From the NCBI GenBank assembly GCA_003252535.1, contig QKDN01000069.1, positions 1 through 59,737 on the forward strand: a stretch of 59,737 nt of DNA. The letters are read 5' to 3'. Position 1 is the stretch's first letter, and the number at the start of each line of letters is the position of its first letter. The notes under the pieces are model-generated. The model saw nothing but the letters and a program-made list of their open reading frames with translations, was not told the origin of the DNA and made no database searches. The DNA comes from Campylobacterota bacterium. Its GTDB lineage: Bacteria > Campylobacterota > Campylobacteria > Campylobacterales > Sulfurovaceae. A program made the translations under genes and the position numbers. Of this stretch, positions 1 to 59,737 are shown one piece after another.

Positions 1-2
1 AG

Positions 3-737
3 TTTTTACAAAATGACAATAAATATAAACTTGAAAACTTTAAAGATCGTTTAGAACAGTTTAGCATTCCAATATCTGAAATTCAAAAAAATAAATTTGT
101 AAATATTGAAGAACAAGTAAGATTTATTTTAATATGTAGAGAAAAATTCAATCATATTAGACAAATAGTTAATTTTGATTATAGACCTAAAAATGAGCAG
201 ATAGAGCCTTTATTGAGGTTACTCATGAGATTTATGACTGCTAGTGATAAGAAAGGAATTTTTTTTTCTAATACAAATAATTTTGATTATATTTTCGTAG
301 GAATGCTGAAAACATTTTTATATACCAGTAGCACAACAAGAAAAGATATGTTCATTGAGCTACTAAAAGTGAATAAAAGTAGCGCTAATATTAACACAAA
401 AATTCGAAATGTGTTTCAGTTCTATAATAAGTTCTTAGAGTTTGTGTTACCTAAATATCTTAAAGTACTAGAAAATTTATTTAATTTTGTCGCCAATGAA
501 AAAAATCAAAACACTGTATCTTTTGAAACACTTATTACACTTTTTGAGTACGGTTTTTTAAGAGAACATGAATGTGCTCTCAAGGATGCAGGATTACCGA
601 ATGTAATCATTGAAAAAATTTCTGACAAGTTTTCAGGTTGTGAAAATATAACACAAATACGAGAAAAATTCGCTATTGATAGTGACTTAGGAAACCTTAG
701 TGCTTTTGAGAAAAAAATATTTAAAAAATATGTGTGA
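3..737 (+). CDS. Unrecognised AT-rich gene, C-terminal 244 residues
   Basis: The reading frame is open from the first bases of the window to the TGA at 735-737, so this is the end of a longer gene whose start lies outside. The visible part is rich in Lys, Asn, Phe and Ile and has no signal peptide or membrane segment. The last third (around LREHECALKDAGLPN) looks helical. I recognise no family; a large accessory or defence protein is a guess from the composition and the KilA-N/RhuM neighbours. Codon use is far more AT-rich than in genes beyond 2.8 kb, suggesting horizontal transfer. Confidence 0.6.
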   Translation, partial: FLQNDNKYKLENFKDRLEQFSIPISEIQKNKFVNIEEQVRFILICREKFNHIRQIVNFDYRPKNEQIEPLLRLLMRFMTASDKKGIFFSNTNNFDYIFVGMLKTFLYTSSTTRKDMFIELLKVNKSSANINTKIRNVFQFYNKFLEFVLPKYLKVLENLFNFVANEKNQNTVSFETLITLFEYGFLREHECALKDAGLPNVIIEKISDKFSGCENITQIREKFAIDSDLGNLSAFEKKIFKKYV

Positions 738-743
738 TATGCT

Positions 744-760
744 GGTGGGTTCCACCCACC
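744..760. repeat. Perfect 7-bp stem hairpin (GGTGGGT-TCC-ACCCACC)
   Basis: The sequence ggtgggt, spacer tcc, then acccacc forms a perfect hairpin 7 bases after the stop of the first gene. It is followed by cctac and has no T-tract. GGTGGG/CCCACC palindromes of this kind are known as dispersed intergenic repeats in several proteobacteria. It could be such a repeat or a transcript-end hairpin for the upstream gene. Confidence 0.6.
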
Positions 761-843
761 CTACAAGTAGTGCATATGTTAAGAAATAGTAAGACTTTAA
801 TTATGGCAAATTCGCCACAATTAGAATTTAAAAGAGAGACAAA

Positions 844-1621
844 ATGCCAAAAATAACAGTACTTGACAACCCCATCACAACACTCAAACTCAATGAAGAT
901 GACTATATCTGCATCACTGATATTGCCAAATACAAAGATAGCACTCTTGCCAATGACATTATCAAAAACTGGCTGCGCAACCGTAATACCATAGAGTTTC
1001 TTGGCATTTGGGAGCAGTTAAACAATCCTGATTTTAAACCCGTCGAATTCGACGGGTTTAGAAAAGAAGCTGGGCTTAATAGCTTTACCATGAGTCCCAC
1101 AAAGTGGATAAATAGTACCAATGCCATTGGACTCATTTCAAAAGCAGGTCGTTACGGCGGCACTTATGCTCATAAAGATATTGCTTTTGAGTTTGCTTCC
1201 TGGGTCTCGGTAGAGTTTAAACAAAGATGAAGAACTTAAGCAGCTTGGTTGGGACATCAAACGAAACCTTACCAAGATCAACTACAAAATCCACACTGAT
1301 GCCATAAAAGAAAATCTCATACCTAAAGAACTGACTCCACAGCAGATCAACTTTGTCTATGCCAGTGAAGCTGATATTTTGAATGTCGCTCTCTTTGGTA
1401 TGACAGCAAAAGAGTGGAGAGATTCCAACCCCGATAAAAAAGGCAATATTCGTGATGAAGCCAATGTCAATCAACTGGTTTGTTTGGCAAATCTTGAATC
1501 ATTGAATGCCCATTTTATTATTGAAGGGCTAAGTCAATCGAAAAGATTACAAAAGCTTAACAGTGTGGCTATTGGACAGATGAAAATATTAAACAGTGAA
1601 AATTTGAAAAAATTGAGGTAG
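844..1621 (+). pseudogene. KilA-N domain protein, broken by a small deletion and frameshift
   Basis: The first 128 residues (844-1230) read as a KilA-N DNA-binding protein (INSTNAIGLISKAGRYGG, HKDIAFEFASWVS). The frame ends at VEFKQR. The continuation is one frame over, from about 1222 to the TAG at 1619-1621 (DEELKQLGWDIKRN ... FGMTAKEWRDSNPDKKGN). Intact relatives, from memory, carry about a dozen residues (LYLIKEFQRLK-like) between EFK and the LGWDIKR part. A deletion of roughly 35 bp at about 1218-1224 therefore explains both the gap and the frame change. KilA-N proteins occur in phages and mobile islands. A GAGAG ribosome site precedes the ATG. The N-terminal half could still be made as a short protein. 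Confidence 0.8.
1035..1060. repeat. 26-bp perfect palindrome inside the KilA-N gene
   Basis: The left half, taaacccgtcgaa, is followed immediately by its exact reverse complement, centred between 1047 and 1048. It encodes the KPVEFDGF stretch of the KilA-N protein. It could be a binding site or chance within coding sequence. Confidence 0.85.
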
Positions 1622-1701
1622 TAAAACTGTATAAGCGATCAAACTCAACTTTGATGTTTGGCAGTGCCAACCTACGCAAAATTGGAAACGAGAGCATAGT
1701 A

Positions 1702-1718
1702 GTCACACAGTGTGTGAC
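1702..1718. repeat. Inverted repeat gtcacaca-g-tgtgtgac upstream of rhuM
   Basis: Eight-base arms with a one-base centre form a near-perfect dyad about 40 bp before the rhuM-like start codon. A weaker dyad (ttggc-agt-gccaa) lies at 1658-1670. The dyad is symmetrical enough to be an operator for a DNA-binding regulator, perhaps the KilA-N protein or RhuM. No clear promoter boxes flank it. Confidence 0.45.
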
Positions 1719-1757
1719 CAATTGAAGAGAAATTTTGAAATTTAGAGGAGTAGATAA

Positions 1758-2789
1758 ATGGACAAACTAATAGAAAGCGCTCTACAAACAGTGCCAAACT
1801 TTGTGATTTTCAAAATTGATCATTCTAAAGTCAATATTGATGTACTCTTTTCCGATGAGACACTATGGCTCACTCAAAAGCAAATCGCAGAACTTTTTGA
1901 AACGACACCGCAAAATATTACTTTGCATCTAAAAAATATCTATCAAGAGAATGAACTGAGAGAAGATGCAACTTGTAAGGATTTCTTACAAGTTCAAAAA
2001 GAGGGCAATCGAGAAGTAAAAAGAAACCGAAAATATTACAATCTCAAAGCCATCACAGCCGTAGGGTATCGTGTTAATTCCCACCGTGCTACGGAGTTTA
2101 GAAAGTGGGCAACGGATGTATTGCATGAGTACATTATCAAAGGCTTTGCGATGGATGATGAGCGGCTCAAAAGTATGCATCATTTTGGCAAAGATTATTT
2201 TGAAGAGCAGTTAGATCGTATACGAGAGATACGCCTCAGTGAGCGACGATTTTATCAAAAGGTAGCCGATATTTATGCATTGAGTGCCGACTATGATAAA
2301 AATGCACCCCTCACAAAAGAATTTTACGCCACACTTCAAAACAAAATGCACTGGGCAATTACAGGCAAAACTGCCGCTGAAATAATCTATAGCGAAGCTG
2401 ATGCTGCGAAGATATTTATGGGGCTTCAAACATGGAAAAATGCACCTCACGGCAAGATACTGAAGTCCGATGTCACCATAGCCAAAAACTATCTCAATGA
2501 AGAGCATATCAACCAGCTCAAACGCATTGTTTCTGCCTATTTGGATTTGGCAGAGAACCGGGCGATGCAGGGCATTGTGATGAATATGCAGGATTGGATC
2601 GTGTTTTTGGATAAGTTTTTGGCGCTCTCGGACTATCCGATATTGCTTGATAGCGGTAAAGTTTCAGCCCTGGAAGCCAAACTCAAAGCCGAAAGTGAAT
2701 ATGAAAAATATCGTGTAATACAAGATGAGACATATATCAGTGACTTCGACAAGCTGCTTCTGGATATGGAAAACAATGAAACCCATTAA
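1758..2789 (+). CDS. RhuM family protein
   Basis: 343 residues, full length for the RhuM ('virulence protein') family. An N-terminal winged-helix-like region contains LWLTQKQIAELFETTPQNIT (residues about 35-54), then VKRNRKYYNLKAITAVGYRV and the RATEFRKWATDVL motif shared with the family. The C-terminal half is helical and ends in a typical SDFDKLL tail. The biochemical role of the family is not established; members sit in mobile islands, often beside restriction or toxin genes. GAGGAG lies 8 bases before the ATG. Its last 14 bases overlap the next gene, and base composition jumps exactly here, so this is the right end of the accessory island. Confidence 0.85.
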   Translation: MDKLIESALQTVPNFVIFKIDHSKVNIDVLFSDETLWLTQKQIAELFETTPQNITLHLKNIYQENELREDATCKDFLQVQKEGNREVKRNRKYYNLKAITAVGYRVNSHRATEFRKWATDVLHEYIIKGFAMDDERLKSMHHFGKDYFEEQLDRIREIRLSERRFYQKVADIYALSADYDKNAPLTKEFYATLQNKMHWAITGKTAAEIIYSEADAAKIFMGLQTWKNAPHGKILKSDVTIAKNYLNEEHINQLKRIVSAYLDLAENRAMQGIVMNMQDWIVFLDKFLALSDYPILLDSGKVSALEAKLKAESEYEKYRVIQDETYISDFDKLLLDMENNETH

Positions 2790-3411
2790 TACCTACATCC
2801 CCAAAAACTGGCAGCTTTGGGTCAATATCTATATCTTCGTCAACCTCGCCCTCTACGGCGCGTGGAGCGGCTATACCGCATGGAAGGAGGGGCGGCTTGA
2901 CTTCGTCGAGGTCTCCTTCATCGTGCAGAATATCCTGATGCTCGCCTTTATCCTCATCCGCGTCGATCACAGGAGTATCCAGACCAATCTCCGGCACCAG
3001 TCCATCGCCCTCTTTGCCTTCTTCTCCGGTGTCGCGTTCATGGGACAGGAGCCCACGGGAGGCGAGCTCGCCAATGCCGTCTCGGGCTGGATCATCTTCC
3101 TCGCCAATATCCTCGGCGCGGTGGCGATGCTCCATCTCGGGAGGAGCTTCGGGATACTCATCGCCCTGCGCAGGGTCAGGACGAGCGGGCTCTACAGTAT
3201 CGTCCGCCACCCGATGTACGGCGCCGATATCCTCCTGCGTATCGGCTTTGTCGTGAGCCACTTCAACGCCTATACCCTCCTCCTCTTCATCGTCTCTACG
3301 GGCGCCTATATCGCCCGGGCGCTCTACGAAGAGGAGTTCCTGAGCCGTGATCCCGAGTACAGGGAGTATATGCACCATGTCCGCTACCGTTTTATCCCGT
3401 TCGTTTACTAA
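2776..3411 (+). CDS. Isoprenylcysteine carboxyl methyltransferase (ICMT/PEMT)-like membrane methyltransferase
   Basis: 211 residues with about five hydrophobic segments. The C-terminal half has the ICMT/PEMT signature: LGRSFG, then VRTSGLYSIVRHPMYGADIL (RHPxY is the SAM-pocket motif), and a terminal EEEFLSRDPEYREYMHHVRYRFIPF block. The family methylates small molecules or lipids at the membrane using S-adenosylmethionine; the substrate here is unknown. The ATG at 2776 is preferred because an upstream in-frame ATG (2725) would lie well inside rhuM. Thirteen bases separate the stop from the next gene, so it is probably co-transcribed with the two radical SAM genes, suggesting a joint modification pathway. 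Confidence 0.8.
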   Translation: MKPINTYIPKNWQLWVNIYIFVNLALYGAWSGYTAWKEGRLDFVEVSFIVQNILMLAFILIRVDHRSIQTNLRHQSIALFAFFSGVAFMGQEPTGGELANAVSGWIIFLANILGAVAMLHLGRSFGILIALRRVRTSGLYSIVRHPMYGADILLRIGFVVSHFNAYTLLLFIVSTGAYIARALYEEEFLSRDPEYREYMHHVRYRFIPFVY

Positions 3412-3423
3412 GGAGACCACCCG

Positions 3424-4806
3424 ATGAAAAACCTGCCGCTCTACTACAAGACCAGAACCCTCTGCCCCGTATGCAACACCCTCGTCGACGGGGAGATCGT
3501 CGCCGAGGACCGGAAGGTCTATATCGAGAGGGAGTGCCCCGAGCACGGACACTTCAAGGGGCTGATCTGCTCCGATCAGACATGGTACGAAGAGCTCCCA
3601 CACTACTATGTCGACGGGATCAAACCGCAAAACCCGACCAAAAAAGACCTCTCAGGGTGCCCCGAGGACTGCGGTATATGCTCGATGCACTCGCAGATAG
3701 CGGGGACGCTGGCGATCGAGATACTCGACTCGTGCAATGAGAACTGCCCCACCTGCCTCGCCAACAATATCGGCAGCTTCATGATGAGCGTGGAGGATGT
3801 CCAGAGAGCCGTCGAAGCGGGGCTGAAGAACCAGGAGTTCATCTCCACCGTCACCATCTCGGGGGGAGAGCCCACCCTCCATCCCGACCTCTTCGCTATA
3901 CTCGATGTGCTGCAACGACCCGAGATAGGGAGAGTCTCTATCAACACCAACGGGAAAAGAATCCGAGATGACGAGGCGTTCGTCCGGCAGCTCGCCACCT
4001 ATGACAATATCTACCTCAGCCCGCACTACGACGGGAGCAAGGCCCTCGCCCTCCGGGGTGTCACCTATGAGGAGCAGAAACGCACCATCGGGATACTCCA
4101 GTCCCACGGGATCGATATGGTACCAGTCGTCCTCGCCACCGCAGGGCACAACGACCACGAGCTGGGGAAACTCCTCGACGAGCTCTTCCTCAACTACTCC
4201 CATGTCAAATCGGTGATGTTCTCGCTGATGACCTACAGCGGCAAAGAGGGGAGCCACTTCGCCAATGATCCCCTCACCCGCCTCACCATCCCCCAGGCGA
4301 TCGAGTCGATCGGGGAGTCTTCGGAGAGCATCCTCAAAAGCGACTTCATCCCCCTCCCGATGGCGAACCCCATGTGCGCGTCGATAGGCTACTTCATGGT
4401 GATGGACGGCGAGATCACACCCCTGATCCGTTTCGGGGAGCGCGAGCGGATCGTCGGGTATATCAAGAACGGCCACTTCGGCAACCTGACCCCTGAGTTC
4501 GCCGACTTCATCCAGGAGTCGATCTACCATATCTTCTCCCATTCGGATCGGTACGAGTACTCCGACAGGCTTTTGGATAAGTTCAAACGACTTTACAAGC
4601 TCCTCTTCCCCGACGACAGGCAACTGACACACGAGGAGCGGGTCAGACTCGCCGCCGAACACCTCCGCGTGGTCTACCTGATGCAGTTCATGGACAGCTG
4701 GAGCTTCGATTCGCAGCGGCTCAACCGATGCAGCTGCCACCATGCCTTCGGCTCTGGGGAGATCATCCCCACATGCAGCTTCTACTGCTACCACAGGAGT
4801 ATCTGA
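3424..4806 (+). CDS. Radical SAM protein, Tes/MJ0619-like (first of a pair)
   Basis: 460 residues. The N-terminus has cysteine pairs of a zinc/iron-binding module (LCPVCNTL, ECPEHGHF, then CPEDCGIC at about residues 79-86). The radical SAM cluster motif CNENCPTC (CxxxCxxC) follows, with the SAM-binding GGEP in TISGGEPTLHP. The end carries more cysteines (CSCHHAFGSGEIIPTC) in the pattern used by MJ0619/Tes relatives to bind extra clusters. Archaeal Tes couples lipid chains and MJ0619 methylates a pterin; which chemistry applies here is unknown. AAGGAGA lies 8 bases before the ATG. It sits directly after the ICMT-like gene and before a paralogue. Confidence 0.8.
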   Translation: MKNLPLYYKTRTLCPVCNTLVDGEIVAEDRKVYIERECPEHGHFKGLICSDQTWYEELPHYYVDGIKPQNPTKKDLSGCPEDCGICSMHSQIAGTLAIEILDSCNENCPTCLANNIGSFMMSVEDVQRAVEAGLKNQEFISTVTISGGEPTLHPDLFAILDVLQRPEIGRVSINTNGKRIRDDEAFVRQLATYDNIYLSPHYDGSKALALRGVTYEEQKRTIGILQSHGIDMVPVVLATAGHNDHELGKLLDELFLNYSHVKSVMFSLMTYSGKEGSHFANDPLTRLTIPQAIESIGESSESILKSDFIPLPMANPMCASIGYFMVMDGEITPLIRFGERERIVGYIKNGHFGNLTPEFADFIQESIYHIFSHSDRYEYSDRLLDKFKRLYKLLFPDDRQLTHEERVRLAAEHLRVVYLMQFMDSWSFDSQRLNRCSCHHAFGSGEIIPTCSFYCYHRSI

Positions 4807-4819
4807 AATGTGTGTGACC

Positions 4820-4910
4820 TGCCTCCAAAGAGAGTGCGAGAAGCCATGCGCCCAACCCATGAAATGGGCGCTTGCGTTCGCATTGCGCAGGAGCGCTCTC
4901 TTTGGAGGCA
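4820..4910. repeat. Long inverted repeat with nested hairpin between the two radical SAM genes
   Basis: Perfect 15-base arms, tgcctccaaagagag (4820-4834) and its complement (4896-4910), extend imperfectly outward to about 4815 and 4915. Inside them lies a second stem, gcgccca (4848-4854) with tgggcgc (4865-4871). The whole fills most of the 143-bp gap. It could be a small non-autonomous palindromic element or a transcript-level structure tuning the second gene. There is no T-tract, so a simple terminator is unlikely. Confidence 0.75.
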
Positions 4911-4949
4911 GTGACTTGGAAGCAACCCAAAAAAGGAGACATTGATAAT

Positions 4950-6311
4950 ATGAATATGAAAGAGATATTTTCCTATACCTACGCGGTATGCGTGGAGTGC
5001 GACGAGAAGATTCAAGCGCGTATCATTGCCGAGGATGAGAAAGTCTACCTCGAAAAGTGCTGCCCTGTACATGGTGTCTCTCAAGAACTCATCTCCTCCG
5101 ATGTCACCTGGTACCGGGAGAGCCGCAGCTATGTCAAGCCCCGACAGCTCCCCCTCGACCACAAGGTCAAGTCGTTCGTAAGCTGCCCCGAGTCGTGCGG
5201 CAGCTGCTCCGAGCACCAGCAGCACACCTGCCTCCCGGTCATAGAGATCACCCAAAAGTGCAACCTGGAGTGCCCGGTGTGCCTGAAGGATTTGAACAAA
5301 ACGCCCTATATCACAGAGGATGAGTTCGGCTCTATCATCGATGATCTGCTCCGCTACGAAGGGAAAGTGGATGTGATCAATATCAGCGGGGGCGAGCCCC
5401 TCCTCCACCCCGACTTCGAGAGACTTCTCGATATCGCCTACCGCAAGGGGATCACCCAGGTCACCGTCTCGACCAACGGCCAACCGCTCCTCAACAGTAC
5501 CCGGATACGCCAGGCATTCAAAAGGACGGGGGCGATCGTAGCGCTCCAGTTCGACGGGTTCGCCCCCGAGACCTATCTCAGGCTCAGAGGGGAAGATATC
5601 AGCAGTGACAAACAGAGGATCATCGAACTCCTCGAGTGCGAAGAGATCAACTACTCGCTCGTATCGACCATCTCCAGCGGTCTCAATGACAGGGAGATCA
5701 CCGACATCGTCGACTTTTTCTTCGGCTCCCGGGCGATATCGCTGATGTTCCAGCCCGTCTCGTATGTGGGGAGTGCGAAGGAGCTCTACGACGGGGAACG
5801 GATCACCACCGTCGATATGATCAGAGAGATCGAAAAGAGCCGCTTCGTCAAAGAGGGGGATTTCAACCCCCTCCCCTGCTCCCACTACTCCTGCTTCGCC
5901 CTCTCCTACTACATCAAACTCGACGATGAGAACTATGTCAGCCTCAAGGATTTCCTCGCCGACGAGTACCTCGACATCATCGCCAACAAAACCCTCCCCG
6001 GACTCGATGCCCAGGGGCTCCTGAGCATCCGCAACAGGATATACGAGCTCTGGTCGGCAGCAGACACCTCATCGCTCGACGGCGAAGTGCTCAAAAGGAT
6101 CAAGGGGATACTCAACGAGCTCTCCAGCTGCGCCTGCGACCCCAAAAGAACCCTCGAGCTGGGCATGAACTCCATGAAAGCGATCTTCATCCACGAGTTC
6201 ATGGACAAACACACCTTCGATTTTGCCCGCATTGTCAAATGCTGCAACCCCTACGCCTTCAAGGACGGCAGCCTCATACCGATGTGCGTGCAGAATGTAT
6301 TCAGGCAGTGA
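4950..6311 (+). CDS. Radical SAM protein, Tes/MJ0619-like (second of a pair)
   Basis: 453 residues. N-terminal cysteine module (VCVECDEK, KCCPVHG, then CPESCGSC), radical SAM motif CNLECPVC, and NISGGEPLLHPDF for SAM binding. VSTNGQP and LQFDGFAPETYLRLRG match the MJ0619/Tes core. The C-terminus has CCNPYAFKDGSLIPMC, the family's DG-x-x-P-x-C auxiliary-cluster pattern, here clearer than in its upstream partner. An earlier in-frame ATG at 4872 lies inside the inverted repeat; the ATG at 4950 with AAAAGGAG upstream is the better start. The two proteins share architecture but are well diverged, so they probably catalyse different steps. Confidence 0.8.
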   Translation: MNMKEIFSYTYAVCVECDEKIQARIIAEDEKVYLEKCCPVHGVSQELISSDVTWYRESRSYVKPRQLPLDHKVKSFVSCPESCGSCSEHQQHTCLPVIEITQKCNLECPVCLKDLNKTPYITEDEFGSIIDDLLRYEGKVDVINISGGEPLLHPDFERLLDIAYRKGITQVTVSTNGQPLLNSTRIRQAFKRTGAIVALQFDGFAPETYLRLRGEDISSDKQRIIELLECEEINYSLVSTISSGLNDREITDIVDFFFGSRAISLMFQPVSYVGSAKELYDGERITTVDMIREIEKSRFVKEGDFNPLPCSHYSCFALSYYIKLDDENYVSLKDFLADEYLDIIANKTLPGLDAQGLLSIRNRIYELWSAADTSSLDGEVLKRIKGILNELSSCACDPKRTLELGMNSMKAIFIHEFMDKHTFDFARIVKCCNPYAFKDGSLIPMCVQNVFRQ

Positions 6312-6320
6312 GCTAAATTC

Positions 6321-6974
6321 TTAACTCTTAACTCTTAATTCAAGAGCTTTCTCCACGCACGTATCGATCATCGGCTCGGATGCCACGAAGCACCGGGTGC
6401 CTTCGGGCAGGTGGGCTTTGGTCGCTTCCCCTATCACGACCGCGGTGTAGCTCGCATCCCACCCGAAATTGTCCAGGAAACAGCGGATCGTGGAGGGGGA
6501 AGTGAAAATGATGATCGATCCCTCTTCGGGTTTGTCTTCCGGTACATATTCGACACAACCCGTCTCGTAGATCACCTGTTCCCCCAGCTCTATCCCTTCA
6601 CCTGCAAGGGCGGCTTTGATATCGTAGGAGACTGTTTTGGGTCTGAGGTAGAGTATCCTGGCATTGGCAAAGAGCTCTTTGATATCCTCGGCAAGCTCTT
6701 TGGCATAGTAGTTGACCGGCACATGCCCTACCCTGCCGCCGCGCTTCTCGATCTCTTTTCGTGTAGCTTCGCCTATAGCGATGGCGGGAACTGTTTTGCA
6801 TTGCGGCTCTATCGTATAGGCGGTTCTGACAGCTTCCTTGGAGGTGAAGAGGAGATAGTCGTACCCCTCATAGCAGATAGCGTCGGCGCACTGAGTGAAG
6901 GAGATCATAGGGAGGGAGTCCACCCCCTCCCTGGGCTGGGGCGAAAGGAGGTAGATCGGGGGCTCAGCGTGCAT
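6321..6974 (-). CDS. hemD: Uroporphyrinogen-III synthase
   Basis: 217 residues from the Met of MHAEPPIYLLSP. It closes linear hydroxymethylbilane into uroporphyrinogen III in haem and tetrapyrrole synthesis. Family marks are DYLLFTSKEAVRTAY near residue 45, AIAIGEATRKEIEK, YLRPKTVSYDI, and IIIFTSPSTIRCFLDNF followed by AVVIGEATKAHL. Overall sequence conservation in HemD is low. The start overlaps the end of the CDF exporter gene by 11 bases, so the two are translationally linked. A longer version starting at 7013 exists but would lie deeper in that gene. Confidence 0.8.
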   Translation of the reverse strand: MHAEPPIYLLSPQPREGVDSLPMISFTQCADAICYEGYDYLLFTSKEAVRTAYTIEPQCKTVPAIAIGEATRKEIEKRGGRVGHVPVNYYAKELAEDIKELFANARILYLRPKTVSYDIKAALAGEGIELGEQVIYETGCVEYVPEDKPEEGSIIIFTSPSTIRCFLDNFGWDASYTAVVIGEATKAHLPEGTRCFVASEPMIDTCVEKALELRVKS

Positions 6975-7896
6975 GGGGAGCCAGGAGCGACTCGCCGTTG
7001 AAGACCGCGTCATTCATCGCTTCGTCGTCGTAGGGATCGAAGTGGGGAGTGATCACCCAGCGTTTGTTGCTGTCGAGCGCCATGATCCTGTCCTCGATCT
7101 GCTCGGCGATCCTGTGGGCTTCAAGGAGGAGCATATTGGGGCGGAGCACCATGTGGAACTCTACGAAGTTCGTCGAGCCGTCGGTGCGGGTCTTGAGCCA
7201 GTGGAAGCTTGTCACCTCGGGGTGTTTCCCGATGATACTCTCGATATTCTCTACTTTTTCCGCCTCAAGCGCATGGTCAAGGAGTATCTTGACACCCTCT
7301 TCGATGATCTCGTAAGCGGAATAGACGATATAGACGCCGATCCCCAGACCGAAGAGGACGTCGATGATGTCATACCCGGTGAGCCATACGAGCCCCAGAG
7401 AGAGGAGGATCACGCCGTTGCTCCAGAGGTCGGTCTGGTAGTGGAGTGCGTCGGATTTGATGACGAGGTTATCGGTCTCCCTGGCCACTTTGAGCAGATA
7501 CTGGACAAGGATGAACGTAGCGATGATCGAAAATGTCATCGCCACGATCGAAGGCATCAGGAGGGTCGTATCGCCGCCCTTGAGTCCTTTCTCGACTGCC
7601 TTGTACATGATGAAGATGCCCGAGATGGTGATCACCGTCCCTTCGATCACCGCTGCGATCGCCTGTATCTTCCCCTTGCCGTAGTGGAAGAACTCATCGG
7701 GGTCCTCTTCGGACTTCTTGATCGCGAAGAAATTGAAGATCGAAATGACCGTATCGAGGAGCGAATCGATCGCCGAAGCGAGTACGGCTACCGAACCGCT
7801 GGCGATACCTATCACGAGTTTGACGAGCACAAGGATCATCGCGACCGTACTCGAGACGATCGTAGCGCGTTTCTGGGGTGATATCGAAGTATTCAT
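6964..7896 (-). CDS. Cation diffusion facilitator (FieF/YiiP-like) metal exporter
   Basis: 310 residues, typical CDF length. Metal ion/proton antiporter of the inner membrane. TM2 carries SAIDSLLDTV (the DxxxD metal site, here S-x-x-D after A). The His/Asp site HYQTDLWSNGVI is in TM5, and EEDPDEFFHYGKGK is the conserved loop after TM2. The soluble C-terminal domain begins near VENIESIIGKHP and includes FVEFHMVLRPN. The start MNTSIS has AGGAGGG just upstream, better than the ATG codons farther out. Substrate (Fe, Zn, Cd) cannot be told from the sequence. Followed by hemD. Confidence 0.85.
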   Translation of the reverse strand: MNTSISPQKRATIVSSTVAMILVLVKLVIGIASGSVAVLASAIDSLLDTVISIFNFFAIKKSEEDPDEFFHYGKGKIQAIAAVIEGTVITISGIFIMYKAVEKGLKGGDTTLLMPSIVAMTFSIIATFILVQYLLKVARETDNLVIKSDALHYQTDLWSNGVILLSLGLVWLTGYDIIDVLFGLGIGVYIVYSAYEIIEEGVKILLDHALEAEKVENIESIIGKHPEVTSFHWLKTRTDGSTNFVEFHMVLRPNMLLLEAHRIAEQIEDRIMALDSNKRWVITPHFDPYDDEAMNDAVFNGESLLAPHAR

Positions 7897-7944
7897 TTTC
7901 CCTCCTGTCATGTTTTGGTCGGCTCCCTTTGTCCCGGGACCCAT

Positions 7945-9240
7945 CTAGTGCTCCAGACCCTGGACCGCTTCGATACAGTCTGTGATATCGCCGTAGAAAC
8001 TGTAACGGTTCCTCCCCTGCGACTTGGAGCGGTACATCGCCTGGTCAGCCTTGTTGAGGAGCTGGAACTTGCCGTCGGCATCTTTGGGGTAGCAGGCGAT
8101 TCCGACGCTCACCCCTATCATGATCGCCTTGTCGTCGATCTGGTACCTCGAGCTGACGGACTCGATGATCTTCTCGGCGACCTTCGTGATCCCTGCCGTA
8201 TCGATATTGTCACGGAGCAGTACGATGAACTCATCACCGCCGTAGCGTGCGATGAAGCCTTCTGCGGGGATACACCGCTCGAGCCGTCCGGACACACATT
8301 GCAGCAGACGGTCTCCGAGGTCGTGACCGTGCCGGTCATTGACCTCTTTGAAGAAGTCCAGGTCGAGGAACATCAGCACGAAAGGCTCGTTCTGTTCTAC
8401 CATGAAATCAAGCCTGTCGTCAAGACCTATCCTGTTATAGAGCTTGGTCAGGCCATCCCTGTAGGCGATGTTCAGAAGATGCTCTTTGTCGTTCTTGTGT
8501 ATGGTGATATCATGGGTGAAGATGATGATATCCTCCAGCTGGTTCTTCTCGTTGAATGTCGGGATAAAGATGGCATTGACATGGACCAGTGTGCCGATAT
8601 TCGTTTTGAGGTTGAGATTGGTCGTGTATATCTTGTCCTGCACCATATACTTGAGTATATCGCTTTGGACGAAAGGTTCGTCGACTATTGCCCCGAAGGT
8701 CTTCTTTCTGAGTTCATACTCGCTGTATCCGCTCAGCTGTACGAAGCTCATATTGCCCGAGACGATATCAAAACCGGGAGTGACATGGACCATCGGTATC
8801 GATTTGTAGGTCGCTTTCCTGTATTTGTCCAGGAGATAGTTCTTGTAGGAGAGCTCCCTCAGGAGAAGCTCGTTCTTGTTGCGGTCCTGCAGGATCGCCT
8901 GCTCTTCCTGGACTCTCTGTGTCATATCGTTGATCAATACCACATAGACATTCCCGGGGAGATGGTAGCGGATATAGAGATCGATGTAGAAATCGTTCTT
9001 GTTGACCTTTTTCATCTGGAACGACTTCTCTTCCCCGGTCTGGAGCTTCTCGAAAGTATCCTCGTATCCTATGAACTCATACAGGTACTCCCTGACATCG
9101 CGTTCTGCTTCCAGCTCCTCATCGAAATACCTCGAAACCCTTTTCGAGAAATCCCTCACATGATACCCGCTGTCAAATACGAGATAATCGATCTGGCACT
9201 CGTCCGAAGCCATATCGCACAGTTCTTCAAAGCTCAACAT
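7945..9240 (-). CDS. PAS-GGDEF diguanylate cyclase
   Basis: 431 residues from the ATG that overlaps the GTPase stop (TGATG); a GTG three bases earlier is also possible. The N-terminal half has PAS-like sensing regions (DYLVFDSGYHVRDFSKRVSR, and MVHVTPGFDIVSGNMSFVQLSGYSEYELRKK with a closing FTHDITIHK). The C-terminal GGDEF domain runs from AYRDGLTKLYNR to the end, with an intact YGGDEF signature, so it should make cyclic di-GMP. The position of the inhibitory RxxD site, five residues before GGDEF, reads PAEG, so feedback inhibition through that site is absent. It is last in the GTPase/OmpA cluster. Confidence 0.9.
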   Translation of the reverse strand: MLSFEELCDMASDECQIDYLVFDSGYHVRDFSKRVSRYFDEELEAERDVREYLYEFIGYEDTFEKLQTGEEKSFQMKKVNKNDFYIDLYIRYHLPGNVYVVLINDMTQRVQEEQAILQDRNKNELLLRELSYKNYLLDKYRKATYKSIPMVHVTPGFDIVSGNMSFVQLSGYSEYELRKKTFGAIVDEPFVQSDILKYMVQDKIYTTNLNLKTNIGTLVHVNAIFIPTFNEKNQLEDIIIFTHDITIHKNDKEHLLNIAYRDGLTKLYNRIGLDDRLDFMVEQNEPFVLMFLDLDFFKEVNDRHGHDLGDRLLQCVSGRLERCIPAEGFIARYGGDEFIVLLRDNIDTAGITKVAEKIIESVSSRYQIDDKAIMIGVSVGIACYPKDADGKFQLLNKADQAMYRSKSQGRNRYSFYGDITDCIEAVQGLEH

Positions 9241-9743
9241 CACTCTGTGATCCTTCCTGCCAGTACGGCAAAGAGCTCCTCGACGTTCTGCCCGCTCTTG
9301 GCGGAGGTGTAGAGCGTTGCGGCAATACCCGGATAATCCTTCAGCAGGGGCTCCATATCGAACCTGAAGCCGGGATCTTTGTCGATCTTGTTGACCGCTA
9401 TGACCGTGGGGATGGGACCGTTGACACTGTAGAGGTCTTCAAGATGTATCTTCAGGGTCTCCCCGATATGTTCGGATGTGATATCGGTGACGACGATCGC
9501 CCCCGCTGCCCCTTTGATATAGGTCTTGTTGACCCTCCTGATATTGTCAAGCGCCCCCTCGACGTCCCAGATGAGGAGCATCAGTTTCTTGTCGCCTGCA
9601 TCGATCATCTTTTTGGATATCTTCACCCCTATCGTACTGATGTAGTCGTCGCTGAAACTGTTGTCGACATAACGCCTGATCAGCGAGGTCTTCCCTACCG
9701 AGAAACTCCCTATAAGGATGATCTTTTTCTGGATGATGCTCAT
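9240..9743 (-). CDS. Bacterial Ras/Rab-like small GTPase
   Basis: 167 residues, a single G domain. G1 P-loop GSFSVGKTSL (residues about 12-21), switch I threonine in DDYISTIGVKI, G3 as WDVEG, G4 NKID, G5 TSAK. The fold matches Rab/Arf-like bacterial GTPases such as MglA. In eukaryotic Ras the G3 box is WDTAGQ; here the Gln position is Ala (WDVEGAL), which suggests slow or activator-dependent hydrolysis. No lipidation signal is visible. It overlaps the OmpA-domain gene by 4 bases (ATGA) and the cyclase by 1, so the three are made together. Likely a switch acting on the OmpA-domain protein or the cyclase. Confidence 0.9.
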   Translation of the reverse strand: MSIIQKKIILIGSFSVGKTSLIRRYVDNSFSDDYISTIGVKISKKMIDAGDKKLMLLIWDVEGALDNIRRVNKTYIKGAAGAIVVTDITSEHIGETLKIHLEDLYSVNGPIPTVIAVNKIDKDPGFRFDMEPLLKDYPGIAATLYTSAKSGQNVEELFAVLAGRITE

Positions 9744-11575
9744 TTATTCAGCTCCCACTCGAAAGTTGCACATCTTGACAGCTGCGAATCGTCGGCCGTG
9801 CCGTTGCTGTCGATGAAGTCCGGACGCTTCGCGAAGCTCCTGACGATCACCTTCTGTTCGTCAAAGCCTCTCTCGATCAGCGCCTCCCTGATCTTATCGG
9901 CACGTGCGTACGATATCTTCCTGTTGATATAATCCGGACCGATCTCGTCGTTGTATATGTATATCTTCAGGAAATAATCCCCGTACTGCTTATGCAGTGC
10001 CACCGCACGGTCGAGCACCGCAGTGTACTCCGGAGCGATCTCGACAGAATCGAACTCAAAGTAGATATTCTCGATCTTCGTGACCGTACGGATATCGAAG
10101 TGCAGCACACGATGTCCGAAGTTCTTCTGTGCCGATTCGATGAACTTCTTTTTGATCGTTTCATTGACAAGGGTACCGCTGAAGGAGACTTCGTTCCCCT
10201 TGAAGGTATACGAGATATCCGACCTGTAGAGACCGTTGATCTTGACGATAAAGCTCTTCAGCCTCATGGTCTCGTACCTTCTGTCAAAGCTGCTGTTGAA
10301 GCTGGTATCGAAGTTCTTCTCGAAATTGACATCGAAGTTCCTGACGAAGTCATCCTCGACAGACTGGACCATACTCAGGGCGTTATATCCCTTCCCGAGG
10401 GCTTCGATACGCTCTTTCTCCTCTTTCTTGAGTACCATTCCGCTGAGGATGATCTTGCCGTTCTCCCGGGTTGTGATATCCATATCGTAGACATGGATGC
10501 GGTTCTTCTCTGTGATCAGCTCTTTGAGGGCAAGCTCCTTCTGCTTCACTTTGTACGCCAGGTATTCCGTGTAGCCGTACCATCCCGTGGGCGCCGCCAG
10601 GAGTATTGTCACGAACAGTACGCCGAGTATCGGGAACTTCTTCTCCCTGGCTGCGGTGTGCTCCTTGACGAAGAGGGCAGAGAGGATCACCTTGATATCC
10701 GCGATATCTATACTGCTCGTATCACCGTCATAGTTCATCAGCTCCCGGGAATACTTGTCGACCACCTTCGAGAGGACTTTGGCCAGTTTGTCCTTCATGT
10801 CGATCTTGTTCCGGGTGACCACGGCGAGGTAACTGCTCCCTGCGCTCTCGATCGAGATGGATGAGTTGCCGTACTCGATCTCGCTGAGTTCGCTGAGCTT
10901 GTTGTCGTTGCTGATCCAGTCGTTGACGAAGCTTCGTATCGCACTCAGCATCGAAGCGACCATCTCAGCCTCTTCGAACTTGTAGTTCTCCTCGCGGTAG
11001 AGGTCGACTATCAGCAGCCCCGACTCCTTATGGATCAAAAAGACCGCATCGACAGAACTGAAGTCTGCCTCCTGCATCAGCATCTGCGCTTCGCTGATAC
11101 CGAGCAGTCTGGCCCTGAACTTCCTCTTCCATCTGGCGAAAGAGAGGGAGTTCTCAAGCTTCTGATTGATCTCGAGCATCATATCCTTGATGGCGCTTGA
11201 GACATACTTGCTGATCATATTACCCATGATGGGGTAGAGGGCATCGACGATCAGATCCTTCTGCTTGTGTACCTGTTCCTGGATGGTCGAGAGGATCACC
11301 GGGTAGAGTATCTTCTGCAGCTCCTCGTCCGAGCGGTGCAGCTCGTCGAGCAGCCCCTTGGAGATGATCGGTTGTATCGCCCCGTAGAACTGTCCCCTGT
11401 TCTCCTGTATCGCTTTGGATACGACCTGCGTAATAAGCTGCGAGAGCCTCTCTACGAGGACATCCTTCTCCTGGGCGTGCTCCAGTTCGCGGATATCCCT
11501 GACCATCCTGTTGATGGTAGCGAGCTCCTCGTCGAAGAGCAGTCTTTTGAGTTTGCTATAGTCGTCAAGTATCAT
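9740..11575 (-). CDS. Trans-inner-membrane protein with cytoplasmic roadblock-like region, BON-like repeats and OmpA domain
   Basis: 611 residues. No N-terminal signal peptide. Residues 1 to about 315 are cytoplasmic: a helical region (RLSQLITQVVSKAIQEN, DALYPIMGNMISKYVSS), then VDAVFLIHKESGLLIVDLY and EMVASMLSAIRSFVNDW, which resemble a roadblock/LC7-type GTPase partner domain (inference). One membrane helix (FPILGVLFVTILLAAPTGW) lies near residue 320. The periplasmic part has two BON-like segments (KIILSGMVLKKEEKERIEAL; VSFSGTLVNETIKKK) and a C-terminal OmpA-like peptidoglycan-binding domain (IYFEFDSVEIAPEYTAVLD to the end, with the ISYARADKIREALIERG helix). It could link a cytoplasmic GTPase to the cell wall. 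Confidence 0.8.
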   Translation of the reverse strand: MILDDYSKLKRLLFDEELATINRMVRDIRELEHAQEKDVLVERLSQLITQVVSKAIQENRGQFYGAIQPIISKGLLDELHRSDEELQKILYPVILSTIQEQVHKQKDLIVDALYPIMGNMISKYVSSAIKDMMLEINQKLENSLSFARWKRKFRARLLGISEAQMLMQEADFSSVDAVFLIHKESGLLIVDLYREENYKFEEAEMVASMLSAIRSFVNDWISNDNKLSELSEIEYGNSSISIESAGSSYLAVVTRNKIDMKDKLAKVLSKVVDKYSRELMNYDGDTSSIDIADIKVILSALFVKEHTAAREKKFPILGVLFVTILLAAPTGWYGYTEYLAYKVKQKELALKELITEKNRIHVYDMDITTRENGKIILSGMVLKKEEKERIEALGKGYNALSMVQSVEDDFVRNFDVNFEKNFDTSFNSSFDRRYETMRLKSFIVKINGLYRSDISYTFKGNEVSFSGTLVNETIKKKFIESAQKNFGHRVLHFDIRTVTKIENIYFEFDSVEIAPEYTAVLDRAVALHKQYGDYFLKIYIYNDEIGPDYINRKISYARADKIREALIERGFDEQKVIVRSFAKRPDFIDSNGTADDSQLSRCATFEWELNK

Positions 11576-11581
11576 ACAGGA

Positions 11582-12061
11582 TTATTCCGACCTCTGACCG
11601 CTTACGCTCTCTTCGATACTCTCCCCTTTGAGTTTCAGTGAATATTCAAAGAACATCGATGCCAGGTCTTTCTTGGAAACGTTCTTGCTGGTATAATCGT
11701 CCTTAAGGTTGCGGAGGCTCTTCTCGATCCTCTGTTTCAACAGATCGATGAACTTGTCGGCGTTCTCTTTGTTGGCGACCACCTCGTCCCTGAGGGTATC
11801 GAGCCCGATCTTGTGGAGATTGCCGTTCTCTTTGATCTTCTTGTTGATACTCTCTTCGAGATAGTCGAAGCGCTCCGAAAAGGTCTTGTCGAGCTGATTG
11901 ATGCGGGAGGTCAAAAGCGTTGAGAGCTGGTCGATATCTTTCCTGTGTCTCTCCTCTATCTCTGAAAGCTTGTCTTCGAGAAACTGCATTTGATTGCGGT
12001 ATTCACCGACGAACTCCCCGATGAGCAAATCCCTGATCTGATCCATATTCTTTTCTGTCAT
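11582..12061 (-). CDS. Coiled-coil protein of the GTPase/OmpA cluster
   Basis: 159 residues, strongly charged, almost wholly predicted helix and coiled coil (MQFLEDKLSEIEERHRKDI, then RFDYLEESINKKIKENG and KQRIEKSLRNLKDDY). No signal peptide or membrane helix, so probably cytoplasmic. No family recognised. It is first in the cluster, six bases before the OmpA-domain gene. It may scaffold or regulate the GTPase; that is inferred only from position. A second possible start is the Met at residue 6. Confidence 0.75.
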   Translation of the reverse strand: MTEKNMDQIRDLLIGEFVGEYRNQMQFLEDKLSEIEERHRKDIDQLSTLLTSRINQLDKTFSERFDYLEESINKKIKENGNLHKIGLDTLRDEVVANKENADKFIDLLKQRIEKSLRNLKDDYTSKNVSKKDLASMFFEYSLKLKGESIEESVSGQRSE

Positions 12062-12461
12062 AACACCATCCCGTAGAGTAATATTTTACAATAATTGCAA
12101 AAATAAGATAAAAACAACCCAATAAACCCCAAAAACCTGAAAAATCCGCAGATCAAACAGTCATAATAAGATTTTTTGATAATTGGATTTTAACATAATC
12201 TTCCATAATACAAACAGAAAAGTTCACCGGTGTAATGTTTCTGATTGTTATTTATTTGTTTGTACCATGTATGGATCACTGCCGATACTTGCCGCAGTCC
12301 AAAAGATTTCAGTTCGGTTGCAATGGATGTTGTAGTAGTGAGCAGCAGCTTGGATGGTATCATCCCTCTGTAGATCAAAATGGAGAAGATATCCAATGAC
12401 CGGAAACCAGCGGCTTCAGCCCCGAAAAAGGCGAAGCTGACGCTTTCGATTCCTCTCTGGG
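12062..12461. other. 400-bp intergenic region between htpG and the coiled-coil gene
   Basis: No convincing gene. The half next to the coiled-coil gene is AT-rich and probably holds its minus-strand promoter: a -10-like TAAAAT is readable on the minus strand at about 12080-12090, without a good -35. Just after the htpG stop there is an imperfect hairpin (gcttcagccccg ... ggcgaagc on the plus strand, about 12417-12437) that could end htpG transcription. An open minus frame continuing to 12190 out of the htpG antiparallel frame has no recognisable domain. Confidence 0.5.
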
Positions 12462-14324
12462 TTACAGTGCCTTGGTAGCCAGCGCTGCGATCCTGCCTGC
12501 GAATGCCGCTTTGTCTTTGGGCTCGAGTCCTTCGGAGAGCTTGGCGGCGTCGAGGAGTACCCATGCGGTGTCGGCGAAGAGCGACTCGTCGCTGAGGGTA
12601 TTGAGCTTTTTGATCATCTCGTGGTCGGGGTTGATCTCGAGGATGAGAGGGATCTCCGGCATCTCCTGACCCATCTGGGCGAACATCGCAGCCATCGACG
12701 CCATCGGGTCGGAGCTGTCTTTGAGGACGCATGAGGGGCTGGTGGTGAGACGGGTCGATATCTTCACCTCTTTGACCTCGTCGCCGAGCACCTCTTTGAT
12801 CTTGTCGGTGAGGGATTTGAACTCCTTGGTGATCTCCTCCTTCTCCTCGGCGCTCTTGCTCTCGGGCGCTTCGATGGTGGTGATATCCTTGAAGCTCCAC
12901 TCTTTGTAGCTGCCGATCATCGGCGTGACGATCTCGTCGAGCTCTTTGTCGTCCATGATGAGCACTTCGATGCCCGCTTTCTTGTACGCTTCAAGCAGCG
13001 GCGAGTTGCGGAGCACCTTCTCGCTCTGACCGGCTATGTAGTATATCTCTTTCTTCTCGGTGTCGCCTCTGCTGGTGTAGTCCTCGAGCGACACCATCCC
13101 CGCTTCGCTGGAGCTCTTGTACCTAACGATATCGAGGAGGAGCTCTTTATTGGCGTAGTCGGTGTAGATACCCTCTTTGATCACTTTGTTGTACTCGGTG
13201 GTGAAGATATCCCTCTCTTCGCCCTCGAGCTTCTTGATCGTCTGAAGGATCTTCTTGACAGAGTTCTGCTTGATATTGGCGAGGATTCTGTTCTCCTGGA
13301 GTATCTCACGGCTGACATTGAGCGGGAGGTCTTCGCTGTCGATGATACCGCGGACGAACCTGAGGTATGTCGGCAGGAGCTCTTTGTCGTCGTCGGTGAT
13401 GAACACCCTCTTGACATAGAGTTTGACACCCGGCTGGTAGTCTGCTCTGTACATATCCATCGGCGCTTTTTTGGGGATGTAGAAGAGCGTCGTGAACTCC
13501 TGCGAGCCCTCTACCTTGTTGTGGAGGTGGACGAGCGGCTCGGCATCGCCGTGCGAGAGGCTCTTGTAGAACTCCACATACTCTTCGTCTTTGATATCAG
13601 ACTTCGAGAGTGTCCAGAGGGCTGTGGCGGCGTTGACCTGCTCCACCTTGGTCACCTCTTCCTTCACTGCATCCTCGCCCTCGCCGACGGTCTCTGTCTC
13701 CGTGAACTTGATGAAGATCGGGTAGGCGATGTGGTTGGAGTACTTTCTGATGACTTCCTGGACCCTGTATTTGCGGAGGAACTCTTTTTCATCCTCTTTG
13801 AGCCTGATATAGATGATCGTCCCCTGCTCCTCTTTGGTCACCGGGTTGAGGTCGTATTCGCCGGTACCGTCGGTGCTGAACTTGTACGCCTGCGCTTCGC
13901 CTGCTTTCTTGGTGATGACATCGACATGGTCGGCGACCATGAAGACAGAGTAGAATCCTACCCCGAACTGTCCGATCAGGTTGCTGTCTTTTTTCGCGTC
14001 CCCCGTGAGGCTCTCGATGAACGACTTGGTGCCGGACTTGGCGATGGTACCGAGGTGGTTCATGAGGTCCTCTTCGTTCATACCGATACCGTTGTCGGCG
14101 ATGGTGATAGTGCCGTCCTTCTCGTCAAGGGCGATCGTCACCTTGCCGCTCCACTCCTGCGACTTGAACTTCTCATCGGTAAGCGAGATGTAGTTGAATT
14201 TATCAATCGCATCACTGGCATTGGAGACGAGCTCCCTGATGAAAATCTCCTTGTTCGAGTAGAGTGAGTGCGTCATAAGCTTGAGCAATTGACCTATTTC
14301 TGTCTGAAACTGATGTTTTGCCAT
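12462..14324 (-). CDS. htpG: Chaperone protein HtpG (Hsp90)
   Basis: 620 residues, full length. ATP-dependent cytosolic chaperone. The GHKL ATPase domain is N-terminal: QTEIGQLLKLMTHSLYSNKE, ELVSNASDAIDKF, ADNGIGMNEEDL, GQFGVGFYSVFMVAD. The middle domain has the conserved LYVKRVFI and RFVRGIIDSEDLPLNVSREI, which contains the catalytic-loop arginine region. The C-terminal dimerisation domain ends in ALATKAL without the eukaryotic MEEVD. A good minus-strand promoter lies upstream (14354-14382) and GGAAG precedes the ATG. Single-gene unit. Confidence 0.97.
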   Translation of the reverse strand: MAKHQFQTEIGQLLKLMTHSLYSNKEIFIRELVSNASDAIDKFNYISLTDEKFKSQEWSGKVTIALDEKDGTITIADNGIGMNEEDLMNHLGTIAKSGTKSFIESLTGDAKKDSNLIGQFGVGFYSVFMVADHVDVITKKAGEAQAYKFSTDGTGEYDLNPVTKEEQGTIIYIRLKEDEKEFLRKYRVQEVIRKYSNHIAYPIFIKFTETETVGEGEDAVKEEVTKVEQVNAATALWTLSKSDIKDEEYVEFYKSLSHGDAEPLVHLHNKVEGSQEFTTLFYIPKKAPMDMYRADYQPGVKLYVKRVFITDDDKELLPTYLRFVRGIIDSEDLPLNVSREILQENRILANIKQNSVKKILQTIKKLEGEERDIFTTEYNKVIKEGIYTDYANKELLLDIVRYKSSSEAGMVSLEDYTSRGDTEKKEIYYIAGQSEKVLRNSPLLEAYKKAGIEVLIMDDKELDEIVTPMIGSYKEWSFKDITTIEAPESKSAEEKEEITKEFKSLTDKIKEVLGDEVKEVKISTRLTTSPSCVLKDSSDPMASMAAMFAQMGQEMPEIPLILEINPDHEMIKKLNTLSDESLFADTAWVLLDAAKLSEGLEPKDKAAFAGRIAALATKAL

Positions 14325-14353
14325 CGTACTTCCTTATTGATAATTTTTTTGGG

Positions 14354-14382
14354 ATTATAGTCTATTTTTCTCTTTTTTTCAA
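14354..14382 (-). promoter_or_regulatory. Sigma-70 promoter of htpG
   Basis: On the minus strand TTGAAA (14377-14382) and TATAAT (14354-14359) are separated by exactly 17 bases, about 30 bases before the htpG start codon. This is the best canonical promoter in the window. No CIRCE element is present next to it. Confidence 0.75.
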
Positions 14383-14471
14383 GCCTTTTGATATGATTTT
14401 ATTAATATTATTGAGTGCAATAGACTAAATATATAGCAGAAACAGACTTGTCATGTGTTGTCAAAAGGCTT
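14381..14471. repeat. 11-bp inverted repeat aagccttttga / tcaaaaggctt in the htpG-HAD intergenic region
   Basis: Perfect arms at 14381-14391 and 14461-14471 enclose about 70 AT-rich bases. The left arm overlaps the htpG -35 box by two bases, so a protein bound to both arms could loop out the region and block the promoter. Alternatively it is the remnant of a small element. Confidence 0.55.
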
Positions 14472-14503
14472 TGGAAATAATCTCCCCTTAGTCCCTAATC
14501 GAC

Positions 14504-14509
14504 TATAAT
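14504..14509 (+). promoter_or_regulatory. -10 box (TATAAT) for the HAD phosphatase gene
   Basis: A perfect TATAAT, 23 bases before the start codon. No consensus -35 lies at the usual distance, which is common in Campylobacterota promoters. Confidence 0.5.
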
Positions 14510-14532
14510 ATTCCCCAAAAAAGAGGTTCGCC

Positions 14533-15594
14533 ATGAGACATATCCTGATCACTTTCACCCTGCTCTTCTCCATGCTTGAAGCGCGAGACTATCTCGTCTC
14601 GTGGAGCGACGAAGCGCCCAAGCAGAACATCATTGAATTCGTCACCAAGACCACCGACCCCCGGAGCTCCTACTTCGTCCCCGAGGCCGACCGTATCGCC
14701 CTCTTCGACCTCGATGGGACGCTCTGGAGTGAGAAGCCTCTCTCCGCGGAGCTCTACTTCCTCCTCTCGAAGATAGAACGGTTCGTCTCTTCCGATCCGC
14801 AATACAAGGAAAAGGAGCCTTTCAGGAGCGCTGCCGAGGGCAATGTCACCGCCCTCGAACGCCTCACCACGACAGATATCGCCACACTCTCCTCTGCCAT
14901 CGGTGCGGGGATGGAGAGCGAGCGCTACCGCCGCGAGATACAGGACTGGCTGCGAAACGCCAGGCACCCGCTCGCCAACCGCCCCTTTGAAGAACTGGTC
15001 TACCAGCCCATGACGGAGCTCATCTCCTACCTCGAGGCCAACCGCTTCAAGATATATATCGTCTCATGCAGCGACAGCGACTTCCTCCGTGCGATCATCC
15101 CCGGGATACTGGGGATACCCGGTGAGCGGATCATCGGCTCCCAGGCCTCTCTGCGATACGATAATGAGAAGATCATCAGGGGAGAGCTCTCCAAAAGCGC
15201 CGATTGCGGTATGCAGAAAGCAGCGAGGGTCTACGAATACATTGGCAAGATACCTATAGCGGTCTTCGGCAACTCCGACAGCGACCTGCCGCTGATGAAG
15301 CTCTCCGACCATGCCCACACCAAAAGCCTCCAGCTCGTCGTCCACCACACGGACGACAAACGGGAATTCCTCTACGACAGCAACACCACCGACAAACTCG
15401 ACGAGGGGCTCAACCATGCGCTGGGAAGACACTGGAATATCGTGGATATGCAGAAGGACTGGAGAGTGGTCCACCCCTATGAGCTATATGAGAAAGCGGA
15501 AAGTTCAGAACAGCCTGTCGAGAAACCCGCCGATGAGTCTCCCGACAAACCGCATGAAGAACAGATCAACCAAAACGGTCCGAATCTGTTCTGA
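14533..15594 (+). CDS. Secreted HAD-family phosphatase (phosphoserine/phosphorylcholine phosphatase-like)
   Basis: 353 residues. A short signal peptide (RHILITFTLLFSMLEA) implies export. HAD motifs are complete: nucleophile motif FDLDGTLW (residues about 58-65), motif II in IYIVSCSDSDFLRAI, and the metal motif FGNSDSDLPLM. It should hydrolyse a phosphomonoester in the periplasm; the substrate is unknown. The last 30 residues are a low-complexity Glu/Pro/Lys tail absent from the catalytic fold. GAGG precedes the ATG. It diverges from htpG and stands alone. Confidence 0.8.
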   Translation: MRHILITFTLLFSMLEARDYLVSWSDEAPKQNIIEFVTKTTDPRSSYFVPEADRIALFDLDGTLWSEKPLSAELYFLLSKIERFVSSDPQYKEKEPFRSAAEGNVTALERLTTTDIATLSSAIGAGMESERYRREIQDWLRNARHPLANRPFEELVYQPMTELISYLEANRFKIYIVSCSDSDFLRAIIPGILGIPGERIIGSQASLRYDNEKIIRGELSKSADCGMQKAARVYEYIGKIPIAVFGNSDSDLPLMKLSDHAHTKSLQLVVHHTDDKREFLYDSNTTDKLDEGLNHALGRHWNIVDMQKDWRVVHPYELYEKAESSEQPVEKPADESPDKPHEEQINQNGPNLF

Positions 15595-15639
15595 TCTCCT
15601 GTCTCTCAAGTGTATGGGGAGATAACAGAACTGATTGTA

Positions 15640-16116
15640 TCAGTGAGAAAGAGAATAACTGTGAGGAGATTCCAGAAGATCATTGAACTTGATATCTGAT
15701 ATATCAAGAGGCTTACCTTCATAGACGATACCTTTCTGAAATCCAGCTTCCATAGCGATCTCGATCAAAGCTTTTTTCTCAAGCTTTGTCAGAGGGGTCT
15801 CCCTCTCTTCCATAATCTGTATCACCCCCACTGGAGAAAAAAACGATCCTTTCCCCATAATCTTCTCGATCCCATAACGAAAAAGGATCGCAGCTGTTTC
15901 ATAATCATCTACAATGACTCTCGGATGCGAGAAAGGATTGATCGCATCTGCATAAACGGTAGCCTGTTGTCCGACTATAACCGATTGATCTTTGAATGTG
16001 ACAAGAGGTGTGTCATCAAAAATCCTGCCTGACTTGATATGTGTCACTTTGATACGATTGCGCCATATCTGTATGAAGAATGTAGATACAAGATTATTCA
16101 TCAGCTTTTCAAACAT
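15640..16116 (-). CDS. Half-length MreB/actin-like protein (subdomain I only)
   Basis: 158 residues. The layout matches the N-terminal third of MreB: an opening strand pair (IKVTHIKSGRIFDDTPLVTF), QSVIVGQQATVYADA in the place of the AVGxEAK loop, PRVIVDDYETAAILFRYGIEKI for the GVIADFDVTEAMLKYFI helix, and LEKKALIEIAMEAGFQKGIVYEG for the REAAxxAGAREVYLIEEP region. The N-terminal phosphate-binding DLGT loop and the whole second actin lobe are missing, so ATP binding is unlikely. This is a pattern-level inference. AAAGGG precedes the ATG. It follows the thioredoxin gene by 9 bases, in the guaA transcription unit. Confidence 0.6.
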   Translation of the reverse strand: MFEKLMNNLVSTFFIQIWRNRIKVTHIKSGRIFDDTPLVTFKDQSVIVGQQATVYADAINPFSHPRVIVDDYETAAILFRYGIEKIMGKGSFFSPVGVIQIMEERETPLTKLEKKALIEIAMEAGFQKGIVYEGKPLDISDIKFNDLLESPHSYSLSH

Positions 16117-16125
16117 AATATCCCT

Positions 16126-16482
16126 TTAAAGTCCGAACAATCGTGCAAAGAACCCTTTCTTCCCCGATAGCTTGTCGATGACATTGAAATAGTACTCATC
16201 CCCCATGAAACCGAGTTCGGGGAACTTGAGCTGCTCATTGGGCATCACGGCGAGGGTGAAAGGGACGGAACGGATATTGAAGGCGCTTGCCAGCCTGGGG
16301 TTGCGTGAGACATCGCAGGTGGCTACGATGACCCCTTTCTCCTCTGCGTACTTCTCGAGACGCTCGTCGATCAGTCTTTTGAGCATCTGGCAGGGGCCGC
16401 AGGTGGGCGAGTAGAAGTCTACGAAGACAGGCTTCTCGCCGTTCTTGATGATACTCTCGTAGTTGGCGTCGGTGAGCTCCAT
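16126..16482 (-). CDS. Thioredoxin-family protein
   Basis: 118 residues. Thioredoxin fold with an intact CGPC redox site (FVDFYSPTCGPCQMLKRLID) and the cis-proline in IRSVPFTLAV. It should reduce disulfides in the cytoplasm; there is no signal peptide. The C-terminal KLSGKKGFFARLFGL tail is unusual. The start MELTDANYE is chosen because it begins one base after the guaA stop codon; a longer frame would run back into guaA. Probably co-transcribed with guaA. Confidence 0.85.
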   Translation of the reverse strand: MELTDANYESIIKNGEKPVFVDFYSPTCGPCQMLKRLIDERLEKYAEEKGVIVATCDVSRNPRLASAFNIRSVPFTLAVMPNEQLKFPELGFMGDEYYFNVIDKLSGKKGFFARLFGL

Positions 16483-16483
16483 A

Positions 16484-18022
16484 CTATTCCCACTCGATCG
16501 TCGCAGGCGGTTTGGAGCTGATGTCGTAGACGACGCGGTTGATCCCGTCGATCTCGTTGATGATACGGCGGCTGATCCCCTCGAGGACATCGTGGGGGAT
16601 ATGGGCGAAGGTCGCCGTCATACCGTCGACCGATTCTACCATCCTGACGCAGACGGTGTTGTCGTAGGTGCGGTTGTCACCCATGACACCGACCGACTGG
16701 ACATTGAGCAGCACGGTGAATGCCTGCCATACCTTGTCGTAGTAACCTGTCGCCTTCAGCTCCTGCTGCATGATCGCGTCCGATTCGCGGATGAGTCTGA
16801 GCGCCTCTTCGTTCACCTCGCCCATGACGCGGATCGCAAGGCCAGGCCCCGGGAACGGATGGCGGCCGATCATATCCTTAGGCAAGCCGAGTTCGAGACC
16901 GAGCGCCCTCACCTCATCCTTGAATATCTCTCTGAGCGGCTCGACCAGCTCGAAGGTCATCCAGTCTGGGAGACCGCCGACATTGTGGTGCGATTTGATC
17001 GTCTTTGACGGCCCTTTGACCGATACAGACTCGATGACATCGGTATAGAGGGTACCCTGCGCGAGGAAGCTCACATCGGTGTGTTTCTTCGCCTCGGCAT
17101 CGAACACCTCGATAAACTTCTCGCCGATGATCTTTCTCTTGCGCTCGGGGTCGGTGACACCTGCGAGCGCCCCCATGAATATATCCCTCGCATCGACGGT
17201 AATAAGATCGATATCGAGCATCCTGAACATCGTCTGCACCTGCGCCGCTTCGTCCTTGCGCAGGAGCCCCTGGTCTACGAAGACGCATACGAGCTGTTCT
17301 TTGGGGAGGGCTTCGTGAAGGAGCGCCGCGACTACCGAGCTGTCGACACCGCCGCTCACGCCGCAGAGTACCTTGCGCTCGCCGACCTGTGCCCTGATAT
17401 CCCTGATCTTCTCTTTGGCGAAGCTTCCCATGTTCCATGTGCTCTCGCAGCCGCAGATGTGCTTGGCGAAGTTCTTGAGCATCCTGACACCCTCTACCGA
17501 GTGGTGGACTTCGGGGTGGAACTGGAAGGCGTAGATATTGCGGCTCTCATCGGCGATAGCGGCATATGGAGAGTTCTCGCTGGTACCGATGACGCGGAAC
17601 CCCTCGGGGATATTCTCCGCCCTGTCGCCATGGCTCATCCAGACCACTTCGAGATCGCTCACATCGTTGAAGATGACGCACTCATCCTCGATCTTGAGCT
17701 TCGCCTTGCCGTACTCGTGGTGGTCGGCAGGGACCACTTCGCCGCCGAAATGCTGCGTGATGAGCTGCATACCGTAGCAGATACCAAGGATAGGTAGTCC
17801 CATATCCCAGATCGCATCGTCAGGCCTGTAGGCATCCTCGCTGTAGACCGAAGCCGGACCGCCGGAGAGGATGATACCTTTGGGGGCGCGCGCCTTGATA
17901 TCCGCGATATCCTCTCTGTATGGCACTACCTCGCAGTAGACACCGCTCTCTCTGAGCTTGCGGGCGATAAGCTGGGTATATTGCGATCCGAAATCGAGTA
18001 CGAGAATGGGAACATGTTTCAT
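16484..18022 (-). CDS. guaA: GMP synthase (glutamine-hydrolysing)
   Basis: 512 residues, full length. It converts XMP to GMP with glutamine and ATP. An N-terminal class I amidotransferase domain holds the nucleophile in GICYGMQL and the catalytic His-Glu in QFHPEVHHS. The ATP pyrophosphatase domain has the PP-loop SGGVDSSV (about residue 228), and the C-terminal dimerisation domain ends in PPATIEWE. Start codon ATG preceded by AAGGAAAG. Leads a unit with the thioredoxin and MreB-like genes. Confidence 0.97.
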
Positions 18023-18108
18023 AAAGTTCTTTCCTTGGCTTGAGTTAAAAAATATATTCTATCGAAATTAATTTAATGGTAAGGGAGAAAGGGGGATGGA
18101 GAAGAGAC

Positions 18109-18128
18109 CGGGGCGCGAAGCCACCCCG
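18109..18128 (-). terminator. Possible terminator hairpin after nhaD
   Basis: A GC-rich imperfect stem (cgggg ... ccccg with further pairs inside) lies just beyond the nhaD stop. A pyrimidine-rich but not T-only run follows on the minus strand, so the call is weak. Confidence 0.35.
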
Positions 18129-18134
18129 ATGAGA

Positions 18135-19481
18135 TTAGTAAATGCCAAGGATTTCGAACTGGAAATACCATACGGCAAGAGAAACAAAGTAGCCGACAAG
18201 AACCGTCCAGGCATATTTCATATGTGATGAGAACGTGTAGATGCCGTGGAGCTTGCCCATGACACCGACACCCGCAGCCGAACCGAACGAGATAAGCGAG
18301 CCGCCGATACCGGCTGTCATCGTGACGAGCATCCACTGCGCCTGTGCATCCGCACCCATATCAGGGTTGGCTTTGAGCACTGCCGACATAACAGGGACGT
18401 TGTCTACGATCGCCGAGAGGAATCCGACACCGATGTTGACCGCCGTCGCACCGAACTGGTTGTAAAGGGCGGTAAAGTACTCGAGGAAACCGAGGAAGTG
18501 GAGACCGCCTACGGCTGCAAGGATACCGAAGAAGAAAAGGAGCGTGTCGTTCTCTATCTTGGAGATCCATTTGAACACGTTGATCTTTTCAAGCTCATCG
18601 GGGATACCGTTGCCGTCTTCGTCACGGCCGACGATGTTTTTGTTGAGCAGGTGGATATAGAGCTTCAGTATCGCAAGACCGAACATCATACCCCACATAG
18701 CCGGGAGGTGGAGAAGCTGGTGCGAAAGTACCGCCATGATGATGGTCAGTGCAAAAAGGGCGATAATGGTCTTTCCGCCTCTGTATATTTCTATTTTCTG
18801 CTCGTCACTGTGGAACGGCGGCACCTCATTGGGTACGAACCGGCTGAGGAGGAATGCCGTCACATACCATCCGAGGATCGACGCAGGGAAGAGATAGAGG
18901 AATTCTCCGAAGCTCCCTTTCTCAGCGATCCAGACCATCAAGGTGGTGATATCGCCGAACGGAGACCATGCACCGCCGGCGTTGGCTGCTACGACGATAT
19001 TGATCGCACCCGGGACAAGGAAATCGATCTTTTTGTTATCGATCGTGATCAGAACGGTTGAAAGGATGAGAGCCGTCGTAAGGTTGTCCGCTACAGGCGA
19101 GATAAAGAACGCCAGAAGACCTGTGATCCAGAAAAGCTTTCTGTAGGAATAGCCTTTGGAGACGAGGTTGTAGCGCAGGGCCGAAAAGACCTGGCGGTCG
19201 ATCATCGCTTCGATGTAGGTCATCGCCACGAAGAGGAAGAAGAATATCTCGGCGATCTCGATGATCAGATGCTCCACTTCGGTCTCGAGCTTGTGTCCGT
19301 CCAGTCCGTTGAGAGCGAAGTAGACACCGATAAGCATAAAGATACCCGTACCGATGAAAAGTGCAGGTTTAGCTTTGTTGATGTGATATTTGTCCTCTGC
19401 GGCTATGAAGTAGTAGCCGACAACAAACATGATCAAAGAGGCGATTCCCACCCAACTCGTCGTTAATTCCAATCCGTGCAT
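18135..19481 (-). CDS. nhaD: NhaD-type Na+/H+ antiporter
   Basis: 448 residues with about twelve membrane segments. It exchanges cytoplasmic Na+ for protons. Ion-transporter superfamily marks are SPVADNLTTALILSTVL and the internally repeated LSAIVDNVPVMSAVL, which carry the paired Asp-Asn sites, plus NIVVAANAGGAWSPFGDITT and MTAGIGGSLISFGSAAGVG. An unusual loop near residues 287-298 reads DEDGNGIPDELE, a calcium-binding-type loop placed between membrane helices. GGAT precedes the start. Upstream of guaA on the same strand, probably its own unit. Confidence 0.9.
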   Translation of the reverse strand: MHGLELTTSWVGIASLIMFVVGYYFIAAEDKYHINKAKPALFIGTGIFMLIGVYFALNGLDGHKLETEVEHLIIEIAEIFFFLFVAMTYIEAMIDRQVFSALRYNLVSKGYSYRKLFWITGLLAFFISPVADNLTTALILSTVLITIDNKKIDFLVPGAINIVVAANAGGAWSPFGDITTLMVWIAEKGSFGEFLYLFPASILGWYVTAFLLSRFVPNEVPPFHSDEQKIEIYRGGKTIIALFALTIIMAVLSHQLLHLPAMWGMMFGLAILKLYIHLLNKNIVGRDEDGNGIPDELEKINVFKWISKIENDTLLFFFGILAAVGGLHFLGFLEYFTALYNQFGATAVNIGVGFLSAIVDNVPVMSAVLKANPDMGADAQAQWMLVTMTAGIGGSLISFGSAAGVGVMGKLHGIYTFSSHMKYAWTVLVGYFVSLAVWYFQFEILGIY

Positions 19482-19546
19482 ATCAATCCTTTTATGTCTT
19501 GTTTACGATACCAAAAGAAAAAATGATAAAAGTCGAAAAAGCAGGC

Positions 19547-21010
19547 CTACGCCTGCGGCCCCTTCTCGATATAGTGGGTACCCAGCGACTCATCCCGGTC
19601 AAGAGCCGCTTCGACTATGGCCGAAGCGGTATTGAGCCTGAGCGAAAGAAGCCTGCCGATCTCCCTGTTCTTCATATCATAGATAAGATTCTTGGCCTGC
19701 TGCAATCCCTCTTTTGTACGGATGATACCGATATCATCCCACATGATGCGTCGTAACTTTTCCTTATAACTTTTATCATTCTCTTTGTGAAGTATATTAC
19801 CGTAATCTTTATCAAAGCGAGGTGTTTTTCCGTCAAATTGCTCTTTGGAGAGGATGTGATCTACCGCTCTTTTACCGAACACCATACCCTCGAGAAGAGA
19901 GTTGGATGCGAGGCGGTTGGCGCCGTGTACACCGCTCGAAGCAGCCTCCCCGATGACATAGAGACCATCGATCCCTATCACCCTGCCGTGAAGGTCACTC
20001 TTGATCCCTCCCACCGCATAATGGAATGCCGGGGAGATCGGCACCCTGTCCCTGGGGAAAGAGTATCCCAGGGTATCGAACGTCCTCGTGATGTTCGGGA
20101 AACGGTTGTGGAAGAACTCCTTGTCGAACATCGAGAAATCGAGATAGACCTCTTCCCCTTTGTGCTTGCGCTTGTGGTGGAAGATCGCCCTCGAAACGAT
20201 ATCGCGGCTTGCGAGCTCCCCCCTCTCGTCATAATCGAAGAGGAACCTTCTCCCCCGTTCATCGACCACATGCGCCCCTTCGCCCCTGAGCGCTTCGGTG
20301 AGCAGCAGCTTCCTCGCATAGGCAGTTTTGACAAAGACAGTCGGGTGGAACTGCATCATCTCCATATCGGCGAGCTCGATCCCCTTCTCGACACAGATAC
20401 CGTGGATATCGGCGCTCACGGTACGCGAATTGGTATTGTACTCATAGAGCGATCCCACGCCGCCCGAGGCGATGATGACATCGTCGGCATAGATCGTGGT
20501 GGGCTGGTAATTGACCGTGGCTTTGACACCGTAGCATCTCCCCTCTTCTATCAGGAGATCGTAGACGAGGGTGTTCTTCTGGAGCGCGTGGGGATTCTGG
20601 CTCATCATGAAGTAGTGCATATAGCGCCCCGTCGCGTCGCCGCCTGCATGGAGTATCCTCGCTACCGAGTGGGCCGCCTCTTTGGTATAGAGGAGGTTCC
20701 CCTCGTCGTCCCTGTCGAACTCCATACCGCGGGCCAGCAGGTCTGCCGTGGTCTCCATGGAAGTGCGGCTGAGCAATTCGACCGCTTCGGGACTGTTGTG
20801 GAAGGCTCCCGCCTCCATCGTATCGTGGACATGGACGGGTATATCATTCTCCCCCATTGCCGTGACGATACCCCCCTGTGCATAAAAGGTATTGCATTCC
20901 CAGGGGATATCCTTGCAGACGACCAGTACTTTTTTGCTTTTGGGCAGGTTCATCGCGGCATAGAGTCCCGCTATCCCCGCACCGATGATCAGAACATCAT
21001 ACTTTTCCAA
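19547..21010 (-). CDS. nadB: L-aspartate oxidase
   Basis: 487 residues. FAD enzyme oxidising L-aspartate to iminoaspartate for NAD synthesis. FAD-binding GAGIAGLYAAMNL at the N-terminus, the substrate-loop segment QGGIVTAMGENDIPVHVHDT, QFHPTVF, and GEAASSGVHGANRLASNSLLEG near residue 345. The family's C-terminal helical domain is present. The start codon is TTG with AAGGAG six bases upstream; no ATG fits better. The stop of a tiny lipoprotein gene overlaps this ribosome site, so the two are coupled. Confidence 0.95.
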   Translation of the reverse strand: MEKYDVLIIGAGIAGLYAAMNLPKSKKVLVVCKDIPWECNTFYAQGGIVTAMGENDIPVHVHDTMEAGAFHNSPEAVELLSRTSMETTADLLARGMEFDRDDEGNLLYTKEAAHSVARILHAGGDATGRYMHYFMMSQNPHALQKNTLVYDLLIEEGRCYGVKATVNYQPTTIYADDVIIASGGVGSLYEYNTNSRTVSADIHGICVEKGIELADMEMMQFHPTVFVKTAYARKLLLTEALRGEGAHVVDERGRRFLFDYDERGELASRDIVSRAIFHHKRKHKGEEVYLDFSMFDKEFFHNRFPNITRTFDTLGYSFPRDRVPISPAFHYAVGGIKSDLHGRVIGIDGLYVIGEAASSGVHGANRLASNSLLEGMVFGKRAVDHILSKEQFDGKTPRFDKDYGNILHKENDKSYKEKLRRIMWDDIGIIRTKEGLQQAKNLIYDMKNREIGRLLSLRLNTASAIVEAALDRDESLGTHYIEKGPQA

Positions 21011-21019
21011 TCGCTCTCC

Positions 21020-21160
21020 TTATTTGTTGTGACCCTGTGTCACTTTATCCTGCGGCTCTTCGTAGACCAGCGCCGTCTTGTGTCCGCAACCTGCCAGCAC
21101 TATACAGCAAACAACTGCTATAATCGCATTATGAAAAATGCCTCCGTGATTCTCTCTCAT
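21020..21160 (-). CDS. Tiny lipoprotein upstream of nadB
   Basis: 46 residues. A signal peptide with hydrophobic core AIIAVVCCIVLAG runs into a lipobox (VLAG-C), leaving a mature peptide of only 22 residues (CGHKTALVYEEPQDK...). The length and the CGxK start recall small LptM-like lipoproteins, but similarity is too short to assign. The ATG at 21160 has a weak ribosome site, and a second out-of-frame ATG lies nearer to GGAGG but stops at once. Its 5' end overlaps the divergent DUF721-like gene by 30 bases. The TAA lies in the nadB ribosome site. Confidence 0.6.
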   Translation of the reverse strand: MRENHGGIFHNAIIAVVCCIVLAGCGHKTALVYEEPQDKVTQGHNK

Positions 21161-21589
21161 CTTGTCTCAAAACCCCAATTCAAATCTGTGCGGACACACG
21201 GCTGCTACAACAAGTTTCTCGCGCTTCTGCCGCCCAAGTTCAAAAAGGCCGTGGCATTCGTCTACGTCAGGGAAGAGACGCTTTTTGTAGCACTTTCCCA
21301 CCCGGGCTACCGCATGGAGCTCAATTATAATCAAGATTTATTAAAAAGTCTATTAAATATGATAACCGCCCACAACCCCGAATGTAGCGGCCTTAAAGCT
21401 AAAAAAGTCGTTATTTTCAACTCGAAATTCTATCAGGAAAAACCCGAAGAGTGTTACCAAAGCGACCCAAAATACAGTGAACTTGCCATAGGAGAGTTTC
21501 GGATCAACACAACGGACAGCGAACTGACCCTCCGCTTCGAGAGGATCAGGGAAGATATCATCAGGAACCGGAACCATGCAGGAATATAG
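21131..21589 (+). CDS. DUF721 (DciA-like) family protein
   Basis: 152 residues. Basic N-terminal segment (ASVILSHLVSKPQFKSVRTHGCYNKFLALLPPKF), then a KH-like core AVAFVYVREETLFVALSHPGYRMELNYNQDLLKSLLNM. This matches the DUF721 pattern of a nucleic-acid-binding domain (strand, strand, ALSHPG-type turn, helix); DciA members load the replicative helicase. The family link is by pattern only. It starts antisense to the tiny lipoprotein gene and its last 14 bases overlap uvrC, so it is translated with uvrC. Confidence 0.6.
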   Translation: MKNASVILSHLVSKPQFKSVRTHGCYNKFLALLPPKFKKAVAFVYVREETLFVALSHPGYRMELNYNQDLLKSLLNMITAHNPECSGLKAKKVVIFNSKFYQEKPEECYQSDPKYSELAIGEFRINTTDSELTLRFERIREDIIRNRNHAGI

Positions 21590-23399
21590 TTTCACCCTCT
21601 CACAGGCGCTCAGCCAGACCGTATCGGGACTCCCCGATCAGCCTGGTGTTTACCAGTACTTCGATGCGAAAGGGAAGCTCCTCTATGTAGGAAAGGCGAA
21701 GAGTCTCAAAAAAAGGGTCAGAAGCTACTTCCGCTTCACTCCGCAGTTCGCCCCCAATCCTGCCCTATCCATGCGTATCCTCAAGATGCTCCACGAAGCC
21801 GAGAAGCTCGACTATATCATCGTCGGGAGTGAAGAGGACGCGCTGATCCTGGAGAACTCCCTGATCAAACAGCTTGGACCCAAATACAATATCCTCCTGC
21901 GCGATGACAAGACCTACCCCTATATCTATATAGACGAATCAGAGGATTTCCCCAGATTCGAGATCACCCGCAAGGTGGTCAAGGGGAAAAAGATCACCTA
22001 TTACGGCCCGTTTCCGAGCGGGGGAAGATCCCTGCTCGACGCTATCTATGAGCTCTACCGACTGGTCCAGAAAAAAAGCTGCCTCAGGGAGGGAAAAGCC
22101 TGCCTCTTCTACCAGATCAAACGCTGCCTTGCACCGTGCGAGGGGAAGGTAAGCCCGGCAGAGTATGCAGCGATCATCGAGGAGGTCAAGGAAGCGATCG
22201 TCAAACGCAAAAGTCTTATCTCGAAAATAGAAGAGAGGATGTTCTCCCTGGCTGCGCAGGAACGGTACGAAGAGGCTGCCAGGATGCGAGACATCTCGAC
22301 CGCCATCAATGAGCTGACGATCTCCTCGACCATCGACCTGGCCAACGATACCAATCTCGATATCTTCGCCATCGTCAACGGTGATGAACGCGGCGTGGTG
22401 GTCAAGCTCTTCATGCGGGGAGGGAAGATCATCTCAAGCTCCTTCAGCTATTTCAGACAGACCCATATCTATGACAGCAACGAAGCGTACAAGCAGGCCC
22501 TCCTGGAGTTCTACACCGTCGATTCACCTTTTGTCTCGGGAGACATCCTCACGGCCGAGAGCTTCGAGGACAGCGAAGAGATCGCAGCGACCCTTTCGCA
22601 CAGGTTCCATAAAAAGATCGAGATCAGGACACCACTGAGAGGCCCCAAGGCAAGACTCGTCGCACTGGCCGTACAGAATGCGAACGAACTGCTCAAACAA
22701 CAGGCTCCAGAGAGCTATATAGAACAGGATATCGCCCATACCCTTGACCTGGGACGTATCCCCTACCGTATCGAGACCTTCGACAACTCACATATGATGG
22801 GAGAAGCTACGGTCGGCGCCATGGTGGTCAGAGACGAGGGGAAATGGGACAAGTCATCCTACAGAAGGTACCAGCTCTCCCACGGCGACGAATATGCACA
22901 GATGCGGGAGATGCTCACACGCAGGATAGAAGACTTCCCGGAAAATCCTCCCCCGGACCTGTGGATACTCGACGGAGGTGCAGCCAACCTCTCCCTAGCC
23001 AACAAACTCCTGGACGAAGCAGGGGTCAATCTCGACGTCATCGCCATAGCCAAAGAGAAACTGGATTTCAAGGCACACAGGGCCAAAGGCGCTGCAAAAG
23101 ACACGATCTATACCCAGAACGGGATCATAGAGTTCAAACCTGCCGACAAACGGCTCCACTGGATACAGCTTCAGAGGGACGAAGCACACCGTTTTGCCAT
23201 CGCCTATCATCAGAAAAAGAAACGAGAGGCCGACAAAAGTATAAAAATAATGGAGAAGAAAGGGGTCGGGGAGGCAAGTCTGAAAAAACTGATCAATTAT
23301 TTCGGCACTTTTGAAGCGATAGAAAATGCCAGTTTCGAAGAGCTCTCCAAAGTGGTCAATGCAAGGGTGGCCCGGGCCATCCTTTCAGAATCCATATAA
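21576..23399 (+). CDS. uvrC: UvrABC system protein C
   Basis: 607 residues, full length. It makes both incisions in nucleotide excision repair. The N-terminal GIY-YIG nuclease domain has PGVYQYFDAKGKLLYVGKAK, the central UVR motif region is IEERMFSLAAQERYEEAARMRD, and the RNase H-like second nuclease lies after RIETFDNSHMMGEATVGAMVV with WILDGGAANLSLA. The C-terminal helix-hairpin-helix repeats include KGVGEASLKKLINYFGTFEAIENA. The ATG is inside the end of the preceding gene. Confidence 0.97.
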   Translation: MQEYSFTLSQALSQTVSGLPDQPGVYQYFDAKGKLLYVGKAKSLKKRVRSYFRFTPQFAPNPALSMRILKMLHEAEKLDYIIVGSEEDALILENSLIKQLGPKYNILLRDDKTYPYIYIDESEDFPRFEITRKVVKGKKITYYGPFPSGGRSLLDAIYELYRLVQKKSCLREGKACLFYQIKRCLAPCEGKVSPAEYAAIIEEVKEAIVKRKSLISKIEERMFSLAAQERYEEAARMRDISTAINELTISSTIDLANDTNLDIFAIVNGDERGVVVKLFMRGGKIISSSFSYFRQTHIYDSNEAYKQALLEFYTVDSPFVSGDILTAESFEDSEEIAATLSHRFHKKIEIRTPLRGPKARLVALAVQNANELLKQQAPESYIEQDIAHTLDLGRIPYRIETFDNSHMMGEATVGAMVVRDEGKWDKSSYRRYQLSHGDEYAQMREMLTRRIEDFPENPPPDLWILDGGAANLSLANKLLDEAGVNLDVIAIAKEKLDFKAHRAKGAAKDTIYTQNGIIEFKPADKRLHWIQLQRDEAHRFAIAYHQKKKREADKSIKIMEKKGVGEASLKKLINYFGTFEAIENASFEELSKVVNARVARAILSESI

Positions 23400-23506
23400 T
23401 GCCTCAAACGCTTTTGCTCCCTTATCGGATGATTTTTGGTGCTTTGTTTTAAAAAGTATTATTTTTCATTACCTTTTTAGTTAGCTTAGTATAAAGTACT
23501 CTGTAG

Positions 23507-23512
23507 TATTAT
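23507..23512 (+). promoter_or_regulatory. Candidate -10 box of the PAS/Hpt/kinase cluster
   Basis: TATTAT in an AT-rich stretch about 100 bases before the PAS gene. It lies within an imperfect dyad (agtataaagtact ... agtattatacact). No -35 consensus is evident. The rest of the 212-bp gap after uvrC shows only AT-rich sequence. Confidence 0.35.
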
Positions 23513-23611
23513 ACACTTTAGCAAGATGATATTTTTTAGAATGAAAAATGCCAATCCGATCTTTTCGAGTCTGGAAGAAGGTTTTTTCAACTTAACTTTT
23601 TAGGGACAAAT

Positions 23612-24016
23612 ATGAACCAACCCACCCCGATAGATGAAGAATATGTAATTGACGGCGGTGTAATGATGAGTGAAACTGATCTCAACGGTATCATTACATT
23701 CGTCAACAGGAAATTCTGTGAAGTGACCGGCTACAGCCGTGAAGAGGTCAAAGGCGCAGATTATAGTTTCATCCGCCACCCGGATACCCCGCAAGCATTC
23801 TTCAAAATGATGTGGGACCAGATAAGGCAGGGACGGGAATGGAACGGGATCATGAAGAACCTCAGAAGCGACGGTCGGTATTTCTGGGTGCACAATCATA
23901 TCTCTCCTATCATCAAAGAGGGGCAGATCGTCGGGTATGCCGCTGCCAAACGGGCTGCTACCAAGCTGGAGATCGAAGAGGCTCTGGAAGAGTACGAAAA
24001 ATTATCCAAGGAATAG
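23612..24016 (+). CDS. Single-domain PAS protein (Aer-like sensor module)
   Basis: 134 residues, one PAS domain: SETDLNGIITFVNRKFCEVTGYSREEVKG, then FIRHPDTPQAFFKMMWDQIRQGREWNGIMKNLRSDGRYFWV. The pattern closely follows the FAD-binding PAS of the aerotaxis receptor Aer. No output domain, so it probably passes a redox signal to another protein, most simply the downstream kinase. TAGGGAC precedes the ATG. First gene of the phosphorelay cluster. Confidence 0.85.
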   Translation: MNQPTPIDEEYVIDGGVMMSETDLNGIITFVNRKFCEVTGYSREEVKGADYSFIRHPDTPQAFFKMMWDQIRQGREWNGIMKNLRSDGRYFWVHNHISPIIKEGQIVGYAAAKRAATKLEIEEALEEYEKLSKE

Positions 24017-24038
24017 AACAAGAAGGAGTTTGCAAACC

Positions 24039-26774
24039 ATGTATTACATTACCAACCTCAATAAGCAGCTCATAGGTGCTAGTAGTAATTTTCTCAGTTT
24101 CCTATCTATCGAAACTCTCCAGGAGTTGTTCAACAAGATCGCCGCAGGCGAGATCACAATAGATGACAGCAGTACGGAAACACTTACTATCAATTCCAGG
24201 AACGAAAGCCTCACGATAAACAAAAAAAGATATCCCGTGATGACGCTGATGGGCAACCTGGTGATCTACGAACTGTCAGAGGCCACAGAGATAGTGATCG
24301 AAGCACCTGTATCCTCAACGATATCCGAAGCACCTGCTGCCGTCAAAGAAGATACGCCTCTACCAACCTCTCCCCTCCAGACCAAGGTTGAAGAAAGCGA
24401 CAATGAACATCGTATCCAGCTCATCGATGATGATGAAGAGAACTGGCAACAACTCCTCAATGCAAGCAAGAACAGATCGACCATTTCCATCAAAGAGAAA
24501 CTCACCCAAGGCAAAGAAGCGGCAGAACCTGTAGTACCGGCACCTGTGCAGCAGCCGGTCCAGGCAGAGACAGTACAGCCGGAACCTCAAAGCGTACCGG
24601 AAGAGAAGAGCACAGTTGACTCAAGGGCTGCTATCGAAGAGTTCAAAAAACGAATGGCACAATCCTCTGTCGTACAGGAAGCTGCCCCGGTCGTCGAGTC
24701 TGCTCCGATCATCGAACCGGTGCCGGAAGTGCCTCAGGCTGAACCGGAAGAAAAGGATACGCACGACGCAAGAGCTGCCATCGAAGAGTTCAAAAAACGA
24801 ATGGCTCAGACTGCTGCTCCGGAGATCGAAACAAAAGAGCCCGAGGTTATAGAGATCGTCGAACAAAGCGCTGCCAATGAACCGCGACAGGTGATCGAAG
24901 AGTTCAAAAAACGACTCAAAGAATCGGGAGAGAAGGTCGAAAGCCTTGAGATCAATGAGATAGTACCCGAAGAGCCGGAAGTAAAAATCGAGGCCGTTAC
25001 GGCAGCTCCTGCACAAAATATACAGCCTGATTATACCGAGAGCAAAGCAGTCGAAATATTCGAAGAGGAGCTCCCGGCCAAAACTGTGGATGCAGTTCTG
25101 TACGAAGAAACCCCTGTCTATGAAACTCCTGTAACGCCTGCTGTCAAAGAAGACACACTCGATTTCCTCGCAGACGAAGAACCGGTCTCGACCACGGTCA
25201 GCACACCTGTAGCACCTGCCGCTCCTGCCGTGGAAGACAAGCTTGATATCGATCTCTTCCTCGAAGAAGAGGTCCAAGAGGAAGCTCCTGCCGTCCAGGT
25301 GCCTGTAACTCCGGCTGCCAAAGAAGACGAGTTCGACTTCCTAGCAGATGAAGAACCGGTCGCGGCCGCGGTCAGCGCTCCTGTAGTGCCTGCTGCTCCG
25401 GCTGTTGAAGATGAGCTTGATATCGATCTCTTCTTAGAAGAAGAGGTCCAAGAGGAAGCACCTGCCGTCCAGGTGCCTGTAACTCCGGCTGCCAAAGAAG
25501 ACGAGTTCGACTTCCTCGCAGACGAAGAACCGGTCGCGGCCGCGGTCAGCACTCCTGTAGCGCCTGCTGCTCCGGCTGTTGAAGATGAGCTTGATATCGA
25601 TCTCTTCCTGGAAGAAGAGGTCCAAGAGGAAGCACCTGCCGTTCAGGAGCCTGCAACACCAACTGCACAAGAAGACGAGTTCGATTTCTTCGCTGAAGAG
25701 GAACCTGCTGCAACGGTTGTCGAGAGCACACCTGCTGTACAGGATGAGCTTGATATCGACCTGCTCCTGGAAGAAGAGATCGAAGAAGAATCAGCAGAAA
25801 CACCACTTGCAGATGAAGCCTATGAAGACCTCTTCTCAGAACCTGAAGTGAAAAGAGAAGAGGAAGAGGAAATCGCAGCAGTAGAGGTCGGTGAATACGA
25901 TGACTTCCTCAGCCAGCCATCAGAAGAGAAAGTGGAAGAGCAGTTCGAGTCACAGGTCGAAGAGGAAGAGTATGATGATTTCCTTGCAGAACCGGTAACC
26001 AAGAGCGTAGAGGAAGAAGTTGCGGTAGAGGAGATAGAATCATACGGTGATCTTTTCGGTGAACCGCAACTTGATACTACTAGCGAACCTGAAGTACCGC
26101 AGGAACCTGAGATCTTTGAAGCGACTGGAACGGTCGAAGAGCCCAAGATACAAAGCAGAAAGAAGATTACTGTACCTACAGAACCTATCGTCATCAATCT
26201 CACAGAATCAGGTGCGAGACTCGGTGTCTCAGAGGAGGATTTCTCAGAGTTTCTTGATGAGTTCATAGACAAAGCTATCGATCTTGAAGAGAACCTCCAG
26301 AGTGATGATGCTGCCACACAGCAAAAAGCCGTCACAACACTTCTTGATCTCTCAAGTATGCTCAACCTGCCGACCACAGAGATCCTCGAGATCATGCAGG
26401 AAGAACAATCTGAAGATCTGAGTGAACTCATTGAAGCTTTCTATGAAACACTCAACCTGTTAACTACACAGGAGCTTGCAGGAGCCGAGGAAGAAGAGGA
26501 AGAAGAATTCGAACTCGAAGAAGAAGAGGAAGAGGAAGAAGAGGAAGAGGAAGAAGAAGAATTCGAACTCGAAGAAGAAGAGGAAGAGGAAGAAGAAGAA
26601 TTCGAACTCGAAGAAGAAGAGGAAGAGGAAGAAGAATTCGAACTCGAAGAAGAGGAAGAGGAAGAAGAATTCGAACTCGAAGAAGAGGAAGAGGAAGAAG
26701 AATTCGAACTCGAAGAAGAGGAAGAGGAAGAAGAATTCGAACTCGAAGAAGAAGCCGGTCATAGCAGAAGCTGA
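24039..26774 (+). CDS. Very acidic repeat protein, N-terminal part of a frameshifted Hpt protein
   Basis: 911 residues from MYYITNLNKQLI; the ATG has AAGGAG 9 bases upstream. The N-terminal ~90 residues look folded. Then come three IEEFKKRM/L-type motifs, four 58-residue Pro/Ala/Glu repeats (EDEFDFLADEEPV, DELDIDLFLEEEVQEEAP), a helical Hpt-like segment (LGVSEEDFSEFLDEFIDKAIDLEENL), and a run of about 90 residues that is almost all Glu with seven EFEL marks. The frame ends in EAGHSRS just after this run. A histidine phosphotransfer domain continues in the next frame (26752-27159). The natural protein was probably one 1046-residue chain. Confidence 0.75.
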   Translation: MYYITNLNKQLIGASSNFLSFLSIETLQELFNKIAAGEITIDDSSTETLTINSRNESLTINKKRYPVMTLMGNLVIYELSEATEIVIEAPVSSTISEAPAAVKEDTPLPTSPLQTKVEESDNEHRIQLIDDDEENWQQLLNASKNRSTISIKEKLTQGKEAAEPVVPAPVQQPVQAETVQPEPQSVPEEKSTVDSRAAIEEFKKRMAQSSVVQEAAPVVESAPIIEPVPEVPQAEPEEKDTHDARAAIEEFKKRMAQTAAPEIETKEPEVIEIVEQSAANEPRQVIEEFKKRLKESGEKVESLEINEIVPEEPEVKIEAVTAAPAQNIQPDYTESKAVEIFEEELPAKTVDAVLYEETPVYETPVTPAVKEDTLDFLADEEPVSTTVSTPVAPAAPAVEDKLDIDLFLEEEVQEEAPAVQVPVTPAAKEDEFDFLADEEPVAAAVSAPVVPAAPAVEDELDIDLFLEEEVQEEAPAVQVPVTPAAKEDEFDFLADEEPVAAAVSTPVAPAAPAVEDELDIDLFLEEEVQEEAPAVQEPATPTAQEDEFDFFAEEEPAATVVESTPAVQDELDIDLLLEEEIEEESAETPLADEAYEDLFSEPEVKREEEEEIAAVEVGEYDDFLSQPSEEKVEEQFESQVEEEEYDDFLAEPVTKSVEEEVAVEEIESYGDLFGEPQLDTTSEPEVPQEPEIFEATGTVEEPKIQSRKKITVPTEPIVINLTESGARLGVSEEDFSEFLDEFIDKAIDLEENLQSDDAATQQKAVTTLLDLSSMLNLPTTEILEIMQEEQSEDLSELIEAFYETLNLLTTQELAGAEEEEEEEFELEEEEEEEEEEEEEEEFELEEEEEEEEEEFELEEEEEEEEEFELEEEEEEEEFELEEEEEEEEFELEEEEEEEEFELEEEAGHSRS
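25128..25797. repeat. 174-bp tandem repeats inside the acidic gene
   Basis: Copies start at 25128, 25302, 25476 and 25650, exactly 174 bp (58 codons) apart. The second and third are nearly identical; the fourth is diverged and shorter. All keep the reading frame, so copy number could change by recombination without breaking the protein. Confidence 0.9.
26487..26754. repeat. Purine-rich GAA/GAG repeat tract encoding poly-Glu with EFEL marks
   Basis: About 270 bp made of gaagag-type units punctuated seven times by gaattcgaactc. The last units are identical 33-bp copies (11 codons). The coding strand is nearly pure purine apart from the marks. Such tracts slip in replication and are difficult to assemble. 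The reading frame changes right after the final copy. Confidence 0.9.
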
Positions 26775-27159
26775 AGAAGATACAAGCAATGCAATCTGTC
26801 CTCCGATCGATTACGCAAGTATCAAACCGATCCACTTCGACTTCAGACTTGAAGAGGCAGCAGAAGATCTGAGCCTACCGGTAGACCTGATAGAAGAATT
26901 TGTCAATGACTTTATCAATCAGGCGCATGAAGAGCAAGCGACATTCATCAAGGCATGTAGAGAGGGCGACATTACTACGATCCAGAAAACAGGCCACAAG
27001 CTCAAAGGTGTCTCGAGCAACCTCAGGATCAAGCCACTGGCAGATACGCTTGAAGAGATACAGTTCAACGACAACCCAAGCAGGTTTGAACCACTTCTGA
27101 AAAAGTATTGGGGACAATTCCTGTCGTTCGAGCTCTTTATGAAGAACAAATCACATTAA
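26752..27159 (+). pseudogene. Hpt phosphotransfer domain, out-of-frame C-terminal part of the acidic protein
   Basis: 135 residues in the +1 frame relative to the acidic gene, beginning KPVIAEAEEDTSN and ending in a stop at 27157-27159. The phosphoacceptor site is intact (KTGHKLKGVSSNLRI, histidine in the HxxKG pattern), within a four-helix Hpt layout (IEEFVNDFINQAHEEQATFIKAC). There is no start codon or ribosome site of its own. One base fewer at about 26745-26753 would fuse it to the acidic protein. An assembly error, phase variation or frameshifting could each explain the break. The intact site and conserved sequence argue that the domain is still in use. Confidence 0.7.
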
Positions 27160-27180
27160 GCCTAGGAAAGGAGATAAAAC

Positions 27181-30100
27181 ATGACTATTAAAAATAGACT
27201 CAAGCTGATCGGTCTTGTACCGATATCGCTTCTTATTCTATTGTCGAGTTACTTTTTGGTCACATCATATCGTAACTATGAAAAAGCAAATGCATTGAAA
27301 GTGGTTCTCGCGAACAACACACTTCTCAATGAGATTTTGCTTCAGGTGGGTAAAGAGAGAGGGCTTACAGCTCTCTATCTTGGATCAAATAAAGTACGTT
27401 TTGAAGAACCTCTTAAAAAGCAAAGAAAGGTTCTCGATACGGCAGTAGTGAAGCTCAAGGAAGCGCTTGTTATACATAACGATGCTTTGTTTCCTTTCCT
27501 GACCAAAGGTATCAGCAAGTTCGATACTGAAAAATATGAGGTGCTCGTCAAAAACCTTGGACAGCTCAAAGCAATACGTGATCTTGTTGATACTACCAAT
27601 GCAGATTTTTCAGAGGTATTCTTCGACAAATATACACAGCTTATCGCTACTCCGACCGTCGACAACCTCCTGCAGACCCACAAGTTCGTTCTTGACTCGG
27701 AGATCGCATCGCTGATCATGACCCTGAACCAGATCGATATTGCAAAAGAGAACAGCGGTCTCGAACGCGGTTTCATCTCCTACTTTATGGCAAAGAAATC
27801 ATCTCTTTCATTCGATCAGATCGCACTCTGGGACACTTTCAAAACCAAGGCGAACGGTTTTGACTATGAGAAGATCGCTGACCCTGAAATCTTCAACAAA
27901 GTGTTTGCACTCTATAACGACCCCAAGAACAAAGAGATACTCAATGACCTTACTGTAACATCATCTGCGATTCAGACAGACGTCGACAACGGTGACTACT
28001 CCGAAGACCCTACAGACTGGTTTACACTCCAGACAAAAAAGATATCCATCCTTTCCAAGGCCCAGGTGATCGTCTCCAAAAAACTCTGGAACAGATCAGA
28101 CGTGTTCCTACAGGTTCAGATCCTGACACTTGCGATCTCTATCGCGATCTGGATCCTCGCATTGATCCTCGCATTTGTCGGTTATACCACAACCAAAGGT
28201 ATCACCAACAACATCAGGGAGCTTGAAGACGTTATCAACAAAGCCGTTGCTGACATGAAAGAGGGTGATGAGTACTTTGCTTCGGATACTGCCGATATCG
28301 AGAACGTCGAGCTTGATACCCACGAAGGTACCAAGACAGCATACCGCTTCCTTGAACAGCTTGTTGAAACAGCGAAGGCCGATAAACAGCTCGCGCTCCA
28401 GGCAAACGAAGCGAAGTCTCTCTTCCTTGCGAACATGTCGCATGAGATCCGTACACCGCTTAACGGTATTGTTGGATTTACGGAGCTTCTCAAGGCAACT
28501 GACGTCAATGAAGAACAGGCAGAGTTCCTTGCCATTATCGATAAGAGTTCGGAGAACCTTCTCAGTATTATCAATAACATCCTTGACCTCTCCAAGATCG
28601 AAAGTAACAAAGTCGAGATCGAAAATATCGTCTTTGACTCGGAAGCAGAGTTCGACAGTGCCGTCGAAACCTATGCAGTCGGTGCAGCTGAGAAAAATAT
28701 CGACCTCAACTACTATATGGATCCGACCATCAGCAAGCAGCTCAAGGGTGACCCGACCAAGATCAAAGAGGTTCTTATCAACCTTATGTCCAATGCAGTC
28801 AAGTTTACCAGCCACGGCGGTTTCATCAATGTTGAGGTCAAAAAGATCAAAGGTGAGGATGGTGAACCGAACAGAATACTGTTCAGTGTCCAGGACAGCG
28901 GTATCGGTATGACCAAGGATCAGCAGGCAAGAATTTTCGACGCATTCTCACAGGCGGATATTTCGGTCACAAGAAAATACGGTGGTACAGGTCTCGGTCT
29001 TACACTTTCAAGCCAGTTCGTTGAGCTTATGGGGGGTAAACTGGAGCTTACAAGTGCCAAAGACCAGGGGACAACATTCTATTTCAGCCTCTATCTTGAA
29101 GAGGTCACAAGTACGGAAACCGATCTCTTCAACGCCTTCACTGCGCTTACTATTGGAAAATACCAGCAGGAAACTCCGGGCGTACTCGATAACTACCTCA
29201 GCAGGTATTTTGACTACTTTGGTCCAGTAGTCAAGCACTTCAACAGTATCGATGAGCTCAAAGACCTTGCAGGCAGAGATATCTGCAAGAGTTACTGGAT
29301 CGACATCGATAAAGCGAAACAGAATATCCTTGATGCATCGTCTACAATAGATAAGACCAAAATGATTTTCATTGCCAATCTTACCAGCAGAAGCAGACTT
29401 GAATCACTTGGTGCGAAACAGAACAACATTATCTATAAACCAGTTACCGTCAGAAAGATACGCGAGGCCCTCCTTTCGTTCTCTGATACGAAGCTTGAAG
29501 ACCTGGTGGAAGAACATGCACCGGCAGCCGAGGGGCATTACTTCAATGCGAACGTACTCGTCGCCGAGGACAATATCATCAACCAGAAACTCATCAGACA
29601 TATTCTGACAGAATCAGGCCTCAAAGTCGATCTTGCCAACAACGGACTGGAGGCATTCGAGAAAAGAAGAACCGGTAACTACGATATCATCTTCATGGAT
29701 ATCCAGATGCCTGTACTGGATGGTATTGAAGCAACGCGTGAGATACTCGACTTCGAAGAAGATGAGGGAATACCGCATATTCCTATCGTCGCACTGACGG
29801 CCAACGCTCTCAAGGGCGACAAAGAAAGATTCCTCAAGGAGGGTATGGACGAGTATATTTCCAAACCGCTAGAGACATCCGAACTCCTCTTCGTACTCAA
29901 CAAGTATCTCCACGACAAAGTTGTCACAGAACCTGCTTCCCGTGCTGAAAAACCGAAAGAAGAACCGAAAAAAGAGGTCAAACCGGAACCAAAACCCGAA
30001 CCTAAACCGGAGCCGAAACCAGAGCCAAAACCCAAGGTAAAAGTTGCTCCAAAACCAGAAGGAAGCACGGAAGAAGCTCCGAGAGTCAAAAAAGTTCTCA

Positions 30101-30501
30101 AGAAAAAAGTGATCAAGAAGGCTCCTGAAGCCGAAACTGTCGAAGAACCGGCAGAGGCAAAGAAAGTTGTCAAAAAGGTTCTCAAGAAGAAAGTGGCAAG
30201 CCCCGCACCGGCCGCTGCAGAGCGTCCGCACAAGATTCTTCTTGCAAAGAAAAACCTTCTTGGCAGTAGAATAATTGCAAAGATATTGAATGGCCTGGAG
30301 TATGACTTCGACAAGCTTGATGAAGTCGGATCACTTGACAAAGGTGTAGGAAGCGGTCAGTACGATCTCCTGCTGATCGATAAAGAACTTCTCCCTGCCG
30401 ATATCAGTGCAATTGAAGATAAAGTAGCTATAATCGTGCTTCCTGAATCAAATGTGACCAAAGAAGCTCTTGAAGCAATGATCAATAAACATAGAGGATA
30501 A
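27181..30501 (+). CDS. Hybrid histidine kinase with NIT sensor and degenerate C-terminal receiver
   Basis: 1106 residues. Membrane helix at about 11-30, periplasmic NIT (nitrate/nitrite-sensing-type) domain with two ERG motifs (KERGLTALYLGS, LERGFISYFMAKKS), second helix at about 315-335. HisKA has MSHEIRTPLNG with His421, and HATPase has GSGIGM-like SGIGMTKDQQ and GGTGLGLTLS. A degenerate receiver follows, then a true receiver (VAEDN, phospho-Asp840 in FMDIQMPVLDG, final SKPLE). After it come Lys/Pro/Glu repeats (PKPEPKPEP) and lysine-rich KKVLKKKV blocks, then a receiver-like end (LLAKKNLLGSRIIAKIL) lacking clear phosphorylation residues. AAAGGAGA precedes the ATG. Confidence 0.93.
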   Translation: MTIKNRLKLIGLVPISLLILLSSYFLVTSYRNYEKANALKVVLANNTLLNEILLQVGKERGLTALYLGSNKVRFEEPLKKQRKVLDTAVVKLKEALVIHNDALFPFLTKGISKFDTEKYEVLVKNLGQLKAIRDLVDTTNADFSEVFFDKYTQLIATPTVDNLLQTHKFVLDSEIASLIMTLNQIDIAKENSGLERGFISYFMAKKSSLSFDQIALWDTFKTKANGFDYEKIADPEIFNKVFALYNDPKNKEILNDLTVTSSAIQTDVDNGDYSEDPTDWFTLQTKKISILSKAQVIVSKKLWNRSDVFLQVQILTLAISIAIWILALILAFVGYTTTKGITNNIRELEDVINKAVADMKEGDEYFASDTADIENVELDTHEGTKTAYRFLEQLVETAKADKQLALQANEAKSLFLANMSHEIRTPLNGIVGFTELLKATDVNEEQAEFLAIIDKSSENLLSIINNILDLSKIESNKVEIENIVFDSEAEFDSAVETYAVGAAEKNIDLNYYMDPTISKQLKGDPTKIKEVLINLMSNAVKFTSHGGFINVEVKKIKGEDGEPNRILFSVQDSGIGMTKDQQARIFDAFSQADISVTRKYGGTGLGLTLSSQFVELMGGKLELTSAKDQGTTFYFSLYLEEVTSTETDLFNAFTALTIGKYQQETPGVLDNYLSRYFDYFGPVVKHFNSIDELKDLAGRDICKSYWIDIDKAKQNILDASSTIDKTKMIFIANLTSRSRLESLGAKQNNIIYKPVTVRKIREALLSFSDTKLEDLVEEHAPAAEGHYFNANVLVAEDNIINQKLIRHILTESGLKVDLANNGLEAFEKRRTGNYDIIFMDIQMPVLDGIEATREILDFEEDEGIPHIPIVALTANALKGDKERFLKEGMDEYISKPLETSELLFVLNKYLHDKVVTEPASRAEKPKEEPKKEVKPEPKPEPKPEPKPEPKPKVKVAPKPEGSTEEAPRVKKVLKKKVIKKAPEAETVEEPAEAKKVVKKVLKKKVASPAPAAAERPHKILLAKKNLLGSRIIAKILNGLEYDFDKLDEVGSLDKGVGSGQYDLLLIDKELLPADISAIEDKVAIIVLPESNVTKEALEAMINKHRG

Positions 30502-30505
30502 TAAT

Positions 30506-30871
30506 ATGGGCTTAAAAGTTTTAGTTGTTGATGATGATATGATCAATAGAATGCTGCTGAAAACACTTCTCAAGAAAAATGCAAGCGTTTCTGAGATCCT
30601 GGAGGCGGAGAATGGTTCCGAGGCACTTGAAAAACTCAAAAAAGAGGCTGATGTCAACATCATCCTTCTTGACGTTATGATGCCTGTTCTCAACGGTGTC
30701 GAGTTCCTCAAAATATTCAGAGCAGAAATGTCCAACAGCCATATACCTGTCATCGTACTGACAACTGATGATACAAGAAAAACCGAAGTACTTGAGAACG
30801 GTGCGAACGACTTCCTTAGAAAGCCGATACTCGGAGAGGATCTCAACCAGAAGATCAGTCAGTGGACATAA
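30506..30871 (+). CDS. Single-domain response regulator (CheY-like)
   Basis: 121 residues, one receiver domain. Acidic pair VVDDDMINRM, phosphoacceptor Asp in NIILLDVMMPVLNG, switch Thr in VLTTDD, and conserved Lys in FLRKPI. No output domain; it should relay phosphate or act by protein contact. It starts 4 bases after the kinase stop with GAGG upstream, so it is the last step of the same phosphorelay. Confidence 0.93.
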   Translation: MGLKVLVVDDDMINRMLLKTLLKKNASVSEILEAENGSEALEKLKKEADVNIILLDVMMPVLNGVEFLKIFRAEMSNSHIPVIVLTTDDTRKTEVLENGANDFLRKPILGEDLNQKISQWT

Positions 30872-30880
30872 TATCCAGAC

Positions 30881-30923
30881 CAAAGGTCTTATGACCTTTG
30901 ATAAGCCCTTTTCTCAAAAGGGC
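30881..30923. terminator. Two tandem hairpins between the response regulator and lon
   Basis: Stem 1 is caaaggtc/gacctttg (30881-30888, 30893-30900). Stem 2 is gccctttt/aaaagggc (30905-30912, 30916-30923), ending one base before the lon stop codon. Both are perfect 8-bp stems and stem 2 has T- and A-runs inside its arms. They sit between convergent genes, so a bidirectional terminator is likely. Confidence 0.8.
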
Positions 30924-30924
30924 A

Positions 30925-33342
30925 TTAAAGCAAACTTTCCTTTAAAACCTCTTCTATCCTGCTTACAGCGACAATATTCAATGATCCTTTAACCTCATCC
31001 GGTATCTCATCGAGGTCTCTTTCGTAGTTTTTGACCGGTATCAATGCTTTCGTAACGCCTGCCTTGTATGCAGCAATGAGTTTTTCCTTAAGCCCTCCGA
31101 TAGGGAGTACTTTTCCAGTCAGTGTCAATTCACCGGTCATTGCCACACTGTTATCAACCTTTTTGCCGCTCAATATCGATGCTATCACCGTAGCCATCGC
31201 AATACCGGCACTCGGACCATCCTTGGGCGTTGCACCTTCAGGCACATGTACATGAAGATCATAGCGCTTATAGACCTCGCTTGGATCAAGAGCAGCACCA
31301 TCCTCTTTCTCTTTTGGTGTAGCAGGTATCTCGGTCTGCGCTATTTCGATCTTTCCTTCATCGATCAGGAGCTTTATCACGCTGAAAGCAATACGTACAG
31401 ACTCCTTCATGACATCACCGAGACTGCCGGTAAGCTGCATGCCACCCTTCCCTTTGATCCTCAGAGCCTCAATGGTCAGGACATCGCCGCCCACTGCCGT
31501 CCATGCAAGTCCATTGACTATACCTACCTGTGGCATCTCCTCGATCGCCGATATCTCAAAGACTTTTTTATCGGCAAATTTATCGAGATTTTTCAATGTG
31601 ATCGAAACCTTTTCACTCTCTTTGTCTTCGAGGATGATACGGGCAGTTTTTCGCATCAAAGTCGCGATCTTGCGACGCAGATTCCTGACACCCGACTCCC
31701 GTGTGTGTTCCTCAATAAGCTTTTTCAGTGCACCCTGGGAGATCGTGAATTCACTCTTCTTCAATGCATGTTTTTTCAACTCCTGAGGGATGAGATAACG
31801 CTGTGCTATCTCCATTTTCTCATTGGGAGTATAACTGCTGAGCGTAATGAACTCCATCCTGTCACGGAGCGGTGCAGGAATCCTCCCGATATCATTCGCT
31901 GTAGCTATGAATATTGCTTTGCTCAGATCAATATGAAAGTTGAGATAATAATCCCTGTAATGGCTGTTCTGCTCAGGATCAAGGATCTCAAGGAGAGCAG
32001 CTGTCGGATCACCTCTCTGGCTTCTGCCGACCTTGTCTATCTCATCAAGGACGATCACCGGGTCCATACTCCTGGCCTCGATCAGCCCCTGGACTATTCT
32101 TCCCGGCATTGCACCGACATAGGTTCGCCTGTGCCCCCTGAGCTCGTTCACATCCTCAAGCCCACCAAGTGCAAGACGCACAAGCGGCCGTTTCAGTGCG
32201 GTAGCTATAGAGTTGGCAAGTGATGTCTTCCCGACACCCGGCGGTCCGAAAAAGCAGAGTATCACACCTCTGGAGTCCTTTTTCGACACACCACGCAATT
32301 CTGCGAGTTCGTGAGTCGAGAAATACTCTACGATCCGTTCTTTTGGTTTCTCGAGTGAATAGTGATCCTTGTCAAGAATTTTTGCCACATCGCTTACACT
32401 CAATGCTTTTGTCGTGTGCTTTCCAAAAGGCATCTCAAAAACCCATTCAAGATAAGTCTGGAGTATGTTCGCATCACCACTGTCAGGATGGATTCTCGCA
32501 AATCTCTCAAGCTGCTTTTTGATCTCGCCGTAGGCATCATCTTTTATATGCGGCTTGATATTTTCAAGTTTTTTCCTGAAATTGTCGATCTCTTCTTCAC
32601 GCTGTGTATCGACACCCAGATCCTTTTGTATCTGTTTCATCTGTTCTTTGAGGAAATACTCTTTGTTGGTCTGCTCTATCTTGCTGTGAACCTTGTTACG
32701 TATCTCCCTCTGTACCTTGCCAGACTCGATCTGAGCGATAAGAATATCGATAATACCAAGCAGCCTGTTCTCTATATCACTCTCTATATAGAGTTCGTAA
32801 GCTTTGGTCTTGTTGAGCTTGAGCATCGAAGAGATCAGGTCTGCGATGCGATGGGGTTCGTTATTCTCCTCTATGGTCCGTAGAAGATCGGCTGGAAATG
32901 TCCCGCCGAGCGACGAAAGCTGCTTCATTTTGTCACGCATGATATCCATCAAGGCATCAACTTTGAGCTTGTTGTATTCACTGTTGCTGACGATATCTAT
33001 AACAGCCGAGAGGAAGTCGCTATGGTTTTCCGCTACGATCACACCTCTCGTAAGTCCCTGGAAGAGTACTTTGACCCTACCGTCAGGCATGTGTACCTTA
33101 CGCATGATCGAACCGACAACACCGTAGGTGTAGATGTCGGCAAAATTTCTTCCACCTTCATGTCCCTCTCTTGTCGAAGTAACAAAGAGAAGCGAATTGT
33201 TCTCGATCGCATAAGTAGCGGCATCGATATCCTTCTGATTTTCCAGAAATATCGGACTGATCATAAAAGGATAGAGAAACAGATTATCCTCTACGATGAT
33301 CGGTAACGTAGCAGGAAACTCGTCATAGTCACTTAAATGCAT
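30925..33342 (-). CDS. lon: ATP-dependent protease Lon
   Basis: 805 residues, full length. It degrades misfolded and regulatory proteins. The N-terminal substrate domain starts LSDYDEFPATLPIIVEDNLFLYPFM. AAA+ Walker A GPPGVGKTSLANS (about residue 367), Walker B VIVLDEIDKV, and the C-terminal Ser-Lys protease with the nucleophile in KDGPSAGIAMA and the catalytic Lys in the later GLKEKLIAAYKAG segment. It follows bamD by 10 bases and shares its transcript. Confidence 0.97.
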   Translation of the reverse strand: MHLSDYDEFPATLPIIVEDNLFLYPFMISPIFLENQKDIDAATYAIENNSLLFVTSTREGHEGGRNFADIYTYGVVGSIMRKVHMPDGRVKVLFQGLTRGVIVAENHSDFLSAVIDIVSNSEYNKLKVDALMDIMRDKMKQLSSLGGTFPADLLRTIEENNEPHRIADLISSMLKLNKTKAYELYIESDIENRLLGIIDILIAQIESGKVQREIRNKVHSKIEQTNKEYFLKEQMKQIQKDLGVDTQREEEIDNFRKKLENIKPHIKDDAYGEIKKQLERFARIHPDSGDANILQTYLEWVFEMPFGKHTTKALSVSDVAKILDKDHYSLEKPKERIVEYFSTHELAELRGVSKKDSRGVILCFFGPPGVGKTSLANSIATALKRPLVRLALGGLEDVNELRGHRRTYVGAMPGRIVQGLIEARSMDPVIVLDEIDKVGRSQRGDPTAALLEILDPEQNSHYRDYYLNFHIDLSKAIFIATANDIGRIPAPLRDRMEFITLSSYTPNEKMEIAQRYLIPQELKKHALKKSEFTISQGALKKLIEEHTRESGVRNLRRKIATLMRKTARIILEDKESEKVSITLKNLDKFADKKVFEISAIEEMPQVGIVNGLAWTAVGGDVLTIEALRIKGKGGMQLTGSLGDVMKESVRIAFSVIKLLIDEGKIEIAQTEIPATPKEKEDGAALDPSEVYKRYDLHVHVPEGATPKDGPSAGIAMATVIASILSGKKVDNSVAMTGELTLTGKVLPIGGLKEKLIAAYKAGVTKALIPVKNYERDLDEIPDEVKGSLNIVAVSRIEEVLKESLL

Positions 33343-33352
33343 TCGGCCTCAC

Positions 33353-33994
33353 TTAATTGAAAATCTTATCAACGAAATTTTGATTGGGAAGAGCTATATC
33401 ATTCATCTTAAGCGGTGAATTCTGATTTTTCTCGCGGTAAAGTTTCGCCGCATTATCCTTGTCGACACGATTGTAGAGCGCTGCAATATTTTCATTGAGC
33501 AGGTATTGGCTCATGTGCACACGCACAAGAAGAGTATTGACCAGAGGCTGGTATTTCGAACCTGGGTAGCGGACCATATAGCTCTTGGCGTTATTGAGCG
33601 TATCGAGCATCAGCTTCTGGTCTTTGTTGATATCACGTACACCGAGGAACGCCGATTTGAGTTTCATGTAGTCTATATACTCCTCCATCTCACCACCAGA
33701 ATATCTTTTGTTATATTCATCGAAATAGAAGTTTGCCAGCAGGTATTCTTCGTTGTCCATGTGACCGTATGCAAGCATCAGGATAGCTGTAGGGAGCATA
33801 GGGCTTCTCATATGTTCACTCTTGAGCGAGAGGTAATACTCATCGGCTTTGTCCAGGTCGGATTTGGCTATGGATGCAGCGATCTTCTTGTACCAGTACA
33901 AAGCAGACTTGTCAAACTCTTTGACATTGCTCCCTCCGCCACATCCGGCAAAAATGAAAAGTGCTGTGACAGCGATCAGTATGTTGTTCTTCAT
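33353..33994 (-). CDS. bamD: Outer membrane assembly lipoprotein BamD
   Basis: 213 residues from MKNNILIAVTALFIFAGC; the lipobox is FAGC, so the mature protein is a lipoprotein. TPR-like helical repeats follow (KSALYWYKKIAASIAKSDLDKADEYYLSL, LATANFYFDEY-type NFYFDEYNKRY). BamD is part of the machine that inserts outer-membrane beta-barrels. GAGG lies upstream of this ATG; an earlier in-frame Met would add ten residues without a signal peptide start. First gene before lon. Confidence 0.85.
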   Translation of the reverse strand: MKNNILIAVTALFIFAGCGGGSNVKEFDKSALYWYKKIAASIAKSDLDKADEYYLSLKSEHMRSPMLPTAILMLAYGHMDNEEYLLANFYFDEYNKRYSGGEMEEYIDYMKLKSAFLGVRDINKDQKLMLDTLNNAKSYMVRYPGSKYQPLVNTLLVRVHMSQYLLNENIAALYNRVDKDNAAKLYREKNQNSPLKMNDIALPNQNFVDKIFN

Positions 33995-34023
33995 ATCAAA
34001 CCTCGTTGTTGAAAAATTTCTCA

Positions 34024-34029
34024 ATCATA
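34024..34029 (-). promoter_or_regulatory. -10 box (TATGAT) of bamD-lon
   Basis: TATGAT on the minus strand about 30 bases before the bamD start, in an AT-rich divergent region shared with proC. No clear -35. Confidence 0.4.
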
Positions 34030-34063
34030 TCTCAAAATGAGTAAAAAGCTTATTATGTTTCGA

Positions 34064-34069
34064 TATAAT
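34064..34069 (+). promoter_or_regulatory. -10 box (TATAAT) of proC
   Basis: Perfect TATAAT 30 bases before the proC start, divergent from bamD. The -35 position is A-rich and not consensus. Confidence 0.55.
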
Positions 34070-34099
34070 TGGCAAAATTGAAGCAACAAGGATACCTGG

Positions 34100-34858
34100 A
34101 TGAAATTGACGATCGTTGGGAACGGTTCGATGGCACATGCCCTTGCAAGAGGCCTGCACAAGAACTTCGAACTTGAGTTTATTGCACGTGACGAAGATGT
34201 ATTTGAAGCGCTCTTCAATGAGTACAAAGCAGATACCATATCCCTTCAGGGGAAGATCGATGTCACAGGCAAAACTCTGCTCCTTTGCGTCAAACCTTAC
34301 GCTCTAGAAAATGTCGCTACCAAGCTTCACGGTGAGGCCAGAGCTCTCTACTCTATCCTTGCCGGTACCTCTATGCAGGTGCTCAATGATGCTATCAAAG
34401 CACAGCATACGATACGGGCTATGCCGAATGTCGCAGCTGCCTACGGCTCTTCCGCCACAGCCCTTACCGGTGATTCTGCCCTCAAAGACGAGTCAATGGA
34501 AATTTTCGATGCTATAGGCAGAAGTATCTGGCTTGACAGCGAAAAAGCACTGGATATCGCTACTGCTGTAGCCGGAAGCGGTCCTGCCTATCTCGCACTG
34601 GTCGCTGAGGCGATGATGGACGGTGGTGTCAGGCAAGGACTCAAAAGGGATGAGAGTCGTGCTCTTGTCAATGCACTTTTCGAAGGTTTTGCACCGCTTC
34701 TCAACGACTCGAAGCATCCGGCGCTTATCAAGGACAGTGTAATGAGTCCCGGTGGTACAACTGCTGCCGGATACAGTGCACTTGAAAGTCATGCTGTACG
34801 ATACGGGTTTATTGAAGCGATTGAAAAAGCATTTATGGTGACGCAAAAGAATAAATAG
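34100..34858 (+). CDS. proC: Pyrroline-5-carboxylate reductase
   Basis: 252 residues. Last step of proline synthesis, NAD(P)H reduction of pyrroline-5-carboxylate. The N-terminal Rossmann GNGSMAHALARGL is followed by LLCVKPYALENV and RAMPNVAAAYG. The family signature lies near the end, in SVMSPGGTTAAGYSALE, with AVAGSGPAYLALVAEAMMDGGVRQGL before it. Somewhat shorter than the ~270 typical, but all motifs are present. AAGGAT precedes the ATG. Confidence 0.95.
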   Translation: MKLTIVGNGSMAHALARGLHKNFELEFIARDEDVFEALFNEYKADTISLQGKIDVTGKTLLLCVKPYALENVATKLHGEARALYSILAGTSMQVLNDAIKAQHTIRAMPNVAAAYGSSATALTGDSALKDESMEIFDAIGRSIWLDSEKALDIATAVAGSGPAYLALVAEAMMDGGVRQGLKRDESRALVNALFEGFAPLLNDSKHPALIKDSVMSPGGTTAAGYSALESHAVRYGFIEAIEKAFMVTQKNK

Positions 34859-34886
34859 TTTGTAAGTGTAATAAAGATGACAGGAG

Positions 34887-34903
34887 CGCAGCAGAACGCT
34901 GCG
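34887..34903. terminator. Hairpin between proC and hpf
   Basis: Stem cgcagc (34887-34892) with gctgcg (34898-34903), loop agaac, between convergent genes proC and hpf. The outer bases gga/tcc can extend it. There is no T-run, so it may work with Rho or only stabilise transcripts. Confidence 0.45.
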
Positions 34904-34908
34904 GTATC

Positions 34909-35442
34909 CTAGTATAGGCCGAACTTGCCGTCGGCTCTCTTGTACATGACTCTCATTTTGCCGTCATGGTCGTTGAATACTATGAATTGTCTGCTTTGCT
35001 CGTCCCTGAGAGCTTCAACAGCCTCCTCAAAGTCAAGCGGCTTGTGCAACTCGAGGTCCATAGGTACGATCTCTACCTCAAGGCTTTCGATCACGCCGAC
35101 CGCTTCAGCCTCACTACCCAGGTCTTTAAAGCTCATAATTTTATGGTTTTTTATCTTGTCAGCGTGTCTTCTGAGCGATTTTTTCACTCTCTCGATCGCA
35201 AGGTCAATTGCAGCATAGGCATCTTTGTCTTTCTGGGTGATGACGATAGTGTTTTTGTCTTTGAGATTGATCACAAACTCAACGGTATAACCCAATTTTC
35301 CGTTCTTTTCGCTCCCTGCAATCATTGCCGTAGCAGAAATAATATCAAGGTTGTATTTTTCCAATCCGTCGATAGCGGCATTAATATATCCTTTGATAGC
35401 CTCAGTGAGTTCAAAGTGTCTACCTACAATATTTCTGTTCAT
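34909..35442 (-). CDS. hpf: Ribosome hibernation promoting factor, long form
   Basis: 177 residues. The N-terminal S30AE domain (NIVGRHFELTEAIKGYINAAIDGLEKY to AYAAIDLAIERVKKSLRRHADK) binds the 30S subunit, and the C-terminal dimerisation domain (EAVEALRDEQSRQFIVFNDHDGKMRVMYKRADGKFGLY) makes this the long form that forms 100S dimers alone. A small hairpin (agtgg-aaaa-ccact, 35475-35488) lies in its leader about 30 bases before the ATG. AAAGGAT is the ribosome site. Confidence 0.93.
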   Translation of the reverse strand: MNRNIVGRHFELTEAIKGYINAAIDGLEKYNLDIISATAMIAGSEKNGKLGYTVEFVINLKDKNTIVITQKDKDAYAAIDLAIERVKKSLRRHADKIKNHKIMSFKDLGSEAEAVGVIESLEVEIVPMDLELHKPLDFEEAVEALRDEQSRQFIVFNDHDGKMRVMYKRADGKFGLY

Positions 35443-35575
35443 AATCTATCCTTTAAAAATAAGGTGTTAGAGCGAGTGGAAAACCACTTCTCTTAGCTTA
35501 ATTGTAACTTTGAAAGCTTAATAGATGTTAAATAAAGTAGGGCTTAATGAAAGAAATATGAAAAGTGGCGCTTTT

Positions 35576-35592
35576 CTAGCCTTGAAGGCTAG
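35576..35592 (-). terminator. Terminator-like hairpin at the end of the pilin operon
   Basis: Perfect 7-bp stem ctagcct/aggctag with loop tga, overlapping the stop codon of the last pilin gene. A weaker gaaaag/cttttc pair follows. It probably ends the adhesin-pilin transcript; there is no pure T-run. Confidence 0.5.
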
Positions 35593-36284
35593 GAATCAAG
35601 CTGTCCGGAGATAAATGCATGGCCAGTTTCGGGTAATATCGTGATGTTGAATTCTCTTTTCCCTTGCTCCATTGTAAATTTAAATATACATGGTGTACTG
35701 AGATATGAAGAGTAATTCGGACTATTCGAGGCGGCATACCCCTGGTGTGGTCTTCCGAGGTGGTCGAAACCGATATATTGTGCATTGCTGCAGCTACCAC
35801 TGGTGGCAACACTTGCAACATGGTATTTTTCGCTCAGGAATATCCGTTCACTGGTACTCTCATCTCCTCCATTCCTGCACTCATCAGAACTATTCCAATA
35901 CATACTTTTACCATTATTGGGATCGATCGCTGCTTCAGCAGCACCTATGTCTCCTCCATAGTCTCGGTCGCTACCCACCAGCAAGAACAAACCATTATAT
36001 GAGCTCGGACTGTTCGCACAGTTACGAAACCCTATCCGCCAGAATGACCTCTGCCATTTCGGATTGCTGCTGTGACGATAATCTGTTAGTGCAAGGTGTT
36101 GGGTATACCTTATATCAGAGAGGATACTGTCTGCTGCCTCCTGGGCATAGTCTCGTCCCATCCTTGGGATTACCATCGCTGCAAGTATCCCCATTAGCGT
36201 CATTACCATGATCACTTCGATCATCGAAAATGCACCCCTATGATTCCATTGCCTTGGCATTGTGTTATATCGATCTTTTTTCAT
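35589..36284 (-). CDS. Pilin-like protein, fourth of the adhesin operon
   Basis: 231 residues. Prepilin N-terminus: short leader ending in HRG, cleavage before AFSMIEVIMVMTLMGILAAMV, with Glu at +5 and a hydrophobic helix. The globular domain has paired cysteines (NCANS, ECRNGG, SCSN, PCIF) and low similarity to known pilins. It is a minor pilin or pseudopilin of a type IV-like pilus. Its ATG overlaps the previous stop by 4 bases (ATGA). Confidence 0.85.
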   Translation of the reverse strand: MKKDRYNTMPRQWNHRGAFSMIEVIMVMTLMGILAAMVIPRMGRDYAQEAADSILSDIRYTQHLALTDYRHSSNPKWQRSFWRIGFRNCANSPSSYNGLFLLVGSDRDYGGDIGAAEAAIDPNNGKSMYWNSSDECRNGGDESTSERIFLSEKYHVASVATSGSCSNAQYIGFDHLGRPHQGYAASNSPNYSSYLSTPCIFKFTMEQGKREFNITILPETGHAFISGQLDS

Positions 36285-36736
36285 ATCTTTTGCAATGTCC
36301 TTCTATGATAGGTAATAAGGGGCGCATTGTTCCCCAGCAGCGTGTTGAGATCCTTGTACCTTATATAGGTATCAAGCGTAACATTGAGCGTGTCCAGGGT
36401 AGCTGCAGTCGTTCCTGGACATAATCCGAGGTCAGTGGCATTCCCAAGATATTTGATATCTACGGTTACAGTGAAAGTATTATCCCCCCCGGCATTGTAG
36501 GTACCGTTGAGCGTTTGAATACACCCTGTCGTGCGATCCTGTGATGTGATCACCATGATCGCATACTCTGTATAACTTTTGGCCAGAAGTACGGCCTGTA
36601 CCTTTTGATACTGGTTTACAGCGGAAGTCGTAGACTTTGTCGAGAGATTGGCTATCAGTGCCCCCACACTCGACATCAATATGATAATAAAAAGTGCTGT
36701 GAGGATCGAGAAACCTCTTCTTCTTTGCTGCATCAT
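36281..36736 (-). CDS. Pilin-like protein, third of the adhesin operon (PilX-like)
   Basis: 151 residues. N-terminus RRRGFSILTALFIIILMSSVGALIA has the prepilin cleavage context (G before F), but position +5 is Thr instead of the usual Glu, as in PilX/GspK-like tip pilins that need not contact a neighbour's N-terminus. Cysteines in DRTTGCIQ and GLCPG may pair. It overlaps both flanking genes by 4 bases. Confidence 0.8.
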   Translation of the reverse strand: MMQQRRRGFSILTALFIIILMSSVGALIANLSTKSTTSAVNQYQKVQAVLLAKSYTEYAIMVITSQDRTTGCIQTLNGTYNAGGDNTFTVTVDIKYLGNATDLGLCPGTTAATLDTLNVTLDTYIRYKDLNTLLGNNAPLITYHRRTLQKI

Positions 36737-37662
36737 CGTATCACCGCCTTCTCTTTACAGGATGTGATATGATCCGTTTCACTGATCCTCTCCTGCTTGC
36801 ATATCTTGAAGCGTATCGTATCACCCGCTCCGGTGAACTTGAAGACACTTACATCCTTGATCAGTACCTGCCTTGACCCATTTGTATAGTTCTGCCCCAG
36901 CCATGGCTGATAGTTGTAGACAAGTATCAGATCATAGGTACCATTCGACCTGTTCACATCAGGGTTTGCTGCCGTTCGGACAGTTATACTACCGTCCGCA
37001 TTTTCCAGTCCAGGTACTACGGCATATGCGCTCCAGGCGAACTTATAGTGTTCCTTCATTGTCCGTGACATTGCAGTGGGTATCAGGTTGATAAGGTTTG
37101 TACCACCGCTGACAGCCGTATTGATCCCGGTTATGTTACCGTCAAATCCCAACTTATATGCATCATATACATCTGGAAAAAATACTGCACCACTTGCTAT
37201 GGTCTTTGGATTTCCACTTGAAAGATTTGTGATGACGGTATTGGTGAATGTCATATTTGAATCAGGAGTGGCAATCAAATTGAGGGTCGTAGTATTCAGA
37301 TCGTTCAGCCCGCTCCATCCACCTGCGTCAAAACTATCTTCATCGACGCCAACCCACTCCAGGATATCATAAGCATTGGGGTTGGGCACTACAGCATCAA
37401 AACTTCTAAATCCATTTAGATTGGAAGGGACTATACTGCTGTTTCTTTTGATCACTCCCATAGGAAGTGCATATGTAAGACGGTTGGCAAGCTGCGTAGC
37501 TGCCAGTTCCGTATTCATACTGCTTCGGAAACTTGCCCTCTGGACGATATATCCATCATATACTTTAGCTACTATCTCCGAGCCGATAGAGCTTACGATT
37601 CCCAACACTACAATTACAAATATTAATTCAATCAGAGAGAAAGCTTTTCTTAATCTATACAT
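36733..37662 (-). CDS. Pilin-like protein, second of the adhesin operon
   Basis: 309 residues. Prepilin N-terminus RLRKAFSLIELIFVIVVLGIVSS, Ala at -1 and Glu at +5. A large, Asn/Thr/Gly-rich globular domain (NLNTTTLNLIATPDSNMTF) without recognised family. The ATG overlaps the preceding stop (TGATG); a TTG three bases upstream is also possible. Large minor pilins often sit near the pilus tip, fitting the neighbouring adhesin. Confidence 0.85.
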   Translation of the reverse strand: MYRLRKAFSLIELIFVIVVLGIVSSIGSEIVAKVYDGYIVQRASFRSSMNTELAATQLANRLTYALPMGVIKRNSSIVPSNLNGFRSFDAVVPNPNAYDILEWVGVDEDSFDAGGWSGLNDLNTTTLNLIATPDSNMTFTNTVITNLSSGNPKTIASGAVFFPDVYDAYKLGFDGNITGINTAVSGGTNLINLIPTAMSRTMKEHYKFAWSAYAVVPGLENADGSITVRTAANPDVNRSNGTYDLILVYNYQPWLGQNYTNGSRQVLIKDVSVFKFTGAGDTIRFKICKQERISETDHITSCKEKAVIR

Positions 37663-38414
37663 CAAGGATACACCCTTTCATCGAGCTCGTACGAGCCGAT
37701 ATTGCAGCTGAATGCCCGCAATGTGATATTTTTGTCCAGTTCTTCGATACCGCTTGCACTCTGTACGGTCACTACGATCGCTTTGACATTGGTCGTGCCG
37801 CCCCCTGCAGGTGGTAAAGGGGCAAAGTTATAAGTTGCGATTATTCCATTGACTACAGGTGCATCTGCAATATAAAATACATCCGTTGTTTTGGTCATAT
37901 TGATATCGACATAGTCCCCAGCGGTTGCATTCGTAACAGAAAACTGATCCAACAATGGTATGTTGATTCCTATGAAGTCATCAATATCGTTATCATCAAT
38001 GCCTGCTGCATCATCATGTCCCAATAGCGTGCTGGCATCGAGCCTCCCTCCGAACGGAGTAAGGAAAGTGCGGTGACTCCGGTCGATCGTGCCGTGCCTC
38101 CTCCCGGTTCCGTTACCATCTGTGAACTTCTCTTCCTTGAAGAAATTATCGCCGTTGTTGACGACAAGGATCGGTGAGGCGAACCGCTCGTCAGTATTAT
38201 TAGCATCCCAGTGCCGAGTCATTATCATCCCAAGTTCCGCTGAGGTAGCTGTGACGGCTTCCTGCATCAGGGTATTGATACTCCCCTGTGATGCCTGCGT
38301 CACCATCATCGGTGCAGACATCATTACTATCCCCAGGATCACGATCGCAAAGATGAGCTCGATCATCGCGATAGCTCTTCTCATCATTCCGCTCCTTATA
38401 TCTTGTGTTTTCAT
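37662..38414 (-). CDS. Pilin-like protein, first of the adhesin operon
   Basis: 250 residues. Prepilin N-terminus MRRAIAMIELIFAIVILGIVMM with Glu at +5 and a hydrophobic helix; Ala at -1 in place of Gly. The globular part is Asp/Asn-rich (GIDDNDIDDFIGIN). No family recognised. Its ATG overlaps the stop of the giant surface protein by one base (TAATG), a strong sign of coupled translation with it. Confidence 0.85.
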   Translation of the reverse strand: MKTQDIRSGMMRRAIAMIELIFAIVILGIVMMSAPMMVTQASQGSINTLMQEAVTATSAELGMIMTRHWDANNTDERFASPILVVNNGDNFFKEEKFTDGNGTGRRHGTIDRSHRTFLTPFGGRLDASTLLGHDDAAGIDDNDIDDFIGINIPLLDQFSVTNATAGDYVDINMTKTTDVFYIADAPVVNGIIATYNFAPLPPAGGGTTNVKAIVVTVQSASGIEELDKNITLRAFSCNIGSYELDERVYP

Positions 38415-41400
38415 TACCAGTTAAGCCGTTTCATTTTCGTCGTTTCTGCACCAGTATCGAGTGCATTACCTGTCTCACCGACCCCTGACCATCCTCCAGT
38501 CCCTATATAACGTACTTTGAAGAACGGCTCTGTGATGATCGGCCCCTGAGGGTTGAAGATCAGCCATTCGTTGGTATAGATGGCTGGCGTAGAGGGGTCA
38601 CTTTTGCGTACGAGATCGATCTCAACGATAAGCGGTCTGTCACCTCCAGCAGGTGTCGAATCCCAAACATTCTCATCAATGCCGTCTACTAGGGAGACAT
38701 TGTGTGTCACATCATGGACATTGCCGGCAGGATCTGTCGTAGTATTGTTCTCTATCAAGGTGATATTGCCATCTCCGATAGCAGCATTGTGACCCATTGA
38801 CAACCACCAGTTGGCTTCATTCGTCTGTGCATTGACCACAAATGGTATATACCTCGCACATTGTACAAATCCCAGATCACAGTATACGACTGCTGTGACA
38901 GGGGTATTGGCAGTATCTACAGTGATATCATCATAGAGCTCTTTGTTGGGTTTTGCCCTTCCATAGTAGAATACGACTCTGCCCTTAGAATTGTTGTGCT
39001 CACACCCTTCATCTGTCGCACATGTCAGGAGTGCCGAAGTATTGTAATCCCCTACTCTCGTACCGTTGATATCGGCCACTGTCGCAACGCCAAAACTGTT
39101 ATTGCCATCATAATGTGAAGAGATAGCTATTGAATAATACGAGCCGTTGACCTCGAACGGGTTGCGTGGTACATCGATCTCTCTACGATAGTTAAACTTC
39201 AGCTCAGTGCTGGTATTTGTCTCGTTCCATGGGATCGTTCTTTCACCGGGTACATCTGTAGCATAGGCTCCTTCTGGACCGAAGCCAAGTAATCTGGTCG
39301 TAATATTGGTCTCATAAACATTTTGCTCAGGAGATGTGGCCGGATTGTCGATCTCGTTACCGTAAAAATAGGCATTGGGATCGACCCCGCTGATCACGAT
39401 CTCATTGCTGGTACTATCCCTCCCCTGAAGATTGATCGTTTGATTGATCTCTACAGGATTCTCATAATAGAGATAGATACCATCGTCAGCACGGAAGTTC
39501 TGCGTAACATTTCCATCTCTGCTCATAGCCTGAACACGGGCATGGACCCTCGCTGCCATGAGACTTCGGCTCGTGGCCAGCGGATCACTGTCATCTATCC
39601 CTCTCCTGTCGGCAATATAGGTAAAGTTGGTATCCGGTCCTCCATTGTTGGTCAGATTGAGATCGGCAAATTTGAAATGATGAGGTATAAATGTGAGATT
39701 GAACTCACCGCATATATCCATGTGGAAATTTCCTTTACATCCGGCATTTGTGTCATCACTGTCGACCGCGGACCATGTGTTATCAGAGATATAGATCGTA
39801 ACGCGTCCGATATCACTGTACTTGATCCCTACACCTCCGGGTGTCGTGCTACCATGCAGATAGGTAATGCCGTCTTTCATATCGATCGGGGTGGTTTTGT
39901 CGACGGTCGCTACTCCATGAAGCCGGCTTTCGTTATCCTCCATTCCGTCACGGAAAAACTTCACCGGATCAGGCGTACCGAGTATCATATGGAAATTATC
40001 TACCGTGTACCCCTGTACCAGACGATCAGTAGCAGGTGTCGTTACATTGACATCGGCATGCCATCCTTCCAGAGGCACATTATACGTCATACCTGCACGC
40101 ATCAGATTCGGCTCATCATTTGGAAAAGCATTGAAATTTCCCATCAGACGGTCAGGTCTGATCGCGAAATTGTCGGTAGAACAGGAGTTCTTTGCATTGA
40201 ACGTACACATAAAGCATCCCAGAGGATGATCATAGAGCGAATTGTAATCCGGACAGTCGGCAGTAGCTTCATGCACACTCGGACCACAGCTCCAGCCCCC
40301 ATGACTCGAATTACATGGATCCCCGTTACCATGACCGCATCGGTCGTATGCATCGACCCCGAATCCTGGCACATACTGGGTAGCCGAGTTGGCACACTGT
40401 CCGATCCCCGCAAGGTTACCGGTAGTACTGCTGTTTGCAAGACAATCCTGTCCTTCTGCACTGAGGAGGTTGGGGTCGACGATGATCAGCTGCATCCTCG
40501 CGTTCTGCTTGATATTTTTTGGAACACGCAGTGTACCGGTTGCCGAAACATTTCCATCATGTACATAGATCACCAGTTGCTCACCGTTTTGATTCAACAG
40601 TGGCTGTCCTGTCCCTCCACAGTCACCGTCCTGATCATCGACCAGGTATGGCATGATAGCATACGGTGAGTCATAGGACCCCCCGATCCCTTCGATCAGG
40701 TTACCGTCGGCATCCCTGGGGGCTTCATATATCTTCGTTTTTCTCGTCTGCTGATCGAGGTGTACCCCTACCATCACACGCAGTGAGTTCGATGCCATCG
40801 TACGGATAAACTTGAGGTTGTTGTTCTGGTCGGAAGTATTGGTACTGTTATCGTAATATCCCCTGAGTGTCATGTCATTATACGGGATATAAGTATCGAT
40901 CACATCGGCAGCCGATGTGATCTCTATCCCCCCTTCGCTTAGACCCGTACACTCAAGTACCCTGCCATAGTGGTAGTACCCGTTATGGATATAAGTAGCA
41001 AATACCGCTATCTGATCCACCAACTCGTTGCTATGGCTTGTTTTCGTACCCGTATCGATCATCGTTACGGTCGCATTTGCCTCAAGCCCGAGAATATTGT
41101 TGTAGACATTATAGCCAGACAAGTATGTCTGATAATCTGCAACAGATATTGTCTTCGGACCGTAACAGGTACCGAGATTGGAGATACACGAACCACTGGT
41201 AAGATCCAGTGTAGCCGGGTTATTCTTGCTCGCATCGATAGCATACATCTTGGTGATATTGAGATCGGTGATACCACCGGTCGTATTGGACTCTACCTTC
41301 ACCTCTACCTTTGCTGTACATCCCTCGCCGTAGTAGAAGTTTCCTACTTTCGTACACCCGGTCGTCGTTGTCGTAATATCCCGGTAACACAACTGTACCG

Positions 41401-43177
41401 CGTTGTAGGCTGTCGGAAGTGAATCTACTATGATAGTTGAAGCAGTGTCTATATTGTTGCTGGTATTGCTGTCATTGTCTGCTTCTACGGTAGCGGTATT
41501 GGTAAGGTTCATTTCACTTGAAGGCGCCCTGACGTTGATCTTGACCGTAGCACTCATACCGCTCGATAGATTGTTGTCAAGACTGCACACGACTGTACCA
41601 CTGCTCTGTCCACAGCTCCAGTTGGTCTCTTCTACACTCAGGTAGGTTAGCCCGGAAGGGAGTGAATCGATGATGGACACACTGCTCGCATCTCCTGCTC
41701 CCTGGTTGGTGACAGTGACAAGATAATAAAAGTCACTATTAATGATCACCTGACTCTGGCTCGATACCTTCTTGACTACTACATCGGGTGGGAATCCCCC
41801 TCCGACGAATATCGTGATGGTCGCATTCGCCTCACCGCCATGCCCGTCGGTGATAGTGTATTGATAAGTGAAATTGATGTCTTCTCCGCCGCTTGGAGTA
41901 TAGGTGAACGATCCATCACTTTGGATACTGAAGGCTCCTACCGATGTAGTGGTCACACTCAGGGTATCGTTGTCAATATCACTGTCAGCCACACCTGATA
42001 TAGCGCCCTGACCAGTGATCACGTTGCCTGTGATCTGTGTATCTATCGGTGTCGTATAGTTCTTGTCGTTGGCTACCGGAGGGGTATTGACAAATTCACT
42101 TACCGTGATGGTCACAGTACCTGTATCAGTCCCCCCATAACCATCCGAGAGAGTATAGGTGAATGATGTCGTTCCCGAAAAACCGCTCTCCGGCATAAAT
42201 ATAAACGTACCATTTGAATTCACCGTCACTGTACCCGCAAGACCGGTCTTGTTCGTCCCTGTGATGCTGAGTGGATCACCGTCAGCATCACTGTCCGGTG
42301 TACCATCTGTCAGAAGATTGCCGCTCAACTGGGTCTGGTATGGGGTTGTATAGGTATCGTCATTGGCGACAGGCGGTGTATTCGGACCTTTGACCGTAAT
42401 ATGGCTCACATTGTTTGAAGAAACAGTACCGCTCCCCTGATTATATGTCCCGATAACATTCGTCAATGCAACATCAAAAGCAGTAGAACCAGGTACTGAT
42501 CCCGTGACGAGCGTAATAGTACCATTCGTTTGACCTTTCGCAATTTCTATATACCCTGACATACCGGGATAGCTGCTCGCATAAACAACAAGAACAGGGT
42601 CTGTATTCGGGGCTACATCAAGATTCACCGTCAGGTTCAGCGATGCCGTACCTTCTGCTATTGTCACTGTCGATGGGCTGATCGAAGCGATCGGGTGGTT
42701 CGTTACGTCGTCATTGCTGATCGTACCCACCCCCGTACCGTCACCGATATTTTTCACATTGGTACTATCTACAGTGATAGAGATATTGACATTGAACGTT
42801 TCGGCAGCTTCTACCCATGTATCGCCGTTGACAGGTATGGAAATAGTCGCTGTTTTTTGACCTGCTGCCAGGGTGATACTGCCTGTTGTCGCCACATAGT
42901 CGTTGTCTGCGACAGTAGCCGTTCCATCACTTGTCGAATAGGATATGACCTCCCCACCTGCAGGGTTATCGGTCATCGTCAGGGTAAAGACCATGGAGAC
43001 CTGTCCGCTGTTCCCCTCTGTGACCGTCGCATCCGAGATGAATACCTCTTTAGTACCCGCATGGAGAGAGAGGGGGAGAAAAAGCAGCAGGGAAAGAAAC
43101 GATGCACGCCTGAAAAGTATTTCAAATTGTTTGAAAAAAGTTAGAAAATATAAAACAATCTTATAAATTATCTTCAT
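38414..43177 (-). CDS. Giant surface protein with Calx-beta, cadherin-like and DUF11 domains (putative pilus tip adhesin)
   Basis: 1587 residues. Signal peptide ending at about residue 41 (FLPLSLHA). Calx-beta domain at about 45-150 (TVTEGNSGQ, DGTATVADNDY) and a second, weaker one after it. Two cadherin/VCBS-like repeats at about 268-460 (PPVANDDTY, DSDADGDPLSITG) and a DUF11 domain at about 463-590 (LVTVTNQGAGDASSV). The remaining ~1000 residues are cysteine-bearing, Asn/Thr/Asp-rich, without recognised family; they include an HGNGDPCNSSHGG cluster. Calx-beta and cadherin-like folds bind Ca2+. AAGGAT precedes the ATG. It leads four pilin genes with overlapping stops, which suggests assembly on a pilus tip like PilY1 or MshQ. 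Confidence 0.85.
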   Translation of the reverse strand: MKIIYKIVLYFLTFFKQFEILFRRASFLSLLLFLPLSLHAGTKEVFISDATVTEGNSGQVSMVFTLTMTDNPAGGEVISYSTSDGTATVADNDYVATTGSITLAAGQKTATISIPVNGDTWVEAAETFNVNISITVDSTNVKNIGDGTGVGTISNDDVTNHPIASISPSTVTIAEGTASLNLTVNLDVAPNTDPVLVVYASSYPGMSGYIEIAKGQTNGTITLVTGSVPGSTAFDVALTNVIGTYNQGSGTVSSNNVSHITVKGPNTPPVANDDTYTTPYQTQLSGNLLTDGTPDSDADGDPLSITGTNKTGLAGTVTVNSNGTFIFMPESGFSGTTSFTYTLSDGYGGTDTGTVTITVSEFVNTPPVANDKNYTTPIDTQITGNVITGQGAISGVADSDIDNDTLSVTTTSVGAFSIQSDGSFTYTPSGGEDINFTYQYTITDGHGGEANATITIFVGGGFPPDVVVKKVSSQSQVIINSDFYYLVTVTNQGAGDASSVSIIDSLPSGLTYLSVEETNWSCGQSSGTVVCSLDNNLSSGMSATVKINVRAPSSEMNLTNTATVEADNDSNTSNNIDTASTIIVDSLPTAYNAVQLCYRDITTTTTGCTKVGNFYYGEGCTAKVEVKVESNTTGGITDLNITKMYAIDASKNNPATLDLTSGSCISNLGTCYGPKTISVADYQTYLSGYNVYNNILGLEANATVTMIDTGTKTSHSNELVDQIAVFATYIHNGYYHYGRVLECTGLSEGGIEITSAADVIDTYIPYNDMTLRGYYDNSTNTSDQNNNLKFIRTMASNSLRVMVGVHLDQQTRKTKIYEAPRDADGNLIEGIGGSYDSPYAIMPYLVDDQDGDCGGTGQPLLNQNGEQLVIYVHDGNVSATGTLRVPKNIKQNARMQLIIVDPNLLSAEGQDCLANSSTTGNLAGIGQCANSATQYVPGFGVDAYDRCGHGNGDPCNSSHGGWSCGPSVHEATADCPDYNSLYDHPLGCFMCTFNAKNSCSTDNFAIRPDRLMGNFNAFPNDEPNLMRAGMTYNVPLEGWHADVNVTTPATDRLVQGYTVDNFHMILGTPDPVKFFRDGMEDNESRLHGVATVDKTTPIDMKDGITYLHGSTTPGGVGIKYSDIGRVTIYISDNTWSAVDSDDTNAGCKGNFHMDICGEFNLTFIPHHFKFADLNLTNNGGPDTNFTYIADRRGIDDSDPLATSRSLMAARVHARVQAMSRDGNVTQNFRADDGIYLYYENPVEINQTINLQGRDSTSNEIVISGVDPNAYFYGNEIDNPATSPEQNVYETNITTRLLGFGPEGAYATDVPGERTIPWNETNTSTELKFNYRREIDVPRNPFEVNGSYYSIAISSHYDGNNSFGVATVADINGTRVGDYNTSALLTCATDEGCEHNNSKGRVVFYYGRAKPNKELYDDITVDTANTPVTAVVYCDLGFVQCARYIPFVVNAQTNEANWWLSMGHNAAIGDGNITLIENNTTTDPAGNVHDVTHNVSLVDGIDENVWDSTPAGGDRPLIVEIDLVRKSDPSTPAIYTNEWLIFNPQGPIITEPFFKVRYIGTGGWSGVGETGNALDTGAETTKMKRLNW

Positions 43178-43210
43178 TTCGCTATCCTTTTGATAGTTTT
43201 ATCTGAGGGT

Positions 43211-43216
43211 AGTATA
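43211..43216 (-). promoter_or_regulatory. -10 box (TATACT) of the adhesin-pilin operon
   Basis: TATACT on the minus strand about 35 bases before the giant gene, in an AT-rich gap of 116 bp that contains nothing else recognisable. No consensus -35. Confidence 0.4.
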
Positions 43217-43293
43217 GGACTAATATGTTTTATATTCTCTTAAAGAATGAAGATAATCATCACCTTTTCATGACCCATCGGAAAAGATTTTGC

Positions 43294-45645
43294 CTAGAGG
43301 GCAACCCTCCATACCAGGCACACCTGTACGATCTCGATATCGCTCTGGCGCGGTTTGATCGTGAAGCTCTCTATATCGTTCTCACCCAGTACATACTCCC
43401 TGTCTATAGCGTCGATCTTCTCCTCGAGTTCGTACCCAAGCTCATCGATATCTTTCTGGATATCATCGACCCTGTTTTGCGCCCTGGATACCTCGCCCTT
43501 CTCCTTGATGACACCGGTACCTTTGCCCAGTGCAGTGGCGACCTTCGACGTGCTGGTCTTTTTGCCCATGAGCGCTCCGAATACCGCCATCCCTACGCTC
43601 AGGATCGTCTCGGTGCTCTTGTTCCTGACATCGGCCTCCTCTTTCTCCAGTCTCGTTCGGGCGGTTTCCAGCTTGTCCGAGAGAGCGGCCTCTTTTTTCT
43701 TATACTGCTCCTTGAGCTTCTCGATCGCCTCTTCTTTGCGTTCGTTGAGGATATCCTGCAAGCGTACCCTGAAGTCGCCGAGGCTCTCGCCTGGTTTTGA
43801 TTCGAGATTGAGCCGTGCCGACCTTGCGAGCTCTATCCTCTTTTCATTGTAGAGCATCTGCGCCAGGCTTTTGGCAGCTTTTTTGAGCCCTTTATCGGCA
43901 AGGATGAAGTCAGGCAGTTTGCTTCTCTTCGCCCCGGCGGGTGACTTTGAGACGAATCTCGCTATATCGTCCGCTTCCTCCCCGGCACTCTGCCATGCCA
44001 CATCGGTATCCTCTGGGTGCAGTACAAGTGACAGGGAAATATCCCGGTATTCATCGATCCCGCGCCTGGCATCATAGAAATGTACCTTTGCACGAGCTCC
44101 GAGTGTCGGGATGTATCGTGGCTCATCCATGAAGCTCGGCTCATAGCACTGCGGTGTCGATGCGGGGAGCACATCGACCGTGTCGTACTCACCGCCGTCG
44201 CCGATCACTTCTGCGATGGCCGGTGCCTCTGTTCCCGGGGTCTTCTTATCGCTCATGATCGCCTTGATCTCATCCTTCCTGAGCGGCCCTTTGAGATAGC
44301 TCATACACCATCTGGTAGTAAAGAGTCCTATCCCATCCTCATGCGCGCTCTTGAGGAGGAACGTACGCTTTTGCATACCGGAGAGGAGCTTCCTGATATC
44401 CTCTTTGGTATACCCCTCTCCCTCTCTGGTCTCAAGCCCGTCGATCACCCTGTCGATATCCTGCGGTGTCTGGAGCCTGCCGATGAACCATGTGCCGATA
44501 TTGGAGAGTCCCTTGTAGTCGAGATCGACCGGGTTCTGTGTGCTCAGCACCACACCCACCCCGTATGCCCGTGCCTGTTTGAGCAGCAGCAGCATCGGCT
44601 CTTTGCTCGGCGGGTTCTTCGTAGGAGGGAAGAAGCCGAATATCTCATCCATATAGAGGATCGCTTTGAGAGCGACCGTACCGCTCTGCTGGCGCATCCA
44701 TGCGATGAAACGGTTGAGGAGCAGTGTCACGAAGAACATCCGCTCCTCGTCGCTGAGATGGGCTATAGAGAAGATCGCTATCTTCGCCTTCCCCTCCTCA
44801 TCATAGAGAAGCTTCTGTATATCAAGGCTCTCCCCGTTCATCCATGAAGCGAAGCCGGGTGAGGCGATGACGGCGTTGAAGCCTGTTGCCAGTTTAAACC
44901 TCTCATCCTGCGGGAAGTAGCTCTCAAGCGGAAGTACACCGATCTTCGAGAAGGGGGGTGTGATGATCGCCGCGATGAGCGATGCGATATCGATGTTCTT
45001 CCCTTCGAGCCATGAGGATGCTATGATTTGTGAAAGGAGTATTGCCTCCCTGGAGTTGACCGGGTCGCCTGTGAAAGCGATGAGGGAGAGGAGGCTCGAG
45101 ACGGTCGCTTTGAGATAGGTACCAAAGGAGTCGCTGTCATCGATGATCTCGTGGGGCGGTGTATCGAGCGAAGCCATGATATTGATCGGTATACCGGCAC
45201 TGCTGCCCGGGGTATAGATGGTCTTTCCGACCTTTTTGAAGACTTCAAGACGCCCGCTGTCCTGATCCCAGCCTGCGAGCCCTTCCTGCCATTCTCCGGC
45301 GACCCTGGCAGCATATATAGCAGGCTCTTCACCTTTTGCAATGGCTTCGTCTTTGACCCACTCCTGATAAATATCCGGTGAGAAAGTCGGGTCGACCAGG
45401 GTGAGGTTGCCCATATCCCCTTTGGGATCGATCACGATAGCGGGGATGTTATCCATCGCCGCCTCTTCTATCAGCGAGATGCCGAGCCCCGTTTTGCCGC
45501 TGCCTGTCATACCGATGATGGCGGCATGGGTGGTGAAGTTCTTGTTCTTGAGCAGTGTGAGGTATTCGCTCACCTTGCCGCTCTCTTTGTCCACATCCCT
45601 CCCCAGATAGAAGAGCCCCAGCTTCTCATATATCTCTTTACTCAT
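43294..45645 (-). CDS. HerA/DUF87-type ATPase with C-terminal coiled coil
   Basis: 783 residues from MSKEIYEKLG, where GGAGGT lies 5-6 bases upstream; a Met 20 codons earlier is less well placed. AAA/FtsK-HerA-like motor: Walker A GMTGSGKTGLG near residue 45, DPKGDMGNL, Walker B KAILYMDEIFGFFPP, and the arginine-finger region VVLSTQNPVDLDYKGLSNIGTWFIGRLQT. The end is a long charged coiled coil (EKLKEQYKKKEAALSDKLETA) with a hydrophobic stretch ILSVGMAVFGALMG. HerA relatives move DNA; this class of DUF87 protein has no settled role. It follows the GspJ-like gene by 72 bases. Confidence 0.8.
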   Translation of the reverse strand: MSKEIYEKLGLFYLGRDVDKESGKVSEYLTLLKNKNFTTHAAIIGMTGSGKTGLGISLIEEAAMDNIPAIVIDPKGDMGNLTLVDPTFSPDIYQEWVKDEAIAKGEEPAIYAARVAGEWQEGLAGWDQDSGRLEVFKKVGKTIYTPGSSAGIPINIMASLDTPPHEIIDDSDSFGTYLKATVSSLLSLIAFTGDPVNSREAILLSQIIASSWLEGKNIDIASLIAAIITPPFSKIGVLPLESYFPQDERFKLATGFNAVIASPGFASWMNGESLDIQKLLYDEEGKAKIAIFSIAHLSDEERMFFVTLLLNRFIAWMRQQSGTVALKAILYMDEIFGFFPPTKNPPSKEPMLLLLKQARAYGVGVVLSTQNPVDLDYKGLSNIGTWFIGRLQTPQDIDRVIDGLETREGEGYTKEDIRKLLSGMQKRTFLLKSAHEDGIGLFTTRWCMSYLKGPLRKDEIKAIMSDKKTPGTEAPAIAEVIGDGGEYDTVDVLPASTPQCYEPSFMDEPRYIPTLGARAKVHFYDARRGIDEYRDISLSLVLHPEDTDVAWQSAGEEADDIARFVSKSPAGAKRSKLPDFILADKGLKKAAKSLAQMLYNEKRIELARSARLNLESKPGESLGDFRVRLQDILNERKEEAIEKLKEQYKKKEAALSDKLETARTRLEKEEADVRNKSTETILSVGMAVFGALMGKKTSTSKVATALGKGTGVIKEKGEVSRAQNRVDDIQKDIDELGYELEEKIDAIDREYVLGENDIESFTIKPRQSDIEIVQVCLVWRVAL

Positions 45646-45717
45646 GGATACCTCCGGATATTTTCTATCTGGATTGTATCGAACTCTTACTGAGGGGGAA
45701 TCCACTCAGTGGCAGAA

Positions 45718-46347
45718 CTACGCCGGAGGAAGCGGGGAGGAGGTGATAGGGCCTTTCGAAGGGATAACTGTGGTCGGGATCGGAGCACCGCTTTTCACCT
45801 TAGTATTATTCGGTGTCTTTTGCGGCTTTTGCTCTTCCGGTATCCCCTGTACCAGGAAGCTGATCGCCTCTTTCCCCTTTTGCCTGAGCACCACGAGGAT
45901 AGCATTTTTGCTTTTATAGACATGGAAGAGTTCGATATTTTTCATCACTCTGTCCACTGCCGTGCGCGCTTCGCTTTCGAGAGGTATCGTATACTCTCCC
46001 CCCTCGCTGCGCACGAGCATGTTGTCCTCTTTTGCTACGACCCAGCAGACCTTCGGCTGGGTCAGGCCGTAGAGCGAATTGGCGGTCTTCTCTATGCAGA
46101 GCCTGCCGAACTCCTCGTCCTCTATCACGATCTTGCCGCTGGCACCCGCAATGTCGAGATAGAGTGTCTCGATACTCTGCTTCTCCTCCTTGGCGCTTTT
46201 GAGGTAGGAGAAAAGCTGGGTGTTGGAAGCCCGCATCATATCGAGACTGTGGTAGAGTGCAAGGAGGACGAGGGTGAGGAGCGCGATGGCGATCAGCACT
46301 TCGATGAGGGTGAATCCCCTCCGTATCGCTCTCTTCGCCCCCTGCAT
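45718..46347 (-). CDS. GspJ-like minor pseudopilin
   Basis: 209 residues. Prepilin N-terminus RRGFTLIEVLIAIALLTLVLLALYH with G before F and Glu at +5. A globular region with two cysteines (RLCIEKTAN, KVCWVVA) and a Pro/Thr/Ser-rich tail. Position right after gspE and its size fit the J or I class of pseudopilin, but the exact class is inferred. Last gene of the minus-strand secretion operon. Confidence 0.7.
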   Translation of the reverse strand: MQGAKRAIRRGFTLIEVLIAIALLTLVLLALYHSLDMMRASNTQLFSYLKSAKEEKQSIETLYLDIAGASGKIVIEDEEFGRLCIEKTANSLYGLTQPKVCWVVAKEDNMLVRSEGGEYTIPLESEARTAVDRVMKNIELFHVYKSKNAILVVLRQKGKEAISFLVQGIPEEQKPQKTPNNTKVKSGAPIPTTVIPSKGPITSSPLPPA

Positions 46348-46350
46348 TGT

Positions 46351-47865
46351 TTACTTGTCCATGATACCGACGCGGAGGGCTTCCTGGTAGCTGGTCTTGC
46401 CGCTGATCATCATATCGCGCAGCTCGTCGGCGATGGTCTTCATCCCCTGCGCTTTCATCGCTTCCCTGATCTGGTGGTCGGTGAAATTGTTCTTGACCAT
46501 CTCCTTGACACTGTCGTCTATGACGAAGAGTTCCCCTACCGCCTGTCTCCCGCGGTACCCCGTGAAGTCGCAGTGTTTGCACCCGACATGTTCATAATAT
46601 GTGGCATTTTCGGGGAGTCCCAGGTCGTCCATCAGCATCCGCGAGTGCTTCACCTCCTGCTTGCAGTCGTCGCACAGGAGCCTCGCAAGTCTCTGGGCGA
46701 GTACCCCGAGCAGCGTCGAGGAGAGGAGGTAGTCGGCTATCCCCATATCCATGAGCCTGGTGAGCGACGAGGTAGCGTCGTTGGTGTGAAGCGTGGAGAG
46801 GAGGAGGTGCCCGGTGAGAGCTGACTGGAGGGCTATCGTCGCCGTCTCCTGGTCCCGTATCTCCCCTACCATGATGACATCGGGGTCCTGTCTGAGGATC
46901 GAGCGGAGCCCCGCTGCAAAGGTGAGCCCCACCTTGGAGTTGACCTGTATCTGGTTGACGTTCTCGGCGTTGTACTCGACGGGGTCCTCGACGGTGATGA
47001 TATTCTTGCTCGGAGTCGCGATGTGCTGCAAGAAGGCATGGAGTGTCGTCGACTTCCCCGAACCCGTCGGCCCGGTGACGAGGATCATTCCGTGCGAATG
47101 GTTGAGGAGCTTGTAGAACTGTACGGTCATCTCATGGGAGAAACCGAGCTCTTCGAGCGAAGGGATGTGCTCGCTCTGCATCAGTATCCTCATGACGACC
47201 CGCTCGCCGTAATAGGTCGGGAGTACCGAGACCCTCACGTCGATGCTCTTGCCGGAGATGGTGATCTGCGTCCTGCCGTCCTGCGGGACTCTCTTCTCGG
47301 AGATATCGAGGTTGGAGATGACCTTGATACGGTTGATCACGAGAGCGATAATGCTCTTCTCGAGATCGAGATGCTTCTTGAGCGCACCGTCGATACGGAG
47401 CCGTACTTCCCCTTTGCGCTCGCCTGTCTCGATATGGATATCACTCGCCCCTTTCTGGATCGCCTGGAAGAAGAGGGAGTTGACCAGTTTGATGATAGGT
47501 GCGGATGCTTCGCTCGAGAGGAGGTCCTGGGAGTTGCGGATGAACTCGAGCAGGTCCGATTCGACCTCGATGAGCTCGTCTCCGGCAGTCGCCGTCATAT
47601 CGCCGAACGACTCCTGGGTCTGTTTTTCACGGAACTTGTTGCGCAGTCTCTCGAAACTCTCGCCGTCGAGGAGGTACAGTGTGTATCCCAGCCCCAGTCT
47701 GGCAAGGTAGTTGAGCGAATCTACCAGCGTCTCCTTCTCTACGACCGCTGCCTTCTCACCGTCGATGAGGGAGAAGAGGAGCGAGTGCCTGATAGCGAGC
47801 TTGTGGTCGATACCCTCTTCCCAAAGCGGTTCGAGGTTCACATCATGAAGCTCCCGAATCTTCAT
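46351..47865 (-). CDS. gspE: Type II secretion ATPase GspE
   Basis: 504 residues. Cytoplasmic hexameric ATPase that powers pseudopilus assembly. Walker A GPTGSGKSTT near residue 260, Asp box VEDPVEYN, Walker B DPDVIMVGEIRDQET, His box LSTLHTNDATSSLTRL, and the zinc-binding tetracysteine loop (CDDCKQ ... CKHCDFTG). The N-terminal domain that docks on GspL is present. The ATG overlaps the gspD stop (TGATG). Confidence 0.95.
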   Translation of the reverse strand: MKIRELHDVNLEPLWEEGIDHKLAIRHSLLFSLIDGEKAAVVEKETLVDSLNYLARLGLGYTLYLLDGESFERLRNKFREKQTQESFGDMTATAGDELIEVESDLLEFIRNSQDLLSSEASAPIIKLVNSLFFQAIQKGASDIHIETGERKGEVRLRIDGALKKHLDLEKSIIALVINRIKVISNLDISEKRVPQDGRTQITISGKSIDVRVSVLPTYYGERVVMRILMQSEHIPSLEELGFSHEMTVQFYKLLNHSHGMILVTGPTGSGKSTTLHAFLQHIATPSKNIITVEDPVEYNAENVNQIQVNSKVGLTFAAGLRSILRQDPDVIMVGEIRDQETATIALQSALTGHLLLSTLHTNDATSSLTRLMDMGIADYLLSSTLLGVLAQRLARLLCDDCKQEVKHSRMLMDDLGLPENATYYEHVGCKHCDFTGYRGRQAVGELFVIDDSVKEMVKNNFTDHQIREAMKAQGMKTIADELRDMMISGKTSYQEALRVGIMDK

Positions 47866-49877
47866 CAGAAATCACCCAGTATCAGCATATCGTCCGACGT
47901 GCTCGTGCGGCTGCTTGCGGGGTGGCTTCCTGTCGTGGAAGATGAGCCGAAGAGTCTCGAGCCTTTTTTCTTGTTGAGCGCATCCTTGACATACTTGTTG
48001 AACCGCTGCTGCACATCTTCAAGCTCTGTCAGTACCTTCTTCAGCCTTTCAAGATCGCCGTTCTTCCTGACGATGAACGGGGTGAGATAGACCACGACGT
48101 TGATCTCGCCGGTGTAGTTGCTCTTGGACCTGAAGAGCTCGCCGAGGATCGGAATATCGCCGAGGATAGGAACGCTCACGACGCTCTGGCCGCCTGAGTT
48201 CTTGATCAGGCCGCCCAGGATGATCGTCTCGCCGTTGTTGACGATCGCATTGGTGAGGATCTTCCTCTTGGTAGTCGTCGGTCGGTCGGCATTGACGGTA
48301 GAGGTGGGAAGGACATCCTCGATGGTCGTCTCAACCTCGAGGGAGACCTTGTTGTTGCTGGAGAGTCTCGGCTTGACCTTGAGGGTGATACCGATATCTT
48401 CCCTGGAGTAGTTGTTGATGATATTCCCCTGAGCCTGGGTCGTCTGCTGCGCCTGGGTGAGGATCGACTGGGTCTTACCGACGTAGATCGAGGCCTCTTT
48501 GTTGTTGACACAGAGTATCGACGGTTCGCTGAGGATGTGCGCCGCGCCGTTCTCCTGCATCAGGTCGAGCTTGGCACCCATCGCGAACATCTCTTTGATC
48601 CCTGTATCGAATGAGAAGGTCTTCTCGGTAGTAGTGATCAGGTTGCCGTTCTGGTCATACTGTGTCGTATCCTGGTTGAGGAAGCTCAGGAGCGTATCGG
48701 AGATCATGAGTGATGAAGCACCGGAATTCGCTGCGAGCGTGAAGAGACCCTGGCTTGTGATCTTGCCCGACTCGAACCCGTATCTCAGACCCAGCTGCTT
48801 GGCAAGCTCGGTATTGATCTCAACGATCTTCGCCATGACGTATACCTGTGGAATAGCGACATCGAGCTTGGAAATCGTACTTTTGATATTTTTGATCTGG
48901 TCGCCGTCGGCAAGGACTACGAGGGCGTTGCGCTCGATATCGCTGACCACCATCGCCTTGGGAGCATCTTTGCCGTCCGCTGTTTTTTTTGTCGGATCGG
49001 AAGGGGTCATATTGTTCATCTGGCTCACCAGCTGCGAGATGATCTTCTGCATATCCTCGACATTGGAGTTTTTGAGCGGGATGACATACATCTGCTGTGT
49101 GAGGCTCTCACCTTTGACATCGAGTCTTTTGATATAGCTGATCATCTTGTTCATATTGGAGTTTTTCCCCACGAGGATGATCATGTTGGCAGCGTCATCC
49201 TTGAAGATATCGACCTGCTCGCTCTTCACACCGGCAGGGAAGAGGTTCTTTGCCATATTGGTAACGTTGGGGAAAACATCTTTGACACTGGAGTTCTTGA
49301 GCTTGACGAAAGCAGAGTTCTTGGCTCCCTTCTCTTCGATCGCGTTGATGATCTTCTCGATCGCCCTGATGGTGGTAGGGTTCGCAGAAACGGTCAGAAG
49401 GTTGTTGTCCTGGAACGAGATCGCCTCCGCGTTCTTGTGGAGAAGCGGCTTGATCTTGGCACGGATCACGGCGGCATTGGTGTTCTTGAGATTGAATACC
49501 ACGGTCTGGATCGACTCGCCGTCCTCGATATTGTCCGCGACCGAGAGACCCTCGCCGAGCGCTTCGTTGGACTTCATCACCTGGTAGTAGTCCCCTTTGT
49601 CGACAAGGGTCAGACCACTGTTAGCCAGGATCGAGTTGGCGAGTGTGATCAGCGAGCTCTTCTTGATCGGTGTCTGGGAGACGAAGTTGACCGTCCCTTT
49701 GAGATCGGATGTGATCAGGATGTTCTTCTGGGTGATCTTCCCTACCATCTCGATGAAGTCTTTGATATTGAGGTTGCGGAAATTCACATCCACACGCTCT
49801 TCACTGTCCCCTTCCGGCGCGCCGAAGGCTGTCGCCACGATCAGGATCAAACTCAAAAAAATCTTAGTTAACTGCAT
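47865..49877 (-). CDS. gspD: Type II secretion secretin GspD
   Basis: 670 residues. Signal peptide MQLTKIFLSLILIVATAFG. N0 domain (VNFRNLNIKDFIEMVGKITQKNILI), three N1-N3 repeats (VFNLKNTNAAVIRAKIKPLL, FVKLKNSSVKDVFPNV, VIPLKNSNVEDM), and a C-terminal secretin domain with ETTIEDVLPTS and VPILGDIPILGELFRSKS. It forms the outer-membrane channel. Overlaps gspC by 14 bases. Confidence 0.95.
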   Translation of the reverse strand: MQLTKIFLSLILIVATAFGAPEGDSEERVDVNFRNLNIKDFIEMVGKITQKNILITSDLKGTVNFVSQTPIKKSSLITLANSILANSGLTLVDKGDYYQVMKSNEALGEGLSVADNIEDGESIQTVVFNLKNTNAAVIRAKIKPLLHKNAEAISFQDNNLLTVSANPTTIRAIEKIINAIEEKGAKNSAFVKLKNSSVKDVFPNVTNMAKNLFPAGVKSEQVDIFKDDAANMIILVGKNSNMNKMISYIKRLDVKGESLTQQMYVIPLKNSNVEDMQKIISQLVSQMNNMTPSDPTKKTADGKDAPKAMVVSDIERNALVVLADGDQIKNIKSTISKLDVAIPQVYVMAKIVEINTELAKQLGLRYGFESGKITSQGLFTLAANSGASSLMISDTLLSFLNQDTTQYDQNGNLITTTEKTFSFDTGIKEMFAMGAKLDLMQENGAAHILSEPSILCVNNKEASIYVGKTQSILTQAQQTTQAQGNIINNYSREDIGITLKVKPRLSSNNKVSLEVETTIEDVLPTSTVNADRPTTTKRKILTNAIVNNGETIILGGLIKNSGGQSVVSVPILGDIPILGELFRSKSNYTGEINVVVYLTPFIVRKNGDLERLKKVLTELEDVQQRFNKYVKDALNKKKGSRLFGSSSTTGSHPASSRTSTSDDMLILGDF

Positions 49878-50706
49878 AGTCTAGCTCCATTGTTTCATCT
49901 CCTCTTTTGATTGTAATCGCTATATCTTCCATATTTTCCATCTCTTTATAGACTGCCATCGCTTTGTCCAGGCCATCGACCTTGATCCCGTTGACCGACT
50001 GGATGATATCCCCCCGTCGAAGCCCAAGTTTGGCAAAGTCACTGTCACGTTTGATAAAATTGACGCGGAATCCTACCGTCTGGCCGTTCTCTTTGGCCTC
50101 TCCGATACCGATATTCTTCCATATCTCATCCATGTTCTTCCTGTAATGGGTGAAGAGATTCCTGTCGACCGTCGTGATATCGTCTTCGGTACGGATATTC
50201 GTAGCCCCTTTGTTCGGGACGGCCACCGGCACAGGTTTAGCCTGACTGCTCTTGGGATAATTTACGCTGCTTGTCCCGTTAGTCTGGGCTTTGACGAGCT
50301 CTATGCGGTAGTTCTTCCCATCCTTGGTGAAGATCGCCTCCCGGGCGGTCGCATCTTCGAGACGGTACCCCTCGAACGTATCACCTTTCGAGAGCACCTT
50401 TGTCAGACTCCCCTGGAGGATCGTCACGACCACGATATCGCGCGAACGGTAGACTGCCAGAAGCTTGAGCGCATTGATATCCGTCGCTGGCACCTGTGTG
50501 ACAACGGGGGCTTGTTTGTCCTCTTTGATGACACTGAAGCCCGAAGTGATCGGAAGCGCCTGCGCTCTCGATATCTTGTTGTACTCCACGCCGCTCGAAT
50601 CAAAAAGGGCGAATGTCACACCGACCCAGACGATCTTGACGCCGAGCATCATCCCCAGTACGGGGATAGCCCTGCCGAGAACCTGCTCGCTAGAGGGCAG
50701 TTTCAT
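49864..50706 (-). CDS. GspC-like inner-membrane protein with PDZ domain
   Basis: 280 residues. One membrane helix near the N-terminus (PVLGMMLGVKIVWVGVTFALF), a homology-region-like part (LKLLAVYRSRDIVVVTILQGSLTKVLSKGDTF) that in GspC contacts the secretin, and a C-terminal PDZ domain (LGLRRGDIIQSVNGIKVDG). It couples the secretin to the inner-membrane platform and may select substrate. Sits between the GspN-like gene and gspD. Confidence 0.85.
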   Translation of the reverse strand: MKLPSSEQVLGRAIPVLGMMLGVKIVWVGVTFALFDSSGVEYNKISRAQALPITSGFSVIKEDKQAPVVTQVPATDINALKLLAVYRSRDIVVVTILQGSLTKVLSKGDTFEGYRLEDATAREAIFTKDGKNYRIELVKAQTNGTSSVNYPKSSQAKPVPVAVPNKGATNIRTEDDITTVDRNLFTHYRKNMDEIWKNIGIGEAKENGQTVGFRVNFIKRDSDFAKLGLRRGDIIQSVNGIKVDGLDKAMAVYKEMENMEDIAITIKRGDETMELDYAVN

Positions 50707-51223
50707 AGTACCATCCTTTTTCGTCTTTTTTCAGAAATCCCTTGAGTCTTTCGAACGCCTTCTCATTTCCGGGGACCGCCGCGATATCGACACGGGCTTT
50801 CATACCGTCAAGATCGATGAGTGATGTCGGCTCTATCAGGGCAAAAGGGCTCTGACCGTTCAGAGAGACCTTCTTCGGAGCCCAGACGGCATACTCTGCA
50901 CCTACCTGATCGACAGGAGCGGGTATCCACTCCCTTGCCATGGAGTTCACGGTGATCCCTCGGACCGTGACGCTGTTCCAGAGCAGGAGGGTGGTCACAC
51001 CGATCTCGTCTATGGTAGCTGCTTCTATCTTGTTGACATAGAGGGTGGGATGTTTGACCGTCAGTCCCAGAAGGCCCTCTTCGATCGCTTCACCGTGCAG
51101 GATGATGTCCTGTTTGGCAAGCTCCTCTTCGAGCATATAGTAGAGTTCTCTTTTGGGGGCGAAAACGATGATGGCGAGCCATGCAGCGATGATCCAGAAA
51201 AGTATCTTTTTTACCATTTGCAT
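50690..51223 (-). CDS. GspN-like secretion protein
   Basis: 177 residues. N-terminal membrane anchor (KKILFWIIAAWLAIIVFA), then a beta-rich periplasmic part (VKHPTLYVNKIEAATIDEIGVTTLLLW). Size and layout fit the poorly conserved GspN of type II systems; I have no motif that proves it. Overlaps both neighbours by a few bases; GGAG lies before the ATG. Confidence 0.6.
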   Translation of the reverse strand: MQMVKKILFWIIAAWLAIIVFAPKRELYYMLEEELAKQDIILHGEAIEEGLLGLTVKHPTLYVNKIEAATIDEIGVTTLLLWNSVTVRGITVNSMAREWIPAPVDQVGAEYAVWAPKKVSLNGQSPFALIEPTSLIDLDGMKARVDIAAVPGNEKAFERLKGFLKKDEKGWYYETAL

Positions 51224-51615
51224 GTGAACTCCATATCATAGTCTTTCTCTTTGCGCTTGATCGAAAGATCGACGATCGCTACAGCGCTGTTCTGGAGCTT
51301 TTTGAGCACCCCGTTCATCTCGGAGTGGTTCAGTCCGGCCAGTGAAGCGTTGAGTTTCTTCGCCTTGATCTCGAACGACCTGACCTTTGCTGCGGGGATG
51401 CCCCCTTTGATCTGCTTCATCTGGCTTTCGAGCTTGGGATTGCCCCATTGCTCCATAAGCGCGACGATCGTACTGATCTCTTCATAAGCTGCACCTGCTT
51501 CGCTCTTGGTCTCGGCGATCCTCCCGGCGACACTCTGCTTGTACCCGTATGTACCCAGCGCAAGGACGATGGCGAGGGTCAGCAGCAGTTCGTTCTGATA
51601 CTGTTTGAGGATCAT
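51211..51615 (-). CDS. GspM-like secretion protein
   Basis: 134 residues. Membrane helix at the start (NELLLTLAIVLALGTYGYKQ) and a periplasmic helical-then-sheet domain ending in VDLSIKRKEKDYDMEFTCKW. Layout fits GspM, which pairs with GspL. Inferred from position between GspL- and GspN-like genes. It overlaps the GspL-like stop (ATGA). Confidence 0.65.
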   Translation of the reverse strand: MILKQYQNELLLTLAIVLALGTYGYKQSVAGRIAETKSEAGAAYEEISTIVALMEQWGNPKLESQMKQIKGGIPAAKVRSFEIKAKKLNASLAGLNHSEMNGVLKKLQNSAVAIVDLSIKRKEKDYDMEFTCKW

Positions 51616-52562
51616 AGGGTTCCCTCCACTTTCAATACAAGCTCGTTGCCGTTCCTGTCCGTTTTGTACTTTTTCTTCTGTGCGGCTGCAAGGATCTGCT
51701 TCATGACCTGCTCATCCTTGCACAGGAACGAAGCGTTGAACTTTTTGTCGTCGAGCTTCAGGCTTTCCAGCTCCACTCCGTTACGCCCGAGCTTGGAGAG
51801 ATTCTTGAGCACATCGCGTTTGGCGCGCTCCTCTTTGTCGATCTTGTGGTAACGTTTGGAGATGTTCTCCCTGGCATAACCGCTCTGGAGGGCCGGGTTC
51901 TGTTCGAGGAGCTCATCGAGCGGCCTGCTGATATCGGCAAGCATCTTCTCGTAGCGTATCCCCTCGGCGAGCCACAGCAGGGCGAATACACCAATGATCG
52001 AGGCGATGATCACAGCGCTCCTGAAATCGACAAGAGCGTTTTTGCTGATATTGAATCCCACCCCGTCGTCGGGGATCAGGTTCTCGTCGAAACGGAGCGT
52101 ACCGACAGGCTCCTCGAATACTGCTGCGGGGAGGACAACGACGGTGTTTTCCATCACGGTGATCACTTCGTGCTCGCTCAGCCTCGACGGGTGTTCGAAA
52201 CGCTCCGAAGAGCGCTGGGCAAAATAGAGCTTCGTCACCTGCTCGCTCCCTATCCCCCTGCTCTCGATGAACTGCGCGATCTCGTACGGGTCATAGGCGA
52301 TGATCACCCATACCGTATCTTCACCGCTCTCTTCTTTATAGATATAATAGCTGTATTCCCTGGCATCGGGCAGAAGCTCTTCCATGATCGAAGGGGCGAG
52401 CTTTTTGACCTGGTAGAGGTACTTCACCGGCAGCTCCACCCGCTTGAGAGTGTAGAACTGAGGGGTTACCATGATCGCAACGGGGTTGCTGTAGCGGTAG
52501 TCGCGCATCGCTTTGTGTACGAGTACGATGTGCTTACTGCTTCCCATAAAATTCAAATCCAT
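51612..52562 (-). CDS. GspL-like secretion protein
   Basis: 316 residues. A cytoplasmic actin-like region (residues 1-170, KRVELPVKYLYQVKKLAPSI, DTVWVIIAYDPYEI), one membrane helix (AVIIASIIGVFALLWLAEGI), and a periplasmic helical part rich in Lys. GspL recruits the GspE ATPase. GAGAGG lies close to the ATG; it overlaps the GspK end by 29 bases. Confidence 0.75.
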   Translation of the reverse strand: MDLNFMGSSKHIVLVHKAMRDYRYSNPVAIMVTPQFYTLKRVELPVKYLYQVKKLAPSIMEELLPDAREYSYYIYKEESGEDTVWVIIAYDPYEIAQFIESRGIGSEQVTKLYFAQRSSERFEHPSRLSEHEVITVMENTVVVLPAAVFEEPVGTLRFDENLIPDDGVGFNISKNALVDFRSAVIIASIIGVFALLWLAEGIRYEKMLADISRPLDELLEQNPALQSGYARENISKRYHKIDKEERAKRDVLKNLSKLGRNGVELESLKLDDKKFNASFLCKDEQVMKQILAAAQKKKYKTDRNGNELVLKVEGTL

Positions 52563-53445
52563 CTATCCTCTCTTGTCTGTAGTCAAATCCGAACGCATAC
52601 CCCTCTTCGCCGATCCCGTAGGTGATATGACAGTGCATCTTTTCACTGATGTCGGTCAGAAAAATCTTGGTATCCAAAAAGCTCTCATCGCCGCCGAACG
52701 TCCGGACGAACTGCGTCAGATCGTCACCCTGGGACCATTCGCTCCTGACCGTCTCGATATCGACCGCGAAGAGCAGTGCGATCAGCTCCTCCGAGAAATA
52801 CCCGGAATCGGCTGTGAGGGAGTCGTAATCGAACGAAAAATACTTCTCCCAGTCGATCTTATCCACCTCCGGATCGTCGGAGAGGAATCGGTAGTCGAGT
52901 ACGATCGCTTTGAGCTGGGCGAGCGAACGGATACCCGGTTTGGGCTTGACGTAGTCCTTTTCGACGCCCGAGCCGTACTCGGGGTCGACCGCGCTCCTGA
53001 TCATCTCTTCGAGCTGCGAGGGGTTGGCAACGTTGTATTGCTGTATTATACCTTCTAAAAGCAACTGAGCGATATCATAGAGCTTTTTGGACGTTTCGTT
53101 GTTCTCGTACCCCAGCCAGTTGATATTGATCGCACCGTTGAGCGGTTTGCACTCTACGCCGACGAAGATATCCCCTTCCGCAGGACGGATAGAGATCGGG
53201 GCGCTGTAGAGCGTCTCGAGGACCGCTTTCTTGGCCTCTTTGTCGTTGCCCGATTTCTTGATCATCCCCTTGATCCCTTCCGCCGTATCGCGGTAGAGGA
53301 GGTTTGCCTGGATCATCGCGGCCGTATCCATCGCACTCCCCTTCGACTCGTTGAGGTAGGAGAAGATCACCCCGATGAGTGTCAGCATAGAAGCGATGAC
53401 AGCCAATGTAATAAAAAGAACAATGCCTTTTCGCCTTTTATCCAT
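52534..53445 (-). CDS. GspK-like minor pseudopilin
   Basis: 303 residues. N-terminus KRRKGIVLFITLAVIASMLTLIG with prepilin-type cleavage after G but no Glu at +5, the mark of GspK, the tip pseudopilin. A middle region (CKPLNGAININWLGYEN) and GIRSLAQLKAIVLDYRF fit the GspK alpha-helical domain. It heads the minus-strand operon, 61 bases from divergent gspG. Confidence 0.8.
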   Translation of the reverse strand: MDKRRKGIVLFITLAVIASMLTLIGVIFSYLNESKGSAMDTAAMIQANLLYRDTAEGIKGMIKKSGNDKEAKKAVLETLYSAPISIRPAEGDIFVGVECKPLNGAININWLGYENNETSKKLYDIAQLLLEGIIQQYNVANPSQLEEMIRSAVDPEYGSGVEKDYVKPKPGIRSLAQLKAIVLDYRFLSDDPEVDKIDWEKYFSFDYDSLTADSGYFSEELIALLFAVDIETVRSEWSQGDDLTQFVRTFGGDESFLDTKIFLTDISEKMHCHITYGIGEEGYAFGFDYRQERIDGFEFYGKQ

Positions 53446-53476
53446 CTAAAAGCTCTATTCAAGTAAAATTGCCGAC

Positions 53477-53483
53477 TATTATA
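53477..53483. promoter_or_regulatory. Divergent promoters of the type II secretion locus
   Basis: TATTAT on the plus strand (53477-53482) and TATAAT on the minus strand (53478-53483) share the same seven bases in the 61-bp gap between GspK- and GspG-coding genes. One -10 box read in both directions would make the two half-operons compete for polymerase. Confidence 0.5.
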
Positions 53484-53506
53484 GCCAATTAACCTAAGGA
53501 TACTCA

Positions 53507-53962
53507 ATGAACAGTAAAAACCGACACAATAATACCATAAATTCAACAAAGCGCAAAGGCTTCAGTTTGCTCGAGCTTCTCGTCGTTATTCTGATCCTCG
53601 GAATCCTTGCTGCTTTCGTCGCTCCCAACCTCATCGGACAGGGTGAAAAGGCAAAGAGAGACCTCGTCTGCGTACAGATGAACAATGTCGCCCAGGCGCT
53701 CAAGATGTTCAAGCTCGACAACGGTATGTATCCCGATACCGAAGAGGGTATCCCTGCGCTCATGAGCAACCCGGACGCCTCCAAGTATCCAAACTATCCC
53801 AATATCATGTACCTTGAGAACGAGCCGAAAGACTCATGGAACAACACATTCGCCTATATCAAGAACGAAGCCGGATTTGACCTTATCAGCTTCGGTGCGG
53901 ACCGTAAGGAAGGCGGCAGCGGCGATGCCGAGGATATCTTCTTCAGCAAGTGCAAGAAGTAA
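53507..53962 (+). CDS. gspG: Major pseudopilin GspG
   Basis: 151 residues. Prepilin site KRKG-FSLLELLVVILILGILAAFVAPNL with Glu at +5. The body has the GspG pattern: KRDLVCVQMNNVAQALKMFKLDNGMYPDTEEGIPAL, DSWNNTFAYI, and the Ca-site region FDLISFGADRKEGG. A long 17-residue leader. AAGGAT precedes the ATG. Confidence 0.95.
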   Translation: MNSKNRHNNTINSTKRKGFSLLELLVVILILGILAAFVAPNLIGQGEKAKRDLVCVQMNNVAQALKMFKLDNGMYPDTEEGIPALMSNPDASKYPNYPNIMYLENEPKDSWNNTFAYIKNEAGFDLISFGADRKEGGSGDAEDIFFSKCKK

Positions 53963-53974
53963 TCCCCTTTCTTC

Positions 53975-54499
53975 ATGTCCCGAAGAGCCTTTACCCTCGT
54001 TGAGCTCCTGATCGTCATCCTGATCATCTCGATCTCGTATGTGCTGGTCTTCAGCGCTATGAAAGAGGATGTCAAGAAACCGAAGGCGATCACCCCCCTC
54101 ACTCTCAAATCGACCCTGCTGGCCAAAGAGTTCGCTACAGCAAGCGGCGAGTTCTTCTGCCTCGAAGGCGGAGAGAAATGCTATATCAGGCAGCTCGACA
54201 CCCTCAGACCCTACAAAGAAAAGGTAGCTTTCGGCAAAGAGCTCACCGTCTACAGGCTCAACGATAACGGCAATACCTACAAGCCCGAATACGGACGCTA
54301 CGACGACAAGAAGATAGCGCTGCGGTTCACGATCTATCCCAACAAAAGCTCGACACAGATGATCGTAGAAGAGGCGGGAGACAAGTTCACCTACCTGCCG
54401 AGCTTCTTCGGAGAACCAAAGGAGTTCAAGACGCTCGACGATGCCAAGGATTACTGGCTGGCCGACCGGAAGCTCCTCGACCAGGGGGAATACTACTGA
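53975..54499 (+). CDS. GspH-like minor pseudopilin
   Basis: 174 residues. Very short leader MSRR-AFTLVELLIVILIISISYVLVF, Ala at the cleaved +1 side and Glu at +5. The body has one Cys pair (EFFCLEGGEKCYI). Position after gspG suggests the H class. Its stop overlaps the next start by one base (TGATG). Confidence 0.75.
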   Translation: MSRRAFTLVELLIVILIISISYVLVFSAMKEDVKKPKAITPLTLKSTLLAKEFATASGEFFCLEGGEKCYIRQLDTLRPYKEKVAFGKELTVYRLNDNGNTYKPEYGRYDDKKIALRFTIYPNKSSTQMIVEEAGDKFTYLPSFFGEPKEFKTLDDAKDYWLADRKLLDQGEYY

Positions 54500-54903
54500 T
54501 GTACCGGAAAAAAAAGTGGCAACAGGGCTTCACCATCATCGAGATACTCATCTCCGTGATCCTAATCACTATCGTAGCGCTCGGTGCTGTCAAGATACAG
54601 CAGGAGAGCCGCAACCTCGCCATCTATCTCGTCGACCGCAACAAGAAAGAGCTTTCCAATACTCTCTTCCTCACCCCTGATGTCATCAAGTACCACAAGG
54701 ACGAGAAAGACGCCATGACCCTGATCGAAAAACAGTTCTCGATCCAGGATGACAAGAGCCGTGATGTCCTCAAGAACACCAAGCGGGAGATATTCATCAC
54801 CGAACCGATCAAGCTCAACAACGACGAACTCCCCATCGAACTCAAAGAGATCATGCTCAAAGGGCAATACCCCGCCCGCTTTATACAGTTCAAAGTACTG
54901 TAG
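54499..54903 (+). CDS. GspI-like minor pseudopilin
   Basis: 134 residues. Prepilin N-terminus QQG-FTIIEILISVILITIVALGAVKIQQES. Short body, no cysteines. Third of the plus-strand set (G, H, I-like). It ends 6 bases before the convergent miaA stop. Confidence 0.7.
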   Translation: MYRKKKWQQGFTIIEILISVILITIVALGAVKIQQESRNLAIYLVDRNKKELSNTLFLTPDVIKYHKDEKDAMTLIEKQFSIQDDKSRDVLKNTKREIFITEPIKLNNDELPIELKEIMLKGQYPARFIQFKVL

Positions 54904-54909
54904 ACTCGG

Positions 54910-55851
54910 TCACTCCATGACTGACATGGAGTCCATATTGTGAAGGTCGCTCTCTATACGACCTCTCATATCCTCCAGCTTCTCCGATATCACACCCTCG
55001 AACTGGGAGCGGTTGAAGGTGCTCTGCCGTTTGGCGAGGCGGGCGGTATTGGTGATGATCTTCTCTTTGAGCTCCTCTTTGCAAAGTCTCCCGTCGAGGT
55101 AGTCGAGGGTCTCTTTGATACCGATGGACTTCATCGAATTGGGCCTCCTGCCGTAGCGGTGCTCCAGGTATGCCACCTCGTCGATGAGCCCCATGTCGAA
55201 CATCTTCTGTGTCCGTCGCTCGATCCTCCCGCGCAGCAGTTCCCTGGGGGTCACAATATGGTAGATCGGCAGGGGATCGGTGACGATGCTCTGCGGGGGA
55301 TAGAGTTCGAAGTAGCGCGACGGGGGCATCCCTGCGGCGAGGTATATCTCGTACGCCTTTTCTATACGGTAGCGGTCCCCCTCTTCGATCTTCTCCATAT
55401 AGTGCGGATCGATCGTGCGGAGCTTGTCGTAGAGGGCACGGGGATCGTGCATCCTCTCTCCCACCACACCCTGCTGCTCGCCACTGAGATCAGGCAGGGG
55501 TGACATCCCTTCGACGAGACGCTTGAGGTAGAAGCCCGTCCCCCCTACGATAATGAGGTTCTTCCCCCAACTCTTCGCTTCACGCCACACCTCCCGGTAA
55601 AGATCGATGAAGAGGGTCACGTCGAAAGGCTCGTCGGGGGAGAGGAGATCGATCCCGTAGTGTCTGATCTGCTCAAGCTCCTCCACGGAGGGTTTGGCCG
55701 AAACGATATCTATCTCTTTGTAGAGGGCAAGCGAATCGAGCGAGAGGATCACCCCGTTGTGTGCTTCGGCCAGCTCTATCGCCAGGTCGCTCTTGCCCGA
55801 GGCTGTAGAGCCTATGAGGGCTATCTGCCATGGATCAGTCGAGCTTGACAC
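54910..55851 (-). CDS. miaA: tRNA dimethylallyltransferase
   Basis: 313 residues. It isopentenylates A37 of tRNAs reading UNN codons. P-loop IGSTASGKSDLAIEL at the N-terminus, then ILSLDSLALYKEIDI, PSVEELEQIRHYGID, VGGTGFYLKRLVEGM, and the tRNA-binding RYGRRPNSMKSIGIKE with AKRQSTFNRSQF near the end. It starts 17 bases inside the end of the copper ATPase gene. Confidence 0.95.
   Translation of the reverse strand: MSSSTDPWQIALIGSTASGKSDLAIELAEAHNGVILSLDSLALYKEIDIVSAKPSVEELEQIRHYGIDLLSPDEPFDVTLFIDLYREVWREAKSWGKNLIIVGGTGFYLKRLVEGMSPLPDLSGEQQGVVGERMHDPRALYDKLRTIDPHYMEKIEEGDRYRIEKAYEIYLAAGMPPSRYFELYPPQSIVTDPLPIYHIVTPRELLRGRIERRTQKMFDMGLIDEVAYLEHRYGRRPNSMKSIGIKETLDYLDGRLCKEELKEKIITNTARLAKRQSTFNRSQFEGVISEKLEDMRGRIESDLHNMDSMSVME
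54912..54932. terminator. Hairpin at the convergent gspI/miaA ends
   Basis: Perfect 8-bp stem actccatg (54912-54919) and catggagt (54925-54932), loop actga. It overlaps the last codons of miaA and lies just after the GspI-like stop. Probable bidirectional terminator, without a T-run. Confidence 0.5.
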
Positions 55852-58240
55852 TACGTATCCTCATAGAGTTGCCCACTACCACGAGCGAGCTGAGGCTCAT
55901 CGAGAGGGCGGCTATGAGCGGGTTGACGAATCCCGCCATCGCCAGAGGTACCGTGACGAGGTTGTAGAGGAGGGAGAACCCGAGGTTCTCCTTGACCGCA
56001 CGGAAGGTGCGGCGTGATATCCTGTAGGCCTCGTAGATACTCTTGGGGCGTTCGTCGAGGAGCACGACATCGCTCACACTGATGGCCACATCGGCGCCGC
56101 TCCCCATAGCGATGGCGATATCGCTGCGTGCGAGGGCTATGGTGTCGTTGATCCCGTCACCCGCCATCACGACGACATGCCCCTCATCGTGGAGCCTGCT
56201 GATATGATCGGCTTTGTCCTGCGGGAGGAGATGGAAGTAGACCTCCTCTATCCCCACCTCTGCGGCGACTTTCAGTGCGCTCTGCTCGTGGTCGCCCGTA
56301 AGCATGATGACATTGATCCCCATCTCCCTGATCTTCGATACCATCTCGCGCGCACCCTCCCTGATCGTATCGCTGAGCTCATAGTACCCCATGAGCTCCC
56401 CGTCGACGGCGAAGCAGAAGAGGGTGTTCTCGCTCTCTATACCTGCGGTATCGATCCCGGACTCCTCCATAAAGGCTTTGTTCCCGCCAAGTATCTTCCT
56501 GCCGTGATAGGCTGCGCTGACCCCCTTGGCCTGGATCGACTGGATATTCTCCAGCTCGACCGGGGTAGCTTTCTCATGGTGTTCGCCCAGGTATTTCACG
56601 ATCCCTTTACTGATGGGGTGGTTGGATGTGGCGGTAAGGGCGCCGAGCAGGGTGGGGTCGAAGGGCTTTCGGATATGTTCGGCGACCACCTGCGGTCTCC
56701 CCTCCGTGATCGTACCGGTCTTGTCGAGCGCGAGGGTATCGCTCTTGGCCATTGTCTCGAGGAAGGTCGCCTCCTTGAAGAGTATCCCCCGTCTTGCTGC
56801 CACCGAGATACCCACCAGCGTCGACATCGGCGTGGCCAGACCCAGCGCGCAGGGGCAGGCGATGACGATGACCGAGATACCTACGATGAGTGCCTGCTCG
56901 AAGCTATCCCCCCAGTAGAGCCACCCGGAGAAGGTGGCCAGGGCGACGATCAGGATAGTGGAGGAGAAGTACCCGGAGATGGAGTTGGCGAGCTGCTCGA
57001 TCTTCGGTTTCTTCGTGATCGACTCCTCGAGGAGGTTGATAATGGAGCGGAGCAGTGAATTGGAGGCATCCTTGGTCGCACGGTACCGCAGCTGCGAATC
57101 GAGCAGCACCGAACCGCTGAGCACCTCGTCCCCTTTGCTTTTGAAGAGCGGGAGGTTCTCCCCCGTGAGTGAGCTCTCGTCGAACGACCCTTCGCCGTGC
57201 ATGATGATCCCGTCGATCACCACTTTCTCCCCCGACTTGATCTCGATGATATCGTCCTCACGGATATTCTCGACGCTCACCAGCGACTTCACCCCGTCCT
57301 TGACCAGCGTCACTTCGGTGGGGGTGCTCCCCATAATGCCGTCGAGGGTATCGACCGCCTGCTTCTTGCTGAGGACTTCGAGGTATTTCCCCACGAGGAC
57401 GAAGGTGATGATCATCACCACCGAGTCGAAGTAGACCTCCCCCTTCTGTGTGATCATCGCCTGTATCGAGTAGAGATACGCCAGCACCGCCCCCGAGGCG
57501 ACAAGGGTGTCCATATTGACCACCCGGTTCCTGTAGCCGTAGTATGCTCCGCGGAAGAAAACCCATCCGCTGTAGAAGAGGACGGGGGTGGCGAGGATGA
57601 ACTCCGAGACATTCAGGACATCCTTGAACCTCTGCTCTATCCCGGTGAAGTACCCTGCGTAATGGGCGATCGCTATCCACATGATGTTCATACTGCCGAA
57701 CACCGCGACAAGGATGCGCGAATAATACGATTTGCGCTGGTTGGTGGCCCTCGCCTCCTGGAGCGACGGGTCATAGGGGTAGGCGTCATAGCCGATGGAG
57801 CGGATCACCTCGATGATGCGCGAGAGCTTGATCACTTCGGGGTCCCAGACCACCTTTGCCTTGTTGGTGGAGTAGTTGATCGAGGCTTCGATGATCCCCT
57901 CCTGCTTGTGGAGCACCTTCTCGTTGAGCCAGACGCACGCCGAGCAGTGTATCCCCTCGATGATGAGATTGATCTCGTTGAGCCCGTCGTCGCTTTTTTT
58001 GATATAGCGCTTCTCGAACCCCTCGAGGTCGAACCGTTCGAGGCTCCCTTCATTGGGCGCGGCGGGGTGGAGCTTGGTATCCCCGAGCTTGTCGTAGAAG
58101 GTCCCCAGTCCCTCGTCACGCAGCAGGTGGTACACCCCCTGGCACCCTTTACAGCAAAAGTGGAGCTTCCCCTCCTCCTCGACGATCATCACTTCTTCGT
58201 CAAACTCCAGATTACAATGGCTGCAAGCTACCTTGGACAC
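55835..58240 (-). CDS. ccoI: Copper-transporting P1B-type ATPase, CcoI/FixI type
   Basis: 801 residues from a GTG with GAGGGG upstream (a longer frame from 58420 lacks a plausible start and crosses the divergent gene). The N-terminal metal domain of the CcoI type has CSHCNLEF and FCCKGCQGVYHLL, followed by a heavy-metal-associated domain (GIHCSACVWLNEKVL). TM CPC motif ACPCALGLATPM (C462, C464), phosphorylation motif LALDKTGTITEG, and hinge MLTGDHEQSALKVA, GDGINDTIALARSD. It should load copper for cbb3-type cytochrome oxidase. Overlaps miaA by 17 bases. Confidence 0.88.
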   Translation of the reverse strand: MSKVACSHCNLEFDEEVMIVEEEGKLHFCCKGCQGVYHLLRDEGLGTFYDKLGDTKLHPAAPNEGSLERFDLEGFEKRYIKKSDDGLNEINLIIEGIHCSACVWLNEKVLHKQEGIIEASINYSTNKAKVVWDPEVIKLSRIIEVIRSIGYDAYPYDPSLQEARATNQRKSYYSRILVAVFGSMNIMWIAIAHYAGYFTGIEQRFKDVLNVSEFILATPVLFYSGWVFFRGAYYGYRNRVVNMDTLVASGAVLAYLYSIQAMITQKGEVYFDSVVMIITFVLVGKYLEVLSKKQAVDTLDGIMGSTPTEVTLVKDGVKSLVSVENIREDDIIEIKSGEKVVIDGIIMHGEGSFDESSLTGENLPLFKSKGDEVLSGSVLLDSQLRYRATKDASNSLLRSIINLLEESITKKPKIEQLANSISGYFSSTILIVALATFSGWLYWGDSFEQALIVGISVIVIACPCALGLATPMSTLVGISVAARRGILFKEATFLETMAKSDTLALDKTGTITEGRPQVVAEHIRKPFDPTLLGALTATSNHPISKGIVKYLGEHHEKATPVELENIQSIQAKGVSAAYHGRKILGGNKAFMEESGIDTAGIESENTLFCFAVDGELMGYYELSDTIREGAREMVSKIREMGINVIMLTGDHEQSALKVAAEVGIEEVYFHLLPQDKADHISRLHDEGHVVVMAGDGINDTIALARSDIAIAMGSGADVAISVSDVVLLDERPKSIYEAYRISRRTFRAVKENLGFSLLYNLVTVPLAMAGFVNPLIAALSMSLSSLVVVGNSMRIRSVKLD

Positions 58241-58331
58241 GGCTACCCCTCTAATAAATATGGTCAATTTTATCGAAAAATGGGTAAGATTCAGGACACC
58301 GAAACGACGACAGACCAAAACAGGGAACCAA

Positions 58332-58712
58332 ATGACAACTCTCATCGTGATAATGATCCTCCTGGAACTTTTCGAAGCGTGGTGGCAGAGGGCCGATACC
58401 CTCAGGGGAGTCCTTACCAACGGCTACGTGTATTATTCCAAAAGCATCTTCTTCTTCTTTTTCATGCACCCGGCATACTCTTTTACCCTCTTCGTCGTCC
58501 TCCTCCTCGACCTGCTCAACGGCTGGATGATCGCGATACTCTTTTTCAAAACGGTCGATATTTTCTTCAAGATCACACTGATGAAAGGGCTCTATGAAGA
58601 GGGAGACCTCGATCCAGGACTCATAGAGATACTCGACCAGCCCCTGAGCCCCTGGCTCTTCCTGAGCGGTGCCGGACTCTACCCGTTTCTGCTCGCTTAT
58701 GGCATTGCATAA
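58332..58712 (+). CDS. Small membrane protein divergent from ccoI
   Basis: 126 residues. Two or three membrane segments (LIVIMILLELFEAWW, SKSIFFFFFMHPAYSFTLFVVLLLDLL, WLFLSGAGLYPFLLAYGIA) and a conserved-looking YYSKSIFFFFFMHP. No family recognised. The ATG at 58332 with AGGGA upstream is preferred; an earlier ATG at 58260 would start only 20 bases from the ccoI start. It may share a function with ccoI by position only. Confidence 0.65.
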   Translation: MTTLIVIMILLELFEAWWQRADTLRGVLTNGYVYYSKSIFFFFFMHPAYSFTLFVVLLLDLLNGWMIAILFFKTVDIFFKITLMKGLYEEGDLDPGLIEILDQPLSPWLFLSGAGLYPFLLAYGIA

Positions 58713-58811
58713 CCAGCCTGTACCATCTCTCCAACTCATCTGTTTTTCGATCGTTATTTACTGCCGTATCTGTCATCGATGACACCCCTGTGAAGGCCGT
58801 GTTTCCGGTGA

Positions 58812-58829
58812 TCTCCAGAAGACTGGAGA
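58812..58829 (+). terminator. Terminator after the small membrane gene
   Basis: Perfect 7-bp stem tctccag/ctggaga with loop aaga, followed after a few bases by gtttttcttccgttttt. It lies about 100 bases after the small membrane gene. The rest of the 212-bp gap before the lipoprotein shows no clear promoter. Confidence 0.5.
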
Positions 58830-58924
58830 GGGCATTGTTTTTCTTCCGTTTTTCCGGGGAAAACAGAGCCTGTTTATAAGAGATTTAGTTATAGCATTTC
58901 GTATTCCATCAAGGAGGAATAATA

Positions 58925-59737
58925 ATGTTTTCCAAGCTCAAGTTTTTGATACTGGTCATGTTGCTGAGTACGGCAGTGATCACCACCGGTTGCGGTGGCG
59001 GCGGTGGCGGTTCCACTCCAGATACGAATGAGGTTCCAAATGCCGATGCCGGGGTAGATCAGATCGTTGAGGCGGGAACATCGGTCACTCTCAATGGTAC
59101 CGCTCACGATACGGACGGTACGATCATCAGCTACCGATGGAGCTCCGATACGGGAGGCTTCTCATCGGATAACGCTTCATATACTTTCACACCATCTACA
59201 ACAGGGACCTATACTCTGACCCTTACCGTTACTGACAATGACGGCGCTACGGCTACCGACACAATGGTATTGACCGTTCTCGGAGCAGGTACGATCAATC
59301 CGAACAATATTGCGCCTGCTGTGGATGCGGGGGCAGATCAAACGATACAAACAGGCACATCAATAACCCTGAACGGTACCGGAAGTGATAGTGACGGCAC
59401 TATTATCAGCTATCACTGGAGTTCCGATACCGGCGGATTCTCTTCGGACAGTGCTGCATATACTTTCACACCGTCTGCGGCCGGTACATACACACTCACA
59501 CTCACTGTTATGGACAATGACGGTGCGATCGCTACAGATACGACGGTCATCACTGTCACGGATACTGTTCCTTCTGCGAATATTCCCCCTAAGGCCAATG
59601 CAGGTGCCGATAAGACGGTGACAAAGGGGGCTTCGGTAACGCTCAGCGGTACATGCTCCGATACAGACGGTACGATAGCAAGCTGCGTATGGTCGGGTAC
59701 AGTAGCCGGTACGGCTGTGGATGCTCCCAACCCTGCG
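58925..59737 (+). CDS. PKD-repeat lipoprotein, N-terminal 271 residues (runs off the window)
   Basis: The frame is open to the last base. Lipoprotein signal peptide ending VITTG-C, a Gly-rich linker (CGGGGGGS), then tandem PKD-type Ig-like domains of about 92 residues: NADAGVDQIVEAGTSVTLNG, DGTIISYRWSSDTGGFSSD and TLTLTVTDNDGATATDT, repeated in a second copy and a third beginning at KANAGADKTV. The DNA copies lie 279 and then 273 bp apart. Probably a surface or envelope adhesin-like protein. AAGGAGG lies before the ATG. Confidence 0.9.
   Translation, partial: MFSKLKFLILVMLLSTAVITTGCGGGGGGSTPDTNEVPNADAGVDQIVEAGTSVTLNGTAHDTDGTIISYRWSSDTGGFSSDNASYTFTPSTTGTYTLTLTVTDNDGATATDTMVLTVLGAGTINPNNIAPAVDAGADQTIQTGTSITLNGTGSDSDGTIISYHWSSDTGGFSSDSAAYTFTPSAAGTYTLTLTVMDNDGAIATDTTVITVTDTVPSANIPPKANAGADKTVTKGASVTLSGTCSDTDGTIASCVWSGTVAGTAVDAPNPA

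Follow-up and report, generated by a model that had tools for sequence, protein, structure and literature searches.

A Group 1 Rup-type GTPase module of Campylobacterota with a predicted trans-envelope OmpA protein carrying a probable roadblock/longin-type domain

The eukaryotic Ras/Rab group has been proposed to derive from the Rup family of bacterial/archaeal small GTPases. The Group 1 Rup system was described in 2014 by Wuichet & Sogaard-Andersen (PMC4316618). According to that paper, its gene neighbourhood comprises a coiled-coil cytoplasmic protein, a protein in which a conserved cytoplasmic domain is followed by an inner-membrane helix and an OmpA domain, the Rup GTPase, and an output enzyme. 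The output is a cyclase/phosphodiesterase or a histidine kinase with a conserved N-terminus containing an invariant Gln. In the same paper, Rup GTPases are described as lacking the Gln of the G3 motif, the conserved domain of the OmpA protein was left as a 'domain of unknown function', and no Rup member is given as characterised by 2014 (PMC4316618). In the later literature that could be searched, we found citations of the 2014 paper only, and no experiments on Rup.

The window analysed here is a stretch of 59,737 nucleotides from a Campylobacterota bacterium. Its minus strand carries between 7945 and 12061 four tightly packed ORFs, all confirmed present, which encode, in the order 12061 to 7945, a coiled-coil protein, an OmpA protein, a GTPase, and a diguanylate cyclase (Table 1). 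A gap of 6 bases lies between the stop of the coiled-coil gene and the ATG of the OmpA gene, the end of the OmpA gene overlaps the start of the GTPase gene by 4 bases, and the GTPase stop and the cyclase ATG share 1 base (AGTGATG). The overlapping or near-touching ends reported in the initial annotation, with both overlap lengths, are thus correct. The cyclase ATG at 9240 is preferred over a GTG at 9243, which would give 432 aa, because its Met is an invariant column in an alignment of 17 outputs. A domain scan gave a Ras match for the GTPase (5.5e-25), a GGDEF match for the cyclase (1e-41), an OmpA match (5.7e-10) with a weak BON match for the 611-aa protein, and coiled-coil-like matches only for the product of the first gene. 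Scans of the four proteins against Pfam, NCBIfam, PHROGs, and PADLOC gave nothing besides Ras, GGDEF/PAS, and OmpA. Weak coiled-coil matches to unrelated families were disregarded, and a reading of the four genes as a defence system was rejected. An Rfam scan of the window gave 0 matches, and promoter and terminator scans gave results at chance level only.

Table 1. Positions of the module genes and of their domains and motifs in the window.
Feature	Position	Strand	Remarks
Coiled-coil cytoplasmic protein P0004	11582..12061	-	159 aa, 38% charged residues
OmpA inner-membrane protein P0003	9740..11575	-	611 aa
Probable roadblock/longin-type domain, residues ~155-290 of P0003	10706..11113	-	AF2, Foldseek, hhalign, conserved residues
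Predicted single membrane helix, residues 314-332 of P0003	10580..10636	-	hydropathy of P0003 and 22 relatives
OmpA-family domain, residues 505-597 of P0003	9785..10063	-	Asp and Arg of usual peptidoglycan-binding motif kept (YNDEIG...YARAD)
Ras/Rab-like small GTPase P0002, Group 1 Rup type	9240..9743	-	167 aa
G3 motif WDVEGA, GTPase residues 59-64	9552..9569	-	catalytic Gln missing, Glu precedes Gly
Output enzyme P0001, PAS-PAS-GGDEF diguanylate cyclase	7945..9240	-	431 aa from ATG
N-terminal PAS fold of P0001, to residue ~108	8920..9240	-	AF2, Foldseek PAS matches, alignments; common to family outputs
QxxNxxxL motif, residues 119-126 of P0001 (Q119, N122, L126)	8866..8889	-	helix after N-terminal PAS; alignment
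GGDEF catalytic domain of P0001	8005..8466	-	GGDEF motif intact

The locus has all four parts of the Group 1 Rup neighbourhood: a Ras/Rab-like single-domain GTPase without the G3 Gln, a coiled-coil neighbour, a neighbour with membrane helix and OmpA domain, and a signalling output with a conserved N-terminus. From this gene-for-gene neighbourhood and from the sequence features, we are nearly certain that the module is a Group 1 Rup system. The initial annotation could put no name to the architecture; one does exist, as it was published under that designation in 2014 (PMC4316618). The closest PDB relatives of the GTPase are Rabs. In 56 GTPase-output pairs that were compared, with some loci counted twice, the catalytic G3 Gln occurs in 0/56 GTPases and WDxEG in 56/56; the MglA-type G3 (TVPGQ/GTPGQ) is not present. 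Searching the same genome with the GTPase as query turned up just one further Ras-like domain, in a 959-aa LRR-Roc-COR (Roco) protein (L056:5808-8684, G000:C70).

The OmpA protein consists of a helical N-terminus, the conserved domain (hereafter the platform domain), the membrane helix, a periplasmic linker with the weak BON match, and the OmpA domain. By hydropathy, the protein has a single strong hydrophobic segment (314-332) and lacks one near the N-terminus, with the same pattern in 22 relatives, and the N-terminal half is predicted to be cytoplasmic. Hydropathy and the domain scan agree with the topology first proposed for this protein, which had no signal peptide, one mid-protein helix, a cytoplasmic half, and a periplasmic OmpA end. 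The Asp and Arg kept in the OmpA domain are the residues normally used on peptidoglycan; OmpA domains sometimes bind other things. A near-invariant segment, DALYPIMGxMISKYV, lies in the helical N-terminus at residues 107-127 (window ~11195-11257), where AF2 confidence at 109-126 is low (pLDDT < 50).

An AlphaFold model of residues 1-315, based on an alignment of 46 sequences, has a mean pLDDT of 75.9. Values are about 60-97 across the platform domain and moderate, at 60-89, in blocks within 171-230. In the model, helices at 162-170, 203-223, and 261-280 and strands at 174-182, 188-193, 232-235, 238-245, and 248-255 give the alpha-beta-beta-alpha-beta-beta-beta-alpha topology of the roadblock/longin fold at 162-280. 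The top 50 Foldseek matches in the PDB are roadblock and longin proteins throughout, including TRAPP (5.5e-5), Ragulator, Fuzzy-Inturned (CPLANE), a Streptomyces roadblock protein, MglB, and Mon1-Ccz1, together with the related AP/COP small subunits. Alignment of the platform region by hhalign to a profile of 17 roadblock proteins gave a score of 28.2 (P 4e-4), with a register in agreement with the fold; 60 column shuffles gave at most 15.2, and PAS, GGDEF, and GTPase profiles gave 11-14. The sequence match itself is weak, with an hhalign probability of 34%. A sequence-only PDB search with the platform profile gave no real match, so the fold assignment is based on the structural comparison together with the profile alignment. 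No match to Robl_LC7 (PF03259) above the Pfam cut-off is among the families listed for the 46 platform members, and searching the genome for Robl_LC7 revealed no separate MglB. The domain is therefore described as roadblock-like by fold and not as a Robl_LC7 member, since the signal is profile-to-profile only and lies below that cut-off. On the model and the profile alignment, we consider a roadblock/longin-type fold of the platform domain very probable. The initial annotation had guessed a roadblock-like segment at about 160-285 and suggested structure prediction against MglB/roadblock folds; two independent methods, AF2 with Foldseek and hhalign, confirm the guess, with MglB among the matches.

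Co-occurrence of the genes was surveyed with one profile HMM per gene, counting only loci with enough sequence. In 55/55 testable loci, the coiled-coil gene lies immediately upstream of the OmpA gene. The GTPase gene is downstream of the OmpA gene in 44/51 and non-adjacent in 7/51, and in 42/42 the GTPase is followed by an output enzyme that has the N-terminus common to the family. The four genes are a conserved unit whose order is kept across dozens of genomes, far beyond chance, and the gene-neighbourhood survey called for at the outset has thus found them kept together. The alternative that unrelated housekeeping or envelope genes happen to share a loose operon is contradicted by this survey and is extremely improbable. 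Ordinary genes directly downstream in the window, for cation efflux (6964-7944) and HemD (6321-7013), do run in the same direction as the module. However, the four-gene order is kept across families, part of the set reaches Cyanobacteria, and flanking genes vary between the loci inspected. Also in the window, on the plus strand, are tandem radical SAM proteins with an HMPTM zinc ribbon (3424-4806 and 4872-6311), adjoining an ICMT/PEMT-type methyltransferase (2725-3411). Among NCBIfam models, the pair comes nearest to the tetraether lipid synthase Tes and to TrsS, well under cut-off in both cases, and it is possibly an unusual lipid-synthesis pair in a Campylobacterota genome.

A family-level search found the conserved cytoplasmic half in 24/120 genomes, including that of the window; most of the remaining matches in its table cover no more than the OmpA domain. 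When contigs of GTDB genomes were scanned, 57 named loci came up in Sulfurovum, Sulfurimonas, Arcobacter/Aliarcobacter, Nitratifractor, and others, as well as in two Symploca cyanobacteria and a single contig with the label Flavobacteriaceae. The distribution is patchy, with the module in 7/298 well-assembled genomes of the phylum. Split loci in Campylobacterota break into a coiled coil-OmpA part and a GTPase-output part (for example, L071/L059, L089/L065, L096/L067, and L121/L063). The Symploca homologues carry the same parts as the window module, and there a second copy of the coiled coil accompanies the GTPase-output pair, which is located elsewhere. Genome G086, which is 97% complete, has the OmpA half, and a search of it for the GTPase found none. 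At one platform locus (L101:7749-11230), two GTPase-output pairs follow each other. The output of the first is a histidine kinase and that of the second is another output of the family, an arrangement suggesting that one platform can serve several switches.

The following mechanism is proposed for the module. The OmpA protein would be fixed in the inner membrane and would grip peptidoglycan. Its roadblock-type domain and the coiled-coil protein would form a platform for binding the GTPase and for setting whether it carries GTP or GDP, much as MglB acts on MglA or TRAPP on Rab1. The GTP-loaded GTPase would then engage the N-terminal PAS/helix of the output and switch the enzyme, altering c-di-GMP production; in relatives, the same switch would drive a histidine kinase or a class III nucleotide cyclase. 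With a wall-anchored platform and a GTPase-switched output, an envelope signal, such as wall state or location, would become a second-messenger or phosphorylation signal. This combined mechanism is the best of the readings considered, and we put its probability at slightly better than even, roughly 55%. Two of its parts are each somewhat more secure: by analogy, it is fairly probable that the platform directly controls or docks the GTPase, and equally so that the GTPase switches the output enzyme via the N-terminal PAS. Both contacts, GTPase with roadblock domain and GTPase with PAS, are suggested by gene linkage and analogy. That the input signal comes from the wall is a more doubtful part of the proposal.

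The platform may instead be only a scaffold, which docks the GTPase at the envelope as Ragulator docks Rag GTPases and leaves its nucleotide state unchanged, with the GAP and GEF encoded elsewhere. Ragulator and Fuzzy-Inturned, both platforms, are among the best structural matches. However, MglB and TRAPP match equally well and act on nucleotide state, and no separate GAP or GEF candidate is conserved beside the four genes, so we regard a pure scaffold as somewhat unlikely and prefer a platform that controls the GTPase. It is conceivable, at a little under even odds, that a roadblock/longin-type domain in a trans-envelope, wall-binding protein exerts direct control over the Rab-like Rup GTPases of bacteria. 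If this is true, the pairing of Rab-type GTPases with longin/roadblock regulators seen in TRAPP and Mon1-Ccz1 is also bacterial and is wired there to exchangeable outputs.

What is the function of the conserved output N-terminus? In the AF2 model of the N-terminal 140 residues of the cyclase (pLDDT 93.5), a PAS domain, supported by Foldseek PAS matches, is followed by a long helix. Among 17 outputs, including that of the window, 13 have GGDEF and 4 have HisKA/HATPase domains; the output of the closest relative of the window (L069) is a kinase, and a Symploca output is a class III nucleotide cyclase. Since the outputs share the N-terminal PAS and differ in the catalytic domain, the N-terminus appears to be a constant adaptor and the catalytic domain exchangeable. 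No RxxD inhibitory site was found in the usual slot of the cyclase. The whole genome (G000) encodes 17 EAL domains, that is, rich c-di-GMP turnover, and gave no match to a PilZ-type c-di-GMP receptor.

The 2014 authors proposed that the output N-terminus is a GAP that completes the active site of the GTPase in trans with its conserved Gln (PMC4316618), in which case the cyclase would control the GTPase and not only be controlled by it. The absence of the G3 Gln from the GTPases is in keeping with this, as is the near-invariant Q119 that follows the N-terminal PAS domain, which we assume to be the Gln of the published logo. However, position 119 is Gln in 49/55 pairs and Lys in 6/55 (Sulfurimonas, Arcobacter; one further pair is gapped), the G3 Gln is likewise missing from the GTPases paired with the Lys outputs, and His takes this position in one Symploca output. 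Thus, if the assumed correspondence holds, Q119 cannot be a universal catalytic residue. The truly invariant residues are N122 and L126, the same in 43 outputs, and the Gln sits in the long post-PAS helix, a position typical of signal relay and not of a catalytic finger. We therefore consider this GAP role unlikely; the invariant G3 Glu or the roadblock partner are possible alternatives to a Gln supplied in trans.

Relative to the published Group 1 Rup system, the architecture is the same and what is new is the probable fold of the OmpA-protein domain, the common PAS adaptor with swapped catalytic domains, and a trans-Gln that, if it is Q119, is not universal. The comparison also adds Campylobacterota members, and a class III nucleotide cyclase among the outputs; the previously unnamed domain is here assigned a probable roadblock/longin fold, and the output N-terminus a PAS fold. 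The conserved partner is thereby a concrete candidate regulator for Rup, and the question of which protein is its GAP or GEF is reduced to a two-protein binding assay. In this module, a small GTPase would be connected at one end to the cell wall and at the other end to c-di-GMP, phosphorylation, or another cyclic nucleotide.

The fold assignment makes the Rup system a parallel to MglA/MglB, conservons, and the eukaryotic Rab regulators. The actinobacterial conservon (CvnA-D) likewise unites four genes, among them those for a small GTPase, a roadblock protein, and a signalling protein of the kinase type. However, its GTPase is of the MglA type, with a GTPGQ G3 that retains the Gln, its roadblock protein CvnB is free-standing, and there is no OmpA domain; the window module, with another GTPase type and other partners, lacks the conservon set of a CvnA kinase with LPxR tail, CvnB, CvnC, and CvnD. 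MglA/MglB shares the small GTPase and the roadblock-fold partner, but MglB is a soluble dimer, MglA itself provides both a Gln and an Arg finger, and no output enzyme has a fixed place beside the genes. TRAPP, Mon1-Ccz1, and Ragulator, which regulate Rab or Rag GTPases, share the fold class of the platform domain, and the window GTPase is nearest the Rabs, whereas these regulators are eukaryotic multi-subunit complexes on endomembranes without a wall-binding domain.
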